Source: Sulfurihydrogenibium subterraneum DSM 15120 (GTDB taxonomy: Bacteria > Aquificota > Aquificia > Aquificales > Hydrogenothermaceae). From it: DNA of 64,000 nucleotides. The number at the start of each line of letters is the position of its first letter. The first letter of the stretch is position 1. The notes below the pieces were generated by a model. The model was not told where the DNA came from and made no database searches. It saw only the letters and a program-made list of their open reading frames with translations. The position numbers were made by a program, and so were the translations under genes. Positions 1 to 64,000 of this stretch are shown here, piece after piece. The DNA lies in contig NZ_JHUV01000008.1 of the NCBI RefSeq assembly GCF_000619805.1, forward strand, positions 310,001 to 374,000, read 5' to 3'.

Positions 1-835
1 TGGATATCTTCAGTTCTTCTTTACCTATTATAGTATGACCTCTTACAACTATAAGAAAAACTCTTCTATCAATAAAGTAAAAAACGTCAGCTTCTTGAAT
101 AGGTATGCCTAATACTTCTTGTTTTTTAACAACAGCTTCTATGGCTTTTATCTGGTCTCTTACTATACCAGCTTTTTCAAACATAAGTTTTTGAGTGTAA
201 ATGTTTATTTTATCGTAAAGGTCGTAAAGCACATCTTTAACGTTTCCTGATAAAAATGTTTTTGCTACCTTTGCATCTTCGTTATATTCTTTTTTTGATA
301 TTTTATTTGCACAAGGTCCTGAGCATAAACCTAAATGATAGTCAAAACACACCATGTTTCTAACGGGCATGGGGTCACAGGTTCTGAGTTTGAAAAGTTT
401 ATGGATAAGGTCTTTCATGTATCTTGCTGTTTTTGCAGGTAAAAAAGGTCCAAAGTAGCTTCCTTTAATCTCTCCATATTTTCTACTTATTTTAACTGTT
501 GGGTATTGTTCATCAGTAATAACTATCATAGGATAGCTACTTCCTGATTTTAGCCTTACGTTATACTTTGGTTTGTACTGTTTTATAAGTTCATTTTCAA
601 GGACGAAAGCTTCATAGTCAGATTTTGTTATTATCCACTCTATCTGACTGCTTTCTGCAAATATCTTTCTCTCTTTTGGGTCTGTTTTTATCTGTTGATA
701 ATGGTTTTTTAAACGGTTTTTTATATTAACAGCTTTACCTATATAAATATACTGTTTCTTTTTATTTTTAAAAAGATAGACCCCTGACTCTTGGGGAGCG
801 TTTTCTATAAAATCTAAAGCCCACTCATAACTCAT
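1..835 (-). CDS. uvrC: UvrABC excinuclease subunit C, N-terminal part (gene runs off the window)
   Basis: UvrC makes the dual incisions in nucleotide excision repair together with UvrB. About 278 residues are visible, starting at the ATG at 833-835. Residues about 14-90 form a GIY-YIG nuclease domain (GVYLFKN followed by YIYIGKAVNIKNRLKNHY). A four-cysteine stretch follows (LRTC, VCFDYHLGLC, SGPC), and then a UVR motif near residue 215 (KLMFEKAGIVRDQIKAIE), which is the UvrB contact. The C-terminal endonuclease and HhH domains lie outside the window. The start is only 18 bp from the divergent start of the next gene and has no Shine-Dalgarno sequence; a TATAAT lies just upstream, so the mRNA may be almost leaderless. 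uvrB is elsewhere in the window (51387-53375). Confidence 0.93.
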   Translation of the reverse strand, partial: MSYEWALDFIENAPQESGVYLFKNKKKQYIYIGKAVNIKNRLKNHYQQIKTDPKERKIFAESSQIEWIITKSDYEAFVLENELIKQYKPKYNVRLKSGSSYPMIVITDEQYPTVKISRKYGEIKGSYFGPFLPAKTARYMKDLIHKLFKLRTCDPMPVRNMVCFDYHLGLCSGPCANKISKKEYNEDAKVAKTFLSGNVKDVLYDLYDKINIYTQKLMFEKAGIVRDQIKAIEAVVKKQEVLGIPIQEADVFYFIDRRVFLIVVRGHTIIGKEELKIS

Positions 836-845
836 GATAGAATAA

Positions 846-872
846 ATTATAGCATGGAAAAGAGATTTTCAA
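846..872 (-). promoter_or_regulatory. possible promoter for uvrC, giving a near-leaderless mRNA
   Basis: On the minus strand TTGAAA (867-872) and TATAAT (846-851) are separated by 15 bp, and the uvrC ATG begins at 835. Transcription would start about 4-5 nt before the ATG. The -35 box lies inside the first codons of the divergent glycosyltransferase gene. The spacing is shorter than the usual 17 bp, so this is tentative. Confidence 0.35.
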
Positions 873-2392
873 TTTATTTTACTTTATGGTTTTTTGCTTT
901 TATTTTGATAGTTTCTAACATCTGGGGTATTTCAATATTCAGCCTTGACGAAGCAAAAAATGCCTCTTGTGCAAGGGAGATGTTAGAAAGAGGGGATTTA
1001 ATAGTTCCAACCTTTAACTACGAGCTTCGGACGGACAAACCTCCCCTGCATTACTACTTTATGATGATAGCCTATAAAATCTTTGGAATAAATGAATTTT
1101 CTGCAAGATTTTTTTCTTCGTTGTTTGGAAGTTTTACCGTTTTAATCACTTTCTTTTTTGCTAAAAGAGTTTTTGATGAGAAAGTAGCATTTTTAGGTTA
1201 TCTAATTCTTCTATCTTCTCTACACTTTGTGTTTCAGTTTCACATGGCTGTCCCAGATCCTTTTTTAATTTTCTTTTTAACTGCAGCTATTTTTAGTTTT
1301 TATACTTTTTACAACGAAGGTAAAAATTTGTTTTTATGGCTTTTTTATATTTGTATAGGTTTTGGAATACTTTCAAAAGGTTTAGTTGCTCTTGTTCTAC
1401 CTTCTTTTACAATTTTAGTTTTCTTGGTTCTAAGAAAAGATTTAGTATTTTTAAAAAGTATGAATGTTTTAAAAGGATTATTTATCATAACTTTAATATC
1501 TCTTCCGTGGTACATAGCTGTAGGTTTAAAGACAGACTGGGTTTGGGTTAAGGAATTTTTACTAAAACATAACATATCAAGATTTTCTGACTCTATGGAA
1601 GGACATGGAGGTATATTCTTAATAACTTTTCTGTTTGTTTTTGTTGGAATGCTTCCTTTTAGTGTATTTTTACCACAAACTGTAAAAGAAATTATAAAAA
1701 ATAGAACAAACTCTACGGTTTTATTTCTGTCTTTATTTGTATTCATATACACGCTATTTTTCAGTATATCTAAAACGAAGCTCCCTAACTACACAGTTGT
1801 TGTCTATCCTTCGTTGGCAGTTTTGATAGGTTTTACTTTAGTTAAGCTAAGAAATTACAGATATTTTTACAGTTTAATTTTTTATTTTATCTTGACGTTG
1901 ATTCTTCCTATTGCTCTTTACTTTTCCTTAAAAAATGATAGTAATCTTTACTTAGTAGCTCGATACTCATTTTTCTTCTTTATTTTAACAATTGGAGCTG
2001 TATTATCATTAATCTTTTATAAAGACGTCAAAAAGGTTATCATCTCTCTATCATTGTCCTCTATTTTGATGACTTTGGTTTTCTTCTTTGTTTTAATGCC
2101 AAGAGTAGATAAAGAATCTTCTGTAAAAATAATACTACCATACATAGACAAAAACCTGCCAATCGGCTACTACAAAAGATACAATCCTGCCTTTTCTTTT
2201 TATCTTAAAAAGAAAATAGTTAAGTTAGAGAGTCCAAAAGATGTAGAAGAGTTTATAAAGCAAGGTAAAGTTAACATACTTACAAGGGAAGAGTTTTTAG
2301 AAGAGCTAAAAGATATAAAAAATTTAAAAGTTATAGTTAAAAAGAAAGACCTTTTTGAAAATCCTACTTCTGTATTGCTAAAAAACTTTTAA
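854..2392 (+). CDS. GT39-family (ArnT/PMT-like) integral membrane glycosyltransferase
   Basis: This 512-residue polytopic membrane protein belongs to the PMT/ArnT superfamily, which moves a sugar from a polyprenyl-phosphate carrier to lipid A, protein or another acceptor at the periplasmic face of the inner membrane. Evidence is an N-terminal membrane segment followed by the family's acidic motif (SLDEAKNASCAREMLERGD, about residues 30-48) and RTDKPPLHYYFM (about 60-71). Many hydrophobic helices follow, and then a soluble tail of roughly 90 residues. The acceptor sugar and substrate cannot be read from the sequence. It starts 18 bp from the divergent uvrC start and has no clear ribosome-binding site. 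ArnT itself is similar in size (about 550 residues), but no arn genes are nearby. Confidence 0.82.
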   Translation: MEKRFSIYFTLWFFAFILIVSNIWGISIFSLDEAKNASCAREMLERGDLIVPTFNYELRTDKPPLHYYFMMIAYKIFGINEFSARFFSSLFGSFTVLITFFFAKRVFDEKVAFLGYLILLSSLHFVFQFHMAVPDPFLIFFLTAAIFSFYTFYNEGKNLFLWLFYICIGFGILSKGLVALVLPSFTILVFLVLRKDLVFLKSMNVLKGLFIITLISLPWYIAVGLKTDWVWVKEFLLKHNISRFSDSMEGHGGIFLITFLFVFVGMLPFSVFLPQTVKEIIKNRTNSTVLFLSLFVFIYTLFFSISKTKLPNYTVVVYPSLAVLIGFTLVKLRNYRYFYSLIFYFILTLILPIALYFSLKNDSNLYLVARYSFFFFILTIGAVLSLIFYKDVKKVIISLSLSSILMTLVFFFVLMPRVDKESSVKIILPYIDKNLPIGYYKRYNPAFSFYLKKKIVKLESPKDVEEFIKQGKVNILTREEFLEELKDIKNLKVIVKKKDLFENPTSVLLKNF

Positions 2393-2441
2393 GCTAACTT
2401 GGTTGTTATAATAATTTAAAAAAATTTAAAAGGAGAGTATA

Positions 2442-3368
2442 TTGAAAGTAAGAATTGGTACAAGGAAAAGCCAACTTGCACTTTGGCAGGCAAACTACAT
2501 AGCAAACTTGATTAATCAAATTCAAGGCGTAGAAGTAGAGCTTGTAAAAATTACAACCTCTGGAGATAAGATATTAGACGTTCCACTTGCAAAAATAGGA
2601 GGAAAAGGTCTATTTGTAAAAGAGATAGAAGATGCATTGTTAAAAGGAGAGATAGATATAGCAGTCCACTCTCTAAAAGATGTTCCTACACAGCTTCCAG
2701 ATGGACTTGATATAGTTGCAATTACAGAAAGGGAAGACCCAAGGGATGCCTTTTTATCTGTTAAATATAAATCTTTACAAGACCTGCCTACAGGTGCAGT
2801 GGTAGGTACAAGCAGTTTAAGAAGAAAATCTCAAATTATGAAAATGAGAAATGATTTGACAATAAAAGATTTAAGAGGAAACGTTGACACAAGAATAAGA
2901 AAACTTGAAGAAGGTAGGTATGATGCCATAATCCTTGCTTACGCTGGATTAAAAAGGTTAGGACTTGACAGTAAAGTTTCCTACATCTTTTCCCCTCAAG
3001 AGATGGTTCCTGCAGTCTGTCAAGGATTTTTAGGTATTGAGGCAAGAGTTGACGACGAAAGGATAAAGAAAATATTAGAGCCAATAAACAATCAAGAAAG
3101 CTTTGTAAGAGCAACTGCAGAAAGAAGTTTCTTAAAAACATTAGAAGGAGGATGTCAAGTTCCACTTGGAGCTTACTGTGAGATTAAAGAAGGCTACATC
3201 TACATAACAGGCTTTATTGCAGATTTAGAAGGAAAAACTTTTGTAAAAGAAAGCTTATCTGAAAAGATAATAGATACAAATCAAGCAAAAGATTTAGGTC
3301 AAAAACTTGCAAACATACTACTTGAAAAAGGTGGTAAAGAAATATTAACTAAAATTTATAACTTGTGA
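2442..3368 (+). CDS. hemC: hydroxymethylbilane synthase (porphobilinogen deaminase)
   Basis: HemC polymerises four porphobilinogens into hydroxymethylbilane in tetrapyrrole synthesis. At 308 residues it has the normal family length. Visible features are the N-terminal RIGTRKSQLALWQA, the AVHSLKDVPT loop with the active-site aspartate region, the GTSSLRRKSQ arginine cluster, LRGNVDTRIRKL, and the LEGGCQVPLG site whose Cys238 carries the dipyrromethane cofactor. The start is TTG at 2442, preceded by AGGAGAG. A TATAAT at 2407-2412 may be the -10 element. The next gene follows after 40 bp in the same direction. Confidence 0.97.
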   Translation: MKVRIGTRKSQLALWQANYIANLINQIQGVEVELVKITTSGDKILDVPLAKIGGKGLFVKEIEDALLKGEIDIAVHSLKDVPTQLPDGLDIVAITEREDPRDAFLSVKYKSLQDLPTGAVVGTSSLRRKSQIMKMRNDLTIKDLRGNVDTRIRKLEEGRYDAIILAYAGLKRLGLDSKVSYIFSPQEMVPAVCQGFLGIEARVDDERIKKILEPINNQESFVRATAERSFLKTLEGGCQVPLGAYCEIKEGYIYITGFIADLEGKTFVKESLSEKIIDTNQAKDLGQKLANILLEKGGKEILTKIYNL

Positions 3369-3408
3369 TAGAATAAATATTTAAGAAAAAAATTACGGAT
3401 GTCGAAAA

Positions 3409-4104
3409 GTGGAAATTTATAAAATTCTAAAGTCAGAGAGGGAAAAAAGAAAACTAAGTATAGACCAGTTATCAGAAGAAGTTGAGATTCCAGTATATAT
3501 ATTAGAAAAGTTAGAAAATGATGAAAACTACGCAACAAAAGACCCTTACGGAAAATTATACGCAAAAAAGGTACTAAAATTCTTTAATATAGACATTCCT
3601 CAAGAAGAAAAACAGATAGTTTTAGAAGAGAGTCCTAAAATAAACTTAAAAATATTAAACCCAATAGTTAAAATTTTGCCTCATACTTTTACATTAATAA
3701 TATTAACCCTCTTTATCTATGCAAACGCAAACTTCTTTTCAAAAAGTGCAGATATTACAGTAAATCAAAAGTCAGAAAAGCTCGAAAGTTCATCTAATCC
3801 TGTCGACCAAGACCAAAAAATTATAGACAGTATTACCCTTGTATCAGAAGGAGACGTGTGGATTACTATCTCTGTTGACGGAGAAAAAAGTATAATCAAT
3901 CTAAAAGAAGGAGAAAGTAAAACAATTCACTTTAACAACAAAATAGTATTTGAAACTATAGGAAGTGCAGATAAGTTAAAGATAATATACGATGGAAAAG
4001 AAGTTAAAATATCAGGAAGAGAGATTGTTCACAATGTTTTTGTTGACTCAGAAGGTATTTTTTACAATGGATATAATGTTTTAAGAGGTGTTCCTAAGAT
4101 TTGA
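3409..4104 (+). CDS. RodZ-like membrane protein with N-terminal helix-turn-helix
   Basis: This is a RodZ-type protein of 231 residues. RodZ links MreB to the cell-wall elongation machinery at the inner membrane. Residues 1-65 form an Xre/HTH_25 domain (LKSEREKRKLSIDQLSEEVE, then YGKLYAKKVLKFFNID). One hydrophobic helix lies near residues 90-110, then a low-complexity linker. The periplasmic C-terminal beta domain resembles DUF4115 (VWITISVDGEKSIINLKEGE). The start is GTG at 3409. The stop overlaps the TTG start of the next gene (TTGA). The protein is shorter than E. coli RodZ (337 residues), which is common outside the Proteobacteria. No mre genes are nearby. Confidence 0.8.
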   Translation: MEIYKILKSEREKRKLSIDQLSEEVEIPVYILEKLENDENYATKDPYGKLYAKKVLKFFNIDIPQEEKQIVLEESPKINLKILNPIVKILPHTFTLIILTLFIYANANFFSKSADITVNQKSEKLESSSNPVDQDQKIIDSITLVSEGDVWITISVDGEKSIINLKEGESKTIHFNNKIVFETIGSADKLKIIYDGKEVKISGREIVHNVFVDSEGIFYNGYNVLRGVPKI

Positions 4105-4769
4105 TTCCACCTAAAGAAGCTATAGAAAAGGCGATATCAGAAGTATCAGACAAAGTAAAAGAGAGAATCCAGCAGTTTAAAAACCTAAAACATAAATGTA
4201 TTACAACTTTTGATTTTAAACCTTTTTTAGATGTACAACCCTACCAAGCTGATGTATTCTCAGAGGCTTGCTTTTGTATACTAACAGCAAACTTTAAAGC
4301 ATCTGCAGGAATAAAAATTCAAGCACAAGTAGGAATAGAGGGATTTAAAAACTATCCAATTGAGAAACTTTATCAGATAATACAGTCTAACGGACATAGG
4401 TTTGCAATGCAAAGATCAGAAAGAATAGTAGCGTTAAGAGATTTAAAAGAATTTTTAGAAGATATTGTAAAAGAAAACAGTGGAAAAAAGGCAAGGGAAA
4501 AGCTTGTAGAAAAAGTCAATGGCTATGGCTACAAAGAAGCTTCCCACTTTTTAAGGAATGTAGGCTTTGACGATGTAGCTATCATAGACAGGCACATATC
4601 AAGATTTTTATTTGAGTCTGGATTAGTCCAGCCAAGAAAAACCATAACAAAAAAAGTATATTTAGAATGTGAAGAAGCTCTTGAAAAAATCTGTCAAGAT
4701 TTAAATTTAACTCAGTCAGAATTAGACTTATACATTTTCTACATTAAAACAGGTAAAGTGTTAAAATGA
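4101..4769 (+). CDS. ogg: archaeal-type 8-oxoguanine DNA glycosylase/AP lyase (Ogg2-like)
   Basis: The predicted function is excision of 8-oxoguanine from DNA followed by AP-lyase cleavage in base excision repair. The 222 residues look like the compact Ogg2 family best known from archaea such as Methanocaldococcus and Sulfolobus. The HhH-GPD signature is about residues 135-175: GYGYKEASHFLRNVGF supplies the catalytic Lys and VAIIDRHISRFL supplies the catalytic Asp. The start is TTG at 4101, overlapping the rodZ stop, and the 3' end overlaps the rsmG start by 4 nt, so translation is probably coupled. Confidence 0.88.
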   Translation: MIPPKEAIEKAISEVSDKVKERIQQFKNLKHKCITTFDFKPFLDVQPYQADVFSEACFCILTANFKASAGIKIQAQVGIEGFKNYPIEKLYQIIQSNGHRFAMQRSERIVALRDLKEFLEDIVKENSGKKAREKLVEKVNGYGYKEASHFLRNVGFDDVAIIDRHISRFLFESGLVQPRKTITKKVYLECEEALEKICQDLNLTQSELDLYIFYIKTGKVLK

Positions 4770-5383
4770 TAGATTTACTTGAAAAACTGGCAAAAGAAAA
4801 CTCAATAGAGTTATCTAAACAGCAACTTGAAAAATTTGAGATTTATTTAAACATGCTTTTAAAGTGGAATAAAGCTTACAACCTAACTTCAATACGAAAA
4901 AAAGAAGATATAGTTATCAAACACTTTTTAGACAGTCTTACCTTAGTCAAACTTTTTGAGGCAAAAGGTATAGATGTATCAGGAAAAAAAGTGGCAGATT
5001 TTGGAAGTGGAGCTGGATTTCCTGGAGTACCACTTAAAATATACTATCAAGATTTAATAGACCTTTACCTGATAGAATCTATCACTAAAAAATGTATATT
5101 CTTAGAAATGTTATCAAAAGAATTAAAGTTAAAATACACTGTTTTGTGTAAAAGAGCTGAAGAAATCCAAGAAAAATTTGACATAGTTGTAAGTAGAGCA
5201 ACAGGTGGAACATTTGAAGTTTTAAAAATTGGTAAAAATTTGCTTGTCGATGGTGGGATTATTGTTATAATGAAAGGTAAAGAGGTAGAAGAAGAGCTAA
5301 AACCTTTCACAACCTCTATGTTTTTCAAAGGACTTCCAGAAAGAAAATTTATCGTAATTCAAAAAGATGGAAAGGCTCAATAA
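4766..5383 (+). CDS. rsmG: 16S rRNA (guanine527-N7)-methyltransferase
   Basis: RsmG (GidB) methylates G527 of 16S rRNA using S-adenosylmethionine. It has 205 residues. The family N-terminal helix contains LNMLLKWNKAYNLTSIR and HFLDSL; the SAM-binding motif is VADFGSGAGFPGVPLKI near residue 75, and VVSRATGG is near 135. The ATG overlaps the ogg stop (ATGA), and the end overlaps the next gene by 17 nt, so this is a tightly packed operon. RsmG often neighbours mnmE or parA; here mnmE is 10 kb away. Confidence 0.95.
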   Translation: MIDLLEKLAKENSIELSKQQLEKFEIYLNMLLKWNKAYNLTSIRKKEDIVIKHFLDSLTLVKLFEAKGIDVSGKKVADFGSGAGFPGVPLKIYYQDLIDLYLIESITKKCIFLEMLSKELKLKYTVLCKRAEEIQEKFDIVVSRATGGTFEVLKIGKNLLVDGGIIVIMKGKEVEEELKPFTTSMFFKGLPERKFIVIQKDGKAQ

Positions 5384-6107
5384 ATACATAGCAAAGTCTG
5401 GAATATGTTCAAGAAGAAAGGCAGACCAGCTTATCCTTGAAGGAAAAGTAAAGGTAAACGGCAAAGTCGTAAAAGATTTAGGCATTAAAATAGACCCTGA
5501 AAAAGATGTTGTAGAAGTTGAAGGAAAAGTAATAAAACCTGCCGAAAAAAAAGTATACTTGGCAATTTACAAACCAGTTGGGTATCTGTCAGCTGTAGGT
5601 AAAGATAAATTTGGAAGAAAAACATTAACAGACCTTTTAAATGAGCTTAAAATACCTTACAAACTATTTCCTGTTGGAAGACTTGATTACAACAGTGAAG
5701 GATTACTTATCCTTACAAACGATGGAGAATTTGCAAACAAAGTAGCCCACCCTAAAAATGAGATTAAAAAAGTCTATAAAGTAAAAGTAGAAGGAGAAGT
5801 TTCTTTAGAGACTTTAAAAAAGATGGAAGAAGGAACTGTTTTAGAAGATGGATTTTTCAAACCTGATAAAATAAAAGTGATAAAAAAAGAAAAAGATGGA
5901 ACTTGGCTTTTAGTAGAGATACATAGTGGAAAAAAGAGAATAATAAGAAGGTTTATGGATAGTTTTGGTCATAGAGTAAAAAGGTTAATTAGAGTTAAAA
6001 TAGGAAATATAGACATTGAAAATCTCAAACCTTTTGAGTATAGATACCTGTCTGAAAAGGAGATAAGGAGCATAGATGAAAAAGGAGATAGTGTTAAGCA
6101 ACGGTAA
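5367..6107 (+). CDS. RluB/RsuA-family rRNA pseudouridine synthase
   Basis: This enzyme isomerises a specific uridine in rRNA to pseudouridine. Its 246 residues begin with an S4 RNA-binding domain (MERLNKYIAKSGICSRRKADQ, residues 1-60), followed by the catalytic domain with KPVGYLSA and the active-site motif GRLDYNSEGLLILTNDGE (catalytic Asp near residue 115). The order and length fit the RsuA/RluB/E/F group, most like RluB; the exact target base cannot be assigned from sequence. Its last 32 nt overlap the start of the glucoamylase gene. Confidence 0.9.
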   Translation: MERLNKYIAKSGICSRRKADQLILEGKVKVNGKVVKDLGIKIDPEKDVVEVEGKVIKPAEKKVYLAIYKPVGYLSAVGKDKFGRKTLTDLLNELKIPYKLFPVGRLDYNSEGLLILTNDGEFANKVAHPKNEIKKVYKVKVEGEVSLETLKKMEEGTVLEDGFFKPDKIKVIKKEKDGTWLLVEIHSGKKRIIRRFMDSFGHRVKRLIRVKIGNIDIENLKPFEYRYLSEKEIRSIDEKGDSVKQR

Positions 6108-8019
6108 ATTTTTCATAAATATAGACAAAGATTTAGCTATAAGAGATTTTTACTTTCCTTATGTTGGAATGTACAACCATTTAAACTCTCAGGCAAACAG
6201 TATAGGTGTGTGGGTAAATGGAAAGTTTAAATGGATTGACAAATCTTGGCAAAAAAAGTTTGATTATAACGAGAATTCATTAGTTGCTAAACTGCAAGCA
6301 GTATCAGAAGAATTACAAGTTAGGTTAGACTTTACGACTGCTATTCATAAATACAGTGATATTCTGATTCACCAAGTAAAAATTACTAATTTATCTACAG
6401 AAAAACAAGATTTTAAAGTTTTCTTTTATCACTGTTTTAGGTTAAACGAATCAGAAATTGGTAATACCGCTTACTATGACCCAAGGTTAAAAGGATTAAT
6501 CCATTATAAAGGAGCTACATACATATACATCTCTTCAGAAGGTTTAGATTACGAATATACAGTATCAAAAAAGAACCACGAAATAGGTGCATGGAAAGAA
6601 ATAGAATCTGGAAATCTGTCAAAAACAAAAATAATGCAGGGAGAGATAGACAGTGCTTGGGGAGTAAAAGGACAGATTCAGCCTTTAGAGTCTAAAGAAT
6701 TTTTCTACTACATTTTAGTAGGGAAAAAATACGAAGATATAGTAAACATAAAAAAGAAAGTAGAGAGGGAAGGATTAAAACATCTTCTTGAAGAAACTGA
6801 TGAATACTGGAAAGGATGGATAAAAACAAAAGATAGGCTTCTTCCATCTCTATCTAAAGATTTAAAAAATCAGTACTACAGAAGCCTTTTAATAATAAGG
6901 GCACATTTTGATAACGAAGGAGCTGTTGTTGCAGCAAACGATACCTCAATATACAAATTTAATAAAGACCATTACAGTTATCTCTGGCCTAGAGATGGAG
7001 CTTTTATATGTATGACTTTGGACAATGCAGGTTATACAAGTCTAACTCAAAAGTTTTATAAGTTTTGTAAAAAGCATATAACAGAAGAAGGTTTTCTACT
7101 TCATAAATACTCACCTGATGGAACAGCAGGGTCTTCTTGGCATCCGTGGTGTGATGAAGATGAAAACTATCAGCTTCCTATTCAAGAAGATGAAACAGCT
7201 TTAGTTGTATTGGCTTTATATAACCATTATCTAAACAGCAAAGATATTGAGTTTATTGATATGATGTACAACGGCTTTGTCAGAAAAGCTGCAAACTTTA
7301 TGGCAAATTACACAGACCCAGATACTAATCTACCACTTGAAAGTTATGATTTATGGGAAGAAAGAAGAGGAATTTTTACCTATACAGCTTCTACAGTTTA
7401 CGCTGGTTTAGTAGCTGCATCTAAAATAGCGTCTTTAGTTGGAAATAAAGAGGAGAGTCTAATATACAAAGAAGAAGCAGAAAAAATAAGAGAAGGTATT
7501 TTAAAGTATCTTTATGACGAAGAAACAGGTAGATTTTTAAGAGGTATATACAGAGATAAAAACGGCAATCTTATAAAGGATAAAACGTTAGAAAGTAGTC
7601 TACTTTTAGTACACGAGTTTGGAATTGTTGAGCCAGAAGATTATAGAATGATAAACACTGTAAAAGCTATAGAAGAAGGACTTTGGATAAAAGATGGGAT
7701 AGGAGGACTTGCAAGGTACGAAAATGATTACTACCATAGAGTTAGCGACAACGTCCCTGGAAACCCTTGGATAATTACAACCCTGTGGCTTGCAAACTGG
7801 TACACGGAAGTTGGTCTATTTGATAAAACATTTTCACTTTTAAACTGGGTTTTAAAGAGAAAAACTCAGGCTGGGCTTTTAGCAGAACAGTATAATCCTT
7901 TTACAGAAGAGCCTTTATCGGTATGCCCACTGACTTGGTCTCACTCTTCTTTCTGCTACAGTGTTCAAAAATTAAATAAAAAACTCATGCTTCAGAAAAC
8001 ACCTGAGTATGTAGAGTAG
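6076..8019 (+). CDS. glycoside hydrolase family 15 glucoamylase-like enzyme
   Basis: This is predicted to release glucose from alpha-glucans in the cytoplasm, for example from stored glycogen, as there is no signal peptide. It has 647 residues. The N-terminal part, about residues 1-250, is the beta-sandwich seen in prokaryotic GH15 enzymes. The (alpha/alpha)6 catalytic domain follows, with YLWPRDGAF, LWEERRGIFTYTAS (the Glu-Glu pair expected to contain the general acid) and LLAEQYNPFTEEPLSVCPLTWSHS (general base region). The ATG at 6076 lies inside the end of the upstream pseudouridine synthase gene. The gene converges with queH and overlaps it by 35 nt. It could instead be a trehalase or dextranase of the same family. 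Confidence 0.88.
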   Translation: MKKEIVLSNGKFFINIDKDLAIRDFYFPYVGMYNHLNSQANSIGVWVNGKFKWIDKSWQKKFDYNENSLVAKLQAVSEELQVRLDFTTAIHKYSDILIHQVKITNLSTEKQDFKVFFYHCFRLNESEIGNTAYYDPRLKGLIHYKGATYIYISSEGLDYEYTVSKKNHEIGAWKEIESGNLSKTKIMQGEIDSAWGVKGQIQPLESKEFFYYILVGKKYEDIVNIKKKVEREGLKHLLEETDEYWKGWIKTKDRLLPSLSKDLKNQYYRSLLIIRAHFDNEGAVVAANDTSIYKFNKDHYSYLWPRDGAFICMTLDNAGYTSLTQKFYKFCKKHITEEGFLLHKYSPDGTAGSSWHPWCDEDENYQLPIQEDETALVVLALYNHYLNSKDIEFIDMMYNGFVRKAANFMANYTDPDTNLPLESYDLWEERRGIFTYTASTVYAGLVAASKIASLVGNKEESLIYKEEAEKIREGILKYLYDEETGRFLRGIYRDKNGNLIKDKTLESSLLLVHEFGIVEPEDYRMINTVKAIEEGLWIKDGIGGLARYENDYYHRVSDNVPGNPWIITTLWLANWYTEVGLFDKTFSLLNWVLKRKTQAGLLAEQYNPFTEEPLSVCPLTWSHSSFCYSVQKLNKKLMLQKTPEYVE

Positions 8020-9214
8020 AAAATCTCTTTCCTATCTCACCTATAAGATGAGATCCGTAAACTACTACTAATAGCTCTCCTTTTTCGATTTTTTCTTTAT
8101 TGTTCTTTATAAAGTAGCAGATGTCTTGTAAAGTATATCCCTGATTTCCTTCACTGTCTGTATCACTGTAAAACACAGCAATATCTACAAATGTATTTCT
8201 ATTTCCTACATAAAGGTTTTGAGATTTCATAGATGGGTTAAACTCAGTTTTAAGCTGTAATTCAAGCTTATCTCCTACCTTTACTTCCTCTTTTATTAAG
8301 AATACAGGTTTTGTTATATACCTTGGTTCTTTTAAAACAGGTTCGTTTAAATCTGTTGTAAGGTAAATTTCTGCGTTGTTCTTATTTAAAATCAAACTAT
8401 TTTCTTTAACATCTAAAACAGAAGCTCTTAAAATTCCATTTATACTTGTAGAGTATGGTAAAACTCTATGTGGGATATAATCGTTATTTAGTTTTACAGA
8501 GGAAGATAACAATCTCCATCCTATAAAATTAAACTCTTCTTCAAAACAGTTTAAACCTAAACTTTCTGCAAAAAGTCTTATCTGTTTTACAAATAAAAGC
8601 TCCTCTCTGCTTCCTGCAAGCCTTCCTTTACCAAAAGACACAAGCTCAGGATAAAAATCTAAATCTTTCCTTTGGCTAAACAAACCGTAGATACATCCAC
8701 AGTAATTTTGATGATACAGCTGAGCCTCTTTAGAAAGTTTGTTCATTATTTGGGTTCCGCCATTTTTCCTAAAATCAACAGCTAAAAACTCTAAACCATA
8801 CTTATTAGCAACCTTTTCTCCAACTTCTTTTAAAACATCAAAATCTTTTTTTGGGCTCATCATTAGGACAGTTGTAATTTTACTACAACCAAGGTCTTTT
8901 GCTATCTGTGCAGATTTTTCAAGTCTCAAATCGTGGCATATTGTACATCTTTCTCCTCTTTCTGGCTCATTTTCATAACCTTTTACAGCTTCCATCCATT
9001 TATCTAACTCATAATCACCTTTTATACATTCTATACCTAGTTGGTCGCAGACTCTTTTAGTTTCAATCCATCTAAGTTCAAACTCTTCCTGAGGATGAAT
9101 GTTAGGGTCATAAAAGTAGCCTATAAGCTGGCTATTTGGATAATCTTCTTTTAGCTTTCTTAAAGCATAAACACTATCAACACCACAACATATATGTACA
9201 AGAATTTTTTCCAT
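7985..9214 (-). CDS. queH: QueH-type epoxyqueuosine reductase with a long C-terminal extension
   Basis: QueH performs the last step of queuosine synthesis in tRNA, reducing epoxyqueuosine with an iron-sulfur cluster. The first ~190 residues show the family (COG1636/DUF208) signatures: ILVHICCGVDS, YFYDPNIHPQEEFELRW, GERCTICHDLRLEKSAQIA, MMSPKKD and YHQNYCGCIYGLF. That gives the paired cysteines CC, CxxC and CGC. The remaining ~220 residues are a beta-rich extension I cannot assign. ATG at 9214 is preferred over GTG at 9223, because the GTG lies inside the AGGTGAT Shine-Dalgarno sequence. Typical QueH proteins are around 200 residues; from memory, longer ones exist in Campylobacterota. Confidence 0.83.
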   Translation of the reverse strand: MEKILVHICCGVDSVYALRKLKEDYPNSQLIGYFYDPNIHPQEEFELRWIETKRVCDQLGIECIKGDYELDKWMEAVKGYENEPERGERCTICHDLRLEKSAQIAKDLGCSKITTVLMMSPKKDFDVLKEVGEKVANKYGLEFLAVDFRKNGGTQIMNKLSKEAQLYHQNYCGCIYGLFSQRKDLDFYPELVSFGKGRLAGSREELLFVKQIRLFAESLGLNCFEEEFNFIGWRLLSSSVKLNNDYIPHRVLPYSTSINGILRASVLDVKENSLILNKNNAEIYLTTDLNEPVLKEPRYITKPVFLIKEEVKVGDKLELQLKTEFNPSMKSQNLYVGNRNTFVDIAVFYSDTDSEGNQGYTLQDICYFIKNNKEKIEKGELLVVVYGSHLIGEIGKRFSTLHTQVFSEA

Positions 9215-9309
9215 ATTTATCACCTTTTAAAATTTTTATTAATTATATTTTAGGATAAATTACCCCAAATTTTTATGATAGAATTTTTTAAAAAATATGG
9301 AGGTCTTAG

Positions 9310-10074
9310 ATGAAAAGGTTTATACTTTCTATCTTATCTTTTAGTATAGTTTCTATTGCTGGTGAACAAGCGACTTTACAAAAAAATACAGAAGTACATC
9401 ACTGGAGTTATGAAGGAGAAAATGGACCAGAAAACTGGGCAAAATTAAATCCAGAATACTTTTGGTGTAGTTTAAAAAATCAATCCCCTGTGGATATTTC
9501 GGATAAATATAAAGTTCACGCAAAAATAGAAAAACTAAATATAAAATACGATAAGGCAGTTAATCCAGAAATAGTAAATAACGGTCATACCATTCAAGTA
9601 AATGTTTTAGAGGATTTTAAACTAAACATTAGAGGTAAAGAGTATCATTTAAAACAGTTTCACTTTCATACTCCAAGTGAACATACTGTAAATGGTAAGT
9701 ATTATCCATTAGAAATGCATTTAGTTCATAAAGATAAAGATGGAAATATAGCAGTTATTGGGGTTTTCTTTAAAGAAGGAAAACCAAATCCAGAGTTAGA
9801 TAAAGTGTTCAAAAATGCTTCAAAAGAGGAAGGTAGTAAAGTTTTTGATGGAAGTATAAATCTAAATGCCTTACTACCAGTTGTTAAAAATTACTATACA
9901 TACTCAGGGTCTTTAACAACTCCTCCTTGTACAGAAGGAGTTTTATGGATTGTTTTAAAACAAACTATTACCGCCTCTAACCAACAGATAGATTTATTTA
10001 AATCTATTATGAAACATCATAATAATAGACCTACTCAACCTATAAACAGCAGGTATATTTTAGAGAATAATTAA
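9310..10074 (+). CDS. secreted alpha-carbonic anhydrase
   Basis: It hydrates CO2 to bicarbonate in the periplasm and probably helps supply inorganic carbon for autotrophy. It has 254 residues with a signal peptide of about 18-20 residues (FILSILSFSIVSIAG). The mature domain begins HHWSYEGENGPENW. The zinc ligands are the histidines of LKQFHFHTPSEH and EMHLVH; SLTTPPCTEGVLW and NRPTQPINSR are family signatures. C53 (FWCSL) and C203 (PPCTEG) probably form the conserved disulfide. From memory it is nearly identical to the thermostable SspCA of Sulfurihydrogenibium sp. YO3AOP1 and clearly different from SazCA of S. azorense. The ribosome-binding site is TGGAGGTC. The 3' end overlaps bioB by 4 nt (convergent). 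Confidence 0.96.
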   Translation: MKRFILSILSFSIVSIAGEQATLQKNTEVHHWSYEGENGPENWAKLNPEYFWCSLKNQSPVDISDKYKVHAKIEKLNIKYDKAVNPEIVNNGHTIQVNVLEDFKLNIRGKEYHLKQFHFHTPSEHTVNGKYYPLEMHLVHKDKDGNIAVIGVFFKEGKPNPELDKVFKNASKEEGSKVFDGSINLNALLPVVKNYYTYSGSLTTPPCTEGVLWIVLKQTITASNQQIDLFKSIMKHHNNRPTQPINSRYILENN

Positions 10075-11084
10075 GTATTTAAAGTATTTTTGTTAAAGTT
10101 CCCTCTATTCTTTACAAGATGCCTGCCGAGTCTTCTTGCCATTTCTTCGTCTTTTCCTGGTTCTCTTCCTGCTCTGGTTAGGTATCCACCTGCCATTAAA
10201 CAGTTTGCCACTTCAAAAGCCATATCGTGATACTCTTTAAGGTTTGCTTCCCTTCCTCCACACAATCTTATTTCTGCATTTGGATTAAATAGCCTAAACA
10301 GGGCAACTATTTTCAAACACCTTAAAGGAGTTAGATTATGAGTATATCCAAGTGGTGTCCCTGGGATAGGCATTAAAAAGTTTAGAGGTATAGAATCAAC
10401 GTTTAAATCTCTGTAAGTCATTGCCAAGTCTACAATATCCTCATCAGATTCTCCCATTCCAAATATTCCACCGCTACAGGTTGAAAGTCCAACCTTTTGC
10501 ACTTTTTTTATTGTTTCGTACCTTTCTTTCCAAGTGTGAGTTGTTACAATATTTTTAAAGAATTTTTCCGACGTTTCAAGGTTGTGGTTTATTCTGTCAA
10601 CACCAGCTTCTTTTAAAAGTTTTAAATCTTCCTCATCAACAGTACCTAAAGAACAACATACTTTAACAGGATAAGTTTTGTTTATCTCTTTAACAGCTTC
10701 TGCTATTTTTGCTACTTCTTCTTTTGTTGCCCTTCTACCACTTACCACTATACAGTATCTATTTGCATTTATCATAACTGCCTTTTCTGCACCTTCAAGC
10801 ATCTGGTCTTTACTTACAAGAGAGTAAGCATTTATAGGAGTTTTAAAGTGAGAAGACTGGGCACAGAAAGAACAGTCTTCACTACAAGCTCCATTTTTTG
10901 CATTTATAAGACTACAAAACTCCATCTGATTCTTAAAAACAGCCTCTCTAACTTTAGCCGCTTCTTCAACCAAGTCCATCACATACTGGTCATCTATGGA
11001 TAATATCTTTAAACCATCTTCCTTTGTTAACTTTTCACCATTTAAAACCCTTTCCGCAAGACCTTTTATAAAATTCAATTCCAT
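10071..11084 (-). CDS. bioB: biotin synthase
   Basis: BioB is a radical-SAM enzyme that inserts sulfur into dethiobiotin to make biotin. It has 337 residues. The [4Fe-4S]-SAM motif is NGACSEDCSFCAQSSHF (CxxxCxxC) near residues 65-80. Other conserved segments are YCIVVSGRRAT, DRINHNLETSEKF, TCSGGIFGMGES (with the Cys that helps hold the [2Fe-2S] cluster) and EIRLCGGREANL. The start is ATG at 11084 with GGAGAAG upstream. Biotin is needed here by the carboxylase encoded at 32970-34316. Confidence 0.97.
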   Translation of the reverse strand: MELNFIKGLAERVLNGEKLTKEDGLKILSIDDQYVMDLVEEAAKVREAVFKNQMEFCSLINAKNGACSEDCSFCAQSSHFKTPINAYSLVSKDQMLEGAEKAVMINANRYCIVVSGRRATKEEVAKIAEAVKEINKTYPVKVCCSLGTVDEEDLKLLKEAGVDRINHNLETSEKFFKNIVTTHTWKERYETIKKVQKVGLSTCSGGIFGMGESDEDIVDLAMTYRDLNVDSIPLNFLMPIPGTPLGYTHNLTPLRCLKIVALFRLFNPNAEIRLCGGREANLKEYHDMAFEVANCLMAGGYLTRAGREPGKDEEMARRLGRHLVKNRGNFNKNTLNT

Positions 11085-11141
11085 CTTCTCCTCTTTGTGT
11101 TAACCATTTATTTTAAAATAGTTTACCACCTAAAAAGAAGA

Positions 11142-11170
11142 TTTACAACATTAAAAAATTCCTGTATAAT
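11142..11170 (+). promoter_or_regulatory. sigma-70-type promoter for the atpB-usp-atpE operon
   Basis: TTTACA (11142-11147) and TATAAT (11165-11170) are separated by exactly 17 bp. The atpB TTG start is about 42 bp downstream of the -10 box. This is one of the clearest promoters in the window. Confidence 0.65.
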
Positions 11171-11211
11171 ATTTCAAAGATAGTGAGTAAATTATCAGAT
11201 GGAGGAAAAAG

Positions 11212-11841
11212 TTGGAACTTCAAACCCATGTAATTATGGCGGTTATTGTTGTAATAGCAGTACCGATACTTTTTTCAATTTTAGCTAAAAAACCTTCTTT
11301 AATTCCAACACCAATTCAAAACATATTTGAAATCTATATTCAGTTTATAGATAATTTAATAAAAGAAAATATGGGAGAAAAAGGTAGAAAGTACTTTACG
11401 CTTATAGCTGCAATTGGTTTGTTTGTATTTTTCGGAAACCTTCTTGGTATGATTCCTGGCTTTGAATCTCCGACTGCTAACTTAAATACAACTATGGCTT
11501 TGGCTTTAATGGTGTTTTTCATATACAACTTTGAAGGTATAAGAGAACAAGGTTTAAACTACTTCAAACACTTTTTAGGTCCTGTTCCTGCTATGGCTCC
11601 TGTATTTGTTATAATAGAGCTGTTAAGCCATTTAAGCAGACCTGTTACCCTTGCTTTGCGTCTTTTTGCAAACATGACAGGTGGAGAGCTTGTTAGCGTT
11701 GTTTTAATAATGCTTGTTCCATTCTTAGTTCCAATGCCTGTAATGTTAATACACCTTATTGCTGTATTTTTACAAACTTACGTTTTCGTTGTTTTAACAA
11801 CTGTTTATATAGCTGGAGCTATTACTCACGTTGAACATTAA
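11212..11841 (+). CDS. atpB: F-type ATP synthase subunit a
   Basis: Subunit a forms the proton half-channels of the F0 motor in the inner membrane. It has 209 residues and five or more hydrophobic helices. The essential arginine is in the helix LSRPVTLALRLFANMTGGEL (about residues 145-165), and FIELLSHLSRPV with FLQTYVFVVLTTVYI completes the a/c interface. TTG at 11212 follows GGAGGAAAA. It is shorter than E. coli subunit a (271 residues), mainly at the N-terminus. Only atpB and atpE are here; the rest of the complex must be encoded elsewhere. Confidence 0.95.
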   Translation: MELQTHVIMAVIVVIAVPILFSILAKKPSLIPTPIQNIFEIYIQFIDNLIKENMGEKGRKYFTLIAAIGLFVFFGNLLGMIPGFESPTANLNTTMALALMVFFIYNFEGIREQGLNYFKHFLGPVPAMAPVFVIIELLSHLSRPVTLALRLFANMTGGELVSVVLIMLVPFLVPMPVMLIHLIAVFLQTYVFVVLTTVYIAGAITHVEH

Positions 11842-11851
11842 TGGAGGGACT

Positions 11852-12250
11852 ATGGTAGAAATTAAAAAGATATTGGTTAATATACAGTTTGATGGTGCGT
11901 CTCTAAAAGCTTTAGAATTGGCAAAAGATTTAGCTAAGAAGTATAATAGTCAGCTTGTAGTATTCCACGAAATAGTTGACGTTTATATGATGAAAAAAGT
12001 AGCTACGAGTTTCGGAATGCCAGTTCCTCCAGATACAGACGAAAAAAGTAAAAAAAGTGCTTTAGAAAAAATAGAAGATTTATTAGCAGATTTTAATGGA
12101 GATAAAAAGGTCATAGTTGATATATCAGGAAGAGTGAAAGATGCTTTACCTAAGTTTGTAAGCGAAGAAAAGCCAGATTTACTCATCATAACAGATGATT
12201 ACGAATACATAAATAAAAAAGTCAACGTAAATACATTAATTGTAAAATAA
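11852..12250 (+). CDS. universal-stress-protein-like small protein between atpB and atpE
   Basis: This 132-residue soluble protein starts at ATG 11852 behind a GGAGGG site; the TTG at 11831 inside atpB is a less likely start. The N-terminus ([20 protein letters not shown], then NSQLVVFHEIVDVY) and the later GRVKDALPKFVSEEKPDLLIITDD match the alpha/beta Usp fold. The last strand is VNTLIVK, as in Usp proteins (normally PVLVVR). The usual ATP-binding loop G-x2-G-x9-G-S/T is not present; where it should be there is ITDDYEYINKKVNVNT. It may therefore be a non-ATP-binding Usp. Its place in the atp operon suggests a role with F0, but this is inference. Confidence 0.75.
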   Translation: MVEIKKILVNIQFDGASLKALELAKDLAKKYNSQLVVFHEIVDVYMMKKVATSFGMPVPPDTDEKSKKSALEKIEDLLADFNGDKKVIVDISGRVKDALPKFVSEEKPDLLIITDDYEYINKKVNVNTLIVK

Positions 12251-12276
12251 ATCACTTATAGGAGGTTGTATAAATA

Positions 12277-12621
12277 ATGGTTAAGTTTTCAAGAGTGTTA
12301 ATGCTGATGGTACTTGCAGGAACAGTCTCAGCAGCTTTTGCAGCTGAAGGAGACCCAATGGCAAGAGCTGTATTCTACGGTGCGTTGGCTATCGGTGCAG
12401 GTGTAGCTATCGGTGCAGCTGCTGGTGGAGGTGCTGCAGGTTTAGGTAATGCGATAAGAGGTGTTCTAGAAGGAATGGCAAGAAACCCAAACATGGGTCC
12501 AAAGCTCTTAACAACTATGTTTATTGGTATGGCATTAATTGAAACATTCGTTCTTTACGCATTATTAATTGCTATTATCTTCATCTTTACAGGAATATTT
12601 GACTCTAAAGCAGGGTTCTAA
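12277..12621 (+). CDS. atpE: F-type ATP synthase subunit c with a cleavable-looking N-terminal signal
   Basis: Subunit c forms the rotating ring of F0. The translation is 114 residues, about 30-35 longer than E. coli AtpE (79). The extra part is an N-terminal signal-peptide-like segment: [19 protein letters not shown], with a possible cleavage site at AFA/A. The mature hairpin contains [21 protein letters not shown], the polar loop ARNPNMG, and the ion-carrying Glu in [12 protein letters not shown]. The Gln/Ser/Thr set of sodium-binding rings is not seen, so protons are the likely ion. Signal-bearing c subunits have been described for Aquifex aeolicus. Ribosome-binding site AGGAGG. Confidence 0.96.
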
Positions 12622-12643
12622 TATAATATCTTATTCATCTAAC

Positions 12644-12674
12644 AAGGCAGCTTATAGCTGCCTTATTTTATTTT
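12644..12674 (+). terminator. rho-independent terminator after atpE
   Basis: A perfect 8-bp stem AAGGCAGC / GCTGCCTT with loop TTATA (12644-12664) is followed by ATTTTATTTT. It separates the atp genes from the rpmH operon. Confidence 0.85.
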
Positions 12675-12689
12675 AAGGAGGTTGTCAAT

Positions 12690-12833
12690 ATGGCAAATAT
12701 GAAAGCAAAATCTCATCTTTCTAACAAAAAAAGAAAGAGAGTATCTGGATTTTTAGCAAGAATGAGAACTAAATCTGGAAGAAAAATAATAGCAAGAAGA
12801 AGGGCAAAAGGAAGAAAGCGTTTAGCTGCTTGA
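12690..12833 (+). CDS. rpmH: 50S ribosomal protein L34
   Basis: L34 is a very basic 47-residue component of the large ribosomal subunit. The ATG at 12690 follows a strong AAGGAGG. The C-terminal part [20 protein letters not shown] and [12 protein letters not shown] is the standard L34 signature; the first ~12 residues ([12 protein letters not shown]) differ from the common MKRTYQPS start. The TGA stop overlaps an ATG (TGATG) that is the probable start of rnpA. The order rpmH-rnpA-yidD-yidC-mnmE is the classic bacterial arrangement. Confidence 0.95.
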
Positions 12834-13173
12834 TGGAAACGTTAAAAAAAAAGATATCCAAGATGTGTTTAAAGCTGGAAGTAAAATCAGCAATCAATAC
12901 TTTTATGTAGTGTTTAAAAAAAATCAAATCGGTTATTCAAGGTTTGCTTTTGTTGCATCTAAAAAAGTTTTTAAGAAATCTACTCAAAGAAATAGGGTAA
13001 AAAGACTTTTAAGGGAAGCTGTAAGGCTTCTCTTACCTAAACTAAATCTTTTAAGTTGTGATATTATATTCGTTGGAAAAGTTGAAATACTTAATTTAAA
13101 ATCTTATCAACTAAAAGAGAATTTGAAAGGTATTTTAGAAAAACTGGAAAAAGAATGTTTAGCAAACTCTTAA
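12833..13173 (+). CDS. rnpA: RNase P protein component, apparently needing a -1 frameshift near its start
   Basis: RnpA is the protein subunit of the tRNA 5'-processing ribozyme RNase P. The long open frame begins only at GTG 12865, with no Shine-Dalgarno sequence, and would lack the first dozen family residues. Upstream in that frame the codons still read LKKKDIQD, matching the family pattern LKKR-DFQ-VFK. The natural start, ATG 12833 (TGATG overlap with rpmH), is one frame away. The two frames join across nine A residues at 12844-12852, containing the heptamer A AAA AAG at 12847-12853. With a -1 shift there the product is [18 protein letters not shown] and so on, 113 residues, the usual length. 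The signature [12 protein letters not shown] is intact. Alternatives are polymerase slippage, a sequencing error or a shortened GTG-initiated protein. Confidence 0.85.
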
Positions 13174-13364
13174 TAAATTTAATAAAACTTTATCAAAAGT
13201 ATATATCTCCGTTAAAAAAGCCATCGTGTAGATTTTACCCTTCTTGTTCTAACTACGCTATCCTTGCGATAGAAAAGTATGGTTTTTTTAAAGGTAGTTT
13301 AAAGGCTATATGGAGAGTTTTACGGTGTAATCCTTTTTCAAAAGGTGGAGTTGATTATCCTTAA
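13155..13364 (+). CDS. yidD: membrane protein insertion efficiency factor YidD
   Basis: YidD is a small membrane-associated protein that assists insertion of membrane proteins by YidC. It has 69 residues with an amphipathic N-terminus ([18 protein letters not shown]), the signature [39 protein letters not shown] and a terminal DYP. The ATG at 13155 overlaps the end of rnpA by 19 nt, and yidC follows after 14 bp. Confidence 0.96.
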
Positions 13365-13378
13365 AGTGAGGTGAGAAA

Positions 13379-14923
13379 ATGCAGCAGGAAGATATGCAAA
13401 AACGAATGTTAATATTCTTTGCAGTTATATCATTTTTATTTATAAGTTTTTCTTTAGTAAGTCAATATCTTTTTCCAGAAAAGAAAAAAGAAAACGTACA
13501 GTCAGTACAAAAACAAGAAGCTACCAATCAAAATACTCCAATACATACATCGGGTAATTTTGATTTAATCCTAACTAATGAAAGGTTTAATTTAGGCAAT
13601 TCCAAAAATATTAAGGTAAATACAAAGTTTGGTTATGTTGAATTTACTCCATTTGGAGGAAGGATAACTTCTGTTTACGTTGAGAAGTATAATCACGATA
13701 TGATTAGTGATTTTTCAAAGAAAAATAAAGTATTTATAGGAGAGCTGATAACCTCTAATCCAGATTTAACAAAAATACTAAACTTTTCAGAGTATACAGT
13801 ATCACAAAGCGATAAAACAATTACATTTAAATTAGAAAAAGAAAATGTAAGTATAGAAAAGATTTATACTATTACAGATGATGGTGTTATAAATTTATCT
13901 GTAAAAACTAAAGGTATAGAGAACACTGCTGTAGCATTACTATCAGGAATCTCTTTAAATTCTGAGGGTTCTTTTGGACACGAAGGTGCAATCATAAAAA
14001 CTGATAAAGAATTAATTAAAGTAGATAAGGATTTACAACAATCTAAAGTTATAAGAGACAACATCTTGTGGGCAGGGGAAGAAAATAAATACTTTTTACA
14101 AATATTTGCTTCTAAAAATGGAACTAATACAGTTAATATAATTCCTGTAGCTAAAGATACTACAGCTGTATTAGTTAACATAAGCCCAGATTTTGAAGGT
14201 TTTATTTACAGCGGTGCTAAACTTTACTCAACCTTAGGACAGATAACGGATTACTACAAGAACCTTTGGAAAGTAGATTTAGACTTAAGAAGCAGTATAG
14301 ATTTTGGATTTTTTGGAATACTTGGAAAACCTTTATTTTTACTTCTACACTTTTTCTACACTTACATCCCTAACTGGGGCGTGGCTATAATCATTCTTAC
14401 TATTTTAATAAGGATACTATTCTTCCCACTGAACCACAAATCTCTAAAAGCTATGAAAAAGATGGCGGATTTAGCTCCAGAAATAGAAAAATTAAAGAAA
14501 AAGTACGCAAAAGACCCTCAAAAACTCCAAGAAGAGATAATGAAACTTTATGCAGAAGCTGGAGCAAATCCAATGAGTGGTTGCTTACCTATTCTTGTTC
14601 AAATTCCTGTATTTATAGCTTTATACAATGTGCTTATGGTTACGGTAGAGCTAAAAAATGCACCATTTATTCTCTGGATAAAAGACTTATCCGATAAAGA
14701 CCCTTACTACATACTACCTATTTTAATGGGTCTATCTATGGTAGCTCAACAGTGGATAACACCTTCCTCAGATAAAAATCAAAAGATGATTATGTATATA
14801 ATGGCAGGTGTGTTTACGTTTATGTTTATGAACTTTCCTGCAGGACTTGTTTTATATTGGTTTACGAATAATATATTAGGATTAATACAGAGCTTCATCA
14901 TTAATAAAAATATGAAGAAATGA
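13379..14923 (+). CDS. yidC: membrane protein insertase YidC
   Basis: YidC inserts and folds inner-membrane proteins, alone or with SecYEG; F0 subunit c is a classic client in E. coli. It has 514 residues. An N-terminal anchor (MLIFFAVISFLFISFSLV) is followed by a Gram-negative-type periplasmic beta-sandwich (about residues 50-290), then the insertase core with FYTYIPNWGVAIIILTILIRI, the hydrophilic-groove Arg in that helix, PLNHKSLKAMKKM, and GCLPILVQIPVFIALYNVL. Ribosome-binding site GTGAGGTGAG. The stop overlaps the mnmE ATG. Confidence 0.97.
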   Translation: MQQEDMQKRMLIFFAVISFLFISFSLVSQYLFPEKKKENVQSVQKQEATNQNTPIHTSGNFDLILTNERFNLGNSKNIKVNTKFGYVEFTPFGGRITSVYVEKYNHDMISDFSKKNKVFIGELITSNPDLTKILNFSEYTVSQSDKTITFKLEKENVSIEKIYTITDDGVINLSVKTKGIENTAVALLSGISLNSEGSFGHEGAIIKTDKELIKVDKDLQQSKVIRDNILWAGEENKYFLQIFASKNGTNTVNIIPVAKDTTAVLVNISPDFEGFIYSGAKLYSTLGQITDYYKNLWKVDLDLRSSIDFGFFGILGKPLFLLLHFFYTYIPNWGVAIIILTILIRILFFPLNHKSLKAMKKMADLAPEIEKLKKKYAKDPQKLQEEIMKLYAEAGANPMSGCLPILVQIPVFIALYNVLMVTVELKNAPFILWIKDLSDKDPYYILPILMGLSMVAQQWITPSSDKNQKMIMYIMAGVFTFMFMNFPAGLVLYWFTNNILGLIQSFIINKNMKK

Positions 14924-16263
14924 AAAAAGATACTATCGTAGCAAACGCAACCCCACTTATCCCATCAGCTGTAGGAATAGTTCGGATAAGTGGGGAAAAC
15001 GCTCTAAAAATAGGAAATCAAATTTTTACACTACCCAAAGAAATACAAGAAAGAAAAGCTTACTTTGGAAAAATAATAGACTTAGATGGATCTGTTTTAG
15101 ATGAAGGATTATTTATATACTTTAAAGCTCCTAAAAGTTTTACAGGGGAAGATGTTGTAGAAATTTATCCCCACGGAAGCGTTCCTGTTATTAAAAAAAT
15201 TATAGAAAATGTTATAGCTTTGGGAGGAAGGTTAGCCAATCCCGGAGAGTTTACTTACCGTGCCTTTTTGAATGGTAAAATAGACTTAACCCAAGCAGAA
15301 GCAATAGCAGACCTTATATCTGCAAAAACAGAAAAAGCATCAAAAGCAGCTGTAAAGATACTTGAAGGTAAACTTTCAAAACAGATTAATGCTTTAAAAG
15401 AGACTTTATTAAATTTAATATCATTAATAGAGGCAGAGATAAACTTTCCAGAAGATGTCGAAGAAATAGATTCTCAGTTGATTGTAGAAAGTTTATTAAA
15501 TTTAGAAAAATCGATAGATAAATTACTTGGATCTTACAAAAAAGGTAATTTAATAAAAGAAGGAATAAAACTAGCAATAGTTGGAAGACCAAACGTTGGA
15601 AAGTCTTCACTTTTTAACGCATTAGTCGGATATGAAAGGTCAATAGTATCAGAATATCAAGGGACAACCAGAGATTTTATAGAAGAAACCTTAAAGATAA
15701 AAGATATTCCTGTAATTTTACTTGATACAGCTGGTATAAGAGAAACGGCAGAGTATATAGAAAAATTAGGAATAGAAAGGTCCAAACAAAAAATAGAAGA
15801 GGCAGATATTATTCTTTTTGTTATAGATGGGTCTGAGGGTTTTACAGATGAAGATAAAAAAATATACGATGAAATTAAAAATAAAACTCATATCGTTGTA
15901 ATAAACAAAGCAGATTTGATAACAAAACCACTTGATATTTTTGAAAAATCTGATATTATAATATATACTAGCACTATCACACTTCAAGGAATAAAAGATT
16001 TAGAAGAAAAAATCGTAGAAATTCTAGGAATTACAGAAACTGAAGACGAAATTTTTATTAATCTCAGACATTATACACTTTTAAAACAAGCAATAGAAAA
16101 AATAGAAAAAATATTGGTAAATATACAATTCTTAATAGAAAACAAAGAAATACTTATGTTAGATTTACAAGAAGTACTTAACTATTTAGAAGAGATAGTA
16201 GGACAGATAACTACAGAAGATGTTTTAGGTAATATTTTCAGTAAATTCTGCATAGGTAAATAA
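14920..16263 (+). CDS. mnmE: tRNA uridine-5-carboxymethylaminomethyl modification GTPase
   Basis: MnmE, with MnmG, modifies the wobble uridine of several tRNAs using a tetrahydrofolate-bound carbon unit. It has 447 residues: an N-terminal folate-binding domain ([22 protein letters not shown]), a central helical region, and a G domain with [14 protein letters not shown] (G1), the switch [15 protein letters not shown] (G3) and NKAD (G4). The canonical C-terminal FCIGK is present. The ATG overlaps the yidC stop by 4 nt. mnmA, which thiolates the same position, is at 38500. Confidence 0.97.
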
Positions 16264-16283
16264 AACTAACCCAAGGAGGCATC

Positions 16284-17552
16284 ATGGATTTAGCTACATT
16301 AACACCAGAAAAATTAAAGGAAATGACTTTAGCAGAACTTAGGAAAATCGGAGAAGAATTAGAATTAGAAAGAGTAACAGGACTAAAAAAAGAAGAACTT
16401 ATACAAAAAATTTTAGAGAAGAAGGAAGAAAAAGAAGGTTTAATGAAAATAAACGGTGTTTTAGAGGTTCTTCCGGAAGGTTTTGGATTTATAAGATTTT
16501 TAGAAAATAATTACGCTCCAAGTCCTTCTGACGTTTATGTATCTCCATACCAGATAAAGAAAACAGGTTTAAAAACAGGAGACACAATAATAGGTGTAGC
16601 AAGGAATCCAAAAGAAGGGGAAAAATACAGAGCGTTAGTTAGGATAGATAAAGTCGGAGGTCTTCATCCGGATGATTTAAAGAAAAGAGTATCTTTTGAT
16701 AAACTAATACCTTATCATCCTACTGAAAGATTTAACCTTGAGTATGATCCTTCTGACCTTTCAACAAGGGTCGTAAGTTTAGTTGCACCGATAGGTAAAG
16801 GTCAAAGAGGTTTAATAGTTGCACCACCGAAGGCAGGTAAAACAGTTTTAATTCAAAGACTTGCAAAAGCTATAATAAGGAATCATCCAGAAGTAGTATT
16901 AATAATACTTCTTATAGACGAAAGACCGGAAGAAGTTACAGAGATGAGAAGGATTGTTGGATCCGGAGCTGAGGTAGTTGCGTCTACTTTTGATGAACCA
17001 CCAGAAAGACACATTCAAATATCTGAACTTGTAATTGAAAAAGCTAAAAGGTTAGTTGAAGAAGGTAGAGACGTTGTAATACTTCTTGATTCTATGACAA
17101 GACTTGCAAGAGCTTCTAACTCGGTTACACCACCATCTGGAAGGGTTTTATCTGGAGGTATTGAAGCAACCGCATTACAAAGACCTAAAAAGTTTTTTGG
17201 AGCAGCAAGAAACATAGAAGATGGAGGAAGTCTTACAATACTGGCAACAGCTTTAGTTGAAACAGGTTCAAGAATGGACGATGTTATATTTGAAGAGTTT
17301 AAAGGTACAGGTAATATGGAACTTTACCTTGACAGAAGACTTATGGAGAAAAGAATCTTCCCTGCTATAAATATTGCAAAATCTGGGACAAGAAAAGAAG
17401 AACTATTGGTTAAAGATTGGGAATTACAGAGACTTTGGATACTTAGAAAATTCTTATCTACTATGGACGAAGTAGAAGCTATGGAATTTTTACTCAGCAA
17501 ACTATCTAAGTTTAAAACTAATGAAGAGTTTTTAAAATCTATGAACGCATAA
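16284..17552 (+). CDS. rho: transcription termination factor Rho
   Basis: Rho is the hexameric RNA-dependent ATPase that ends transcription. It has 422 residues. The N-terminal helical domain ([20 protein letters not shown]) is followed by the RNA-binding OSB fold with EGFGFIR and then the motor: [17 protein letters not shown] (Walker A), [12 protein letters not shown] (Walker B), the Q-loop region [21 protein letters not shown] and the R-loop SGTRKEELL. Ribosome-binding site AAGGAGG. It sits 20 bp after mnmE, so it may share that transcript. Confidence 0.98.
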
Positions 17553-17601
17553 ATTTTGGTATAATATTAATTTCAAATTTTTTAGAATAGGAGGATTTAA
17601 A

Positions 17602-17796
17602 TTGAAGAAAGGAATACATCCAGAGTTAAAATTAACAAAGTTTTCTTGTGGTTGTGGGAATGAGTTTGAAATCTATACCGTTAAAGGTGGAGTGGTTCAC
17701 CTTGAAGTATGTAACAACTGTCACCCATTTTACACTGGAAAATTAAGAATTAAGCCTAAATTTTTAGAATTACAAGGACAAGTAGCAGAAAAGTAA
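17602..17796 (+). CDS. rpmE: 50S ribosomal protein L31 (zinc-binding type)
   Basis: L31 is a small protein linking the ribosomal subunits. It has 64 residues starting at TTG 17602 after AGGAGG. Four cysteines (SCGCGNEF, with [12 protein letters not shown]) form the CxC...CxxC zinc site of the C+ type L31. A TATAAT at 17560-17565 suggests its own promoter, but no good -35 was found. prfA begins 3 nt after its stop. Confidence 0.96.
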
Positions 17797-17799
17797 TTA

Positions 17800-18882
17800 A
17801 TGAAAAAGAAGATATTAGACCAGATAAAAAATATTGAAGAAAAAGTTAAAAAGTTAGAACAGTTATTAACGGATCCTGAAGTTTTAAAGGATCCGTCCAA
17901 AATACAATCTATAGCAAAAGAACATAAAGACTTATCCGAGATACTATCTCTTTATAATCAGTATGAAAAGGTAAATTTTCAAATAGAAGAATTAAAACAA
18001 CTTATAAACTCCACTACAGAAGATGACCTGAGAGAACTTGCAGAGTTAGAGTTAGAACAATTAAAACAAGAATTAATAGAATTAGAAAAGAAAATAGAAC
18101 TATCTTTCTTACCAAAAGATCCTAACGATGAAAAAAACGTTATCTTAGAAATAAGACAAGGAACCGGTGGGGAAGAGGCTGCACTTTTTGCAGCTGAACT
18201 TTTTAGAATGTATCAAAGATATGCAGAAAGACACGGCTGGAAAACTGAAATACTAAGTATTCACCCTACTGATAGAGGTGGTATTAAAGAAGTTATAGCT
18301 CTAATAAAAGGTAAAGGAGCTTATTCAAGGTTAAAGTATGAAAGCGGTGTTCACAGAGTTCAAAGAGTTCCAGAGACAGAATCTTCTGGAAGAATACATA
18401 CATCAACGGCAACGGTAGCGGTTTTACCTGAAGCAGAAGAAGTTGACATAGAGATAAAACCCGAAGATTTAAAAATAGAAACTATGAGAGCCGGAGGAGC
18501 TGGAGGACAGCACGTTAACACCACAGATTCAGCCGTAAGAATAACCCATTTACCAACGGGAATGGTTGTTCAATGTCAAGATGAAAGATCTCAACTTCAA
18601 AATAAACTAAAAGCGATGCAGATTTTAAGAGCAAAATTAAAAGATTACTACGACAGATTAGAAAGAGAAAAAATAGCTAAGGAAAGAAAAGAGCAGGTTG
18701 GAACTGGAGAGAGAAGTGAAAAAATAAGAACTTACAACTTCCCTCAAAACAGGGTAACAGACCATAGAGTAAACTACACATCTTATAGAATAAATGATAT
18801 TCTTGATGGGGATTTAGACGAAATAATAGAAGTCCTAATAGCAAAAGAAAACGAAGAGAAGCTGGCAAAATTAGAAATATAA
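17800..18882 (+). CDS. prfA: peptide chain release factor 1
   Basis: RF1 reads UAA and UAG stop codons and triggers hydrolysis of peptidyl-tRNA. It has 360 residues. The tripeptide determinant in RVPETESSGRIHTS is PET where E. coli has PAT, still of the RF1 P-x-T form and not the RF2 SPF. The catalytic GGQ loop is AGGAGGQHVNTTDSAVR near residue 230. The C-terminal region has NRVTDHRVNYTSYRI. It closely follows rpmE, a common pairing. Confidence 0.97.
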   Translation: MKKKILDQIKNIEEKVKKLEQLLTDPEVLKDPSKIQSIAKEHKDLSEILSLYNQYEKVNFQIEELKQLINSTTEDDLRELAELELEQLKQELIELEKKIELSFLPKDPNDEKNVILEIRQGTGGEEAALFAAELFRMYQRYAERHGWKTEILSIHPTDRGGIKEVIALIKGKGAYSRLKYESGVHRVQRVPETESSGRIHTSTATVAVLPEAEEVDIEIKPEDLKIETMRAGGAGGQHVNTTDSAVRITHLPTGMVVQCQDERSQLQNKLKAMQILRAKLKDYYDRLEREKIAKERKEQVGTGERSEKIRTYNFPQNRVTDHRVNYTSYRINDILDGDLDEIIEVLIAKENEEKLAKLEI

Positions 18883-18898
18883 AATAAAATATAATTAA

Positions 18899-18972
18899 GC
18901 GCCCATAGCTCAATTGGATAGAGCATGTGACTACGGATCACAAGGTTGGGGGTTCGAGTCCCTCTGGGCGCG
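18899..18972 (+). tRNA. tRNA-Arg (anticodon ACG)
   Basis: A 74-nt cloverleaf: acceptor GCGCCCA / TGGGCGC with discriminator G, D-arm GCTC AATTGGATA GAGC, anticodon stem TGTGA / TCACA with loop CTACGGA (anticodon ACG), and T-arm with loop TTCGAGT. CCA is not encoded. ACG normally has A34 edited to inosine by TadA to read CGU, CGC and CGA. A TATAAT at 18890-18895 is immediately upstream. Confidence 0.97.
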
Positions 18973-19146
18973 CTGGATTTTACATTAATACACCAAAAAC
19001 TTTAATAAAAATTCATTTTTAAAAATTCACTGAGAAATAAAAAAAATGCTTTTTTAAAGAAGAAAAATTTGAAGAATTAACAATCCTTGTTGAATAATTG
19101 AAGAAAGACAAATTAAATATCATAAACTTTTGGTTATTAGAAAATG

Positions 19147-19169
19147 TCCCTCCCCTTTCTGGGGAGGGA
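19147..19169 (-). terminator. hairpin terminator downstream of aclA
   Basis: A perfect 9-bp stem TCCCTCCCC / GGGGAGGGA with a 5-nt loop lies 7 bp after the aclA stop. On the minus strand it is followed by a weak T-rich stretch; on the plus strand TTTATTTTA follows, so it may work in both directions. Between the tRNA end and this hairpin (18973-19146) I see only AT-rich sequence with no feature. Confidence 0.7.
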
Positions 19170-19175
19170 TTTATT

Positions 19176-21026
19176 TTATATTCCTTCTGGTCTTTTTACG
19201 TCGTAGAGAATGTCGTCAGTTGGATGTCTGTAAAGTGGCATATCTAAACGTTTTTCGTCTAAGTAGTGACCTATAAATCCTATAGACCTTCCAAGAACAA
19301 AGAAAGCGTTAAACGCACCTGCGTCTATCATTTTATCAATCTCTTCGTTAGAGTAGCCTATAGCCTTAAACAAGTCAACTAATAAAACACCGATAGTTCC
19401 GTCAACGTTTAATATAAGGTTTTCTTTTTTAGAAGTTGTTACTTTTTCAACTTCTAACGCATAATCTAAAAGTTCTATTTTAGGGAAGTTTCTTCTTGCA
19501 TAATCTTTTAATAACTCTACCCTTTTATCAGGGTTTTTAGTAGATTTTACCCTGTGTCCTATTCCCGGTATAGGTATTTTTTCAACATTCTTCATATACT
19601 CTACAAACTCGTTTGGAGACATATTTTTCTCGTAAGCCATTTTAAAGTATTTTGCAGCTCCGTCAATAGCCCCTCCAAATCTTGGACCTATTGCAAGTAT
19701 ACCTGTTGCCAATGAAGACATAAGGTCTTTTCCTGCTCTTGCTGTTACTTTTACGTTATGAGCTCCTGCAACAGCTGGTCCGTGGTCTGCAACTACCCTA
19801 ATAACCATATCTATAAAACCAGACGCCCAATTGGGGAATTTACGTTTAAACCATAGTAATCCTATGACATCTGCTATTGTTAAACCTTTCTCTATAACTT
19901 CACTTATAGGAACTCCACAGTAGGTAGCTTCTTCTCCTCTATCATCAGATATTGTACATATAAAGTTTGTAGGTTTTCTTACTTTTCCTTCTCTTATAGC
20001 TTTTGAAAGGTCTTCCGGTATAGGTGGAACTTCTGACTCTACGATAGGCTGGATTTTTCCTTCTCCCCTTAACATTTCATAGATTCCTTTTATTACGTGA
20101 GGAAGCTCGTTAAAGTTATTCGGAACGTGGATTCCAGCTTCTTTCATTGCTTTATTTTTAGCATCGGCTGTTTCCCTGTCAGCTCCTGCTTTAGCTCCAG
20201 CGTGTCCAAACTGAACTTCTCCTCCAAAGAATTTAGATATTGTTCCAATACACCAACCTATTACAGGCTTTGTAATAAGTCCGTTTTTAACTGCTTCTAC
20301 TACTTTGTACTCAGCTTCTCCACCAACTTCTCCAAGAAGTATCATAAACTTAATTTGAGGGTTTTTCTCAAATCTTAGCATGTGGTCTAAAAAGTCTGAA
20401 CCTGGGAATCTGTCTCCACCTATTGCAATACCTTCCGATACACCGTCAGCATTTCTTGCAATTATGTTAGAAAGTTCATTAAATAAACCTCCAGACCTTG
20501 TTACTAATCCAACAGAACCCGGTCTGTGGAGTTTAGATGCTATTATGTTTTCTATTGTTCCACCTGTGTTTGCTATTCTGAAAGCTCCAGGTGCAATACC
20601 ACCAACAGTAGCAGGACCAATAATCCACTTACCAAGTTGTTTAGCTTTTATTCTCATATCTCTTGCATATCTTTCTGGGATACCTTCTGCAGTTATTATG
20701 ATTGTTCTTATTGTAGGAATCTCAAAAGCTTCTAGTGTAACTGGATATGCTGTTCTAAAAGATGCAAAGTTTAATAAAACATCCGCTTCAGGATGTAATT
20801 TCGCAGCTTCTGTTGTAGATTTATAGATAGGTATTATTATCTCTTTTGTTCCATAAAAAAACTTCTCAAACGACCTTTCTGAAGTTGGAGCTACTATTGC
20901 TACTATACTTGGGCTTCTTCCAACTACGTAGTCATAGTCTAACATTCTTTGAATAGCGTTTGTGTTAAGGTTCCAAAAAATAGCTTTTGTGTTTCTGTCA
21001 AATAGTAAGTAATCTGGTTTGCTCAT
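19176..21026 (-). CDS. aclA: ATP-citrate lyase alpha subunit (citrate-synthase-like fusion)
   Basis: Together with AclB it splits citrate into acetyl-CoA and oxaloacetate using ATP and CoA, the key step of the reverse TCA cycle. It has 616 residues. The N-terminal half resembles succinyl-CoA synthetase alpha; the phosphohistidine is in VQFGHAGAKAG near residue 275. The C-terminal half is the citrate-synthase-like lyase domain (VADHGPAVAGAHNV, IGPRFGGAIDGAA, PIPGIGHRVKS, GAFNAFFVLGRSIGFIGH). Length and fusion match bacterial AclA rather than the separate citryl-CoA synthetase plus lyase of the Aquificaceae. It lies 18 bp downstream of aclB. Confidence 0.95.
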   Translation of the reverse strand: MSKPDYLLFDRNTKAIFWNLNTNAIQRMLDYDYVVGRSPSIVAIVAPTSERSFEKFFYGTKEIIIPIYKSTTEAAKLHPEADVLLNFASFRTAYPVTLEAFEIPTIRTIIITAEGIPERYARDMRIKAKQLGKWIIGPATVGGIAPGAFRIANTGGTIENIIASKLHRPGSVGLVTRSGGLFNELSNIIARNADGVSEGIAIGGDRFPGSDFLDHMLRFEKNPQIKFMILLGEVGGEAEYKVVEAVKNGLITKPVIGWCIGTISKFFGGEVQFGHAGAKAGADRETADAKNKAMKEAGIHVPNNFNELPHVIKGIYEMLRGEGKIQPIVESEVPPIPEDLSKAIREGKVRKPTNFICTISDDRGEEATYCGVPISEVIEKGLTIADVIGLLWFKRKFPNWASGFIDMVIRVVADHGPAVAGAHNVKVTARAGKDLMSSLATGILAIGPRFGGAIDGAAKYFKMAYEKNMSPNEFVEYMKNVEKIPIPGIGHRVKSTKNPDKRVELLKDYARRNFPKIELLDYALEVEKVTTSKKENLILNVDGTIGVLLVDLFKAIGYSNEEIDKMIDAGAFNAFFVLGRSIGFIGHYLDEKRLDMPLYRHPTDDILYDVKRPEGI

Positions 21027-21044
21027 ATTCTAATCCTCCTTAAT

Positions 21045-22352
21045 TTATGCTGCTTTTTCTTCTTCTAAAGCTTTTCTTACTATATCTGTCATATGAAGTT
21101 CAGGACCATAAACCTCTATTGGTAATCCAAGTTCTTCAGCTGCCTGTTTTATTCTTTTTAAACCCAATTCGTAGTTAGGTCCGCCTCTTCTTACGTATAT
21201 TCTTACTCCTACTTGTCTCATTTTTTCAGCATATTCTTTAAATGCATCTATTATTCCATCAAAAGTTTTAGCAACATCTGTAAAGTTAGCTATTGCTCCA
21301 CCTATTAAAAGTATTTTAGGTTTTCCAGATGGGTGTTTATTTCTTGTCATAAGGTCTAAAACTGTTTTTACATACTCTCTTGTTTCAGTTCTTGTTGGGT
21401 TTCCTGAATATTCACCGTAGTTTGCAAGCTCATTAACGTATCCCATATCTGCTACTGTGTCAGCATAAACAACCGAAGCTCCACCACCTGCAACCAAAGT
21501 CCAGATTCTTCCTTCAGGGTTAAGTATTGTTAACTTTAAAGAAGAACCAGATTTTTCATCTAACTCTTTTATGTATTTTTCTTCCGGTGTTAAATCTCTT
21601 CCAAATCCAGATGGGAACTCAAAGTCTCCCCATTTTTTACCAGCTACAAATCCTGCAGTATCGTCAACTTTACCGACAAAGTCTAACAAGTAAGCTTTAT
21701 TACCTACTAAAACCAGCGGGTTAATTTCAAAGTAAACAAAATGCAAGTCTCTAAACATTTTATAAGCTCTTATTACAAAATCTGCATATTTTTCTTTATC
21801 TTTTATCTCTTTTGGAACATTTTGTTTTATAAGTTTTTCTATCTCTTCATCCGACGCTGTAGGAGGTATTTTTACTTCTGAAACTTTATCCCAGTTTTCC
21901 TCAACGTCTATTCCACCAAAAGCGGACATGTAAACGGTATCGTAATCATCACCCATAGAGAATGCTACGTAGTACTCTTCTTCTGGTTTATGAGGAACAA
22001 AAGGTTCTATTAAAAAGTGAGTTAAATGTCCTTTTACGCCGTTAATCTCAACTTCTTCCTGCATCTTTTGTTTTATCCACTTAACCGCATCTTCGTAAGT
22101 AACGTCTCCCGGTTTGTTAACTTTAAATAAAACTAAACCTAATTTCCCTCTTTTTCCAAAAAGCATATCTGGTTTTGCAACTAAAGGAGTAGTTTTTAAC
22201 CAAGGATGTTCCTCAGGGAGCTTGTCAAAATCTGTTTCAGGAGTCACTAACACAGATTTAAAATCATACTCAAAGGCATCGCCAAAGTAATCTTTCCAAT
22301 TTTGATAGATAATTCTCTTTCCATCATACTCTCTTATTCCTCTTTGAGCCAT
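21045..22352 (-). CDS. aclB: ATP-citrate lyase beta subunit
   Basis: AclB supplies the ATP-grasp and CoA-ligase part of ATP-citrate lyase and resembles succinyl-CoA synthetase beta. From ATG 22352 it has 435 residues, beginning MAQRGIREYDGKRIIYQNWK. An earlier TTG at 22373 would add MQEGKGS, but that stretch is the GAAGGG ribosome-binding site, so ATG is chosen. Visible are the ATP-grasp region (TTPLVAKPDMLFGKRGKLGL), FEINPLVLV, and the ligase segment RIWTLVAGGGASVVYADTVAD with LLIGGAIANFTDVAKTFDGI. The leader is unusually structured (see 22369-22430). Confidence 0.95.
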   Translation of the reverse strand: MAQRGIREYDGKRIIYQNWKDYFGDAFEYDFKSVLVTPETDFDKLPEEHPWLKTTPLVAKPDMLFGKRGKLGLVLFKVNKPGDVTYEDAVKWIKQKMQEEVEINGVKGHLTHFLIEPFVPHKPEEEYYVAFSMGDDYDTVYMSAFGGIDVEENWDKVSEVKIPPTASDEEIEKLIKQNVPKEIKDKEKYADFVIRAYKMFRDLHFVYFEINPLVLVGNKAYLLDFVGKVDDTAGFVAGKKWGDFEFPSGFGRDLTPEEKYIKELDEKSGSSLKLTILNPEGRIWTLVAGGGASVVYADTVADMGYVNELANYGEYSGNPTRTETREYVKTVLDLMTRNKHPSGKPKILLIGGAIANFTDVAKTFDGIIDAFKEYAEKMRQVGVRIYVRRGGPNYELGLKRIKQAAEELGLPIEVYGPELHMTDIVRKALEEEKAA

Positions 22353-22368
22353 ACTACCCTTCCCTTCT

Positions 22369-22430
22369 TGCAAACCTAAAAAGTTTGCAGGCCGGAATAT
22401 TTTTATTCCGCCAATAATTCCGGCAGGCGG
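22369..22430 (-). promoter_or_regulatory. structured 5' leader of the aclBA transcript
   Basis: Between the promoter and the aclB ribosome-binding site lie several perfect inverted repeats. One hairpin TGCAAAC / GTTTGCA (22369-22389, 7-nt loop) ends next to the Shine-Dalgarno sequence. Upstream are competing helices: CGGAATA / TATTCCG (22393-22410), GCCGGAAT / ATTCCGGC (22391-22398 with 22417-22424) and CCGCC / GGCGG (22408-22412 with 22426-22430). They cannot all form at once. I do not recognise a known riboswitch class. Confidence 0.5.
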
Positions 22431-22444
22431 TATTGTATAAAAAT

Positions 22445-22473
22445 ATTATAACAAATAAAAAAAATAAAATCAA
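22445..22473 (-). promoter_or_regulatory. sigma-70-type promoter for aclBA
   Basis: On the minus strand TTGATT (22468-22473) and TATAAT (22445-22450) are 17 bp apart. Transcription would begin near 22438, giving a leader of about 85 nt before the aclB ATG. Confidence 0.6.
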
Positions 22474-22503
22474 ACACTGTTTTATTTTAAATTTAAAAAA
22501 ACG

Positions 22504-22525
22504 AAAAGCCCCATAAGGGGGCTTT
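22504..22525 (-). terminator. rho-independent terminator after isocitrate dehydrogenase
   Basis: On the minus strand a stem AAAGCCCC(C) / GGGGCTTTT with a TTAT loop is followed by CGTTTTTTTAAA. It starts 5 bp after the IDH stop codon and separates IDH from the aclBA unit. Confidence 0.85.
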
Positions 22526-22530
22526 GTTGA

Positions 22531-24771
22531 TTATATTGAATCTATAATTCTGTTAAATGTTTGACTTGGTCTCATAGCTTTTTCTGCTTTAGCATCATCT
22601 GGGTGATAGTATCCACCTATATCTTGAGGTTTTCCTTCAGAATCAGCTATTTCTTTCAATATTTTTTCTTCATTAGCCTTTAATTCCGCAGCTACTTTTT
22701 CAAACTTAGATGCAAGTTCTTTGTCTTCTGTTTGTGCAGCAAGCTCTTCAGCCCAGTAAAGAGCAAGGTAGAAATGTGAACCTCTATTATCTAACTGACC
22801 TACTTTTCTACCGGGAGTTTTGTTATTTTCGAGATACTTTTGAATTGCTTTATCTAATGTTTCAGCAAGAACAAGTATCCTTGGATTGTCTTTTCCGTGT
22901 AAAGTTTTTAGTTGCTTATAAGCAAGTTTTAAAGATTCAACAAATGCAAGAAATTCTCCAAGGCTATCCCATCTTAAGTGTCCTTCCTTTAGAAACTGCT
23001 CTACGTGTTTAGGAGCTGATCCACCTGCTCCTGTTTCAAATACACCACCGCCATTTATTAATGGAACAATAGATAGAGATCTTGCAGATGTACCAACTTC
23101 AATTATAGGGAATAAGTCTGTTAAGTAGTCTCTTAAAACGTTTCCAGTAACTGAAATTGTGTTTAATCCAGCTCTAAATCTTTTTAAAGTAAATTTCATT
23201 GCATCAGCAGGTGCTTTAATATACCATTCAACATCAGAAAGGTCATATTTAGGTAATTCTTCTTTTACTTTTTCTATAAGTTCTCTATCGTGAGCTCTGT
23301 ATTTGTCAAGCCAGAATACTATTGGTTCTCCACTTTCTTTTGCTCTGTTTACAGCTAACTTTATCCAATCTCTTATAGCAATATCTTTTGCAATACAACT
23401 TCTGTATATATCTCCTGCTTCTAACTCGTGCTCAATTAATACATTTCCTTCCTCGTCAACGATTCTAATTTTTCCATCTTCCGGAGGGAAGAATGTTTTA
23501 TCGTGTGAACCGTACTCTTCTGCTCCCATAGCCATTAAACCAACGTTTGCAACACTACCAACTGTAGCAGGGTTAAACTGACCATTTGTTTTTATATCCT
23601 CAACTATTTCTTTATACATAGTTGCATAGTTTCTATCTGGAACAGTTATTACACAGTCATCTTCTTCACCACTTGGACCCCATCCTTGTAAACCATTTTT
23701 GATAATAGCTGGTATAGATGCATCTACAATTACATCGTTAGGTCTGTGAAGGTTTGTTATTCCTTTATCAGAGTCAACCATATACATTCTTGGTCTTTTT
23801 TTATATATTTCTTGAATCTCTATCTTGATAGCTTCTTGTTTATCTTCTGGTAATTTTGATAGTTTTGCTTCTAAGTCAGATAAACCGTTATTTGGATTAA
23901 ATCCAATTTCTTCAAGTTCTTTTCCAAACTTTTCAAATAACTCTTTAAAGTAAACTCTTATAGCATCTCCGAACATCACTGGGTCAGAAACTTTCATCAT
24001 AGTTGCTTTTAAGTGTAGTGAGAACAAAATATCATCTTCTTTTGTAACTTGAAGAACTTTTTCATAGAAGTCTCTGAGTTTTTTTCTACTCATATAAGTT
24101 CCATCAACAACATCACCTATTCCAACTTTTACACCTTCTTTTAAAACCTTTACTTCTCCGTTTTTATTCACAAACTCATATCTTATGGTTGTATCTTTTT
24201 TAATAGTTACAGACTTTTCATTTTCATAGAAATCTCCGCTAACCATATGAGCAACATGAGATTTAGAATCAGGATTTACAGCTTTCATTTTATGAGGATA
24301 CTTTTTAGCAAACTCTTTAACGGATTTAGAAAGTCTTCTATCAGAGTTTCCTTGTCTTAAAACCGGGTTAACAACAGAACCGACAGCTTTCATATATCTT
24401 TCTCTTATAACTTTTTCTTCTTCGTTTTTTGGCTCTTCAGGAAAATCAGGTAAGTTGTAGCCTTGAGATTGCAACTCTTTTATTGTTGCGATAAGCTGAG
24501 GTATAGAAGCTGAGATGTTTGGTAATTTCATTATATTTGCTTCAGGTTTCCATACAAGTTCTCCTAAGTAAGAAAGTTCATCAGGTACTCTTTGATCTTC
24601 TTTTAAATATTCAGGGAATAGTGCTAATACTCTACCAGCTAATGAAATATCTCTTAACTCAATCTCAATGTCAGCCCCTTTTGTAAATGCTCTCATAATA
24701 GGGAGCAATGAATAAGTTGCTAAAGCCGGAGCTTCATCGATTTTTGTCCAAACTATTGTTGCTTTTGACAT
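22531..24771 (-). CDS. monomeric (type II) NADP-dependent isocitrate dehydrogenase
   Basis: It interconverts isocitrate and 2-oxoglutarate plus CO2; in a reverse TCA organism the carboxylating direction is expected. At 746 residues it has the length of the ~80-kDa monomeric family (e.g. Azotobacter, Corynebacterium), unrelated in sequence to the dimeric E. coli enzyme. Family segments include KATIVWTKIDEAPALATYS, ISLAGRVLALFPEYL, LRQGNSDRRLSKSVKEFAKK, KSHVAHMVSGDFYENEKS, HLKATMMKVSDPVMFG, and GSAPKHVEQFLKEGHLRWDSLGEF near the end (quoted in parts: APKHVEQF, HLRWDSLGE). Its own promoter and terminator are visible. Confidence 0.95.
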   Translation of the reverse strand: MSKATIVWTKIDEAPALATYSLLPIMRAFTKGADIEIELRDISLAGRVLALFPEYLKEDQRVPDELSYLGELVWKPEANIMKLPNISASIPQLIATIKELQSQGYNLPDFPEEPKNEEEKVIRERYMKAVGSVVNPVLRQGNSDRRLSKSVKEFAKKYPHKMKAVNPDSKSHVAHMVSGDFYENEKSVTIKKDTTIRYEFVNKNGEVKVLKEGVKVGIGDVVDGTYMSRKKLRDFYEKVLQVTKEDDILFSLHLKATMMKVSDPVMFGDAIRVYFKELFEKFGKELEEIGFNPNNGLSDLEAKLSKLPEDKQEAIKIEIQEIYKKRPRMYMVDSDKGITNLHRPNDVIVDASIPAIIKNGLQGWGPSGEEDDCVITVPDRNYATMYKEIVEDIKTNGQFNPATVGSVANVGLMAMGAEEYGSHDKTFFPPEDGKIRIVDEEGNVLIEHELEAGDIYRSCIAKDIAIRDWIKLAVNRAKESGEPIVFWLDKYRAHDRELIEKVKEELPKYDLSDVEWYIKAPADAMKFTLKRFRAGLNTISVTGNVLRDYLTDLFPIIEVGTSARSLSIVPLINGGGVFETGAGGSAPKHVEQFLKEGHLRWDSLGEFLAFVESLKLAYKQLKTLHGKDNPRILVLAETLDKAIQKYLENNKTPGRKVGQLDNRGSHFYLALYWAEELAAQTEDKELASKFEKVAAELKANEEKILKEIADSEGKPQDIGGYYHPDDAKAEKAMRPSQTFNRIIDSI

Positions 24772-24803
24772 ACTTAAACCTCCTGCAAAAAATTTGAATA
24801 AAA

Positions 24804-24832
24804 ATATAACACTGTTTGATTTTAAAAGTCAA
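24804..24832 (-). promoter_or_regulatory. sigma-70-type promoter for isocitrate dehydrogenase
   Basis: On the minus strand TTGACT (24827-24832) and TTATAT (24804-24809) are separated by 17 bp. The IDH ATG is about 33 bp further, preceded by GCAGGAGGTTT. Confidence 0.6.
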
Positions 24833-24922
24833 GTACATAATAACTTCTAACAAAAAATTATTTTTTCTCAAATACTTATGAAATAAAACAACTTTTTGAA
24901 GTTATTGCAAACTTAATATTTC

Positions 24923-24942
24923 TATCCGTTCAAAATTGGATA
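24923..24942. promoter_or_regulatory. operator-like dyad before the DUF4911-like gene
   Basis: A perfect inverted repeat TATCC-N10-GGATA covers the expected -35 region of the plus-strand gene; a TATAAT follows at 24955-24960. No recognisable -35 hexamer is present. The rest of the 223-bp gap (24772-24994) is AT-rich and holds only the two divergent promoter regions. Confidence 0.35.
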
Positions 24943-24994
24943 AAAACATTATGATATAATAGTTTAATAAACAAATTATGTAGGTTTAAGTTAA

Positions 24995-25288
24995 ATGATT
25001 TCTAATGAGCTTTTAGATAAACTATCTCAGGTTCCAAAAAAAAGTGTTAATTTAGTGATTAAATGTAATCCTGAAAAAATGAACTTTATTTCAATGGTAA
25101 TAAACGGCTACGATAGAATAGCACTACCCAGAACAAGATACGGAAAAGAAGGAATTCTGGATTTAATAACATCACCTGATTTTATAAAAGATTTATACCT
25201 TATCTTAGATGATTTAAAGAAAAACCACGACCCTACGTTAGAAATCATAGGAGATTTAGGAGACGATTGGTTAGTAGCTGTTATGTAA
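24995..25288 (+). CDS. DUF4911-like small protein
   Basis: This is a 97-residue cytoplasmic protein with no signal or membrane segment. The pattern MNFISMVINGYDRIALPRTRYGKEG then LDLITSPDFIKDLYLILDDLK resembles DUF4911, a small alpha/beta family that I recall from Aquificota and related bacteria with unknown function. The acidic tail GDLGDDWLVAVM follows. No Shine-Dalgarno sequence stronger than TAGG is seen. It stands alone between divergent IDH and a convergent MFS gene. Confidence 0.6.
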   Translation: MISNELLDKLSQVPKKSVNLVIKCNPEKMNFISMVINGYDRIALPRTRYGKEGILDLITSPDFIKDLYLILDDLKKNHDPTLEIIGDLGDDWLVAVM

Positions 25289-25299
25289 TAGAGATTTAG

Positions 25300-26448
25300 T
25301 TAATCCTTCTTAAGCAATACAAATAGATAAATTAAAAAGGTTATTGCAATTAACTGAGACAATCCAGCAAAAAATAACAAATAAAGGTATCCAAACTTAG
25401 TTAAAAATCCAATAATAACATTACCTAAAAAATAGCCAAATCCAAAAACAAAATTAAAAACACCATAAGAAAAACCTCTTTTAGATATATGAGTAATATC
25501 TGCAATTGATGATCTCATTACACTTTCATGAATTGCTAAAACAGAACCGTAAAGTATGACAGACATAACAGAAAAATAAAAATACTCTTTAAAAGAAAAA
25601 ACAATTAATAAAAAAGAAAAGATAGGTAAAACAGTTAAAACTTTGAATTTATAGATATCGTAAAGCTTGCCTATAATCAATGCAAAAACTAAATCAACAA
25701 ACATGGCAATAATATAAAAAAACATGACTTGCGTATCATTCAAAACTCCAGAAGCTTTAAAAAAATAAGAAATAACTTGATAACTTGGGACAGAGATAAT
25801 AGAGAAGAAAGAAAATAAGACATAGATATAGAATACTTTTTTAGGATGGTTTACATCGTACTCTTTCTCTGTCTTATCAGGATTTGGAATAAAACTTCTA
25901 GCTATAAATAAAGTTAACATTAATAAAAAGTAAGGAATAAACATAACTGCAAATCCTGCTTTATAATTATGGTAAATGCTATAAGATACTAAAAATATCA
26001 AAGGTCCAAGTATTGCACCGACTTGGTCTAAAGCTTCTGTAATACCGAAACCAACTCCTCTTCCTATTTTTTGAGATACAAAAGATACTATTGAATCTCT
26101 TGCAGGAGACCTTAAACCTTTTCCAATCCTTTCCAAAAGAAGAAAAAAAATAGCTAAATCTAACCTATTAACAAAAAAAAGAAGTGGAATAGAGATTAAA
26201 AGTCCATACCCTAAAAAGGTAAACAACCAGTATGCTTTTAACCTATCAATAAAAAATCCAGAAAATAATCTTAAAGAATATCCCAAAAATTCTCCTAAGC
26301 CTGAAGTAATACTAACAATAACCAAAGATGATCCCAGACTGTGTAGATAAGATCCTGTTATTCCCCTTGTCCCTTCGTATATAATATCGCCAAGTAAACT
26401 AACTACTCCCATTAAGAGTATAAATGTATAAATTTTTTTCTGTTCCAT
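25300..26448 (-). CDS. major facilitator superfamily transporter
   Basis: This 382-residue inner-membrane protein has about 12 hydrophobic helices. The loop LERIGKGLRSPARDSIVSF is an MFS-type signature after the fourth helix, and YDVNHPKKVFY looks like the central cytoplasmic loop. The pattern resembles DHA-type efflux carriers, but the substrate cannot be inferred. It is monocistronic: its start faces the divergent CPBP gene 56 bp away. Confidence 0.8.
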   Translation of the reverse strand: MEQKKIYTFILLMGVVSLLGDIIYEGTRGITGSYLHSLGSSLVIVSITSGLGEFLGYSLRLFSGFFIDRLKAYWLFTFLGYGLLISIPLLFFVNRLDLAIFFLLLERIGKGLRSPARDSIVSFVSQKIGRGVGFGITEALDQVGAILGPLIFLVSYSIYHNYKAGFAVMFIPYFLLMLTLFIARSFIPNPDKTEKEYDVNHPKKVFYIYVLFSFFSIISVPSYQVISYFFKASGVLNDTQVMFFYIIAMFVDLVFALIIGKLYDIYKFKVLTVLPIFSFLLIVFSFKEYFYFSVMSVILYGSVLAIHESVMRSSIADITHISKRGFSYGVFNFVFGFGYFLGNVIIGFLTKFGYLYLLFFAGLSQLIAITFLIYLFVLLKKD

Positions 26449-26504
26449 AGAAAATCTTCTCCTATGTTTATAATAAATATACTTTCAATTTTGAAAGGTG
26501 TCGT

Positions 26505-26996
26505 TTGAAAAGATATATTGCGCCGACATTTTTATATTTAGTTCTTATTTTTTCTATTTTGATAAACAAATACTATAACTTTTCTTTTTTAACACCTTTA
26601 GTTCTTTTATCACCTTTAATTTTCATTGATTTAAAAAGTTTAAATCTAACATCTAAATGGAGTTTTAGTTTAATCCTTATAATTCCTGTTCTATTTTTTC
26701 AAGATTTACATTCCACTTTAAATCAGCTCTCTATTGCACTTTCAGAAGAGCTTTTTTTTAGAGTTTACTTAATGAGCTTCTTCTCTAACTTTATCACTTC
26801 AATTTTATTTACAATTCCCCATATATTGTTATACGGCGATTTACATTCATTTCTTGTATTTTTTCCTTCTTTAATTTATGGGCTTGTGTATCAAAAGAGT
26901 AAATCGTTTATTTTAGTAGCTGTCTTACATTTTTTATCTAACATAATTTACAGTATATTTATATCAAACTCTGATATAATAAATCGTGGATTATAA
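26505..26996 (+). CDS. CPBP-family (CAAX protease/Abi) membrane protein
   Basis: This 163-residue polytopic membrane protein has the intramembrane metalloprotease motifs of the CPBP family: SEELFFRVYLM (motif 1, EExxxR) near residue 80, FTIPHILLYG (motif 2 His) and VAVLHFLSNIIYS (motif 3 His/Asn). Members cleave prenylated or other membrane proteins, and some give bacteriocin immunity; the role here is unknown. Probable start is TTG 26505 after AAAGGTG. It is 18 bp upstream of gcvH. Confidence 0.78.
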   Translation: MKRYIAPTFLYLVLIFSILINKYYNFSFLTPLVLLSPLIFIDLKSLNLTSKWSFSLILIIPVLFFQDLHSTLNQLSIALSEELFFRVYLMSFFSNFITSILFTIPHILLYGDLHSFLVFFPSLIYGLVYQKSKSFILVAVLHFLSNIIYSIFISNSDIINRGL

Positions 26997-27014
26997 AAAA
27001 TGACAGGAGGAGTT

Positions 27015-27425
27015 ATGGAAGAGTATAGAATTCCAGAAGGTCTTTATTATACAAAAGAGCACATATGGGTAAAAATAGATAATGACGTTGCAACAGTAGG
27101 TATAACGGATTATGGTCAGCATCAGCTTGGTGATGTTGTGTTTGTTGACTTACCAGAGTTAGAAAGAGAAGTGGAAGCAGGAGAAGTTATAGCTTCTGTT
27201 GAGTCTGTAAAAGCTGTTTCTGAAATATACTCACCAATTACAGGAAAAATAATAGCTGTAAACGAAGACCTTGCAAACGACCCGTCTGTTATAAACTCAG
27301 ACCCTTACGGAGATGGTTGGATAGCAGATATTCAGATGAAAGACCCAACAGAGATAGAAGACTTAATGACAGCAGAAGATTACAAAGCATACTTAGAGGA
27401 ACTTGAAAAAGAGGAAGAGCTTTGA
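27015..27425 (+). CDS. gcvH: glycine cleavage system H protein (lipoyl carrier)
   Basis: GcvH carries the lipoyl arm of the glycine cleavage complex. From ATG 27015, which has an ideal AGGAGG, it has 136 residues; the ATG at 27000 would add MTGGV but lacks a ribosome-binding site. The fold signature YYTKEHIWVKIDNDVATVGIT and the lipoylated Lys in ASVESVKAVSEIYSP (about residue 62) are clear. No gcvT or gcvP is nearby. In sulfur-oxidising Aquificota, GcvH-like lipoate carriers also serve the sHdr pathway; this one looks like ordinary GcvH, but that alternative cannot be excluded. Confidence 0.93.
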   Translation: MEEYRIPEGLYYTKEHIWVKIDNDVATVGITDYGQHQLGDVVFVDLPELEREVEAGEVIASVESVKAVSEIYSPITGKIIAVNEDLANDPSVINSDPYGDGWIADIQMKDPTEIEDLMTAEDYKAYLEELEKEEEL

Positions 27426-27940
27426 AAACCTTTTTAATAACGGCTTTTGGAGAAGATAGACCGGGAATAGTTGCTAAGGTAAGTCAACTGCTTTACAAAA
27501 ATGGATTAAACATAGAAGACTCTGCAATGACAAGACTAAATAACGAGTTTGTTATAATGCTCATCGTAAAAGGTAATATAAACTACAACACTCTCAAACA
27601 AGATTTATATACACTGGAAAAAGATAATCTTAACGTTACACTCAAAGAAATTTCAGAGTTAGCTAAAAAAAATACAGGTAGTACACAGACTTACAACATA
27701 ATAGTCTATGGCTCAGACAAACCGGGTATTGTTTATAATGTTTCAAAATTACTTGCAGAAAAATCTATAAACATAGCAGATTTAAGGACAGAAAAAACAA
27801 ACGACCTTTACGTTATGTTTATTCAAGCTGAAATTCCACAAGAATTAGATATAAAAGAGTTTGAAAATGAGATAGAAAATCTAAAAAATGTTTTAAATGT
27901 TGATATAGTAGTAGAAAATATAGACACGGCAAATCTATAA
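27422..27940 (+). CDS. tandem ACT-domain protein (GcvR-like)
   Basis: It has 172 residues made of two ACT domains: FLITAFGEDRPGIVAKVSQLL (residues 1-75) and NIIVYGSDKPGIVYNVSKLLA (about 90-165). ACT pairs of this type bind amino acids; E. coli GcvR represses the gcv operon. Lying directly after gcvH with TTGA stop-start overlap, it may sense glycine or serine, but there is no DNA-binding domain. The end overlaps the def ATG by one base. Confidence 0.82.
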   Translation: MKTFLITAFGEDRPGIVAKVSQLLYKNGLNIEDSAMTRLNNEFVIMLIVKGNINYNTLKQDLYTLEKDNLNVTLKEISELAKKNTGSTQTYNIIVYGSDKPGIVYNVSKLLAEKSINIADLRTEKTNDLYVMFIQAEIPQELDIKEFENEIENLKNVLNVDIVVENIDTANL

Positions 27941-28446
27941 TGGAAAAACTTCCTATCTTGCAGTATCCTGATGAAAGATTAAAGAAAAAATCTATAGAAG
28001 TTGTAGATTTTGGAAAAGAGTTTAAAGAGTTTGTAGAAAAGCTAAAATACACCATGTATAACTCACCTGGAGGAGTAGGTATAGCAGCTCCTCAAGTAAA
28101 CAACCACATAAGAACGATAATAGTAGATACGTCTAAATCTACACATAAAACAAATAAAGTATCCCACGGTTTAATGGTACTGTCTAACCCAAAAATTGTT
28201 TACGGTGAAGGAGAAATAATATTTAGAGAAGGATGTATGTCTGTTCCAGACTACACGGGAAACGTAAAAAGATTTTATTACATAAAAGTAGAGGCTCTTG
28301 ACGAAAACGGAAAATTAATTACATTTGATACAGAAGGGTTTGAAGCTGTAGTTATACAGCACGAGATTGACCACTTAGACGGAAAAGTTTTCATAGAAAA
28401 GGTAGTTTCACCAAAAGATATATTTAAAAGAAAAGTTTATAAATGA
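27940..28446 (+). CDS. def: peptide deformylase
   Basis: Def removes the formyl group from the N-terminal Met of new proteins. Its 168 residues contain all three motifs: GVGIAAPQV (motif 1), EGCMSVPDY (motif 2, metal-binding Cys) and VIQHEIDHLDGKVF (motif 3, HExxH metal ligands). The ATG overlaps the last base of the previous gene. fmt is not in the window. Confidence 0.97.
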   Translation: MEKLPILQYPDERLKKKSIEVVDFGKEFKEFVEKLKYTMYNSPGGVGIAAPQVNNHIRTIIVDTSKSTHKTNKVSHGLMVLSNPKIVYGEGEIIFREGCMSVPDYTGNVKRFYYIKVEALDENGKLITFDTEGFEAVVIQHEIDHLDGKVFIEKVVSPKDIFKRKVYK

Positions 28447-28456
28447 GGTAAGTGAT

Positions 28457-28615
28457 ATGCAAGTAAATCTAGTAGACGTTTTAGCAGTAGAACTTTTTAA
28501 ACAGATGTTAGAGCTGTCAAAACAGTTAAACCAACAGATGCTTCAAACAGTACCAAACAACCAGCAAAAACAACCACCACCAAATTTAGATGGAAAAATC
28601 TCAATCTACGCCTAA
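28457..28615 (+). CDS. small Gln-rich protein, possibly YjfB-like
   Basis: A 52-residue reading frame starts at ATG 28457 behind GAGGTAAG. It reads MQVNLVDVLAVELFKQMLEL, then a Gln/Asn/Pro-rich tail. The N-terminal helix recalls small YjfB-type proteins linked to motility, but the match is weak. The last 26 nt overlap the following tlyA gene in another frame. It has a ribosome-binding site and fits exactly into the gap, so I think it is real, with no known function. Confidence 0.55.
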   Translation: MQVNLVDVLAVELFKQMLELSKQLNQQMLQTVPNNQQKQPPPNLDGKISIYA

Positions 28616-29408
28616 AAAAGAACGAATAGATAAACTACTTGTAGATAAAGGCCTTGTAGAGAGTAGGGAAAAGGCACAAGCTCTCATTATGGCTGGTGTA
28701 GTTTTTGTAAACAATCAAAAAGTAGACAAACCCGGAACAAAGATACCAACTGATGCAAACATATACATAAAAGAAAAGATGCCTTACGTATCAAGGGGAG
28801 GCTTTAAACTTGAGAAAGGAATAAAAGTATTTAACCTTGATGTAAAAGATAAAGTATGTCTTGATATAGGATCTTCTACTGGAGGATTTACAGACTGTCT
28901 CCTTCAAAATGGTGCAAAAAAAGTTTATGCAGTAGATGTAGGTAAAAATCAGCTCCACGAAAAGTTAAAGTCAGACCCAAGGGTTGTATCAATAGAAGGG
29001 TTTAACGCAAGATATTTAACAAAAAAAGAAATTCCAGAAGAAGTAGACATACTTGTTGCAGACGTATCTTTTATCTCTCTGGCAAAAATACTTCCAAATA
29101 TTTGTAATATCTTGAAAGAAGATTTTAAAGGAGTTGTTCTTTTAAAACCTCAATTTGAGCTATCTAAAAAAGAGGTAAAAGATGGGGTTGTTAAAGACCC
29201 TGTCCTACACGAAAAAGCTATAAAGTCTGTAATAGACTCCTTGTATGAAAGTTGTTATTGTGTTAAAGATTTAGACTTCTCACCTATTAAAGGACCCGAA
29301 GGAAACATTGAGTTTTTAATTTACATTGAAAGAAAAAATCAAGACTGTAAACCTGTAAACGATGAAAAAATAAAACAGGTAGTTTCACAAGCTCACAACA
29401 CTCTATGA
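28590..29408 (+). CDS. tlyA: TlyA-family rRNA 2'-O-methyltransferase
   Basis: TlyA proteins methylate the 2'-O of C1409 in 16S rRNA (and C1920 in 23S for the longer type). The 272 residues comprise an S4 RNA-binding domain (ERIDKLLVDKGLVESREKAQ, residues 10-70) and an FtsJ-like methyltransferase domain with VCLDIGSSTGGFTDCLLQNG (SAM site), VYAVDVGKNQL and LVADVSFISL. The start is inside the preceding small ORF. It has no membrane features despite the old name hemolysin A. Confidence 0.93.
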   Translation: MEKSQSTPKKERIDKLLVDKGLVESREKAQALIMAGVVFVNNQKVDKPGTKIPTDANIYIKEKMPYVSRGGFKLEKGIKVFNLDVKDKVCLDIGSSTGGFTDCLLQNGAKKVYAVDVGKNQLHEKLKSDPRVVSIEGFNARYLTKKEIPEEVDILVADVSFISLAKILPNICNILKEDFKGVVLLKPQFELSKKEVKDGVVKDPVLHEKAIKSVIDSLYESCYCVKDLDFSPIKGPEGNIEFLIYIERKNQDCKPVNDEKIKQVVSQAHNTL

Positions 29409-29444
29409 TATAATTTTTTAAAACCGTAATTTAAGAGGTTGCTA

Positions 29445-29687
29445 ATGCTTATAAAATTTTACATTAAACCAAGAAAAGGTGTTTTAGACCCACAGGGTAG
29501 AGCTGTTTCAGAGAGTTTAAAATCTCTTGGTTTTTCTGATGTCAAAGATGTAAGAGTAGGAAAGTACATAGAAGTATACATTGAAAACAAAGACAAAGGA
29601 AAAGCAGTAGAAGAAGCAAAAGAAATGGCAAAAAAAGCCTTGGTAAACGACCTTATAGAAGATTATGAATTTGAGATAGTGGAGTAG
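29445..29687 (+). CDS. purS: phosphoribosylformylglycinamidine synthase subunit PurS
   Basis: PurS is the small adaptor of the three-part FGAM synthase (PurLQS) of purine synthesis. From ATG 29445 it has 80 residues: FYIKPRKGVLDPQGRAVSES and DVRVGKYIEVYIENKDK are standard. An upstream TTG (29439) would overlap the AAGAGG ribosome-binding site. purQ follows after 4 nt; purL is not in this window. Confidence 0.96.
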   Translation: MLIKFYIKPRKGVLDPQGRAVSESLKSLGFSDVKDVRVGKYIEVYIENKDKGKAVEEAKEMAKKALVNDLIEDYEFEIVE

Positions 29688-29691
29688 TAAG

Positions 29692-30372
29692 ATGAAATTT
29701 GGTGTAGCTGTCTATCCTGGTTCGAACTGTGATTATGACACTTACTACGTAATAAGAGACGTAATAAAGAAAGATGTAGATTTTATAGATTACAGAGAGA
29801 CAAACATTAATAAGTATGACTGTATAATAGTTCCTGGAGGGTTTTCTTTTGGAGATTACTTAAGACCGGGTGTTATAGCATCTCATACACCACTGACAAA
29901 CGCTTTAAAAGATTTTGCAGAAAAAGGAAAATTTATCATTGGTATCTGCAACGGTTTTCAGATACTAACAGAAGCTCACCTTCTTCCGGGAGCTCTACTT
30001 TCTAATAACCATGGTAAATTTATCTGTAAACATCAATACTTAAGAGTTGAAAACAACAGCACACCTTTTACAAATAAATTAAACAAAGGAGAAGTTATAA
30101 AGCTTCCTATAGCACACCACGACGGAAATTACTTTATTGATGAGGAAACTCTTAAAAAGATGGAAGAAAAAGGTCAGATAATATTAAGATACTGTGATAA
30201 AGATGGCAACGTAAGTCCAGATTCAAATCCTAACGGGTCTATATCTAACATAGCCGGTGTTTGCAACGAAAAGTTTAACGTATTTGGACTTATGCCTCAC
30301 CCAGAGAGAGCCTGTGAGCCAATACTTGGCTCTTCAGATGGATTAAAGATACTCTTGTCAATCATTAATTAA
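29692..30372 (+). CDS. purQ: phosphoribosylformylglycinamidine synthase subunit PurQ (glutaminase)
   Basis: PurQ produces ammonia from glutamine for FGAM synthase. It has 226 residues with the class I amidotransferase triad: the nucleophile in IGICNGFQILTEA (Cys near residue 85) and GLMPHPERACEP near the C-terminus (His and Glu). VAVYPGSNCDYDTY at the start is the family N-terminus. Confidence 0.97.
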   Translation: MKFGVAVYPGSNCDYDTYYVIRDVIKKDVDFIDYRETNINKYDCIIVPGGFSFGDYLRPGVIASHTPLTNALKDFAEKGKFIIGICNGFQILTEAHLLPGALLSNNHGKFICKHQYLRVENNSTPFTNKLNKGEVIKLPIAHHDGNYFIDEETLKKMEEKGQIILRYCDKDGNVSPDSNPNGSISNIAGVCNEKFNVFGLMPHPERACEPILGSSDGLKILLSIIN

Positions 30373-30382
30373 GGAGAGAAAA

Positions 30383-30631
30383 ATGACAGATTTAGAAAGA
30401 AAAAAGTTAGATGGTTTAGTGGCAAGAGTGTTCACTTTAGCTTATGAGCTTGGAACAAACGTAGATGAACTTTTTAAAGAAGTAAGAAAGTTAAGATTTG
30501 AAACAAAAGACAGAGATTTAGAAGCAGCTCTCATAAATTTAGAGCATGCATTTTTTATGGTAGCCCAGTCTATAAACATCTTAAAAGAGCAAACAAGAAA
30601 TGCAACAATCCCAACAAAAAAACTTGCATAA
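30383..30631 (+). CDS. conserved small helical protein of unknown function
   Basis: This 82-residue, apparently all-helical protein (LERKKLDGLVARVFTLAYEL; DLEAALINLEHAFFMVAQSI) has no signal or membrane segment and no motif I recognise. The start is ATG 30383 after AAGGAGAG. It is 10 bp downstream of purQ and its end overlaps the next gene by 32 nt, so it is translated as part of the purSQ transcript. Confidence 0.75.
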   Translation: MTDLERKKLDGLVARVFTLAYELGTNVDELFKEVRKLRFETKDRDLEAALINLEHAFFMVAQSINILKEQTRNATIPTKKLA

Positions 30632-31001
30632 TGAAGACCTAAAAGTTTACCTTAAAACTTACGAAGTTTTAGAAAACGGACAGTTAAAACCTGTAGAAGA
30701 AACCCCTACAAACCTAACTCTTATAGAGAGTGTAGATAACTTTAAAGAAAACACATTCTGGTTAAAGATTAAAAACCTATGGATTTTAGTAGGTAAAATT
30801 CCCCCTTTATCTATACAAGCCAGTGATATTATCCTGTTTAAAGAAAAAGGTAAATGGGGAATGTTTAGATTTATTGAAAAAAAGACAGATGCAGTTATCC
30901 TTTCTGACGTTAAAGGAGAAAAAAAGACAAAGGTTAAAGAAGAAAATTTTACATCTATAAACATATTAGGAAAAGTTTTAAGAATACAGGACAGAGTTTA
31001 A
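30600..31001 (+). CDS. hypothetical protein with a beta-rich, S24/S26-peptidase-like tail
   Basis: This 133-residue protein starts at ATG 30600 inside the previous gene. After a polar N-terminus it has a run of predicted strands (TFWLKIKNLWILVGKIPPLS, DIILFKEKGKWGMFRFIEKK) and ends ILGKVLRIQDRV, which recalls the end of signal-peptidase-like S24/S26 beta domains (GKV..I). No catalytic Ser/Lys pair is apparent. Function unknown. A thioredoxin-like gene begins 2 nt after its stop. Confidence 0.65.
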   Translation: MQQSQQKNLHNEDLKVYLKTYEVLENGQLKPVEETPTNLTLIESVDNFKENTFWLKIKNLWILVGKIPPLSIQASDIILFKEKGKWGMFRFIEKKTDAVILSDVKGEKKTKVKEENFTSINILGKVLRIQDRV

Positions 31002-31003
31002 TA

Positions 31004-31453
31004 ATGAGAAAAGTAATTTTTTTAGTTTTAATACTTTTTCTTACAGCTTCTGGAAAGGAAAAAACTCTTCTTTTAGACAAATTCTCAAATCCTGTTCCTT
31101 TGCCTTCTGATAAGCTGATAATTTTAAACTTTATGGCATACTCTTGTGGACACTGTATGGCAGAGATACCCACTATAAAAAAAGTTTTAAAAGAAAAAGA
31201 GTTTGAAGGCAGATTTGTAGTAATTGCTTTTGCTTTAGATGGTAAAGAAAATAATTTTAAAGACAGAGATTTTCCCATTTATGCAAATAATCCTAAAAAT
31301 CAGGTTATATTCCCAATATTTGGGACTCCTACCACCTACATAATTACTCCTTCAGGAAAAAAATTAGCAGTAATATACGGCGCTTTAACAGAAGAAAATA
31401 TTAGAAAGTACTTAAGAGAGGCTCTATCAAAAAGTGCGTCCGGCAGGATTTGA
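31004..31453 (+). CDS. TlpA-like secreted thioredoxin-fold protein
   Basis: This 149-residue protein has a short signal peptide (VIFLVLILFLTASG) and a thioredoxin fold with active site YSCGHCMAE (CGHC) near residue 47 and the cis-Pro loop IFGTPTTYII. It probably exchanges or reduces disulfides in the periplasm, as TlpA/ResA proteins do in cytochrome c maturation; the partner is unknown. Its last 19 nt run into the 3' half of a tRNA-Arg gene on the other strand. Confidence 0.82.
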   Translation: MRKVIFLVLILFLTASGKEKTLLLDKFSNPVPLPSDKLIILNFMAYSCGHCMAEIPTIKKVLKEKEFEGRFVVIAFALDGKENNFKDRDFPIYANNPKNQVIFPIFGTPTTYIITPSGKKLAVIYGALTEENIRKYLREALSKSASGRI

Positions 31454-31508
31454 ACCTGCGACCTTCGGCCCCGGAAACCGATGCTCTATCCAGCTGAGCT
31501 ACGGACGC
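31435..31508 (-). tRNA. tRNA-Arg (anticodon CCG)
   Basis: A minus-strand 74-nt cloverleaf: acceptor GCGTCCG / CGGACGC with discriminator A, D-arm GCTC AGCTGGATA GAGC, anticodon stem TCGGT / GCCGA with loop TTCCGGG (anticodon CCG, reading CGG), T-arm GCAGG TTCAAAT CCTGC. CCA is not encoded. The nfo stop codon TAG (31499-31501) is tRNA bases 8-10, and the opposite-strand TlpA-like gene ends inside its 3' arm. It probably rides on the accC-MBL-nfo transcript. Confidence 0.97.
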
Positions 31509-32341
31509 ACAAGAGAGTATAAAACTCTCATATTTATTATATCCATATCTCCTTCTTTTGGTGTCTCAAGTATAAAAGGAAGTGTTTTAAAATAATTATC
31601 GTTAAGAAAGTATTCAAATGCTTTAAGTCCTAAAAAACCTTTTCCTATATGCTGGTGTCTGTCTTTATGGGAGTTATAAGGTGCTTTTGAGTCATTACAG
31701 TGAATAACTTTTACTCTTTCTAACCCGATTAAATCTTTTAATTTAGATTTATAATCTATAAAACCTCCTTCTGTGTGGACAGGGTATCCAGCTGCAAAAA
31801 TGTGGCAAGTATCTAAACATACTCCAATCTTTTCAGTAAAAAAAGGCTCTATAAGCTGTTTTACTTCTTCCAAAGTAGAACCTACCTCTCCAGATTGACC
31901 GGCTAGAGTTTCTACTAAAAAGGTTGTATTTTTCAGCTTTACCTGACTAAATATACTTTCAAAACCTTTTAAAATTCTGTTTATCCCATACTCTTTTGAT
32001 TTACCTTTAGTTTTTCCAGCGTGAATAACGTAGTAATCTACATTTAACTCCTCACAAAGCTTTAACTCTTCAATTACAGAATTGATAGACTTTTTAAAAA
32101 GTTCATCATCAGAAGATGCTAAATTAAACAAGTAAGAAGCATGGACTACAACTGGATTTATTCCATAAGTATTTTTCTTTTCTAAAAAAAGTTGTTTTTC
32201 TGAGTCTTTTCTTTCAATCCAGCTCCAAGCCCTTGGAGACCTTAAGAAGAACTGAATACTTTTAGCACTCATTTCTTTTCCTCTGTCAAAAACAAGGTCT
32301 AACGATTTTGAAGATGATACATGAGTTCCTATGTTTACCAT
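31499..32341 (-). CDS. nfo: endonuclease IV (AP endonuclease)
   Basis: Nfo cuts DNA at abasic sites in base excision repair using three zinc ions. It has 280 residues of TIM-barrel fold: MVNIGTHVSSSKSLDL, VVHASYLFNLAS, YYVIHAGKTKGKS, FLVETLAGQSGEVG, GVCLDTCHIFAAGYP, IHCNDSKAPYNSHKDRHQHIGKG and PFILETPKEG hold the zinc ligands. Its start overlaps the end of the MBL gene and its stop lies inside tRNA-Arg(CCG). Confidence 0.96.
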   Translation of the reverse strand: MVNIGTHVSSSKSLDLVFDRGKEMSAKSIQFFLRSPRAWSWIERKDSEKQLFLEKKNTYGINPVVVHASYLFNLASSDDELFKKSINSVIEELKLCEELNVDYYVIHAGKTKGKSKEYGINRILKGFESIFSQVKLKNTTFLVETLAGQSGEVGSTLEEVKQLIEPFFTEKIGVCLDTCHIFAAGYPVHTEGGFIDYKSKLKDLIGLERVKVIHCNDSKAPYNSHKDRHQHIGKGFLGLKAFEYFLNDNYFKTLPFILETPKEGDMDIINMRVLYSLVRP

Positions 32342-32973
32342 TTTAGTTTAAAAACTCCTGTTATAAAAGGATTTACTATTTTTTCTCTACCTATCGTTGT
32401 CCTATTTCCGTGTCCTGGATAAACAACAGTATCTTCTGGAAGATTCATAAGTTTTTTTAAAGATTTTTCCAGCTCAGCTCCATTTCCACCGGGAAGGTCT
32501 ACCCTTCCTACACTTCCAGCAAAAAGAGTATCTCCACTTATAAGGATTTTATTTTCTTCGCCATAAAAACAGACACTACCGGGCGTATGTCCAGGTGTTT
32601 CTATAACAGACAAGCTAATACTACCGAAGGTTAAAATATCTCCTTCTTTTAAATCAAAATCAGGTTCAGGACATTTTGTAGCTTTAACTATCATAGAAAA
32701 TCCTGGAAATATATCGTTATTTATCAAAAAATTATCTTTTACATTCATATAAAAAGGAATGTCTAAAACCTGCTTTAAAAAACCAACCTGTCCTACGTGG
32801 TCTAAGTGTCCGTGGGTAGCTAAAATAGATTTTACATTAAAATCTTTCACTTCTTCTAATATATCTTCACCGTCAGCTCCCGGGTCTACAATTACACAGT
32901 CCTTTGTTTTCTCATCGTATACTACAATACAATTCTCCGCCAGATGACCAACCGTAAGGACTTTCACAATCAC
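32335..32973 (-). CDS. metallo-beta-lactamase-fold hydrolase (glyoxalase II-like)
   Basis: This 212-residue cytoplasmic enzyme has the metal motif ATHGHLDHVGQVG (HxHxDH) near residue 55, ETPGHTPGSVCFY, ISGDTLFAGSVGRVD and YPGHGNRTTIG. The pattern matches the YcbL/GloB-like group of thioester hydrolases. The substrate is not certain; hydroxyacyl-glutathione is unlikely to be the only candidate. The gene overlaps accC by 4 nt and nfo by 7 nt. Confidence 0.88.
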   Translation of the reverse strand: MIVKVLTVGHLAENCIVVYDEKTKDCVIVDPGADGEDILEEVKDFNVKSILATHGHLDHVGQVGFLKQVLDIPFYMNVKDNFLINNDIFPGFSMIVKATKCPEPDFDLKEGDILTFGSISLSVIETPGHTPGSVCFYGEENKILISGDTLFAGSVGRVDLPGGNGAELEKSLKKLMNLPEDTVVYPGHGNRTTIGREKIVNPFITGVFKLKW

Positions 32974-34316
32974 TTTAAAAATTCTCTATCAACTAAAGAA
33001 GTTGTATAAGTTCCTTTTAAAAACTCTTTATGTTCCAGCATTTTTAGGTGGAAAGGGATAGTGGTTTTTAAGCCTTCTATCTTAAACTCGTTTAATGCTC
33101 TTTTAGCCCTTCTTATAGCTTCTTCTCTTGTTTTACCCCAAACTATAAGTTTTGCCATTAATGAATCGTAGTAAGGTGGTATTTGATATCCTTGATATAT
33201 GTGAGTATCGACTCTAACTCCATAGCCACCCGGAATATATAGTTTTTCTATTTTTCCTGGAGATGGTATAAAGGTTTCAGGGTCTTCTGCATTTATTCTA
33301 AACTCTATTGCATGACCATTTATCTTTATATCATCTTGTAATAATGTTAGTTTTTGTCCATCTGCAATTTTCAGCTGCCAAGAGACAATGTCTATACCTG
33401 TAACCATTTCAGTAACAGGATGTTCTACTTGAATCCTTCCGTTCATCTCAATAAAGTAGAAGTTTTTGTTCTTATCAACTATAAATTCAACTGTACCTGC
33501 ACCTGTAAACTCAACAGCTTTTGCAAATCTTACAGCTGCCTCTCCCATCTCTTTTCTTATTTTTTCATCAATAAAAGATGAAGGAGATTCCTCAATAAGT
33601 TTTTGATGTCTTCTTTGAATAGAACACTCCCTTTCTCCAAGGTGTATAATGTTTCCATACTCATCTGCAAGTATTTGAATCTCTATATGTTTAGGATTTT
33701 CTATAAATTTTTCTATATAGACTGTTTTATCTCCAAAAGCACTTTCAGCTTCTCTCTGGGCTAAAGGTAGTAATCTTGTTAGATCCTGCTCGTTATGGGC
33801 TATCCTCATACCTCTACCACCACCACCAGCAGCAGCTTTTATTAAAACTGGATAGCCTATCTTTGATGCTATCTCTAATGCATCTTTAAGATCATCTACA
33901 GGGGGGCTTCCGGGAATAATTGGAACGTTTGCTTTTTTTGCAGCTTCCCTTGCAGCTGCTTTATCTCCTGTAAGTTTTAAGGTTTTTGAAGAAGGTCCAA
34001 TAAATTTTATATTACTTTTTTCACAAATAGCAGCAAAATTTGGATTTTCAGCTAAAAAGCCGTATCCGGGATAAATTGCATCTGCATGAACCAAATCAAC
34101 AGCAGATAAAATAGCAGGAATATTAAGGTAACTTTGTGAAGGTTGAGGGCCTCCTATACATATAGAAATATCAGCAAGGTCTTTATGTATAGAGTTTTTA
34201 TCTCCTTCTGAGTAAACCGCAATACTCTCACCACCAAGTTCCCTTATAGACCTAATTGCCCTAACAGCTATCTCACCTCTGTTTGCAATAAGGATTCTTT
34301 TTATGTTTTTCAGCAA
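32970..34316 (-). CDS. accC: biotin carboxylase subunit (AccC-type)
   Basis: It carboxylates biotin using ATP and bicarbonate. It has 448 residues, almost the length of E. coli AccC (449). Motifs are KRILIANRGEIAVRAIRSIR, the ATP-grasp glycine loop KAAAGGGGRGMRI, ERECSIQRRHQKLIEESPS, FIEMNGRIQVEHPVTEMVTG and FRINAEDP. The canonical biotin carboxylase motif is MNtRlQVEH; here it is MNGRIQVEH. In reverse-TCA Aquificota, close paralogues serve 2-oxoglutarate or pyruvate carboxylase, and those partner subunits are absent here, so the assignment to acetyl-CoA carboxylase is by length only. It leads the minus-strand accC-MBL-nfo-tRNA unit. Confidence 0.85.
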   Translation of the reverse strand: MLKNIKRILIANRGEIAVRAIRSIRELGGESIAVYSEGDKNSIHKDLADISICIGGPQPSQSYLNIPAILSAVDLVHADAIYPGYGFLAENPNFAAICEKSNIKFIGPSSKTLKLTGDKAAAREAAKKANVPIIPGSPPVDDLKDALEIASKIGYPVLIKAAAGGGGRGMRIAHNEQDLTRLLPLAQREAESAFGDKTVYIEKFIENPKHIEIQILADEYGNIIHLGERECSIQRRHQKLIEESPSSFIDEKIRKEMGEAAVRFAKAVEFTGAGTVEFIVDKNKNFYFIEMNGRIQVEHPVTEMVTGIDIVSWQLKIADGQKLTLLQDDIKINGHAIEFRINAEDPETFIPSPGKIEKLYIPGGYGVRVDTHIYQGYQIPPYYDSLMAKLIVWGKTREEAIRRAKRALNEFKIEGLKTTIPFHLKMLEHKEFLKGTYTTSLVDREFLK

Positions 34317-34379
34317 GCTTTCTCTCCGGAAAATTTTTGTTGTATATTATATTATAAACTTTAAGCAAAAGGTACAAAA

Positions 34380-36116
34380 ATGCAGGATAATCCACAGCAA
34401 AAAAGAGTTTTTCTCGTTCTTAGAAAAATGGTTGATGAAGGAATTATCCCTTTAGAAAAAGTCCGAGGGAATCCAAACATTAATCCCAAGAAAACATTTA
34501 CTGAGGTTCTTGAATATATAATTAAAAATAATATAGCAGATGAGAACAAAATAAAAGAATTTTTTATAAAATTTCTTGGCTATAAACCTTTTGATCTTAA
34601 AGTTCACCAAATTAATATAAGCAGGGATGTTTTAGAAAAGGTATCTCCTTCTTTTATGGAAAAAAATAAAGTTGTACCGTTTAGTATGGAAAATAACATC
34701 TTAAAAGTAGCTGTTTTAAATCCAACAGATAAAGAAGCTATAAACCAAATAAAATTTTTTACGGGTGCCAAATTCATAGACGCATACGTAGCAACTCTAA
34801 GCGAAATTGAAAATCTATATAAAAGTATAATCCCATTACTTCCTGCTAAAAAAATGATAGAAGATATATCTCTTGATGTTGAAGTTAGTGAAGAACAAGA
34901 GAAAAATGAGCAAAATTTAGAAAATATCCTTTCTGAAGCAGAAGAAAGTCCTATAGTTAAACTTTCAAGAGCTATTATAGTTGATGCAATTAATTCTGGA
35001 GCTTCTGATATTCACATAGAACCGATGGAAAAGCTACTTAGGGTCAGATATAGAGTTGACGGTATTTTAAGAACTGTTAAAGAGTTTCCTCCCAGCATAA
35101 AAGATGCCTTAGCTGCCAGATATAAGATAATGTCAAACCTAGATATAGCTGAAAAAAGATTACCTCAAGATGGAAGGATAAGGATAGTTATAAACAGGAA
35201 AAAATACGATTTAAGGGTTTCTATACTTCCCACTGTTTACGGCGAAAAAATCGTTATGAGGATACAGGATGCAGAGAGTTATCTAAATGTAAAATTAGAA
35301 GATTTAGGTTTTGAGGAAGATGATTTAAAAATATTTAGAGAAGGTATTTACTCTCCATGGGGTATGGTTCTTGTCACAGGTCCAACAGGTTCAGGTAAAA
35401 CAACTACTCTCTACTCTGCGCTAATGGAGAGGAATAAAGACGATGTAAACATTATGACTGCAGAAGACCCAGTCGAGGTATCTATCTTCGGCATAAATCA
35501 AGTTCATGTAAAAGAGGAAATAGGACTTACCTTTGCAGCTGCTCTAAGAGCATTTTTAAGACAAGACCCAGATATTATTCTTGTAGGTGAGATAAGGGAT
35601 AGAGAAACTGCCGAAATAGCTGTAAAAGCAGCATTAACAGGACACTTGGTATTTTCTACCCTTCATACAAACGATGCTCCATCTACCATAACAAGACTTA
35701 TAGACATCGGAGTAGATAGGTTTTTAGTAGCTACGGCTGTTCATACAATCGTAGCACAAAGACTTATAAGAAAGTTATGTAACAACTGTAAACAACCTGC
35801 AAACTTTCCACCAGAAGTATTAAAGAGTTTTGGATTTTCTGACGAAGATATAAAAGAAGGAAGTTTCTTTGTACATAACCCAAAGGGATGTGAAAAGTGC
35901 AACGGAACGGGTTATAAAGGAAGGACTGCCGTACATGAAATTTTAAAGTTAACAGATGATATAAGAAAACTTGTTGTAGAAGGAAAAAGTGCAGATGATA
36001 TTAGGGAAAATGCAATTTCAAAGTGTAATATGAAAACTCTTTATCAGGATGGACTTATAAAAGTAAAAAAAGGGATTACAGATATAACAGAGATAGAAAG
36101 AGTACTTATGAAATAG
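34380..36116 (+). CDS. pilB: type IV pilus assembly ATPase PilB
   Basis: PilB powers pilus extension (or type II secretion) at the inner membrane. It has 578 residues. The N-terminal GspE/MshEN-like domain (residues 1-160) is followed by the ATPase core: SDIHIEPMEKLLRVRYRVDG, LVTGPTGSGKTTTLYSALM (Walker A), the Asp box and ILVGEIRDRETAEIA (Walker B), LVFSTLHTNDAPSTITRL (His box). A tetracysteine zinc site is at CNNCKQ and GCEKCNGTGYKGR. pilT and pilC follow at once. Confidence 0.96.
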   Translation: MQDNPQQKRVFLVLRKMVDEGIIPLEKVRGNPNINPKKTFTEVLEYIIKNNIADENKIKEFFIKFLGYKPFDLKVHQINISRDVLEKVSPSFMEKNKVVPFSMENNILKVAVLNPTDKEAINQIKFFTGAKFIDAYVATLSEIENLYKSIIPLLPAKKMIEDISLDVEVSEEQEKNEQNLENILSEAEESPIVKLSRAIIVDAINSGASDIHIEPMEKLLRVRYRVDGILRTVKEFPPSIKDALAARYKIMSNLDIAEKRLPQDGRIRIVINRKKYDLRVSILPTVYGEKIVMRIQDAESYLNVKLEDLGFEEDDLKIFREGIYSPWGMVLVTGPTGSGKTTTLYSALMERNKDDVNIMTAEDPVEVSIFGINQVHVKEEIGLTFAAALRAFLRQDPDIILVGEIRDRETAEIAVKAALTGHLVFSTLHTNDAPSTITRLIDIGVDRFLVATAVHTIVAQRLIRKLCNNCKQPANFPPEVLKSFGFSDEDIKEGSFFVHNPKGCEKCNGTGYKGRTAVHEILKLTDDIRKLVVEGKSADDIRENAISKCNMKTLYQDGLIKVKKGITDITEIERVLMK

Positions 36117-36125
36117 GAGGAAGAT

Positions 36126-37223
36126 ATGAATGGCGAAGCATCAATAAAAAATATTTCAATAGATGAAATAGCAAAGGAAGCTGTATCGAGAAATGCAACG
36201 GATATTCATATAACGGCAGGTCTTCCCCCTGTAATAAGAGTTGATGGGCGGTTGATACCATTAGCAGGATATTATATGTTAACCCCAAAGGATTCACAAT
36301 CATTAATATATTCCTTTATGAATGAAAAACAAAAAAGGACATTCGAAGATCAAAAAGAACTTGATTTTTCATTTGGAATTAAAGGAGTTGGTAGATTTAG
36401 GGTAAACGTATTTTATCAAAGAGGAACAGTTGCGGCTGCTTTAAGGAGAATTCCATACGAGATAAAACCCATGGAGGAACTTGGATTAATTCCTAAAGTA
36501 AAGGATCTTTGTCATTTTTCTATGGGACTTGTTTTAGTTACAGGACCCACAGGTTCTGGTAAAACAACTACATTAGCTTCTATGATAGATTATATAAATA
36601 CAAACTTTCCATACCACATTATCACAATTGAAGATCCTATCGAATATATTTTTCAACATAAAAAATCTACTGTTGCACAAAGAGAAATAGGAAATGACAC
36701 AGATTCTTTTGCAAGAGCTTTAAAGTATGCTCTCAGGGAAGACCCAGACGTAATTTTAGTTGGTGAGATGAGGGATTTAGAGACTATCAGGGCAGCATTA
36801 ACAGCTGCAGAAACAGGACACCTTGTATTTGGAACGCTCCACACTAACACAGCTGTACAAACTATAAACAGAATAATTAACGTATTTCCAATGGAAGAAC
36901 AAGATCAAGTAAGAACAGAACTTAGTTTTGTATTACAAGGTGTTATATCTCAAAGACTACTACCTAAAATAGGAGGTGGAAGGGTTTTAATTCACGAGGT
37001 TATGATACCTAACACAGCTATAAGAAACCTCATAAGAGAAAACAAAATACATCAAATATACGGATTGATGCAAACAGGTCAAGCGGAAAGTGGAATGCAA
37101 ACAATGAATCAATCTATACTTAAAGCTTTGAAAAACAAGTTAATTACATTAGAAGATGCTTTTAAAATATCCCCCGATCCAGAGGAACTAAAAAGAATGA
37201 TTGCAGTTGCGGGAGTTAAATGA
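36126..37223 (+). CDS. pilT: type IV pilus retraction ATPase PilT
   Basis: PilT powers pilus retraction and twitching. It has 365 residues. ATDIHITAGLPPVIRVDG begins the PAS-like domain; LVTGPTGSGKTTTLASMID is Walker A, DVILVGEMRDLETIRAAL Walker B, GHLVFGTLHTNTAVQTINR the His box. The PilT-specific AIRNLIRENKIHQI (AIRNLIRE) distinguishes it from PilB. Ribosome-binding site TAGGAGG. The stop overlaps the pilC start. Confidence 0.96.
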   Translation: MNGEASIKNISIDEIAKEAVSRNATDIHITAGLPPVIRVDGRLIPLAGYYMLTPKDSQSLIYSFMNEKQKRTFEDQKELDFSFGIKGVGRFRVNVFYQRGTVAAALRRIPYEIKPMEELGLIPKVKDLCHFSMGLVLVTGPTGSGKTTTLASMIDYINTNFPYHIITIEDPIEYIFQHKKSTVAQREIGNDTDSFARALKYALREDPDVILVGEMRDLETIRAALTAAETGHLVFGTLHTNTAVQTINRIINVFPMEEQDQVRTELSFVLQGVISQRLLPKIGGGRVLIHEVMIPNTAIRNLIRENKIHQIYGLMQTGQAESGMQTMNQSILKALKNKLITLEDAFKISPDPEELKRMIAVAGVK

Positions 37224-38440
37224 TGAGATATAAATATTTAGCGAGGGATAAATACGGAATAAAAAGAGAAGGTGAAATAGATGCAGAAAATATTAGTTCT
37301 GCAGAAGATTGGTTAAGGAAACAGGGTTTTGTTGATATTAAATTAAGTGAAAAGTCAACTAAAAGCGAGGCTCAAAAGAAGAAAAAGGATTTAGCCCTAT
37401 TTAAGAAAAAAGTTAAAGAGCAAGATTTAGCCATATTTACAAGGCAGCTTGGAGCTATGATAGGTGCTGGAATTAGTATTGCACAAGCCCTTGAAATACT
37501 CTCGGAACAATTACCAAATCCGACATTAAAAGATTCTATTGCTGCAGTTAAAGATGACGTAATAACAGGGATGTCTATATCAAAAGCCATGGCAAAACAT
37601 CCTAAGGTTTTTCCTCCTTTTTTAGTAAATCTTATAGCTGCAGCAGAAGAGTCTGGTAAATTAGATGAAACCCTAAAAAGAGCAACCATCTATTATGAAA
37701 AAATAGCTGCGATAAAAGGAAAAATAAAAAGTGCTTCTTGGTACCCTACAGCCGTTTTAGTTATTGCAACTATAATAGTACTTGGACTTTTAACTTTTGT
37801 AGTCCCAACATTTGCGCAAATTTATAACAGCTTTGGCGGAGAACTACCATTTTTAACACAATTGCTTATTGACATTAGTAATAATCTAAAAGAGAATATC
37901 TTATTCATTTTAGGCTTCTTAATCATATTCTTTTTAATAAATAGAATATTTTATAAAACTTATCAAGGGAAAAAGTTTTATCATAATCTTTTCCTCAAAA
38001 TTCCTTTAATTGGAAAAATTCTACATAAAGGAGCTTTAGCAAAGTTTGCAAGAACTTTTGCAACATTGATAAGTGGTGGAGTTCCTATTATAAGAGCCGT
38101 AGAAATTGCATCTTCAACAGTTGGGAATACTCTTATTGAAGAATCATTAGAAAAAACAAAAAACGACATTGAAAAAGGAAAACCAATAAATCAATCTCTT
38201 GATAAGAAGTATTTTCCTCCAATGTTCATAGCTATGGCAGCTGTTGGGGAAAATACTGGTAGGTTAGATGAAATGCTTGATACTATCGCTAATTTTTATG
38301 AAGACGAAGTTGATAGGGAAGTTGATGCTTTAATATCTACATTAGAGCCAATGCTAATGGTTGTAATAGGTGGAATCGTTGGATTTATACTAATAGCTCT
38401 ATATCTACCAATATTCAAGTTGGGAGAACTTATTAAGTAA
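37220..38440 (+). CDS. pilC: type IV pilus inner-membrane platform protein PilC
   Basis: PilC is the rotating platform on which pilins assemble. It has 406 residues, with two repeated T2SSF domains: residues ~75-200 (LAIFTRQLGAMIGAGISIAQ; AAAEESGKLDETL) and ~275-400 (FARTFATLISGGVPIIRAVE; AVGENTGRLDEMLD), and three membrane helices. Two ATGs (37220 and 37223) are possible starts. No pilin or prepilin peptidase gene is nearby. Confidence 0.95.
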   Translation: MMRYKYLARDKYGIKREGEIDAENISSAEDWLRKQGFVDIKLSEKSTKSEAQKKKKDLALFKKKVKEQDLAIFTRQLGAMIGAGISIAQALEILSEQLPNPTLKDSIAAVKDDVITGMSISKAMAKHPKVFPPFLVNLIAAAEESGKLDETLKRATIYYEKIAAIKGKIKSASWYPTAVLVIATIIVLGLLTFVVPTFAQIYNSFGGELPFLTQLLIDISNNLKENILFILGFLIIFFLINRIFYKTYQGKKFYHNLFLKIPLIGKILHKGALAKFARTFATLISGGVPIIRAVEIASSTVGNTLIEESLEKTKNDIEKGKPINQSLDKKYFPPMFIAMAAVGENTGRLDEMLDTIANFYEDEVDREVDALISTLEPMLMVVIGGIVGFILIALYLPIFKLGELIK

Positions 38441-38499
38441 TTTATTGAAATAAATTCTGGCATATATTATCATGTTAAAAAATCTAAAACGGTGGTTTG

Positions 38500-39555
38500 T
38501 TGAAAAAAGTTGTAGTTGGACTAAGTGGTGGAGTAGACAGCTCCACCGCTGCATATATTTTAAAGCAGCAAGGATACGAAGTAATAGGTATAACGTTAAA
38601 ACTGTCAGAAGTTGACCAGTGTAGTCTTGATAAACAGGTATGTTGTTCTACAAAAGATATTTTAGATGCAAAAAAAGTGGCTTCTTTTCTTGGTATTTCT
38701 CACTATGTAATAGACTGGCAAGAAATATTTAAAGAAAAAGTTATAGATTACTTTATAAAAGGATACCAATCTGGACTTACACCCAATCCCTGTAGTATAT
38801 GCAACAGAGAAGTAAAAACTGGACTTTTAGCAAAGTATGCAAAGAAAATATTAAAATCTGACTTTTTTGCAACTGGACATTATGTAAAAACTGATTTTTT
38901 AGACGGAGAAAAAGTTATTAAAAGAGGTAAAGACTTATCTAAAGACCAGTCTTACTTTATGGCTCTTGTAGAAAAAGAAGTTATAGATATGCTTATTTTT
39001 CCTTTGGGAAATCTTACAAAAGAGGAAGTTAGAAAAATTGCACGTGAAAATAAAATTCCTGTAAGTCAAAAATCAGAGAGTTTTGAGATATGTTTTACAG
39101 CTGGAAAAACACCAGAAGAGTACTTTAAAAGTATAGGAGTCCCTTTAAAAACTGGTGATATAGTTCACGTATCTGGAAAAATATTAGGGAAACATAAAGG
39201 TTTAGAAGCCTACACTATTGGACAAAGAAAAGGCTTAGGAATTAGATGGAAAGAACCTCTCTATGTTATAGATAAAGACCCTATAAAAAATACAATAATA
39301 GTGGGAGAAAAGGAATATCTTTTAACAGATAGTGCTACAGCAAAAAACTTTAATTTTTTGGTTCCTATACAAAAATGGAAAAACATTACCGTCCAAGGAA
39401 GGTACAGACAAAAACCGATAGAAGTTAAAGAATACTACTTCGACGGAGATACTCTTAAAGTAATATTCAAAGAAAAACAACAAAAGATGGCTCCAGGTCA
39501 GATACTTGCTGTTTATCAAGATGATATTCTCTTAGGCGGTGGAGTTATTACATAA
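38500..39555 (+). CDS. mnmA: tRNA-specific 2-thiouridylase MnmA
   Basis: MnmA thiolates U34 of tRNA-Lys, -Glu and -Gln. It has 351 residues from the TTG at 38500, chosen because GGTGG lies at a proper distance; an adjacent TTG at 38497 is also possible. The PP-loop is VVGLSGGVDSSTAAYIL. Catalytic cysteines are in NPCSICNREVKTG and FEICFTAG; GHYVKTD, KDQSYFMALV and GQRKGLGI are conserved. It is probably the source of the s2U half of mnm5s2U made with MnmE (14920-16263). Confidence 0.96.
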   Translation: MKKVVVGLSGGVDSSTAAYILKQQGYEVIGITLKLSEVDQCSLDKQVCCSTKDILDAKKVASFLGISHYVIDWQEIFKEKVIDYFIKGYQSGLTPNPCSICNREVKTGLLAKYAKKILKSDFFATGHYVKTDFLDGEKVIKRGKDLSKDQSYFMALVEKEVIDMLIFPLGNLTKEEVRKIARENKIPVSQKSESFEICFTAGKTPEEYFKSIGVPLKTGDIVHVSGKILGKHKGLEAYTIGQRKGLGIRWKEPLYVIDKDPIKNTIIVGEKEYLLTDSATAKNFNFLVPIQKWKNITVQGRYRQKPIEVKEYYFDGDTLKVIFKEKQQKMAPGQILAVYQDDILLGGGVIT

Positions 39556-39557
39556 AT

Positions 39558-39573
39558 TGTTCCGTATAGGACA
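39558..39573. repeat. 16-bp dyad, copy 1 of 3 (possible activator site)
   Basis: TGTTCCGTATAGGACA lies 2 bp after the mnmA stop. It is an imperfect inverted repeat and shares TGTTC-N6-GGACA with the two copies downstream. Its centre is about 210 bp before the predicted sigma-54-type start. Confidence 0.6.
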
Positions 39574-39622
39574 TCTTTATACTTTAATTTTTATCCTCTA
39601 AATAAAAAAATTAACATATTTT

Positions 39623-39638
39623 TGTTCCATTTAGGACA
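39623..39638. repeat. 16-bp dyad, copy 2 of 3 (possible activator site)
   Basis: TGTTCCATTTAGGACA differs from copy 1 at three central bases and lies 65 bp after it (start to start). Its centre is about 147 bp before the predicted start. Confidence 0.6.
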
Positions 39639-39644
39639 ACAATC

Positions 39645-39660
39645 TGTTCAGATTTGGACA
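39645..39660. repeat. 16-bp dyad, copy 3 of 3 (possible activator site)
   Basis: TGTTCAGATTTGGACA starts 22 bp after copy 2, about two helical turns, so both would lie on the same DNA face. Its centre is about 125 bp before the predicted start. Confidence 0.58.
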
Positions 39661-39749
39661 TTCATTCACCCTTAAATTTACCTGTAATCTCTATATCAAT
39701 ATATTAATTATATTTTTTATAACTAAATATTAAAATTATGTAAAACATA

Positions 39750-39766
39750 TTGGCATATTTTTTGAT
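39750..39766 (+). promoter_or_regulatory. possible sigma-54 (-24/-12) promoter for the DsrE-porin unit
   Basis: TTGGCATATTTTTTGAT places GG (39752-39753) and GA (39764-39765) 12 bp apart, as in the -24 GG and -12 GC elements. It matches TGGCA...TTG but has GA instead of GC at -12. Transcription would begin near 39777, and the gene's ribosome-binding site GGAGG follows. The rest of the 259-bp gap is AT-rich with no other feature. Confidence 0.45.
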
Positions 39767-39814
39767 TAATAATTTACTTGAATTATAAAAAAAACATTTT
39801 GCAGGAGGTACAAA

Positions 39815-40318
39815 ATGAACAGAAGAAAAATGATTCTGTTATCTTTTCTAAGTTCTATTCCATTATTCAGTAAAAGTAGTTTTTCCCTTCCCTCAGATAT
39901 ATCGCCCACCAGTGTTCAAAAAGACACAGATTTTGCAACCGTTTACCACTGTGATTTTCCTCAAGAAGCTCGATTCAACCAAATGATGAATTATATCACA
40001 AACCAACTTAATTATTTTAATGCCGATCCAACTAAAATCAAAATAATTGTAGTTTGTATAGGTCCAGGAGTAAAGTTTCTAATGAAAACACTACTTAATT
40101 CTCCTTGGGAAAAAGAAGAAATAGACACAAAAAAACACATAAGTAAAGCCAAAGATTTAACCACTTATGGTGTAGAATTCTGGATATGTAACAATACTAT
40201 AAAAAACTTTAATCTAAAGAAAGAAGATTTTCCTGACTTTTGCAAAGTTGTACCTGCTGGAATTGTTGCAATTACAGAATTGCAATCAAAAGGTTTTGCT
40301 TATATAAAAGCCCAATAA
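39815..40318 (+). CDS. secreted DsrE/DsrF-like family protein
   Basis: It has 167 residues. The N-terminus MNRRKMILLSFLSSIPLFS carries a twin arginine before a hydrophobic stretch, so Tat or Sec export is likely. The mature part resembles periplasmic DsrE-like proteins: IKIIVVCIGPGVKFL, VEFWICNNTI, FCKVVPAGIVAITELQSKGFAYIKA. Three Cys are candidates for sulfur handling (in VVCIG, WICNN, DFCKV). DsrE proteins transfer sulfane sulfur in cytoplasmic pathways; the role of the exported branch is not known to me. The porin follows after 26 bp. Confidence 0.78.
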   Translation: MNRRKMILLSFLSSIPLFSKSSFSLPSDISPTSVQKDTDFATVYHCDFPQEARFNQMMNYITNQLNYFNADPTKIKIIVVCIGPGVKFLMKTLLNSPWEKEEIDTKKHISKAKDLTTYGVEFWICNNTIKNFNLKKEDFPDFCKVVPAGIVAITELQSKGFAYIKAQ

Positions 40319-40344
40319 AAAAATAATTGATTAGGAGGATTAGA

Positions 40345-41916
40345 ATGAGAAAAATTGGTTTAAAATCAACAATTATTTTAGGATCGGCTATTTTGGGAAT
40401 TTTTACTCAAGATTCAAGCGCTATGAGACTTACCACTTCAAGTCAAGACACTTATATGGATTTTAACTTACTGACTCAGATTTGGATCAGACATCAAGAT
40501 TTATCTGATGATCAAAACAGAGCGAATTTCATTAACGCCCAAAATAAAGATGATATCTTTATAAGAAGATGGAGATTTAGAGTTTTTGGAAGCGTAAATC
40601 CTTGGTTCAAGGTAAACTTTGTCTTAAGAGAAAACGATACTTCAAGAGATCCTTATGATCAACCTTTTGGTGGTACTCCCTCAAGTAAACAAAGGAGTAA
40701 TAAAGTAGAAATTCATGAATTTGACGCAATCTTCGGCTTGAATAAGTTACTGGAAATAAATAAAACTGTTAGATTTGATGTTCATTTAGGATATCCAAGG
40801 ATACCTTTTGGACGTGAGCAATCAATGAGAGTTTACGACAATATAGATTTAGACAGAACATTTTCTACTTTAAGACTTACTCAGCTTGGTCTTTCGGATG
40901 TTACAGGAAGAAGTACAGGAGGTTATGTACATGTTGGAAAAACTATAGAAAAAGATATCGGCTCTTTCAAGGGATTACATTTAGATTTATTCTTAGGAGC
41001 ATTTACAGGATATTCGTCTACAAAAGCTCCTTGGGAAGAAACACAAACTTCATATCTTTCAACATCAAATGACTCAAATGCTTATTGGAACTGTACATCT
41101 ATTGGAGGTATGTTCAACTGTACTCTAAAACCTCAATATAAAAGCCAATTGAGAGGAAATCCAACTAACAGTCTTTTGTATACTATTAGAGGAACTTTCC
41201 AGATAGGAGATATGGAGGGAAGACCTGAAATCTTTAACTGGTTGTACAGAGAAACTTATTTAGGGAAAAGGAAAGGTTTAACTATTGGTGTTAACTACGG
41301 CTTTCAAAATAAAATATCTCAAGATAGAATAACAGATACTCAAGGTATAGAAGATACTTCTTCTAATGCAAAAGGAACTTTGGGACTAGGTTCTTCACAG
41401 ATTAGAATTCCTTATTTACTTTTACCAAATCCAATTCAAAATCCTCAATTGATTGGAAATAAAGTAGATATGAGATCATACGGAATAGACCTAGGCTTTC
41501 ACTACAAAAATTTATCTTTTAATACAGAATATTTAGAAGTTGATTTTAAAAATGTAGCAGTTGACCCTACTAATCTTGCCAGAAAAGAAACATTTAAAAA
41601 CAAAGGATACTACTTTAAAGCAGGATACATATTCATACCAGAAAATAAAATCAATCTTTTCGAGCCTTATATAAGCTATTCTGTATACAATCCTGACATT
41701 AAAAAAGTAGGTACAAACTATTATGGAGACTTTGTAGTTTTATCATCAACCCAAAATCCAGGTGGAGTAGGTAAAATAAAAACAACAGGAATTGGTTTTA
41801 ATTACTATTATAAAGATGAAAGATTTAGATGGACGTTAGAGTATACTAAAAATAAAGAATCTAATTACGACATTAAAAATGATGCAGTTACTTTAATGTT
41901 CCAATTCATTTTTTAA
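40345..41916 (+). CDS. outer-membrane beta-barrel porin
   Basis: This 523-residue protein has a signal peptide (STIILGSAILGIFTQDSSA) and an extended beta pattern rich in aromatic residues, ending in Phe (VTLMFQFIF), the usual outer-membrane insertion signature. Segments such as IRRWRFRVFGSVNPWFKVNF and AGYIFIPENKINLFEPYISY look like barrel strands of the phosphate-selective porin O/P type. A loop holds two Cys (NCTSIGGMFNC) that may form a disulfide. ATG 40345 has AGGAGG; an in-frame TTG at 40327 is less likely. The substrate is unknown. Confidence 0.8.
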   Translation: MRKIGLKSTIILGSAILGIFTQDSSAMRLTTSSQDTYMDFNLLTQIWIRHQDLSDDQNRANFINAQNKDDIFIRRWRFRVFGSVNPWFKVNFVLRENDTSRDPYDQPFGGTPSSKQRSNKVEIHEFDAIFGLNKLLEINKTVRFDVHLGYPRIPFGREQSMRVYDNIDLDRTFSTLRLTQLGLSDVTGRSTGGYVHVGKTIEKDIGSFKGLHLDLFLGAFTGYSSTKAPWEETQTSYLSTSNDSNAYWNCTSIGGMFNCTLKPQYKSQLRGNPTNSLLYTIRGTFQIGDMEGRPEIFNWLYRETYLGKRKGLTIGVNYGFQNKISQDRITDTQGIEDTSSNAKGTLGLGSSQIRIPYLLLPNPIQNPQLIGNKVDMRSYGIDLGFHYKNLSFNTEYLEVDFKNVAVDPTNLARKETFKNKGYYFKAGYIFIPENKINLFEPYISYSVYNPDIKKVGTNYYGDFVVLSSTQNPGGVGKIKTTGIGFNYYYKDERFRWTLEYTKNKESNYDIKNDAVTLMFQFIF

Positions 41917-41924
41917 ATAAACAT

Positions 41925-41953
41925 AACCCTCTCCTTTTATGGAGAGGGTTTTT
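41925..41953 (+). terminator. terminator after the porin gene
   Basis: A perfect 10-bp stem AACCCTCTCC / GGAGAGGGTT with loop TTTTAT is followed by TTTATC. It lies between convergent genes, 4 bp from the RND stop codon, so it may serve both strands. Confidence 0.85.
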
Positions 41954-41957
41954 ATCT

Positions 41958-44900
41958 TTAACAGCTTTCTTCTTTCTTATCTATTGGTACAGCTGGACAT
42001 AGGTGAAGTTTTCTTTCCTCTCCTACAATCATGTAGTAAAGAACAGGAACGACTACTAACGTTAAAAGAGTTGAAGCTACTGTTCCAAATATTAAAGCTA
42101 TTGCAAGACCGTTAAAGATAGGGTCAAATATGATAACAAACGCACCAACCACTATAGCAGCAGCAGTCAGTAGAATAGGTCTTGTCCTTACTATTCCTGC
42201 TTCTAAAAGAGCTTCTTCTAAAGAGTATCCTTCTTTTAACTTCTGTTCTGTAAATTCAACAAGGAGTATAGAGTTTCTTAGTATTATTCCAGCTAATGCT
42301 ATAAATCCTATCATAGATGTCGCTGTGAAGAAAGCTCCCATCAATAAGTGTCCTGGTATTATACCAACCAATGTGAAAGGTATAGGAGACATTATTACAG
42401 CTGGCATTTTGAAAGATTTAAACCATCCAACAAGAAGGATATATAAAACAACTATAGCAACTGCAAATGCTATTCCCATATCTCTAAACGTCTCATAAGT
42501 AACTTGCCATTCTCCGTCCCATTTTACATAGTATTTATCTGTAAGCTCTGGCTGGTGAGTAAGGAGCTCTTCAACAGGTTTTCCATCTGGAGTTTTAATA
42601 TTTTTTATCTTATCCCAGAGGTCTAATATAGGATAAACAGGGCTACCTAATGTGTCGTTAACGTTTGCTATAACGTAAACAACAGGTTGTAGGTTCTTTC
42701 TATAAATATCACTTTCTGTAGAAGAAGGTTTAACACTCACTAATGAACCGATTGGGATACCGCCCATAGGTGTAGGTATCTTCATAGAAAGGATATCGTC
42801 AAGGCTTTGTCTGTACTTTTCATCAAGTCTAACAACAATATGAACTTGATTTAAGTCATCTGAAGAGTGGACTAATCCAACTTTATGTCCTGCTAAGGCT
42901 ATTCTTAAAGTTTTTACAATTACATCTTCAGATAAACCGTATCTTCTAACCTTTTCTCTATCTACATCAATCTGGTACTCTCTTTGTAGATAGTTTGTGT
43001 ATATTCCAACATCTATAACGCCTTTAGTGTTTTCAAAAATTTTTTTAATCTCGTTTGCAACTTGAAGCTGTCCTTTATAATCTGGACCGTAAACTTCTGC
43101 TACTATTGGAGATAAAACAGGTGGTCCTGGTGGAGGTTCTACAACTGCTACATATTTAGCTCCATTTTTCTTAGCTATCTCAGCTACTTTATCCCTTATC
43201 CTTTCAGCTATCTCGTGAGATTGATCTTTTCTGTCATGTTTACCTATAAGGTTAATATGGATTTGAGCTAAGTTAGGAGCTTCCCTTAGGTAATAGTGTC
43301 TTACTAATCCGTTAAAGTCAAAAGGTGCAGGTTGTCCTACGTATATTACATAGTTTTTAACTTCGTTTGTATTCTTAATGTAATCTGCAATCTGTTTTGC
43401 AACTCTATATGTTTCTTGAAGAGGCGTTCCTTCTGGCATATCTAAGACAACCTGTAATTCACTTTTGTTATCGTAAGGGAGCATTTTAACAAGAACGGCA
43501 CGGCTTACAATAAGCAATGCAGAAATAACTAAAAGCATACCTGCAAAACCTAAAAATAACCATCTTTTTACTCTACTTTGAAATAGTGGCATATAAACTG
43601 CATTGAAAAATCTTACCAAAAATCCTGCCCTTGCTTCATCTTCTTTTCCAAGAGACTCTGGGGACTCGTGATGTTCATCGTGTTTAAGCCATCTTATAGC
43701 AAGATAAGGTGTAAGTATAAATGCAAGTAGCATAGAGAAGAACATAGCAACAGAAGAGTTTATAGGTATTGGTCTCATATAAGGGCCCATAAGTCCAGTA
43801 ACAAAAGCCATAGGGAGTAATGCTACTATAACTGCAAACGTTGCAAGGATTGTAGGGTTTCCAACTTCATCTGTTGCAATAACAGCAGCTTCTTCTTGTG
43901 AAACTTTTCTCATAGAGAACCATCTGTGAATGTTTTCTAAAACAACGATAGAGTTGTCTACAAGGATACCAATTGAGAATATTAAAGCGAAAAGTGTAAC
44001 CCTGTTTAGAGAATAACCATACATCTCACTAAGGAAAAGAGCTATGGCTAAGGTAACAGGTATTGTTACTGCAACAATTAAAGACTCTCTAAATCCGAGA
44101 GTAACAGCTATAAGTAATACAATTGAAAAAGTAGCAATAAGTAAATGTTCTATAAGTTCGTTTGCTTTTTCAGAAGCTGTCTCTCCGTAGTTTCTTGTTA
44201 TTGTAAAGTTTATGTCAGAAGGGATTACTTTTCCCTTCATTTCGTTAAGTTTTTCTATTATGTTTTCTGCAACTACTACCGCATTACTACCAGTTTTTTT
44301 AGCAACTGCTATCGTTACTGCATTTTCTAAAGATTTATCTTTATTTCCAGAAGCCTGACCATATCCAAATTGGACGTAATTTTCTATCTCACCTTCACCT
44401 TCTTCAACTTTTGCTATATCTTTTACTTTGATAGGAGCGTTGTTATAGACAGCTACTACAATATTCTCTACGTCTTCTTTTGTCTTTAAAAACTGCCCTG
44501 TCCTTACTATGTATCTGTAATTATCTTTATCAAACTCTCCAGAAGGTAAAGAGAAATTTGCGCTTTCTAAGGCTTGAACTACTTGAGGAAGCATTATGTT
44601 ATAAGCATTTAGTTTAACAGGGTCAAATAAAACATCAATTTCTTTCGGTTTTGAACCTATGATTGTAGTTTCTGAAACGTTGTGAAGCTGTTTTATCTCA
44701 TCTTCTATAACCTCAGCTACCCTTCTTAAATCATAAGAGGAGTATTTATCACTATGTAAGGTAATTGAAAGTATAGGAACGTCATCTATAGATTTTGGTT
44801 TTATTATAGGGTCCATTGCCCCTTTAGGCATTTTATAGTAGTTTGACATAACTTTGCTGTATAGTTTTACAAGAGAGTCTTCAGGGTTTGCACCAACTTT

Positions 44901-45203
44901 AAATCTAACTGTAACTATTCCAAAACCATCTCCAGCGTAAGAGTAAACGTACTCAACGTCTGGAATCTCCCACATTAACTTTTCAAGAGGTTTTACAGCT
45001 AAACTGTTTACTTCTTGAGATTTTGCTCCCGGATATGGGATCATTATATCTATCATAGGAACAACAATTTGAGGCTCTTCATCTCTTGAAGTTGTAAATA
45101 CTGCAAAAAATCCAAGTAATAAAGATGCAACAACTAAAAGAGGTGTGAGTTTAGAGTTAAGAAAGTACTTTGCTACCCTTCCTGCCAGTCCGAGGTTCTC
45201 CAT
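41958..45203 (-). CDS. RND-family efflux pump, inner-membrane permease
   Basis: It is the proton-driven transporter of a tripartite efflux system. It has 1081 residues: a first membrane helix (LTPLLVVASLLLGFFAVFTT), a large periplasmic loop, helices 2-6 with SIGILVDNSIVVLENIHRW, a second periplasmic loop, then helices 8-12 with GFIALAGIILRNSILLVEF. The sequence is closer to HAE1/CzcA-like pumps than to AcrB. The substrate is unresolved. The C-terminus ends VPIDKKEESC. It is the last gene of the tolC-MFP-RND operon. Confidence 0.94.
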   Translation of the reverse strand: MENLGLAGRVAKYFLNSKLTPLLVVASLLLGFFAVFTTSRDEEPQIVVPMIDIMIPYPGAKSQEVNSLAVKPLEKLMWEIPDVEYVYSYAGDGFGIVTVRFKVGANPEDSLVKLYSKVMSNYYKMPKGAMDPIIKPKSIDDVPILSITLHSDKYSSYDLRRVAEVIEDEIKQLHNVSETTIIGSKPKEIDVLFDPVKLNAYNIMLPQVVQALESANFSLPSGEFDKDNYRYIVRTGQFLKTKEDVENIVVAVYNNAPIKVKDIAKVEEGEGEIENYVQFGYGQASGNKDKSLENAVTIAVAKKTGSNAVVVAENIIEKLNEMKGKVIPSDINFTITRNYGETASEKANELIEHLLIATFSIVLLIAVTLGFRESLIVAVTIPVTLAIALFLSEMYGYSLNRVTLFALIFSIGILVDNSIVVLENIHRWFSMRKVSQEEAAVIATDEVGNPTILATFAVIVALLPMAFVTGLMGPYMRPIPINSSVAMFFSMLLAFILTPYLAIRWLKHDEHHESPESLGKEDEARAGFLVRFFNAVYMPLFQSRVKRWLFLGFAGMLLVISALLIVSRAVLVKMLPYDNKSELQVVLDMPEGTPLQETYRVAKQIADYIKNTNEVKNYVIYVGQPAPFDFNGLVRHYYLREAPNLAQIHINLIGKHDRKDQSHEIAERIRDKVAEIAKKNGAKYVAVVEPPPGPPVLSPIVAEVYGPDYKGQLQVANEIKKIFENTKGVIDVGIYTNYLQREYQIDVDREKVRRYGLSEDVIVKTLRIALAGHKVGLVHSSDDLNQVHIVVRLDEKYRQSLDDILSMKIPTPMGGIPIGSLVSVKPSSTESDIYRKNLQPVVYVIANVNDTLGSPVYPILDLWDKIKNIKTPDGKPVEELLTHQPELTDKYYVKWDGEWQVTYETFRDMGIAFAVAIVVLYILLVGWFKSFKMPAVIMSPIPFTLVGIIPGHLLMGAFFTATSMIGFIALAGIILRNSILLVEFTEQKLKEGYSLEEALLEAGIVRTRPILLTAAAIVVGAFVIIFDPIFNGLAIALIFGTVASTLLTLVVVPVLYYMIVGEERKLHLCPAVPIDKKEESC

Positions 45204-45204
45204 C

Positions 45205-46368
45205 TTAACCTCCTAACCTGCATCCATCACAAGCTTTTTCTGTTTGAGATGCAACAATTCTGTCTCCTGGTTTCAAGCCCGATAAAACTTCTACACTGTC
45301 TCCATAATCTTCACCTAACTTTACGTAAGTTAAACGAATTACGTTATCCTGCCCTACAACGTACACAGCTGTAAGCTGTCCCCACTTAAACACGGCAGAT
45401 TTTGGTATCACAATTTTTTTAGATGCTGAGATTGGTATTAAAATTTTTCCATACATTCCAGAAGTTATAGTCTCTGAGTAAGGTATATCAAGCTTAACTT
45501 TAAAAGTCCTGTTCATCGGGTCTATGTTTGAATTTTTTTCTATAACTTTTCCTTCTACTTCTTTATCTCCAAGTTTAATTTTTAAAGTGTCTCCTACTTT
45601 TACTTTATCTAGTAAAGACTCATCTAAGTTAGCAACAAATTGGAGCTTTTTCTCTCCTATTATAAATATAGGCATTCCGGGAGCTGCCATATCTCCTTCA
45701 TCATTCATCTTCTTTATAACGTATCCATCAAAAGGAGCTTTTATAACAGCATATCCTGCCATTATATCTACTTGGTTAATTTTAGCTTTTACTTGGGATT
45801 CTTTTGCCTTTAGCTGAGCAAGTTTTGCATCTACCTGCTCTACCATAGATTTGGCAGCAATCATCTTAGTTTCTATTTCTTCTAACTGTTGTTTTGAAAC
45901 TGCATTTTCTTGGTAGAGATTTTTAAATCTTTCATAAGTCCTTTTTGCAAACTCGTAGTTTTCTAAAGCTGCTTTCCTTGCCGCCAACGCTTCATCTCTT
46001 GCTTTTGAAAGCTCTTCCAAACCTGCTAAAGCTTCATTTTTTTGTTGTTTTATCTCTGAATCATCAAGAACTGCTAAGGTTTGACCTGCTTTAACGTAAT
46101 CACCTTCGTTTACATAGATTTTTAGAATTCTACCCATCCATTTTGTTGATACTTTTGCGTTGTTCTCTGCAGTTACCATACCATCGGCTTTGTAAATGTT
46201 AGGTACCTCTTTTTCTTCAACAGTTAAAACTGGTAGCCCGCTTACAACTTTGCCTTTTTCTGTAGCTTCTCCAGGTTCTACTCTGTGGGATAAAAATCCT
46301 CCAAGCCAAAGTATGAAAATGGCAATAGGTAATACAAAAAAGAGTATAAATTTAACTGTCTTGTTCAT
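45205..46368 (-). CDS. RND efflux membrane-fusion (periplasmic adaptor) protein
   Basis: It links the inner-membrane pump to the TolC channel. It has 387 residues with an N-terminal anchor (KFILFFVLPIAIFILWLGGF), the lipoyl/barrel-sandwich halves (RILKIYVNEGDYVKAGQTLA and YAVIKAPFDGYVIKKMNDEG), a coiled-coil hairpin (about residues 105-200) and a beta-barrel domain. The C-terminus EKACDGCRLGG has an unusual CxxC that could bind a metal or form a disulfide. It lies 1 nt upstream of the RND gene. Confidence 0.93.
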   Translation of the reverse strand: MNKTVKFILFFVLPIAIFILWLGGFLSHRVEPGEATEKGKVVSGLPVLTVEEKEVPNIYKADGMVTAENNAKVSTKWMGRILKIYVNEGDYVKAGQTLAVLDDSEIKQQKNEALAGLEELSKARDEALAARKAALENYEFAKRTYERFKNLYQENAVSKQQLEEIETKMIAAKSMVEQVDAKLAQLKAKESQVKAKINQVDIMAGYAVIKAPFDGYVIKKMNDEGDMAAPGMPIFIIGEKKLQFVANLDESLLDKVKVGDTLKIKLGDKEVEGKVIEKNSNIDPMNRTFKVKLDIPYSETITSGMYGKILIPISASKKIVIPKSAVFKWGQLTAVYVVGQDNVIRLTYVKLGEDYGDSVEVLSGLKPGDRIVASQTEKACDGCRLGG

Positions 46369-46370
46369 CG

Positions 46371-47777
46371 CTACTCTCCTCTTTTTTGATTTTCTTGAAT
46401 TAGTAATCCTGATTGATATTTAAGCTCTAAAACCGATAACTGACAGTTATACTCTGCTTGAGCTTTATCAAACTTGATTTTATCAAACATAGTCTGTGTG
46501 TCTAAAAGGTCTATCATAGAAGCAAGCTGATTTTTATACCTTGTTTCTGTAACTTTTAAAATTTCTTCAGCATACTTTACGTTTTCTATTTCCGTTTTTA
46601 ATTTTTCTTTACTTGTTAGATAATCTTTGTAAGCTTTATATACGTTGAATTTTATAAACTCTTCAAATCCTTTTTCTTGCTGTTTGTAGTGGTCATACAT
46701 CTCCTTTGCACTTTTATACTTGTTAAAAGATTGAAAACCGTCAAATATTTTCCAGTTTAACGCAACTCCAGCCATCCACCACTTTCCTTCGTTCCCAAGC
46801 ATCCACTTTCCATCGTTAAGTTCATATGATGCAAAAGCTCCTATAGTAGGAAGTAAGTCAGCCTTATTAAAATCTACATATTTTTGAGCCATTTTTATTT
46901 TTTCTCTTACAGATAGAAGGTCTGACCTGTTAGATAAAGCATAGTTTTGATATTCTTCAACAGGTTTCTCTATGTTTTCACAAACAAGATTTCCTACAAC
47001 ATCTATCTCTGATGGGTCTGCTTTATCTAACCCCATTGCTAAAAGTAGTCCTCTTTTTGCTACTAAGTAGTTGTTTTCAGCTTCCTTTATCTTTGCTGAC
47101 ATCTCTGACATATAGACCTTAGCTCTAAGTTCATCAGCAGGAATAGCAAGACCATTTTTTACCATTGATTGAGCTGTTTGGTAATGTTTTTCTGCATCTT
47201 TGTAAGCCTGATTTGCAAGTTTTATAGCTTCTTTTGCAAGTAGAGCACCATAGTAAGCTTTTGATATATCGTATATTGCTTTTTCTTTAGACCTTGTGTA
47301 CTCGTTTTTTGCAGATTCGTAATCCCTTTTAGACATCTCTATACCAGAAGATATTTTTCCACCTGTGTAGATTGGAACTTGAAGCTCAAGCTTTGTTCTC
47401 CAGCTGTTTACCTCTGGATAGGAAGGTTTAGCAAAACTAATTCCCATACCGCTAAACATAGGATTTAAAGCAGTCATATCTACAAATTTTGAAGAAGTCA
47501 TAAAATCAAGCTTTTTTTGGCTCATAGTGTTCCACATCGCATATCCGGGTTCATTTGTTCTCATAAACATTTCACTAAAAGTTAAAGATGGATACATATA
47601 ACCCTTAGCAGACTGGTATGCATACTCTTTTGATTTAACCATCTTTTCTGATGCTTTTACTTCGTAGTTGTTTTGTAATCCTGTTTGAATAGCTTCTTCT
47701 AAAGATATTTCTCTGGCAAAAGATGAAGTAGTCAAAAGGGATATTATTAGCAAACCTAAACTTTTCTTTTTCCTCAT
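46371..47777 (-). CDS. TolC-family outer-membrane efflux protein
   Basis: It forms the outer-membrane exit duct of the efflux system. It has 468 residues with a signal peptide (SLGLLIISLLTTSSFA) and the two TolC repeats, rich in long coiled coil (ISLEEAIQTGLQNNYEVKAS; later KVTETRYKNQLASMIDLLDT). A TATAAT lies on the minus strand at 47820-47825, but no good -35 is visible, which would fit an activator-dependent promoter. The upstream Crp-family gene is a candidate regulator. Confidence 0.92.
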   Translation of the reverse strand: MRKKKSLGLLIISLLTTSSFAREISLEEAIQTGLQNNYEVKASEKMVKSKEYAYQSAKGYMYPSLTFSEMFMRTNEPGYAMWNTMSQKKLDFMTSSKFVDMTALNPMFSGMGISFAKPSYPEVNSWRTKLELQVPIYTGGKISSGIEMSKRDYESAKNEYTRSKEKAIYDISKAYYGALLAKEAIKLANQAYKDAEKHYQTAQSMVKNGLAIPADELRAKVYMSEMSAKIKEAENNYLVAKRGLLLAMGLDKADPSEIDVVGNLVCENIEKPVEEYQNYALSNRSDLLSVREKIKMAQKYVDFNKADLLPTIGAFASYELNDGKWMLGNEGKWWMAGVALNWKIFDGFQSFNKYKSAKEMYDHYKQQEKGFEEFIKFNVYKAYKDYLTSKEKLKTEIENVKYAEEILKVTETRYKNQLASMIDLLDTQTMFDKIKFDKAQAEYNCQLSVLELKYQSGLLIQENQKRGE

Positions 47778-47864
47778 TCTCTTAACCTCTTTATTAGAAT
47801 ATTAGAATATTAATATATTATTATACCACTATCAAATAGAACTTTTCTGATTTTTGGCATATTT

Positions 47865-48566
47865 TTAGCTGACTAAATCTTGCAGGTAATCTATATCAAA
47901 TATCTCTATTTTTCCTCTTTCTGTATCTAAAATACCTTCTTTTTTCCATCGGCTTATAACTCTTATGGCTGTTTCTACGGTCGTTCCAGCCATCTCTGCT
48001 ATATCTTGACGGGTTATAGGAGCATTTATTACAACATTATCTCCTTCTTTTTTTCCTATTTTTTCTACTAACTCTAAAATTAATGTAGCAATTCTTCCTT
48101 CTACCTTTTCTACAGCAAGACTCTTTAATCTATCGTAAGCCTCAAGGGTTTTCTTTGTAGAATCACAAGTTATTCTTACAGCTAAAGCAGGATACATTAA
48201 AAGAAGTTTTAAAAAGTCTTGGTTTGATATGTACAAAACTTTTGAATCTATTAATGTTTGAGCTGAGTAGGTACTTGCAGGCGTAGAATCTTTCATAACA
48301 AGCCAGCCAAAGCTCTCTCCTTTCGTTGCCAATCTCAAAATAACGGTTTTACCATCAGATGTCTCTTTGATTAATTTTATTATCCCATCAACAACAAAGT
48401 GTATCCCCGGCTCTTTATCTCCCTCATAAAAGATGTACTCACCTTTTTTATACTCTTTATATATAAAAAACTTTTCTATATTTTTAAGTTCTTCTTCCTT
48501 TAAGCCTGAAAAAAGTGGTATCTCCTTTAAAATACTTAATTTATCTATGTTTTTGATTTCTCTCAT
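47865..48566 (-). CDS. Crp/Fnr-family transcriptional regulator
   Basis: It has 233 residues. A cyclic-nucleotide-binding-like beta-roll (about residues 20-130: GEYIFYEGDKEPGIHFVVDG) is followed by a dimer helix and a winged-helix DNA-binding domain (TRQDIAEMAGTTVETAIRVI, about 180-199, then RWKKEGIL). It lacks the N-terminal cysteine cluster of FNR, so oxygen sensing by an iron-sulfur cluster is unlikely. The recognition-helix pattern ETAIRVI resembles the E--SR core of Crp/Fnr proteins, with A-I-R. It is 12 bp downstream of the MlaD gene. Confidence 0.9.
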   Translation of the reverse strand: MREIKNIDKLSILKEIPLFSGLKEEELKNIEKFFIYKEYKKGEYIFYEGDKEPGIHFVVDGIIKLIKETSDGKTVILRLATKGESFGWLVMKDSTPASTYSAQTLIDSKVLYISNQDFLKLLLMYPALAVRITCDSTKKTLEAYDRLKSLAVEKVEGRIATLILELVEKIGKKEGDNVVINAPITRQDIAEMAGTTVETAIRVISRWKKEGILDTERGKIEIFDIDYLQDLVS

Positions 48567-48578
48567 ACTCTCACCTCT

Positions 48579-50129
48579 TTATCTTACTTTAGGTAAGGAA
48601 CCTAAAAGGTACTTTAAGTAATTGTCGGTAAATACAAATCCTCCACCTATGTAAACACCTCTAACAGAACTGTTTAAAAGGTCTGAACCACCTACTTTTA
48701 CGAAGATAGGATATTTATTAAATCTATACTCTAAACCAAAATCAAACTGTGGATTGTTAGGCTGATTTACTAAATCTTTTCTATTAAATCTGTAAACATC
48801 AGCTATGAGCTTTAGATTAGGACTTAAAACCAAATCTCCTCCTAAGTCAGCTGATGAGTCTTTTATACCAAACCTTGCCCAAAGCTGGTATTCTCCAAGG
48901 TTTAAAATCTTTCTTGCATATTGTAAATCAAAGAGTATTCCGTACTTTTTAGTAACGTATGTTGTCGTAGTCCCGTTTGCTGTTATTTCTTCTTTTTTAT
49001 CTACGTATCCTTGAGAGTTAGAAAGAATTCCTACATAGTAGTATCTATCATCACCTGGTGGTATGTACTTAAAGGCAGCTCCTGCTTTAGAATCTTTGTT
49101 TCCTGTATGTTTTTCTCCTTGCATTATAACTTTAAGGTTTGATTCTTTAACAATTTTAAATGGTTCTGCAAATGACTTTACACCTTCGTTAACGTTGTTA
49201 TAAAGACTGTCTTCGTTTACAAGTTTACCTAAAGTTCCTTTTCCTTCGTTAACTTTTGCAAGGATTTGGTTTAAGTTGTCTGAAGCTTTTTTTATGTTTT
49301 CTATACTTAGTTTTAAATCTTGCCTGTTTTCGCTTACAGCTTTTTCTATTTCTGTTGCTGCCTTGTCAACAGAGTCAAGGGTTTTAGGTGCTTTTTCTTT
49401 TAATGCTACTGATAAATCTTTTAGATTTGCTATTAACTTCCTTATATCTTCTCTATTTTCATCTGTTATATTTTTCGTATTTTCCAATGTTTTGTCTAAA
49501 TTTTCAGCTATACTTGGTAGCTTTTGTCTAAGTTCTGCTGTTATAGCCCTAATGTTTGCTATAGCTTGTCTTACGTCTTCTTTGTTCTCTACTACGACCT
49601 CATTTGTATTATATGCAAATTTATCAAAGTCTTCTATAAGTTTTTTTAATCTTTCATCTCCTAATGCTTTGTTTAAGTTATCCATCAACTCTCCAAATTT
49701 TTTAGCTGACAACTGAACTTGGTCTATCATCTCTTCGGTAGATGCCACTTTAGTGGTATTTTCAATAACTCCTCCTGAAGCCAGCTCCCCAAAAGATGGA
49801 TTACCCGGTTCTACGTAAATGTACTTATCTCCCATTAAACCGTATGTCCTTATTACAACTTTAGCATCTTTGTAAACAGGTATTTCCTGTTTAACTTTAA
49901 ACTTTACCTTAACTTTTCCTTGTTCAAAGGTTATCTCTTCTACTTTTCCAGCTTTTACACCTTGAACTTGAACGTCAGCTCCTTGAGAAAGTCCTTGAGC
50001 ATCTGTAAAGTAAACAAAATATTCTTTATAGTTTTGACCAAACTCTTTTCCGCTGAATTTTATTATTAAAAAGCCTAACAAACCAGCTATTACTAATACA
50101 AATATACCTACTTTTACAGAGTTATTCAT
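48579..50129 (-). CDS. MlaD-like MCE protein with helical repeats and a C-terminal barrel-like domain
   Basis: MCE proteins carry lipids between the inner and outer membrane as part of ABC systems. It has 516 residues: an N-terminal anchor (VGIFVLVIAGLLGFLIIKFS), an MCE domain (about residues 35-120, DAQGLSQGADVQVQGVKAGK), then three related helical repeats beginning ENKEDVRQA, ENREDIRKL and ENRQDLKLS (about 175-310), and a final ~170 residues of aromatic-rich strands (YYYVGILSNS, YQLWARFGIKD, FDFGLEYRFNKYPIFVKVG) resembling an outer-membrane barrel. The plain E. coli MlaD has 183 residues. An mlaE permease is at the window end. Confidence 0.85.
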   Translation of the reverse strand: MNNSVKVGIFVLVIAGLLGFLIIKFSGKEFGQNYKEYFVYFTDAQGLSQGADVQVQGVKAGKVEEITFEQGKVKVKFKVKQEIPVYKDAKVVIRTYGLMGDKYIYVEPGNPSFGELASGGVIENTTKVASTEEMIDQVQLSAKKFGELMDNLNKALGDERLKKLIEDFDKFAYNTNEVVVENKEDVRQAIANIRAITAELRQKLPSIAENLDKTLENTKNITDENREDIRKLIANLKDLSVALKEKAPKTLDSVDKAATEIEKAVSENRQDLKLSIENIKKASDNLNQILAKVNEGKGTLGKLVNEDSLYNNVNEGVKSFAEPFKIVKESNLKVIMQGEKHTGNKDSKAGAAFKYIPPGDDRYYYVGILSNSQGYVDKKEEITANGTTTTYVTKKYGILFDLQYARKILNLGEYQLWARFGIKDSSADLGGDLVLSPNLKLIADVYRFNRKDLVNQPNNPQFDFGLEYRFNKYPIFVKVGGSDLLNSSVRGVYIGGGFVFTDNYLKYLLGSLPKVR

Positions 50130-50131
50130 TG

Positions 50132-51127
50132 CTATTTCTCCATTATTGTTTCTTCCACTTTCATTCCAAAGTGTCTTCCAGCTTCTTCTACGTAGCCTAC
50201 TATTTCATCTCCGACCTTTAAATCTACTACCGATATAGGAGTTCCATCTGGCTTTACAACTCTTATAGTTTCTGCGTTTTGTAGGACAGCAGAGAGTTTT
50301 TTCCCTTCATATTCTGCCTCTATAAGAAGCATAGGTCTTCTTTCCACTTTTGCCCTTCCTACATAAACAACTCTTCCGTTTCCATTAAAGTCGTATATCA
50401 TCACTTCTTTTCCAGAAGAAAGCTCACTTAAGTAAGCTGTTTTTCCATTTGGTATTCTGGTATACATGTGAACTGCTCCAGCATTTACTCTGAAAGGTCT
50501 TGATGCTACGTACTCTGACTCTTCCGTTTCTCCGTGGACTAAAATCATTCCTGCTGAAGAGTTGCCTACAAGCATTCCTTCACCTCTTTTGAGTAAAGAT
50601 GTTGTATCTACTGCTACTCTATCACCCATACCTACAGGTTTTATGTTTACTACTTTTGCTTTTACCATGTTTAATTTTTCTGTATCTTCTTTTATAATTT
50701 TCGCTACTTTTTTTATTTCGTTCAAGTTATCTGTTTTAAGGACTACACCTCTTACACCTTTTTCAAGGATACCTACCGATGTTTTTGCTTCTTCTGCATC
50801 TTTTACTATAGAGTATATGTTGGGAGATTGTGCTATAAGGTTTTCAAGTGGGATAATAGTCCAGTCTGTAGTCTGAACTATAACTTTTTTACCACTTTTT
50901 GCCAAGTTTGCTGCTTTTTCTTCGTCTTGTTTATTTTCTATTTTTACTATAACAAAGTCTTCTGTAAGATTTCCTTCTTTATCTTGAAGTATTAGTTTTA
51001 CTCTACCTAATTTTTTTATTTCGTTTGCTTTTTCTTCTTCAATAAGTATGTAATCTACACCAGATTCTATCGCAGTAGTTATTGCAGTTTTTGGTAATCC
51101 TCTTGCATCAAGAATAAACTCTTTCAT
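50132..51127 (-). CDS. 3-dehydroquinate synthase II (archaeal-type)
   Basis: This family makes 3-dehydroquinate from the DKFP/aspartate-semialdehyde-derived precursor using NAD, replacing the DAHP-based AroB route, best known in Methanocaldococcus. Its 331 residues show the family features VKPVGMGDRVAVDT (here KPVGMGDRVAVDTTSLLK), GEGMLVGNSSAGMILVHGET, ASRPFRVNAGAVHMYTRIP and the C-terminal RHFGMKVEETI. The gene overlaps nothing and lies 2 bp upstream of the mlaD-like gene. Whether the organism also has AroB cannot be seen here. Confidence 0.88.
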   Translation of the reverse strand: MKEFILDARGLPKTAITTAIESGVDYILIEEEKANEIKKLGRVKLILQDKEGNLTEDFVIVKIENKQDEEKAANLAKSGKKVIVQTTDWTIIPLENLIAQSPNIYSIVKDAEEAKTSVGILEKGVRGVVLKTDNLNEIKKVAKIIKEDTEKLNMVKAKVVNIKPVGMGDRVAVDTTSLLKRGEGMLVGNSSAGMILVHGETEESEYVASRPFRVNAGAVHMYTRIPNGKTAYLSELSSGKEVMIYDFNGNGRVVYVGRAKVERRPMLLIEAEYEGKKLSAVLQNAETIRVVKPDGTPISVVDLKVGDEIVGYVEEAGRHFGMKVEETIMEK

Positions 51128-51207
51128 ATACTCTCCTCGTTGAGATTGTTTTTCTCTAATTTTACCATAAATTTAGTTATATTAAATGATTTTTTAAGGT
51201 TATTAAA

Positions 51208-51384
51208 ATGAATGATTTAAACGTTGATAAAGTTTTTGAGATAAAACCGATTTCAGAAGACCAATCAAAAAGGGAGTTTATAAAAAAGAAAAAAACTGTT
51301 GTAAAAAAAGAAACTTTAAAAAATGAAAGTAAAGAGGAAGAAAAAAATAAAGCAGAAAAAGGACATATAGATTTATTCGCTTGA
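51208..51384 (+). CDS. small Lys/Glu-rich protein of unknown function
   Basis: A 58-residue frame starts at ATG 51208 with a weak AAGGT upstream. It begins MNDLNVDKVFEIKPIS, is strongly charged in the middle (runs of Lys and Glu), and ends KGHIDLFA. It lies between divergent DHQ synthase and convergent uvrB, filling the gap to within 2 bp of the uvrB stop. I do not recognise a family; composition suggests a disordered protein. Confidence 0.5.
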   Translation: MNDLNVDKVFEIKPISEDQSKREFIKKKKTVVKKETLKNESKEEEKNKAEKGHIDLFA

Positions 51385-51386
51385 TT

Positions 51387-53375
51387 CTACAATACTGTTG
51401 CTAATTTTTTTAATTTTTCTAACTTATCTCTTACTTGGGCTGCTTTTTCAAACTCCCAGTTTTTAGCATAATCCCACATCTGTTTTTCTAACTTTTGTAT
51501 CTCTTTAAGTAAATCTTCTTCTGTAGATATGTCTTCAGGTATCTCTTGATAAAGTTCTAATATTCCAAGTTCTTCTAAAGATATTAAATCTTTTATCTCT
51601 TTTTTTACTGTTTTTGGTGTGATACCGTGTTTTTCGTTATACTCTTGCTGTAATTTTCTTCTTCTGTTTGTCTCTTCTATCGTTTCTACCATAGCAGGTG
51701 TTAGTTTGTCTGCATAGAGTATTGCTTTTCCGTTTTCGTTCCTTGCAGCTCTTCCTATTGTCTGGATAAGGGCTGTTTTTGACCTTAAAAATCCTTGCTT
51801 ATCTGCATCTAAAACTGCCACTAAAGAAACTTCTGGCATATCAAGTCCTTCTCTGAGTAGGTTTACTCCTACTATAACGTCATACTTTCCTTCTCTAAAC
51901 TCTTTTATTATCTTTGCTCTCTCTATAGTGTCTATCTCTGAGTGAAGATAAACAGCTTTTATATCTCTTTCTTGCAAATAATCTGCCAAATGTTCAGCCA
52001 TTTTTTTTGTAAGTGTGATTACCAAGGCTCTTTCGTTTCTCTCTTTTACTTTCCATATTTCGTTTATTAAGTCATCTATCTGTCCTTCCGTTTTCTTTAC
52101 TTCTATAACAGGGTCTAAAAGTCCTGTTGGTCGTATTATCTGCTCTACTATCACGCCTTTTGACCTTTCTATCTCCCACTGGGCAGGTGTTGCTGATACG
52201 TAAATAGCCTTCTGGATTTTACTAACAAACTCTTCAAACTTTAAAGGTCTGTTATCGTAAGCTGATTTCATTCTCCAACCGTATTTTACAAGGTTTTCTT
52301 TCCTTGCCAAATCTCCGTTGTACATAGCTTTTATCTGTGGAATTGTTACGTGAGATTCATCTATAATAAGTAAAAAGTCTTCTGGAAAGTAGTCTATAAG
52401 CGTGTAAGGAGGTTCTCCTGGTTTTCTACCGTCAAAATATCTTGAGTAGTTCTCTATTCCTTTACAGGTTCCAAGTTCTAACATCATTTCTATATCGTAA
52501 TTTGTCCTTTGCCAAAGTCTATTTGCCTCAATCTCTTTTCCTTGTTTTCTAAACTCTTCTACTTCTATTTCTAAATCTTTCTGTATCTGCTTTATAGCCT
52601 CTATCATATCAGGTCTTGGTATTACGTAGTGGCTTGCAGGAAATATTACAGTCCTTTCTAACTTTCTTTTTACGTATCTGTTGAATATATCTATTTCGGT
52701 TATGTTTTCTATTTCATCTCCAAAAAACTCAACTCTAATAATTATATCTTCTGTGTAAGCTGGAAGTATCTCTACTGTATCGCCTTTTACTTTAAACGTT
52801 CCTCTTTTTAAAGAAAAGTCATCTCTCTGATACTGGAGCTCCACGAGTTTTCTAAGTAGGGTTTGACGGTCTATTTCCATTCCTACGTAAAGTTGAAGTC
52901 TTAATTTCTCATAAAATTCAGGGGTTCCAAGACCGTATATACAGGATACGGAAGCAACTACTATCGTATCTGGCCTTTCTATCAAACTTCTTGTTGCAGA
53001 GTGTCTAAGTCTGTCTATAGAGTCGTTAATAGCACTGTCTTTTTCTATGTAAAGGTCTTTTTGAGGAATGTATGCCTCTGGTTGATAGTAATCGTAGTAA
53101 GAGACAAAATATTCTACTGCATTATCAGGGAAAAGCTCTTTTATCTCTCTATACAGCTGTGCCGCTAAAGTTTTGTTGTGAGAAAGTATAAGGGTAGGTC
53201 TCCCATACTTTTCTATAAGGTTTGCTATCGTAAAGGTTTTTCCTGTTCCTGTAGCTCCAAGTAAAACCTGCTCATTTACACCTGACTTTAGATTTTCATA
53301 CAGCTGTTTTATAGCTTTTGGTTGGTCTCCAGTAGGTTCAAAAGGTGCTTTCAGTTTAAATATTGACTTATTCAT
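51387..53375 (-). CDS. uvrB: UvrABC excinuclease subunit B
   Basis: UvrB is the damage-verifying helicase core of nucleotide excision repair. It has 662 residues. Walker A is [16 protein letters not shown]; the beta-hairpin region [27 protein letters not shown] box [10 protein letters not shown], the helicase motifs [16 protein letters not shown] and QTIGRAARN, and the C-terminal UVR motif ([20 protein letters not shown]) are present. Its first 8 nt overlap hepT. uvrC is at the opposite end of the window. Confidence 0.98.
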
Positions 53376-53826
53376 CTTTTAACTTTCCTAAAAAGTTTTC
53401 AAAAAAATTAATTTCATCGTAAATCTTATTAAAAGTTTTTGCAATTTTGTATTTTTCATCTTCGTATTCGTGGACAAGAATATTTCTTAGCTCTCTTAAC
53501 TCAAACCACTTTTCTTTTGTTATTCCAAGTTCTAACTTTTCTAACTTATTTAAAATATCTACCATCGTCAAATTTTCAACATTTTCTCCCTTAATATACA
53601 GATAGCTTTTAACAAGTTTTGCTAAAGAATCCTGCAACTTTGAAAATCTATAAACTATCTGGTCTAAAATTGCTAAAAGATAATCATCTTCCAAGATTGT
53701 ATCAATTTTTTCTTCATCTAAAGGTAAAAAGCCTTTATCTTTTAAAGTATTAAATGCATTTTTTAATCTATCTATATGTTTCTGAGTTTCTTGATAGGTT
53801 TGCCTATATATCAATTGAGCATTCAA
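53368..53826 (-). CDS. hepT: HepT-like HEPN toxin
   Basis: It has 152 residues, mostly helical (HEPN fold). The motif [14 protein letters not shown] near residue 110-120 contains the R-x4-H-x-Y catalytic pattern of HepT ribonucleases. In MntA-HepT modules the antitoxin AMPylates this Tyr to silence the toxin. The start is TTG 53826, overlapping the mntA stop (TTGA), and the end overlaps the uvrB start, so all are likely one transcript. Antitoxin first, toxin second is the usual order. Confidence 0.82.
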
Positions 53827-54131
53827 ATTAGTCTAACTCCCGTATTTTTTGCTTCTAAACATATAATTTCTTCACAGTCGTAAGGTCTAATAATCAAATC
53901 TATTTTTTGGTCGCCTATTTTTAGTTTTAATCTTGATAAATATTTTATTTGTTTTTCAACTATATTCTCTAAATTATGAGTTTCTATATAAATATCAATA
54001 TCTCCACCTTTTCTGCTTTGGTTAGCTCTACTTCCAAAAATCCATAATCTTACATCTTTGCCAAAAATATCTAATGCAAGGTCTTTTATCGCTTGAATTT
54101 CTTCTTTTGAAAGTCTTAATTTATCTTCCAT
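53823..54131 (-). CDS. mntA: MntA-like minimal nucleotidyltransferase (antitoxin)
   Basis: It has 102 residues from ATG 54131; a longer frame reaches upstream into ppx/gppA, but the homology starts at MEDKLRLSKEEI. The nucleotidyltransferase motif is LWIFGSRANQSRKGGDIDIYI (G-S-x10-D-x-D; shown in two parts: GSRANQSRKG, GDIDIYI). The later Asp in KIDLIIRPYD completes the metal site. MntA neutralises HepT by adding AMP. No clear Shine-Dalgarno sequence; the start is 8 nt after the ppx stop. Confidence 0.82.
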   Translation of the reverse strand: MEDKLRLSKEEIQAIKDLALDIFGKDVRLWIFGSRANQSRKGGDIDIYIETHNLENIVEKQIKYLSRLKLKIGDQKIDLIIRPYDCEEIICLEAKNTGVRLI

Positions 54132-54139
54132 TTTTAAAA

Positions 54140-55060
54140 CTATAACTGTTGTAAGTAGGTTAGAAGTAATCCGTGTCTTATGCCCCACTCACTTATCTTT
54201 ATTGTATCTTTTTGGAACGTTTCCATTGCAACTTTAAATATAGCTATCCCTGATACAATAGCTTCAGCTCTCTTGTCTTCTATCATAGGTATAGATTTTC
54301 TCTGACTTACTGTGATTGAAGAGAGTTTCTCAAACCACTTTTTTATACTGTCGTAAGTTAAGGTTGAACCGTGGACTTTTTTTGAGTCGTACGGATATAG
54401 ACTTTTTTCAAGTGCTACAACAGTTGTTATAGTACCACCAAGACCAACTAATTGATTTGCATCTTTCATCTCTTTGTAAGCAGTATCTATCTGAGCTTTT
54501 AAAAATTCTTGTAAAGAGTCCAATTCATGAGGTTTAGGTGGGTCTGATTTTATAAATCTTTCTGTAAGGTTAACTATCCCAAAAGGAAAGGATATTGCTT
54601 TTATTAATTTATCTTTTTCTCCGTAAGAAAATTCAGTACTTCCTCCACCTTGGTCAATTACTACAAATTTATCTTGAATGTTTAGAGCTTTAGATGTTGC
54701 TAAAAATGAAAGTGAAGCTTCTTCCTCTCCTGATATTACTTTTACATCTACTCCAAGCTGTTTTACTCTTTCTAAGAATTCTGGTGCGTTTTTTGCTTCT
54801 CTACAGGCTTGAGTTGCAACTGCTAATTTCTTATCTGGATGATACTCTTTTGCTATTAAAACATACTCTCTTAAAACAGATAAGGTTTCTTCCATTGCTT
54901 CTTTTTGCAGGTAGCCTGTCTCTTTTAGCTTTCTGCCAAGAGCTGTAATTCTTCCGACAGAAAAAATTTCGTTAAAACTGCCATCTCCATGAACAGCTAC
55001 TATTAGCATACGGGTTGAGTATGTCCCAATATCAATGAGTACTACTATTTTAGGCTTCAT
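54140..55060 (-). CDS. Ppx/GppA-family exopolyphosphatase/pppGpp phosphatase
   Basis: It has 306 residues with the actin-like ASKHA fold: VVLIDIGTYSTRMLIV (phosphate 1), VVIDQGGGSTEFSYG (phosphate 2) and GLGGTITTVVALE. Members hydrolyse polyphosphate or pppGpp; at this length (about 300) there is no C-terminal HD domain, so it is the short Ppx2/GppA-type. The specific substrate cannot be decided. Its 5' end overlaps the upstream nucleotidyltransferase gene by 11 nt. Confidence 0.9.
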   Translation of the reverse strand: MKPKIVVLIDIGTYSTRMLIVAVHGDGSFNEIFSVGRITALGRKLKETGYLQKEAMEETLSVLREYVLIAKEYHPDKKLAVATQACREAKNAPEFLERVKQLGVDVKVISGEEEASLSFLATSKALNIQDKFVVIDQGGGSTEFSYGEKDKLIKAISFPFGIVNLTERFIKSDPPKPHELDSLQEFLKAQIDTAYKEMKDANQLVGLGGTITTVVALEKSLYPYDSKKVHGSTLTYDSIKKWFEKLSSITVSQRKSIPMIEDKRAEAIVSGIAIFKVAMETFQKDTIKISEWGIRHGLLLTYLQQL

Positions 55061-55496
55061 CTAATATTCTCCAATACTTTACAGGCTTTTCAAATTCTAT
55101 AATTTGACCTTTAATTTTCTTATCTTTTATCAGCAAAACAATTTTATCTACTATACCATTTTTATCGTAAAGAGTTATATAACTTTCAAAAATTCCCAGA
55201 AATAAAGGATGAAAATTTAAAGCTTCCTCTTTCTTTAAAATTACAGGACTTAAATAGTGATTTTCAAAGTAGTATCCAACTTTATTATAAAACTCATTTA
55301 TCCTTTTTCTAAATGATAAATCACTATCTTCAACAATAATTAAAACATCAATATCAGAATATCTTGCGAAATCTCCTCTTGCTACGGAGCCGAATAAAAC
55401 TACAGCTTCAAGATTATACCCGTAAGCTTTTTTTATGCTATCTAAAAGAATATCTTTTTTTTCAATAATTTTCTTCTGAAAGTAATCATTCATCAC
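55050..55496 (-). CDS. nucleotidyltransferase-domain protein without a HEPN partner
   Basis: It has 148 residues with the motif VVLFGSVARGDFARYSDIDV (G-S-x10-D-x-D) near residues 32-52, followed by ~95 residues not resembling a known HEPN toxin motif. Such proteins are often the antitoxin half of HEPN/MNT modules, but neither neighbour (NIL protein, ppx/gppA) is a HEPN. Two ATGs (55496, 55493) are possible starts. Start overlaps the NIL gene stop by 4 nt. Confidence 0.75.
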   Translation of the reverse strand: MMNDYFQKKIIEKKDILLDSIKKAYGYNLEAVVLFGSVARGDFARYSDIDVLIIVEDSDLSFRKRINEFYNKVGYYFENHYLSPVILKKEEALNFHPLFLGIFESYITLYDKNGIVDKIVLLIKDKKIKGQIIEFEKPVKYWRILDEA

Positions 55497-55735
55497 TCTA
55501 TAAATACTTGACCTTCTATAGGAAGAACCTCTACATTGTTTTCAACTAAAAACTGTATAGCCTTTTCTATTTCTTCTTCACTTCCTATAAATTCAAGTTC
55601 GAGCCAACCAATTTTTTCCTGAACGTTTGCCTTTCTTATGTTTATATCTACATTAAAGTTTTTACAAACTTTGCTAAGAAGAGGCTCTTTAATTTTTTCT
55701 TCTGGATATATTAACTTCAGCTTCATAGAAGTCAT
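55493..55735 (-). CDS. NIL-domain protein
   Basis: This 80-residue protein consists of one NIL (ferredoxin-like) domain: MKLKLIYPEEKIKEPLLSKV, VDINIRKANVQEKIGWLELE, AIQFLVENNVEVLPI. NIL domains occur in methionine importers and, as ferredoxin fusions, in archaeal homocysteine synthesis. There are no Fe-S cysteines here. The gene is 14 bp after the sulfur-carrier gene, with GAGG for a ribosome-binding site. Confidence 0.85.
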   Translation of the reverse strand: MTSMKLKLIYPEEKIKEPLLSKVCKNFNVDINIRKANVQEKIGWLELEFIGSEEEIEKAIQFLVENNVEVLPIEGQVFIE

Positions 55736-55749
55736 GATTTTTTACCTCT

Positions 55750-56031
55750 TTATTTATTTCCACCTGCTATAGCTGGAATAATTGCAACCACGTCTCCATC
55801 TTTTAAAGGAGTATCTTTACCTTGTGAAAATCTTATATCTTCGTCGTTAACAAAGAAGTTTACAAACTTTCTTATTTCACCGTTTTCATCAACTAATCTT
55901 TCTTTTATTCCCGGAAACTCTTTTTCCAAAGCATCTATAAGCTGTGCTATGCTAGAAGCTTCTACTGTAACTTCCCCTTGTCCTTGTGTGATTCTTCTTA
56001 AAGCTGTTGGTATTCTTACAGTTATTGCCAT
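55750..56031 (-). CDS. MoaD/ThiS/CysO-like ubiquitin-fold sulfur carrier
   Basis: It has 93 residues of beta-grasp fold: AITVRIPTALRRITQGQGEV, VNFFVNDEDIRF, GDVVAIIPAIAGGNK. The C-terminal GG, which becomes a thiocarboxylate in this family, is followed by NK, so the last two residues would have to be removed before activation. It most resembles the CysO/HcyS group, where the carrier donates sulfur for Cys or homocysteine synthesis. It lies 10 bp after thrC. Confidence 0.87.
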   Translation of the reverse strand: MAITVRIPTALRRITQGQGEVTVEASSIAQLIDALEKEFPGIKERLVDENGEIRKFVNFFVNDEDIRFSQGKDTPLKDGDVVAIIPAIAGGNK

Positions 56032-56041
56032 ACTTTCCTCC

Positions 56042-57274
56042 TTATTGATTTTTATTCATAACTTTTTCTTTAAATTCTATTAATGATGGTTTTATGTGAA
56101 TAGGTTTTTCTAACTTTCCTTCTAAAACTTCCATCGTTTTATAGCCGTTTCCTGTAATGTAAGCAACTACAACCTCATCTTTGTCAAAAACACCTGCCTC
56201 AGCAAACTTTTTAAGAACTGCTATGGTTGTTCCACCCGCCGTTTCTGTAAATATTCCTTCTGTTTTTGCAAGTAATTTTATTCCTTCTATTATCTCTTCG
56301 TCTGTGGCTATCTGTATATCTCCACCACTTTCCTTTGCAACTTTGACAGCATAAGGACCGTCAGCTGGGTTTCCTATAGCTATAGATTTAGCTATTGTAT
56401 TTGGTTTTACTGGTTTTATAAAGTCTCTTCCTTCTTTTAACGCTTGGTATATTGGACTACAACCTTCTGCCTGAGCTCCTAACATTCTTGGTGGTTTTCC
56501 TTCTACTAAACCAACTTCTATCAGCTCGTTAAATCCTTTCCATATTTTAGTATATAAAGAACCAGATGCTAAAGGTGCTATTACTGTGTCAGGAATCTTC
56601 CATCCAAGTTGCTCTGCAACTTCAAACGCAAGGGTTTTAGAACCTTCAGAGTAAAAGGGTCTTACGTTTATGTTAACAAACGCCCAACCAAATTCGTTTG
56701 CAATCTCAGAAGAAAGTCTGTTTACATCGTCATAATTACCATCAACAGCAACAACAACAGGATTAAACACAAGACTTCCTATTATCTTATTTGTTTCAAG
56801 GTTAGAAGGTATAAAAACATAACACTTCATTCCTGCAGAAGCGGCGTGGGCTGCAACAGAGTTTGCAAGGTTTCCTGTAGATGCACAGGCTGCAGTATCA
56901 AAACCAAATTCTTTTGCCTTAGACAGAGCTACTGATACAACTCTATCTTTAAAAGATAGTGTAGGATGGTTTACAGAATCATCTTTTATGTAAAGGTTGT
57001 TTAAACCTAAAACTTTTCCTAAATTTTCCGCTTTTACTAAAGGTGTAAATCCAGCAGATAGACCTACCGTCGGATTATCTACAGGTAGAAGGTCTACGTA
57101 CCTCCATAGACTTTTAGGACCTTTTTCTATCTTTTCTCTTGATATATTTTTCTTTATTTCCTGATAATCGTATACTATTTCTAAAGGACCAAAACAAAAC
57201 TCACAAACGTGAATGGGTTCAACCGGATAATCAGCTCCACATTCCTTACATTTAAGCCCTTTTACTTTTGCCAA
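56042..57274 (-). CDS. thrC: threonine synthase (PLP enzyme)
   Basis: Threonine synthase converts O-phosphohomoserine to threonine. It has 410 residues. The N-terminus has a zinc ribbon (LKCKECGADYPVEPIHVCEFC), then the PLP core: LSFKDRVVSVALSKAKEFG (Schiff-base Lys near residue 110), ACASTGNLANSVAAHAASAG (phosphate contact), APLASGSLYTKIWKGF and ETAGGTTIA. In CysO/HcyS systems a related PLP enzyme takes sulfur from the carrier, so a sulfhydrylase role is an alternative. First gene of the thrC, carrier and NIL group. Confidence 0.92.
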   Translation of the reverse strand: MAKVKGLKCKECGADYPVEPIHVCEFCFGPLEIVYDYQEIKKNISREKIEKGPKSLWRYVDLLPVDNPTVGLSAGFTPLVKAENLGKVLGLNNLYIKDDSVNHPTLSFKDRVVSVALSKAKEFGFDTAACASTGNLANSVAAHAASAGMKCYVFIPSNLETNKIIGSLVFNPVVVAVDGNYDDVNRLSSEIANEFGWAFVNINVRPFYSEGSKTLAFEVAEQLGWKIPDTVIAPLASGSLYTKIWKGFNELIEVGLVEGKPPRMLGAQAEGCSPIYQALKEGRDFIKPVKPNTIAKSIAIGNPADGPYAVKVAKESGGDIQIATDEEIIEGIKLLAKTEGIFTETAGGTTIAVLKKFAEAGVFDKDEVVVAYITGNGYKTMEVLEGKLEKPIHIKPSLIEFKEKVMNKNQ

Positions 57275-57336
57275 TTACATTGCCTCCATATTAAATTATA
57301 GGATAAAAATTTTAGCATAAATATGTTAAAATATAA

Positions 57337-58833
<1,497 letters not shown>

Positions 58834-58844
58834 GAGGACAAATA

Positions 58845-59201
58845 ATGAAAAAAGTTAAAAATTTTAATGATTTTGATTTACTCTTAGCTCAAGAGATAAC
58901 AAATTTAGACAGATTTATAGTAAAAAGCCCACTTGGAACGAACGAATTTTGGAGTGAGTGGCAGAAGAAAGCTGGAGAGATAGTAGTAACAAAAGCTGCT
59001 ATAAAAAAAGCTATAAGAGTTTATGAAAAAAAACTATCACCTGGACAGATAGTTAAACTTTCTGCAATGCTTGAGTCTTTTAAAGAAATAGCCTCTTATT
59101 TAGAACTTCTCAGAGAGACTGCCTTAAAACTAAAAGGTATAGATTCAGATGGATTTAACCTTTTTGACACAATAGAAGGCGAAAACGACGAAGAAATCTA
59201 A
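58845..59201 (+). CDS. conserved small helical protein of unknown function
   Basis: This 118-residue protein starts at ATG 58845 (strong AGGAGG); a TTG within guaB would add 8 residues but is less likely. It is predicted to be helical and charged (FNDFDLLLAQEITNLDRFIV; KAAIKKAIRVYEKKLSPGQI) and ends in an acidic tail (GENDEEI). No motif is recognised. It lies between guaB and pgk and is presumably co-transcribed. Confidence 0.7.
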   Translation: MKKVKNFNDFDLLLAQEITNLDRFIVKSPLGTNEFWSEWQKKAGEIVVTKAAIKKAIRVYEKKLSPGQIVKLSAMLESFKEIASYLELLRETALKLKGIDSDGFNLFDTIEGENDEEI

Positions 59202-59218
59202 AAGGAGGGTACGTATTT

Positions 59219-60418
59219 ATGTTTGATAACTATCTAACGTTAAAAGATGTTGATGTATCAGGAAAAAGGGTTTTTGTAAGAGTTGATTACAACGTCCCAT
59301 TAGATGAATACGGCAATATTGTTGATGACGTAAGAATAAGAGAAACTATCCCTACTATAAACTACCTTTTAGACAGAAATGCAAAAATAATCCTTGCATC
59401 TCACCTCGGAAGACCAAAAGGAAAACCAGACCCTAAATACTCTTTATATCCTGTTGCAAAAAGGTTAGAAAGACTCCTTAACAAAGAAGTTAAATTTTTA
59501 CCAGACTGTATTGGAAAAGATATTGAAGAAGAAATTTTCAAAATGAAAGAAAGAGATATAATCCTTTTAGAGAACCTGAGATTTCACAAAGAAGAAGAGG
59601 CTAACGATCCAGAATTTGCTAAAAAACTTGCCTCTCTATCAGAAATCTATGTAGTAGATGCATTTGGAACTTGCCACAGAAAACACGCTTCTGTTTACGG
59701 AATAAAAGATTTTATCCAGCCTGTTGTGATGGGATTCTTACTTGAAAGAGAACTTGAGTACTTTAGAAAAGCTCTTTTAAACCCTCAAAGACCTGTAGTA
59801 GCTTTCTTAGGAGGGTCTAAAGTATCATCTAAATTAGGTGTAATAGAGTTTTTAATAGATAAGGTAGATAAGATTTTTATCGGCGGAGCTATGGCTTTTA
59901 CATTTATAAAAGCGATGGGATACAATGTAGGTTCATCGTTAGTTGAAGATGATATGCTTGAAAAAGCATTAGAGATTATGGAAAAAGCAAAACAAAAAGA
60001 TGTAAAGTTTTACCTACCAGTAGACTTTGTCTGTGGTCAGGCTGTTTCAGACCAAACGCCAGTTGTAGAAGTAGCATGGCAGGAAATACCAAAAGGCTGG
60101 CTTGGTCTTGATATAGGACACGCTTCTGTAATCCTTATAAAAGAAATATTAAAAGATGCCCAAACTATAGTATGGAATGGACCTATGGGAGTATTTGAAA
60201 TAGATAAGTTTAAAATGGGGACATTTGAGCTTGCCCATGCAATAGCAGAATCTCCTGCTTTATCTATCGCTGGAGGTGGAGATACAGATTACGCTATACA
60301 CAAAGCAGGAGTGGTAGACAAAATTGGATACCTTTCCACAGGAGGAGGAGCTTTCTTAGAACTTCTTGAAGGTAAACAGCTCCCTTGTTTACAAGCTATA
60401 ACAAAAAAGGAGACGTAG
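59219..60418 (+). CDS. pgk: phosphoglycerate kinase
   Basis: Pgk interconverts 1,3-bisphosphoglycerate and 3-phosphoglycerate; here it probably works in gluconeogenesis from fixed carbon. It has 399 residues: VSGKRVFVRVDYNVPLDEYG, ASHLGRPKGKPDPKYSL, ENLRFHKEEEANDPEF, GGSKVSSKLGVIEFL, VWNGPMGVFEIDKF and the C-terminal YLSTGGGAFLELLEGKQLP. Ribosome-binding site AAAGGAGGG. The suhB TTG directly follows the stop. Confidence 0.98.
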   Translation: MFDNYLTLKDVDVSGKRVFVRVDYNVPLDEYGNIVDDVRIRETIPTINYLLDRNAKIILASHLGRPKGKPDPKYSLYPVAKRLERLLNKEVKFLPDCIGKDIEEEIFKMKERDIILLENLRFHKEEEANDPEFAKKLASLSEIYVVDAFGTCHRKHASVYGIKDFIQPVVMGFLLERELEYFRKALLNPQRPVVAFLGGSKVSSKLGVIEFLIDKVDKIFIGGAMAFTFIKAMGYNVGSSLVEDDMLEKALEIMEKAKQKDVKFYLPVDFVCGQAVSDQTPVVEVAWQEIPKGWLGLDIGHASVILIKEILKDAQTIVWNGPMGVFEIDKFKMGTFELAHAIAESPALSIAGGGDTDYAIHKAGVVDKIGYLSTGGGAFLELLEGKQLPCLQAITKKET

Positions 60419-61195
60419 TTGAATAACTTCGTACAAACTGCAAAAGAAGCAGCTTTAATAGGAGGAGGAATCCTTAAAGAAAACTTTAAAAAAGTCAAAA
60501 AATCTGACGTAGAAAATAAAGGAATAAAAGATTTTGTTACTTATGTAGATAAATTATCTGAAGAAAGAATTAGAAGCTATATACTTTCAAAGTATCCAGA
60601 CCACTCTTTTTTAGGAGAAGAAGACGGAAAGTTTGGAAATAGTGATTATGTATGGGTGGTAGACCCTTTAGATGGCACAAAGAATTACATCTGTGGATTT
60701 GAGATTTTTGCTGTATCTGTTGCTTTAATACATAAAGGAGATATTATAGCCGGAAGTATTTACGTACCTATACTGGACAAACTTTACTGGGCAGGAAAAA
60801 GTGAAGGTGCTTACTTAAACGGAGAAAAGATAAAAGTATCAGATAGACCTATAGAATCAGCTGTTGTTTCAACTGGATTTCCTTTTAGAGAGATAAAAGA
60901 GTTAGACAGTTATCTGTCTATGCTAAGAGAGGCAATGATAACTTTTTCAGGTGTTAGAAGACCAGGAGCGGCTGCAGTAGATTTGGCATTAGTAGCAGAA
61001 GGAGTTTTTGACGGATTTTTCGAGATGAAACTATCAATATGGGATATAGCAGCTGGAATCCTTTTGATAAAAGAAGCAGGAGGAATATGTACAAACTTTG
61101 ACGGTGGAGAAGACTTTTCGTCAGGAGATATCATAGCTGGAGGAGAAAAGATTTATAAATTTCTTTTTGATATTGTCAATAAAAAAAGAGGATAG
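60419..61195 (+). CDS. suhB: inositol monophosphatase family protein
   Basis: It has 258 residues. The Li-sensitive phosphatase motifs are FLGEEDGK (metal-binding Glu), VVDPLDGTKNYICGFEIFAV (DPLDGT) and SIWDIAAGILLIKEAGG (WDIAA). Substrates could be inositol-1-phosphate, fructose-1,6-bisphosphate or both, as in thermophilic homologues. Start is TTG 60419 directly after the pgk stop; pheA begins 2 nt after its stop. The product name is by family only. Confidence 0.9.
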   Translation: MNNFVQTAKEAALIGGGILKENFKKVKKSDVENKGIKDFVTYVDKLSEERIRSYILSKYPDHSFLGEEDGKFGNSDYVWVVDPLDGTKNYICGFEIFAVSVALIHKGDIIAGSIYVPILDKLYWAGKSEGAYLNGEKIKVSDRPIESAVVSTGFPFREIKELDSYLSMLREAMITFSGVRRPGAAAVDLALVAEGVFDGFFEMKLSIWDIAAGILLIKEAGGICTNFDGGEDFSSGDIIAGGEKIYKFLFDIVNKKRG

Positions 61196-61197
61196 AA

Positions 61198-62280
61198 ATG
61201 GACTATCAAAAAGAATTACAAAAAATTAGAAAAGAGATCGATAATATAGACCAAACCATATTACAACTTCTAAATAAAAGAGCTTTACTTGCAAAACAAG
61301 TAGGAGAGATAAAGAAAAAGAACAACCTTCCTATATTCGTTCCAACAAGAGAAAAAGAAATTTTTGAAAGATTAGAAAAGTTAAATACAGGACCCCTTTC
61401 AAACGATGTAATAAAACATATCTTTAGAGAGATTATATCTGCGTGTAGAAGTGTAGAAGAAAACATAAAAGTTGCTTACCTTGGACCAAAGGCTACATTT
61501 ACCCATCAAGCAAGTTTAAAGTACTTTGGAAGCAGTGTTGAACACATCCCGGTTTCAACTATAAAAGATGTCTTTGAAGAGATAGCTAAGAAAAAAGTAA
61601 ACTACGGCGTTGTCCCAGTTGAAAACACGATAGAAGGTGTTGTTAACTACACCCTTGATATGTTTTTAGACTATGATTTAAAGATAATCGGAGAGGTTAT
61701 ATTAGAAATATCCCTTCATTTAATGAGTATAAACCCAAACATAAACGAAATCCAGAGAATATACAGCCATAAGTTTGCAATAGCAGAATGTAGAGATTGG
61801 CTACAAAAGAACATGCCTAATGCCCAAATAATAGAAGTAGAAAGTACTGCAAAAGCAGCAGAGATGGCAAGAGATGACTATGAATCTGCAGCCATAGCAA
61901 GCGAATCAGCTGCAACAGTTTACGGACTTCACATCTTAGAAAGAAAGATAGATAAACATTTATACAACTATACAAGATTTTTAATCATAGGAAATGAGAT
62001 ACCACAACCTACAGGAAAAGACAAAACAACCTTTATCTTTTCTGTAAAAAATCAGGTAGGAGCTCTCTACAAGGCATTAGAGCCTTTCTACAAAAATCAG
62101 ATAAATATGACAAAAATTGAGTCAAGACCTTCAAAAAAAGAAGCATGGGATTACATATTCTTTACAGATATAGAAGGTCATATTGAAGATGAAAAAGTTT
62201 CTAAAACATTACAAGAGCTTAAAAACAATGTTCCATTTTTTAAAGTTTTAGGCTCTTATCCTAAAGCTCAGGATGTTTAG
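61198..62280 (+). CDS. pheA: bifunctional chorismate mutase/prephenate dehydratase
   Basis: This enzyme converts chorismate to phenylpyruvate on the way to phenylalanine. It has 360 residues: an AroQ chorismate mutase domain (residues 1-88, IDNIDQTILQLLNKRALLAK), a prephenate dehydratase domain (VAYLGPKATFTHQASLKYFG; GVVPVENTIEGVVNYTLDMF; YTRFLIIG) and a C-terminal ACT domain (TTFIFSVKNQVGALYKAL, with the ESRPSKK motif for Phe feedback). The end overlaps the convergent lptF/G gene by 20 nt. Confidence 0.97.
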   Translation: MDYQKELQKIRKEIDNIDQTILQLLNKRALLAKQVGEIKKKNNLPIFVPTREKEIFERLEKLNTGPLSNDVIKHIFREIISACRSVEENIKVAYLGPKATFTHQASLKYFGSSVEHIPVSTIKDVFEEIAKKKVNYGVVPVENTIEGVVNYTLDMFLDYDLKIIGEVILEISLHLMSINPNINEIQRIYSHKFAIAECRDWLQKNMPNAQIIEVESTAKAAEMARDDYESAAIASESAATVYGLHILERKIDKHLYNYTRFLIIGNEIPQPTGKDKTTFIFSVKNQVGALYKALEPFYKNQINMTKIESRPSKKEAWDYIFFTDIEGHIEDEKVSKTLQELKNNVPFFKVLGSYPKAQDV

Positions 62281-63328
62281 TTTTAAACATTAAGTAAAAT
62301 CCTACTAATAAAAATAAAATATCAAAAGAAAATATAAAGTAGTATGGTATATTCCCAACTGAAGCTATAGCAGATACTATTGATGTTCCGTACCAGTATA
62401 GCACTGTAGATAAAAAGCCAGCTAAGACTATAAACTTATTTTTTCTCCATATAAAACCAACTGCAAAAACAGTTAAAACAAAAGGAGATATTACAGTTGC
62501 AAGCTTTTGATAAAATTTACTCCAAAAATAAGATGCATCGTATCCATAGTTTTGGGCTATTTTTGCAACTTTATAAAGTTGAGTGATAGATACAGGTTTT
62601 TTTTCTTTAATAAGTTTTTTTATCTTATCTGGGTCAATACTTACATATACTCTCTTTTCATCAAAATTATTCACTTTTACATCTTCTATGTACTTTACAA
62701 TAATCTCTCTTCCTTTAAAAAGGATTAAGCTATTTGGCTCTACTTTAAAACTTTCAGCTTCCCATCTATTAGTAGGTAAAAAGTTATCATCCATTTTTAT
62801 CAGAACTATCTCTTTCCCAACTGTTTTTTCTAAATCAAAAAAATCAAAATATATAAAATTTTTTTCATCTAATTTAAGCCAAAGATTGTAAGCTATAGCC
62901 TTTTCATCCTCTAAAGGCTGATTTTTTAGCTTTTGATAAGTTTCTATATAAATTTTGTTTGATTTAGGCATTAAGAGCTCAAGATTTAAAATCTGTAAAA
63001 AAGTTATAAAAATTGAGAAAATTATTATCCTGTTAGATATGTAGTTTATAGGTATACCGTTAAGCAGTATAGGGTAGATTTCCCTTGTTTTCACAATCTC
63101 ATTTACTACAACAAAAGCAGATATTATTAAAGAAATTGGAACTATGTAATAAAAATTCTCCGGGAGTTTTGCCAAAACATAAACTAATATTAAACTAAAA
63201 TCCTGAACTTTTGATTTTCTAAGAATTTCTATAAGTTCAACTAAAGCAGAAACTAAAGAGAAAGCTGGGAATATTATAAAGAAGTATACTGTAAGTTTTT
63301 GATATATATATCTATCTAATATTCTCAT
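62261..63328 (-). CDS. LptF/LptG-family lipopolysaccharide export permease
   Basis: LptF and LptG are the membrane parts of the ABC exporter that lifts LPS from the inner membrane. It has 355 residues with the family start MRILDRYIYQKLTVYFFIIF, three N-terminal helices, a periplasmic beta-jellyroll (about residues 130-240) and three C-terminal helices. It cannot be assigned to F or G alone. The gene is 9 bp downstream of mlaE. Confidence 0.9.
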   Translation of the reverse strand: MRILDRYIYQKLTVYFFIIFPAFSLVSALVELIEILRKSKVQDFSLILVYVLAKLPENFYYIVPISLIISAFVVVNEIVKTREIYPILLNGIPINYISNRIIIFSIFITFLQILNLELLMPKSNKIYIETYQKLKNQPLEDEKAIAYNLWLKLDEKNFIYFDFFDLEKTVGKEIVLIKMDDNFLPTNRWEAESFKVEPNSLILFKGREIIVKYIEDVKVNNFDEKRVYVSIDPDKIKKLIKEKKPVSITQLYKVAKIAQNYGYDASYFWSKFYQKLATVISPFVLTVFAVGFIWRKNKFIVLAGFLSTVLYWYGTSIVSAIASVGNIPYYFIFSFDILFLLVGFYLMFKTKHPEL

Positions 63329-63337
63329 TTGTTCTCA

Positions 63338-64000
63338 TTAGTAAATGAGAGCTGTTAAGAAGTAATCAAGTATCAGTATTAAAACAGAAGCAACTACCAC
63401 TGCTGTCGTTGTAGACCTTCCAACTCCTTCTGCTCCTCCCCTTGTGATATATCCAAAATAAGAGGTTATAGTAGTCAGTACAGCTCCAAATACTGCTGCC
63501 TTATAAAGTCCACCAAATATATCCTTTAACTCTGTGAAATCCTTTAATTTTTCCCAATACATATACTCATTTATCCCATATATGTAAACGGAGGTAAAAT
63601 AACCACCTATTACACCACTTACATAAGATAAAACAGTTAACGCAGGAACCATTACTATAGCAGCGATGAGCCTTGGAGAAACAAGATAACTAAATGGATT
63701 TACAGCCATAACTTCAAGGGCATCTATCTGCTCTGTTATTCTCATAGTACCGATATTTGCTGCAATTGCAGAACCAGACCTTGCAGTTACAAGAAGAGCA
63801 ACTAAAACTGGAGAAAGCTCCCTTGCCAAAGAAAGAGAAACGAGAGCACCCATCAAATACTCTGCGTTAAATTTATGAAATGTTGGATAAGTTTCAACAA
63901 CCAAAACACCACCGGTAAAAAAACCTGTTAAAATTATAAGTAAAGCGGCATTAACTCCTATATCTTCCATATATTTTAGTATATGTTTTAATTTTGGAAA
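63338..64000 (-). CDS. mlaE: MlaE-family ABC lipid-transport permease (5' end beyond the window)
   Basis: MlaE is the membrane permease of the MCE-type ABC lipid transporter. The reading frame is open to the window edge; it reads FPKLKHILKYMEDIGVNAAL, so the ATG at 63970 is probably internal, and the complete protein (usually 240-260 residues) begins outside. Visible signatures are ETYPTFHKFNAEYLMGALVS, LARELSPVLVALLVTARSGSAIAANIGTMRITEQIDALEVM and GYITRGGAEGVGRSTTTAVV (quoted in parts). Its MCE partner may be the MlaD-like protein at 48579-50129. Confidence 0.93.
   Translation of the reverse strand, partial: FPKLKHILKYMEDIGVNAALLIILTGFFTGGVLVVETYPTFHKFNAEYLMGALVSLSLARELSPVLVALLVTARSGSAIAANIGTMRITEQIDALEVMAVNPFSYLVSPRLIAAIVMVPALTVLSYVSGVIGGYFTSVYIYGINEYMYWEKLKDFTELKDIFGGLYKAAVFGAVLTTITSYFGYITRGGAEGVGRSTTTAVVVASVLILILDYFLTALIY

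Follow-up and report, generated by a model that had tools for sequence, protein, structure and literature searches.

A two-gene operon of Sulfurihydrogenibium subterraneum, encoding a DsrE/DsrF-like protein and an outer-membrane porin-like protein, is very probably controlled by sigma-54 and a TspR-type activator of the NtrC family: three predicted enhancer sites lie upstream of it, and the activator is encoded near the sox genes. The operon lies in the window, the 64,000-nucleotide stretch analysed here (G000:C8:310001-374000, where G000 denotes this genome of the genus Sulfurihydrogenibium), and tspR is found on a different contig. The original prediction of control by an NtrC-type activator and sigma-54 is well supported by the presence of rpoN, of NtrC-type activator genes, and of conserved dyads.

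The DsrE-Porin Operon

All features placed within the window are on the forward strand. The DsrE/DsrF-like gene (39815–40318) follows a Shine-Dalgarno sequence, AGGAGG (39803–39808), and its product has an N-terminal segment resembling an export signal. Cysteine C125 is invariant across 11 aligned relatives; this one invariant Cys suggests that the protein, presumably exported, has a sulfur-carrying role. The porin-like protein has 523 amino acids when read from the ATG at 40345 (40345–41916); the TTG at 40327 called by the ORF tool is an unlikely start. It is a distant paralogue of the porin encoded in the sox operon. A rho-independent terminator followed by a T-run (41925–41950) closes the operon. 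The upstream neighbour, an mnmA-type tRNA thiouridylase gene (38500–39555), stops 2 bp before the first dyad and is not thought to be part of the switch. No close orthologue of the DsrE-porin operon was found in the six other Sulfurihydrogenibium genomes, so the predicted site cannot be traced by synteny within the genus.

Dyads Upstream of the Operon

The 259-bp gap between the mnmA-type and DsrE genes holds three dyads, TGTTCCGTATAGGACA (39558–39573), TGTTCCATTTAGGACA (39623–39638), and TGTTCAGATTTGGACA (39645–39660), all of the form TGTTC-N6-GGACA, all predicted TspR-type enhancer sites, and all exactly where they were first reported. Their offsets of 65 and 22 bp correspond to 6.2 and 2.1 helical turns. 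The dyad centres are about 210, 145, and 123 bp upstream of the inferred transcription start (~39776) and 249, 184, and 162 bp upstream of the DsrE ATG; the originally quoted distance of about 125–210 bp before the start therefore refers to the transcription start, not the ATG, and fits when measured in that way.

In 200,000 simulations of the gap (first-order Markov), the relaxed pattern TGTYC-N6-GRACA occurred once in 45 and twice in none. A single dyad with one mismatch would be expected by chance, but the idea that the three are chance palindromes in an AT-rich gap is already refuted by the simulations and by the conservation of the dyads elsewhere, and we give it practically no credence. 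The strict pattern has four sites in the 1.61-Mb genome, three before the DsrE gene and one before soxX, compared with none in a reversed control; the genome search proposed at the outset thus finds it again only before soxX. The relaxed pattern occurs at seven places: three in the DsrE gap, two before soxX, one before a small-RNA locus described below, and one intragenic. Dyads with one mismatch were not enriched genome-wide (91 vs. 128 in the reversed control), and for this reason exact sites alone were used. On a position weight matrix built with these sites included, the three dyads score 18.5–21.1 (20.3 for the first and 21.1 for the second) vs. 24.8 for the published upstream activator sequence (UAS) of TspR.

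Predicted Sigma-54 Promoter Element and rpoN

A predicted sigma-54 promoter, TTGGCATATTTTTTGAT, lies at 39750–39766, as originally described, and sigma-54 boxes stand at a similar distance in several orthologues. The -24 element, TTGGCAT, matches the consensus, and the -12 element departs from it in reading TTGA instead of TTGC (GA for GC). This TTGA variant is common to the sox promoters of G011, G018, and G030, and a 17-mer identical to TTGGCATATTTTTTGAT precedes the small-RNA locus of G007. The genome has one copy of rpoN (Sigma54_DBD match, E 1.5e-59), the gene whose presence had been set as a check, and encodes six sigma-54 activators, the TspR-type protein and five others.

The combined pattern of a -24 box with a dyad at the expected distance gave 3 + 1 matches in G000 (two distance ranges). 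Reversed controls gave none in G000 and few over all genomes. One of the G000 matches is on contig C1, where neither sox nor DsrE genes nor the small RNA are nearby. These controls bear on a further explanation, in which the -24/-12 match would be a coincidence and the dyads would serve a repressor or a sigma-70-type regulator as operators. At 39677–39705 there is indeed a weak match to a sigma-70 site (9 of 12), but the region has fewer such sites than its shuffled versions (10 vs. 12.0), DsrE orthologues and paralogues alike are preceded by a sigma-54 box at a comparable distance, and box plus dyad is nearly absent from the reversed controls, all of which makes this explanation highly improbable.

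Identity of the Motif

The original prediction did not recognise the motif, a point that no longer stands: judged by sequence, the dyads are variants of the published TspR UAS for sox genes, TGTCCCAAATGGGACA, a palindrome of the type TGTCCC-N4-GGGACA (PMC6335251). In Acidithiobacillus caldus, phosphorylated TspR binds TGTCCCAAATGGGACA and starts transcription of sox-II, for which thiosulfate is the proposed signal (PMC6335251); TspS/TspR control of sox-II is sigma-54-dependent and of the two-component kind (Li et al., 2017, as reviewed in PMC6335251). The exact 16-mer or its reverse complement stands before sox genes in G003, G009, G013, G028, and G033. Our system shares with that of A. caldus a near-identical UAS palindrome, a predicted sigma-54 promoter, and genes for an NtrC-type regulator and a kinase near sox. 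It differs in several respects: the host is a member of the Aquificota, the putative target operon encodes DsrE and a porin and lies far from sox, three dyads precede it where two are usual, the -12 element is TTGA, and a gene for a phosphonate-type binding protein adjoins the kinase gene.

The sox Operon, TspR, and TspS

In G000, soxX is preceded by two dyads and by a good match to a sigma-54 promoter, TTGGCATAAAAGTTGCG. These dyads are 21 bp apart (21–22 bp in the genus), compared with 22 bp between the second and third dyads of the DsrE gap. The operon runs soxX-thioredoxin-like-soxY-soxZ-soxA-soxB-DUF302-porin-DsrE and on; SoxX, SoxY, SoxA, and SoxB score above NCBIfam curated cut-offs. 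About 4.5 kb upstream of the sox dyads lie genes for a receiver-AAA+-HTH_8 (NtrC-type) regulator, here called TspR, for a histidine kinase, and for a binding protein of the phosphonate type. The proposed check for activator genes accordingly finds NtrC-type activators, one of them near sox, and no operon besides sox shares the matching dyads.

In the TspS-like kinase, the second membrane segment is followed by a cysteine-rich stretch. The kinase and adjoining binding-protein genes can be seen at L046:7821-9389 (-) and 9386-10195 (-); together with this periplasmic protein, the kinase may belong to a three-part sensor. At the same locus (L046:4562-5398, minus strand), a transposase-like ORF stands between two portions (286 and 169 aa) of a second flavocytochrome c-like gene, which is located between tspR and soxX.

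The recognition helix of TspR, SRKQLRTKMKN, does not vary among the TspR orthologues read, 24 besides that of G000, and none of the genome's five further sigma-54 activators has it. This comparison matters for the possibility that the dyads are bound not by TspR but by one of those five, such as a protein resembling NifA. The UAS of NifA (a GAF-AAA+-HTH protein) is TGT-N10-ACA, placed as an enhancer and sigma-54-dependent; the three dyads fit this core, share its outer TGT/ACA spacing and, as predicted, its enhancer position and sigma-54 dependence, and the genome offers five candidates. However, the recognition helices of those five differ, and on reading the protein sequences no NifA-like activator was recognised among the six; one of them has two PAS-like segments at its N-terminus but does not resemble NifA. 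The inner bases conserved in the dyads (C and G pairs) also point to TspR, as do their sox context and the fact that 23 of 24 relatives have dyads upstream of sox, in many cases next to the TspR gene. We therefore regard binding by another activator as improbable, and retain TspR as the predicted regulator.

Conservation in Related Genomes

Of 60 related genomes, 25 have a TspR orthologue (62–97% identity), which is broken in one of them. At least one dyad is present in 23 of the 24 complete soxX upstream regions and at least two in 19, vs. 2 of 520 shuffled regions. Dyad spacing before soxX in these relatives is 21–23 or 32–35 bp, that is, two or three helical turns. A sigma-54 box was scored upstream of soxX in 20 of 24 regions; in three of the remaining four (G000, G001, and G004) the box sits just inside the called start. 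The comparison of upstream regions in relatives, proposed at the outset, thus finds conserved dyads both at sox and at the DsrE-porin pairs of the family considered below.

In two genomes, G002 and G015, tspR is missing or broken and the small-RNA locus still has its dyads, which suggests recent losses of the gene. In G015 TspR is reduced to 35 N-terminal residues. G002 has no TspR, a TnpB-like element lies between its sigma-54 sox promoter and soxX (ORFs at L284:3-650 and L064:2106-3539), and the neighbouring flavoprotein gene is a short remnant; treating G002 as a natural experiment with neither TspR nor dyads was dropped, as the locus is a transposon-disrupted relic. A scan of GTDB genomes for double dyads gave many unrelated tandem palindromes among the matches listed, and we kept only those loci whose surroundings include sox genes, a TspR-like regulator, or a sigma-54 element. 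Three loci in Desulfobulbaceae and Nitrospiraceae (L099, L153, and L207) have double dyads near TspR-like regulators (~49–51% identity) and kinases, with no sox genes in the stretch examined.

DsrE-Porin Relatives in Two Families

Three other DsrE-porin pairs were found in the family Hydrogenothermaceae (G007, G024, and G027), each with two dyads and a sigma-54-like box. Their DsrE proteins are 35–40% identical to that of the window, and these pairs may form a separate lineage. Closer relatives (42–52% identity, tblastn) belong to a second family, presumably the Aquificaceae. The idea that the window's DsrE gene was acquired recently from this second family was considered and set aside: the tree places the window gene beside the family, not inside it, with weak support.

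In five second-family orthologues (L018, L019, L020, L022, and L024), a sigma-54-like box lies between about -40 and -70. In these five, the gene of a different NtrC-type activator ends just upstream, and the dyads are of the TGCCA/TGRCA type. The recognition helix of these activators reads PLRT[FL]YR[KR]L vs. SRKQLRTKMKN in TspR. With the sigma-54 box kept and both the helix and the dyads different, the five examined have the promoter type in common with the operon of the window, but not the activator.

A Candidate Small RNA

A third putative target, outside the window at locus L300, is a candidate small RNA of ~80 nt (G000:C8:285331-285407, minus strand) preceded by dyads of the same kind and a sigma-54 box. 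Its promoter dyad, at G000:C8:285493, comes directly after an O-methyltransferase gene, and no plausible reading frame was found after the promoter. Within the ~80-nt segment, C-rich stretches (GCUCCUGCUGC; CCUCCU) do not vary, and compensatory base changes preserve a terminator stem; the unpaired anti-Shine-Dalgarno segments in G000 are GCUCCUGCUGC and ACCUCCUCC. These features suggest a small RNA acting on translation. The gene 3' of the candidate differs between genomes, which makes it unlikely to be a leader.

A covariance model found one strong copy (84–100 bits) in each of seven Sulfurihydrogenibium genomes, including the six used to build the model, and promoter and position place the candidate also in G007, G008, G010, G012, G015, G017, and G019. 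In G004 no dyad is close to the candidate, and a perfect one (TGTCCCAAATGGGACA, L287:336) lies ~1 kb upstream, possibly a displaced enhancer. Rfam gave no match for any of the three promoter loci (small RNA, sox, and DsrE), and the RNA has apparently not been described before.

In the LuxO-Qrr system, sigma-54-controlled small RNAs are under an NtrC-type regulator. The present locus is similar in combining such a regulator and a sigma-54 promoter with a short, terminator-ended candidate RNA; unlike Qrr, the candidate is unrelated in sequence, stands in a sulfur context, is present once in each genome of the genus, and lacks an Rfam match. PMC11407668 describes LuxO as homologous to NtrC and its circuit as including small RNAs.

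A Possible Thiosulfate-Oxidation Switch

From the sites, the promoter-like element, rpoN, the TspR-TspS genes, and the conservation seen in the sequence, we infer a signal, binding, looping, activation, and protein functions as follows. Thiosulfate or a related sulfur species would be sensed by the kinase TspS, perhaps with the adjoining phosphonate-type binding protein. Phosphorylated TspR would then bind the TGTYC-N6-GRACA dyads, placed on about one face of the helix, and loop over ~120–210 bp, so that sigma-54 polymerase at 39750 could form an open complex. The exported DsrE protein and the porin would thus be made together with the Sox enzymes.

As a switch of the DsrE-porin operon this is of a known kind (TspR/sigma-54); what is most novel is the candidate small RNA uncovered in the same regulon. 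A broader proposal, which we hold about equally likely to be right or wrong, is that TspR and sigma-54 govern a multi-target regulon in Hydrogenothermaceae, comprising sox, exported DsrE-porin pairs, and an undescribed small RNA that would repress translation of other mRNAs through its anti-Shine-Dalgarno segments during thiosulfate use. Related DsrE-porin operons in two families appear to combine a sigma-54 promoter with activators and enhancer dyads that differ between the families. The analysis gives a sequence definition of a possible thiosulfate-oxidation switch in a deep-branching bacterial phylum, and tying the DsrE-porin pair to this switch predicts for it a role in the traffic of thiosulfate or sulfur across the cell envelope.

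Follow-up and report, generated by a model that had tools for sequence, protein, structure and literature searches.

Can a single protein chain connect the inner membrane of a bacterium with its outer membrane, and so help to carry phospholipids across the periplasm where no shuttle proteins are found? This question is raised by a gene in the window, the 64,000-nucleotide stretch of Sulfurihydrogenibium subterraneum DNA analyzed here, whose 516-residue product has an MCE domain near its N-terminus (Table 1). A sequence-only reading had described this protein as an inner-membrane anchor followed by an MCE domain, repeats, and amphipathic strands, and each of these parts has been confirmed by Pfam, by AF2 models, and by shuffles.

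The design is not categorically new. A minimal MlaEFD system with a long, barrel-bearing MlaD has already been described in Veillonella parvula by modeling and fractionation (Grasekamp et al. 2023; PMC10665443), and the long MlaD studied here is a further member. Judged by the text of that paper, the V. parvula protein likewise has a transmembrane helix, one MCE domain, a long helical region, and a C-terminal 10-stranded barrel (a predicted one in our protein), and MlaE and MlaF are present there whereas MlaA and MlaC are absent. The same text gives a protein of 419 amino acids with ∼150 helical residues, compared with 516 amino acids and ∼200 helical residues here, where 43-residue repeats and scattered genes are also found.

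Two other systems share some of these parts. Escherichia coli MlaD also has a transmembrane helix and an MCE domain (27% identity over 150 residues; 38% for the MlaE partner), but it is just 183 amino acids long, carries neither the long helical region nor a barrel, and works with MlaA, MlaB, and MlaC in the six-component MlaABCDEF system. The Mce1A-F proteins of Mycobacterium smegmatis form an MCE ring with a helical tunnel, but as a heterohexamer in which, according to the text of PMC10665443, no chain carries a full barrel.

Table 1. Features of the long mlaD gene and its mlaE partner (positions in the window; residues of MlaD)
Feature	Position	Strand	Basis
mlaD gene, long (beta-barrel) MlaD, 516 aa	48579..50129	(-)	ORF, ATG start; Pfam, NCBIfam
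N-terminal inner-membrane helix, residues 3-25	50055..50123	(-)	AF2/DSSP, hydropathy
MCE (MlaD) domain, residues 34-109	49803..50030	(-)	PF02470 E 4.8e-20; Foldseek
Periplasmic helical region, residues 131-328	49146..49739	(-)	AF2 (confidence mostly below 50), weak PF11887
Three 43-residue helical repeats, residues 172-300	49230..49616	(-)	Self-comparison
C-terminal outer-membrane-type beta-barrel (predicted), residues 331-500	48630..49139	(-)	Domain model, fold matches, amphipathicity, conservation
Beta-signal-like last strand YIGGGFVF, residues 493-500	48630..48653	(-)	Alignment; consensus in text of PMC10945584
Conserved C-terminal tail, predicted short helix, residues 501-516	48582..48629	(-)	Model and alignment
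mlaE permease gene, single copy, partner	63338..64081 (window ends at 64000)	(-)	38% identity to E. coli MlaE

MCE domain and repeated helices

The Pfam assignment of the MCE domain agrees with its predicted fold, which Foldseek matches to E. coli MlaD (5uw8_B) with a TMt of 0.89. Against TIGR04430, the NCBIfam equivalog for short MlaD, the protein scores 86.6 bits, below the cut-off of 135. No other MCE gene was found in the 1.61-Mb genome, which is 99.95% complete, and the closest named MlaD records are from Sulfurihydrogenibium (88%, 87%, and 80% identity).

Between the MCE domain and the C-terminal strands lies the helical region, in which three repeats of ∼43 residues had been proposed. 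Self-comparison bears this out. When residues 129-300 are aligned with themselves, identity has a sharp maximum at a shift of 43 (31 of 129 positions), a level reached at any shift from 30 to 59 by none of 2000 plain shuffles and by none of 2000 shuffles that preserved the hydrophobic pattern. The units 172-214, 215-257, and 258-300 share 15, 12, and 10 of 43 residues in pairwise comparison, and 43 is the best shift in 48 of 75 MlaD homologues. A tunnel whose length changes in exact 43-residue steps can be dismissed, as the 75 aligned rows show only loose quantization of the distance between G109 and G296. Most rows fall within 178-198, but three have 153-154, two have 166, six have 171, and one has 229.

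AF2 modeling of the full-length protein with 74 homologues gave a mean pLDDT of 66.7, with 176 residues below 50. The MCE domain is confident and the C-terminal domain mostly so, but the helices are not, with block means mostly between 31 and 55 over residues 131-328. Low confidence in the helical region is likewise reported in the text on V. parvula MlaD (PMC10665443). Pfam matches in this part of the chain, including one to PF11887 (Mce4_CUP1), all fall below their cut-offs. It had also been suggested that, unlike short MlaD, a single chain could span from the inner to the outer membrane, and the length is sufficient: at 0.15 nm per residue, ∼198 helical residues would extend up to 30 nm if straight, which by this arithmetic would cross the periplasm. 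A fold search with the full-length model returned M. smegmatis Mce1 (chain 8fed_B) as its best match, with an E-value of 1.1e-11 and poor superposition. The rows listed in that search were all MCE-domain matches and uninformative on the barrel, and the C-terminal domain was therefore modeled alone.

The predicted barrel and its C-terminal end

Modeled by themselves, residues 322-516 (195 residues) gave a pLDDT of 88.6 and a pTM of 0.80. DSSP assigns 12 strands to residues 331-500 of this model, followed by a short helix at 502-510. Nine of the 12 strands alternate clearly between polar and hydrophobic residues and three hardly do (375-384, 387-395, and 362-371); the mean difference between faces was reached by none of 5000 within-strand shuffles. 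Because both strands of segment 375-395 are hardly amphipathic, we read this segment as a protruding hairpin, which would leave 10 core strands compared with the DSSP count of 12. The spacing of the turns, with long gaps after residues 446 and 482, would fit up-and-down strands with both ends on the periplasmic side. Chance amphipathicity or a misread frame is ruled out by these shuffles together with phylum-wide conservation.

Foldseek matches to this domain are mostly outer-membrane proteins with modest E-values, only two of them at 0.001 or better. VIA-align was used to rescore 1000 chains from Foldseek; its top seven rows (Z 15.6-11.2) consist entirely of proteins of the outer membrane and a designed transmembrane barrel. 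The matches include OpcA (Z 15.6, 3.2 Å, 145 residues), the designed barrel TMB10_163 (Z 14.0, 2.7 Å, 133 residues), Pla (Z 13.6, 5.7 Å, 170 residues), pOmpT (Z 11.6), and OmpT (Z 10.5, 4.0 Å, 152 residues). OpcA, OmpT, and Pla are ten-stranded barrels. Their fold recurs in the model of the C-terminal domain (Z 15.6-10.5), but identity is only 9%-11%, and we claim no sequence relationship; to our knowledge, they do not transport lipids.

Soluble up-and-down barrels also appear among the structural neighbors, scoring below the best outer-membrane proteins (OssO, Z 10.8; CpeS, Z 9.6; Ycf58, Z 8.6), and alternating strands alone fit either type of barrel. The C-terminal domain might accordingly be a soluble, lipocalin-like periplasmic barrel that has taken over the carrier role of MlaC. 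The best fold matches oppose this, as does the distribution of conserved residues. Conservation in at least 90% of the 75 rows is reached by 11 of 51 strand positions on the polar face, compared with one of 47 on the hydrophobic face (Fisher P 0.004); averaged over all strand positions, majority-residue conservation shows no difference between the two faces (Mann-Whitney P 0.40). The conserved polar-face positions include R419, G421, G430, D432, G480, G495, and G497; the hydrophobic-face position is F500. Arginine and aspartate are usual inside membrane barrels, whereas invariant examples on a solvent-exposed surface would be odd. Because the near-invariant strand residues sit on the polar face, this face is taken as the barrel interior. 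With the last strand also resembling a beta-signal in 74 of 75 rows, we consider a soluble carrier quite improbable.

The C-terminal domain is very probably, on the strength of its model, an outer-membrane-type barrel, presumably closed and with its hydrophobic face outward. The predicted fold and its matches support the earlier proposal of an MCE protein fused to such a barrel.

If the domain is a barrel in the outer membrane, lipid could in principle pass through it. That the barrel is retained across phyla might be cited, indirectly, for a real lipid channel formed or opened by six barrels, with lipid passing the barrel domain. The predicted lumen is filled and polar, with R419 and D432 invariant and Q403 and D444 near-invariant in the presumed interior, and the text on V. 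parvula considers that barrel too narrow to let lipid through (Grasekamp et al. 2023; PMC10665443). Passage of lipid inside the barrel is unlikely, and a channel made by six barrels seems to us very improbable. Because its presumed inward face carries invariant arginine, aspartate, and glycine residues, the barrel looks like an anchor and not a conduit.

The sequence-only reading had called the barrel a guess on the grounds that the strands end without a terminal phenylalanine. The observation stands, as the protein ends in LGSLPKVR, but the doubt drawn from it does not. The absence of a terminal phenylalanine is explained by the internal position of a beta-signal-like motif, with a short conserved tail after it. 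An internal GxGxxF closes the last strand in 74 of 75 homologues, and F500, at the end of that predicted strand, is phenylalanine in 74 of 75 rows. The beta-signal consensus given in the text of PMC10945584 is polar-x-G-x-x-(aromatic/hydrophobic)-x-(aromatic/hydrophobic), which the last strand of MlaD fits from G495 onward in 74 of 75 rows; the polar first position is tyrosine or phenylalanine in 72, and the fit there is imperfect. The sole exception among the 75 is L140, a protein in an Acidobacteria-titled record, whose chain stops near this point.

In all but one of the 75 rows a tail of 15-18 residues follows F500; K506 is kept in 72 rows and Y507 in 74, and a near-invariant pattern, D-[NDE]-[DY]-[LI]-K-Y-[LM]-[LI]-G, follows the motif in 74 of 75 homologues. 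Some barrel MlaDs are said in the text of PMC10665443 to have "an additional helical extension," at a site that this text does not specify. The tail could be an amphipathic helix lying on the inner leaflet of the outer membrane, on the periplasmic side, and serving as a lipid entry or exit that joins the tunnel to the membrane, so that barrels anchor and tails gate. We offer this as a speculation that is rather unlikely to be correct.

Distribution and partner genes

Used as a query, the long MlaD found matches in 127 of the 136 genomes of the phylum, including all 30 genera. Four of these matches stop short of residue 500, of which three run into contig ends (G035, G054, and G121) and one is to a shorter, diverged protein (G113). 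The latter locus (L055; G113:C2:48500-57000) represents a fourth family, with a 452-residue MCE protein whose C-terminus does not align to the query beyond residue 348. In G094 the match is only in pieces, with internal stops. MlaE was found in 126 of the 136 genomes, and MlaA and MlaC were each found in none of the 136, the source genome included, with positive controls in E. coli and Caulobacter. Most of the nine genomes with no MlaD match and the ten with no MlaE match are fragmented, and not all are poor: G106, at 95% completeness, gave no MlaD.

A search for the same domain order across Aquificota had been proposed as a check, and the orthologues keep the whole order. The order recurs at loci titled Deltaproteobacteria, Denitrovibrio, Deferribacteraceae, and Acidobacteria, and the C-terminal profile (A3) matched 70 of 395 genomes sampled from the phylum of a locus titled Desulfovibrionales. 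Judging from these sequence matches, the long barrel MlaD is not special to Aquificota. A short MlaD with an unrelated tail is ruled out by the conservation of the C-terminal domain into other phyla. One record titled as an Acidobacteria MAG (RFFP01000012.1, L109) carries an MlaD that matches that of G040:C20, a contig assigned to the same taxonomic order as the source, and its title looks mislabeled. Our literature search found no account of an MCE/MlaD barrel in Aquificota; the main text of PMC10665443 does not contain the string "Aquific," and its 103 barrel sequences may well include members of the phylum.

The source genome has one MlaE and one clear MlaF, and mlaD, mlaE, and mlaF are unlinked. 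The mlaE gene sits 13 kb from mlaD, and mlaF, on another contig (L148), encodes a protein 53% identical to the operonic MlaF of Desulfurobacteriaceae (family f5), compared with 38% for the next paralogue. The genes mlaE, mlaF, and mlaD are adjacent in all 10 fetched loci of family f5 (named records titled Desulfurobacteriaceae and Thermovibrio) and in 11 of 12 loci from outside Aquificota; at the twelfth (L136), mlaF and mlaD are adjacent and no mlaE was found. Among the fetched loci of families f1-f3, none showed linkage to the long MlaD, and two (L113 and L114) gave only a weak ATPase match of 28%-30% identity. The linkage of the genes in related lineages supports the view that MlaD, MlaE, and MlaF form one complex. 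According to the text of PMC10665443, its searches for MlaF relied on synteny; the scattered genes of Aquificales suggest that such searches would miss MlaF there.

Several neighboring or related loci deserve mention in their own right. An LptF/LptG-family permease gene (62261-63328, reverse strand; PF03739, E 6e-37) adjoins mlaE, so that two envelope-lipid permease genes lie side by side. Upstream of mlaD is a gene for 3-dehydroquinate synthase II (50132-51127, reverse strand; PF01959, E 6.4e-128), a type best known from archaea. The downstream region (41958-48566, reverse strand) encodes a Crp/Fnr-type regulator together with an efflux set of TolC, membrane-fusion, and RND components, the last two recognized by eye. 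Also by eye, a small nucleotidyltransferase-like gene that overlaps a small HEPN-like gene (53368-54188, reverse strand) is reminiscent of an MNT-HEPN pair. Some Aquificota (L056, L057, L059, and L060) have a second MCE system, lacking in the source genome, in which genes for a longer MlaE, an MlaF, and a barrel-less MCE protein of ∼300 residues are adjacent; this MlaE is ∼80-100 residues longer than that of the source genome, with the extra residues N-terminal in L056. At L062 (G131:C2:203000-216500), mlaE-mlaF-mlaD occurs twice in tandem, ∼7.2 kb apart and with equal scores, which reflects either a duplication or an assembly artifact.

A proposed bridge between the membranes

We consider it highly probable that this protein serves as the long MlaD in a minimal phospholipid transporter of just three components (MlaEFD), in which a hexameric tunnel is anchored in the outer membrane by its barrels and replaces MlaC and MlaA. 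The hexamer, the tunnel, the anchoring in both membranes, and transport with its direction are proposed by analogy. The inner membrane would probably hold an MlaE2-MlaF2 ABC transporter with six copies of MlaD seated on it; the MCE domains would form a pore ring, and the 43-residue-repeat helices would bundle into a hydrophobic tunnel through the periplasm. The sequence-only reading had suggested that one chain could act as its own lipid tunnel; by analogy, the tunnel would be made of the hexameric ring of MCE domains together with the helices. Each chain would anchor this tunnel in the outer membrane through its own 10-stranded barrel. The long MlaD would thereby stand in for two components that are missing here, the shuttle MlaC and MlaA, a lipoprotein of the outer membrane, and lipid would probably move between the two membranes through the helical tunnel and not the barrels. 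Inward transport is the common proposal for Mla, and by the same argument the direction here would most likely be inward.

The barrel could instead anchor a protein with some other job, such as stiffening the envelope or handling a substrate other than phospholipid, and not serve to maintain lipid asymmetry. MCE systems elsewhere do carry other lipids, and the scattering of the genes in Aquificales would be easier to accept on this account. It is unlikely, however, given that orthologues of MlaE and MlaF are present and share an operon with mlaD in related lineages, and that V. parvula mutants show lipid-asymmetry phenotypes, as described in the text of PMC10665443.

As a probable component of an MlaEFD transporter, the long MlaD extends the one-chain bridge to the majority of a thermophilic phylum whose genomes yielded neither MlaA nor MlaC. 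It thus bears on how phospholipids cross the periplasm without shuttles, and the MlaD proteins of these thermophiles may be well suited to structural work.
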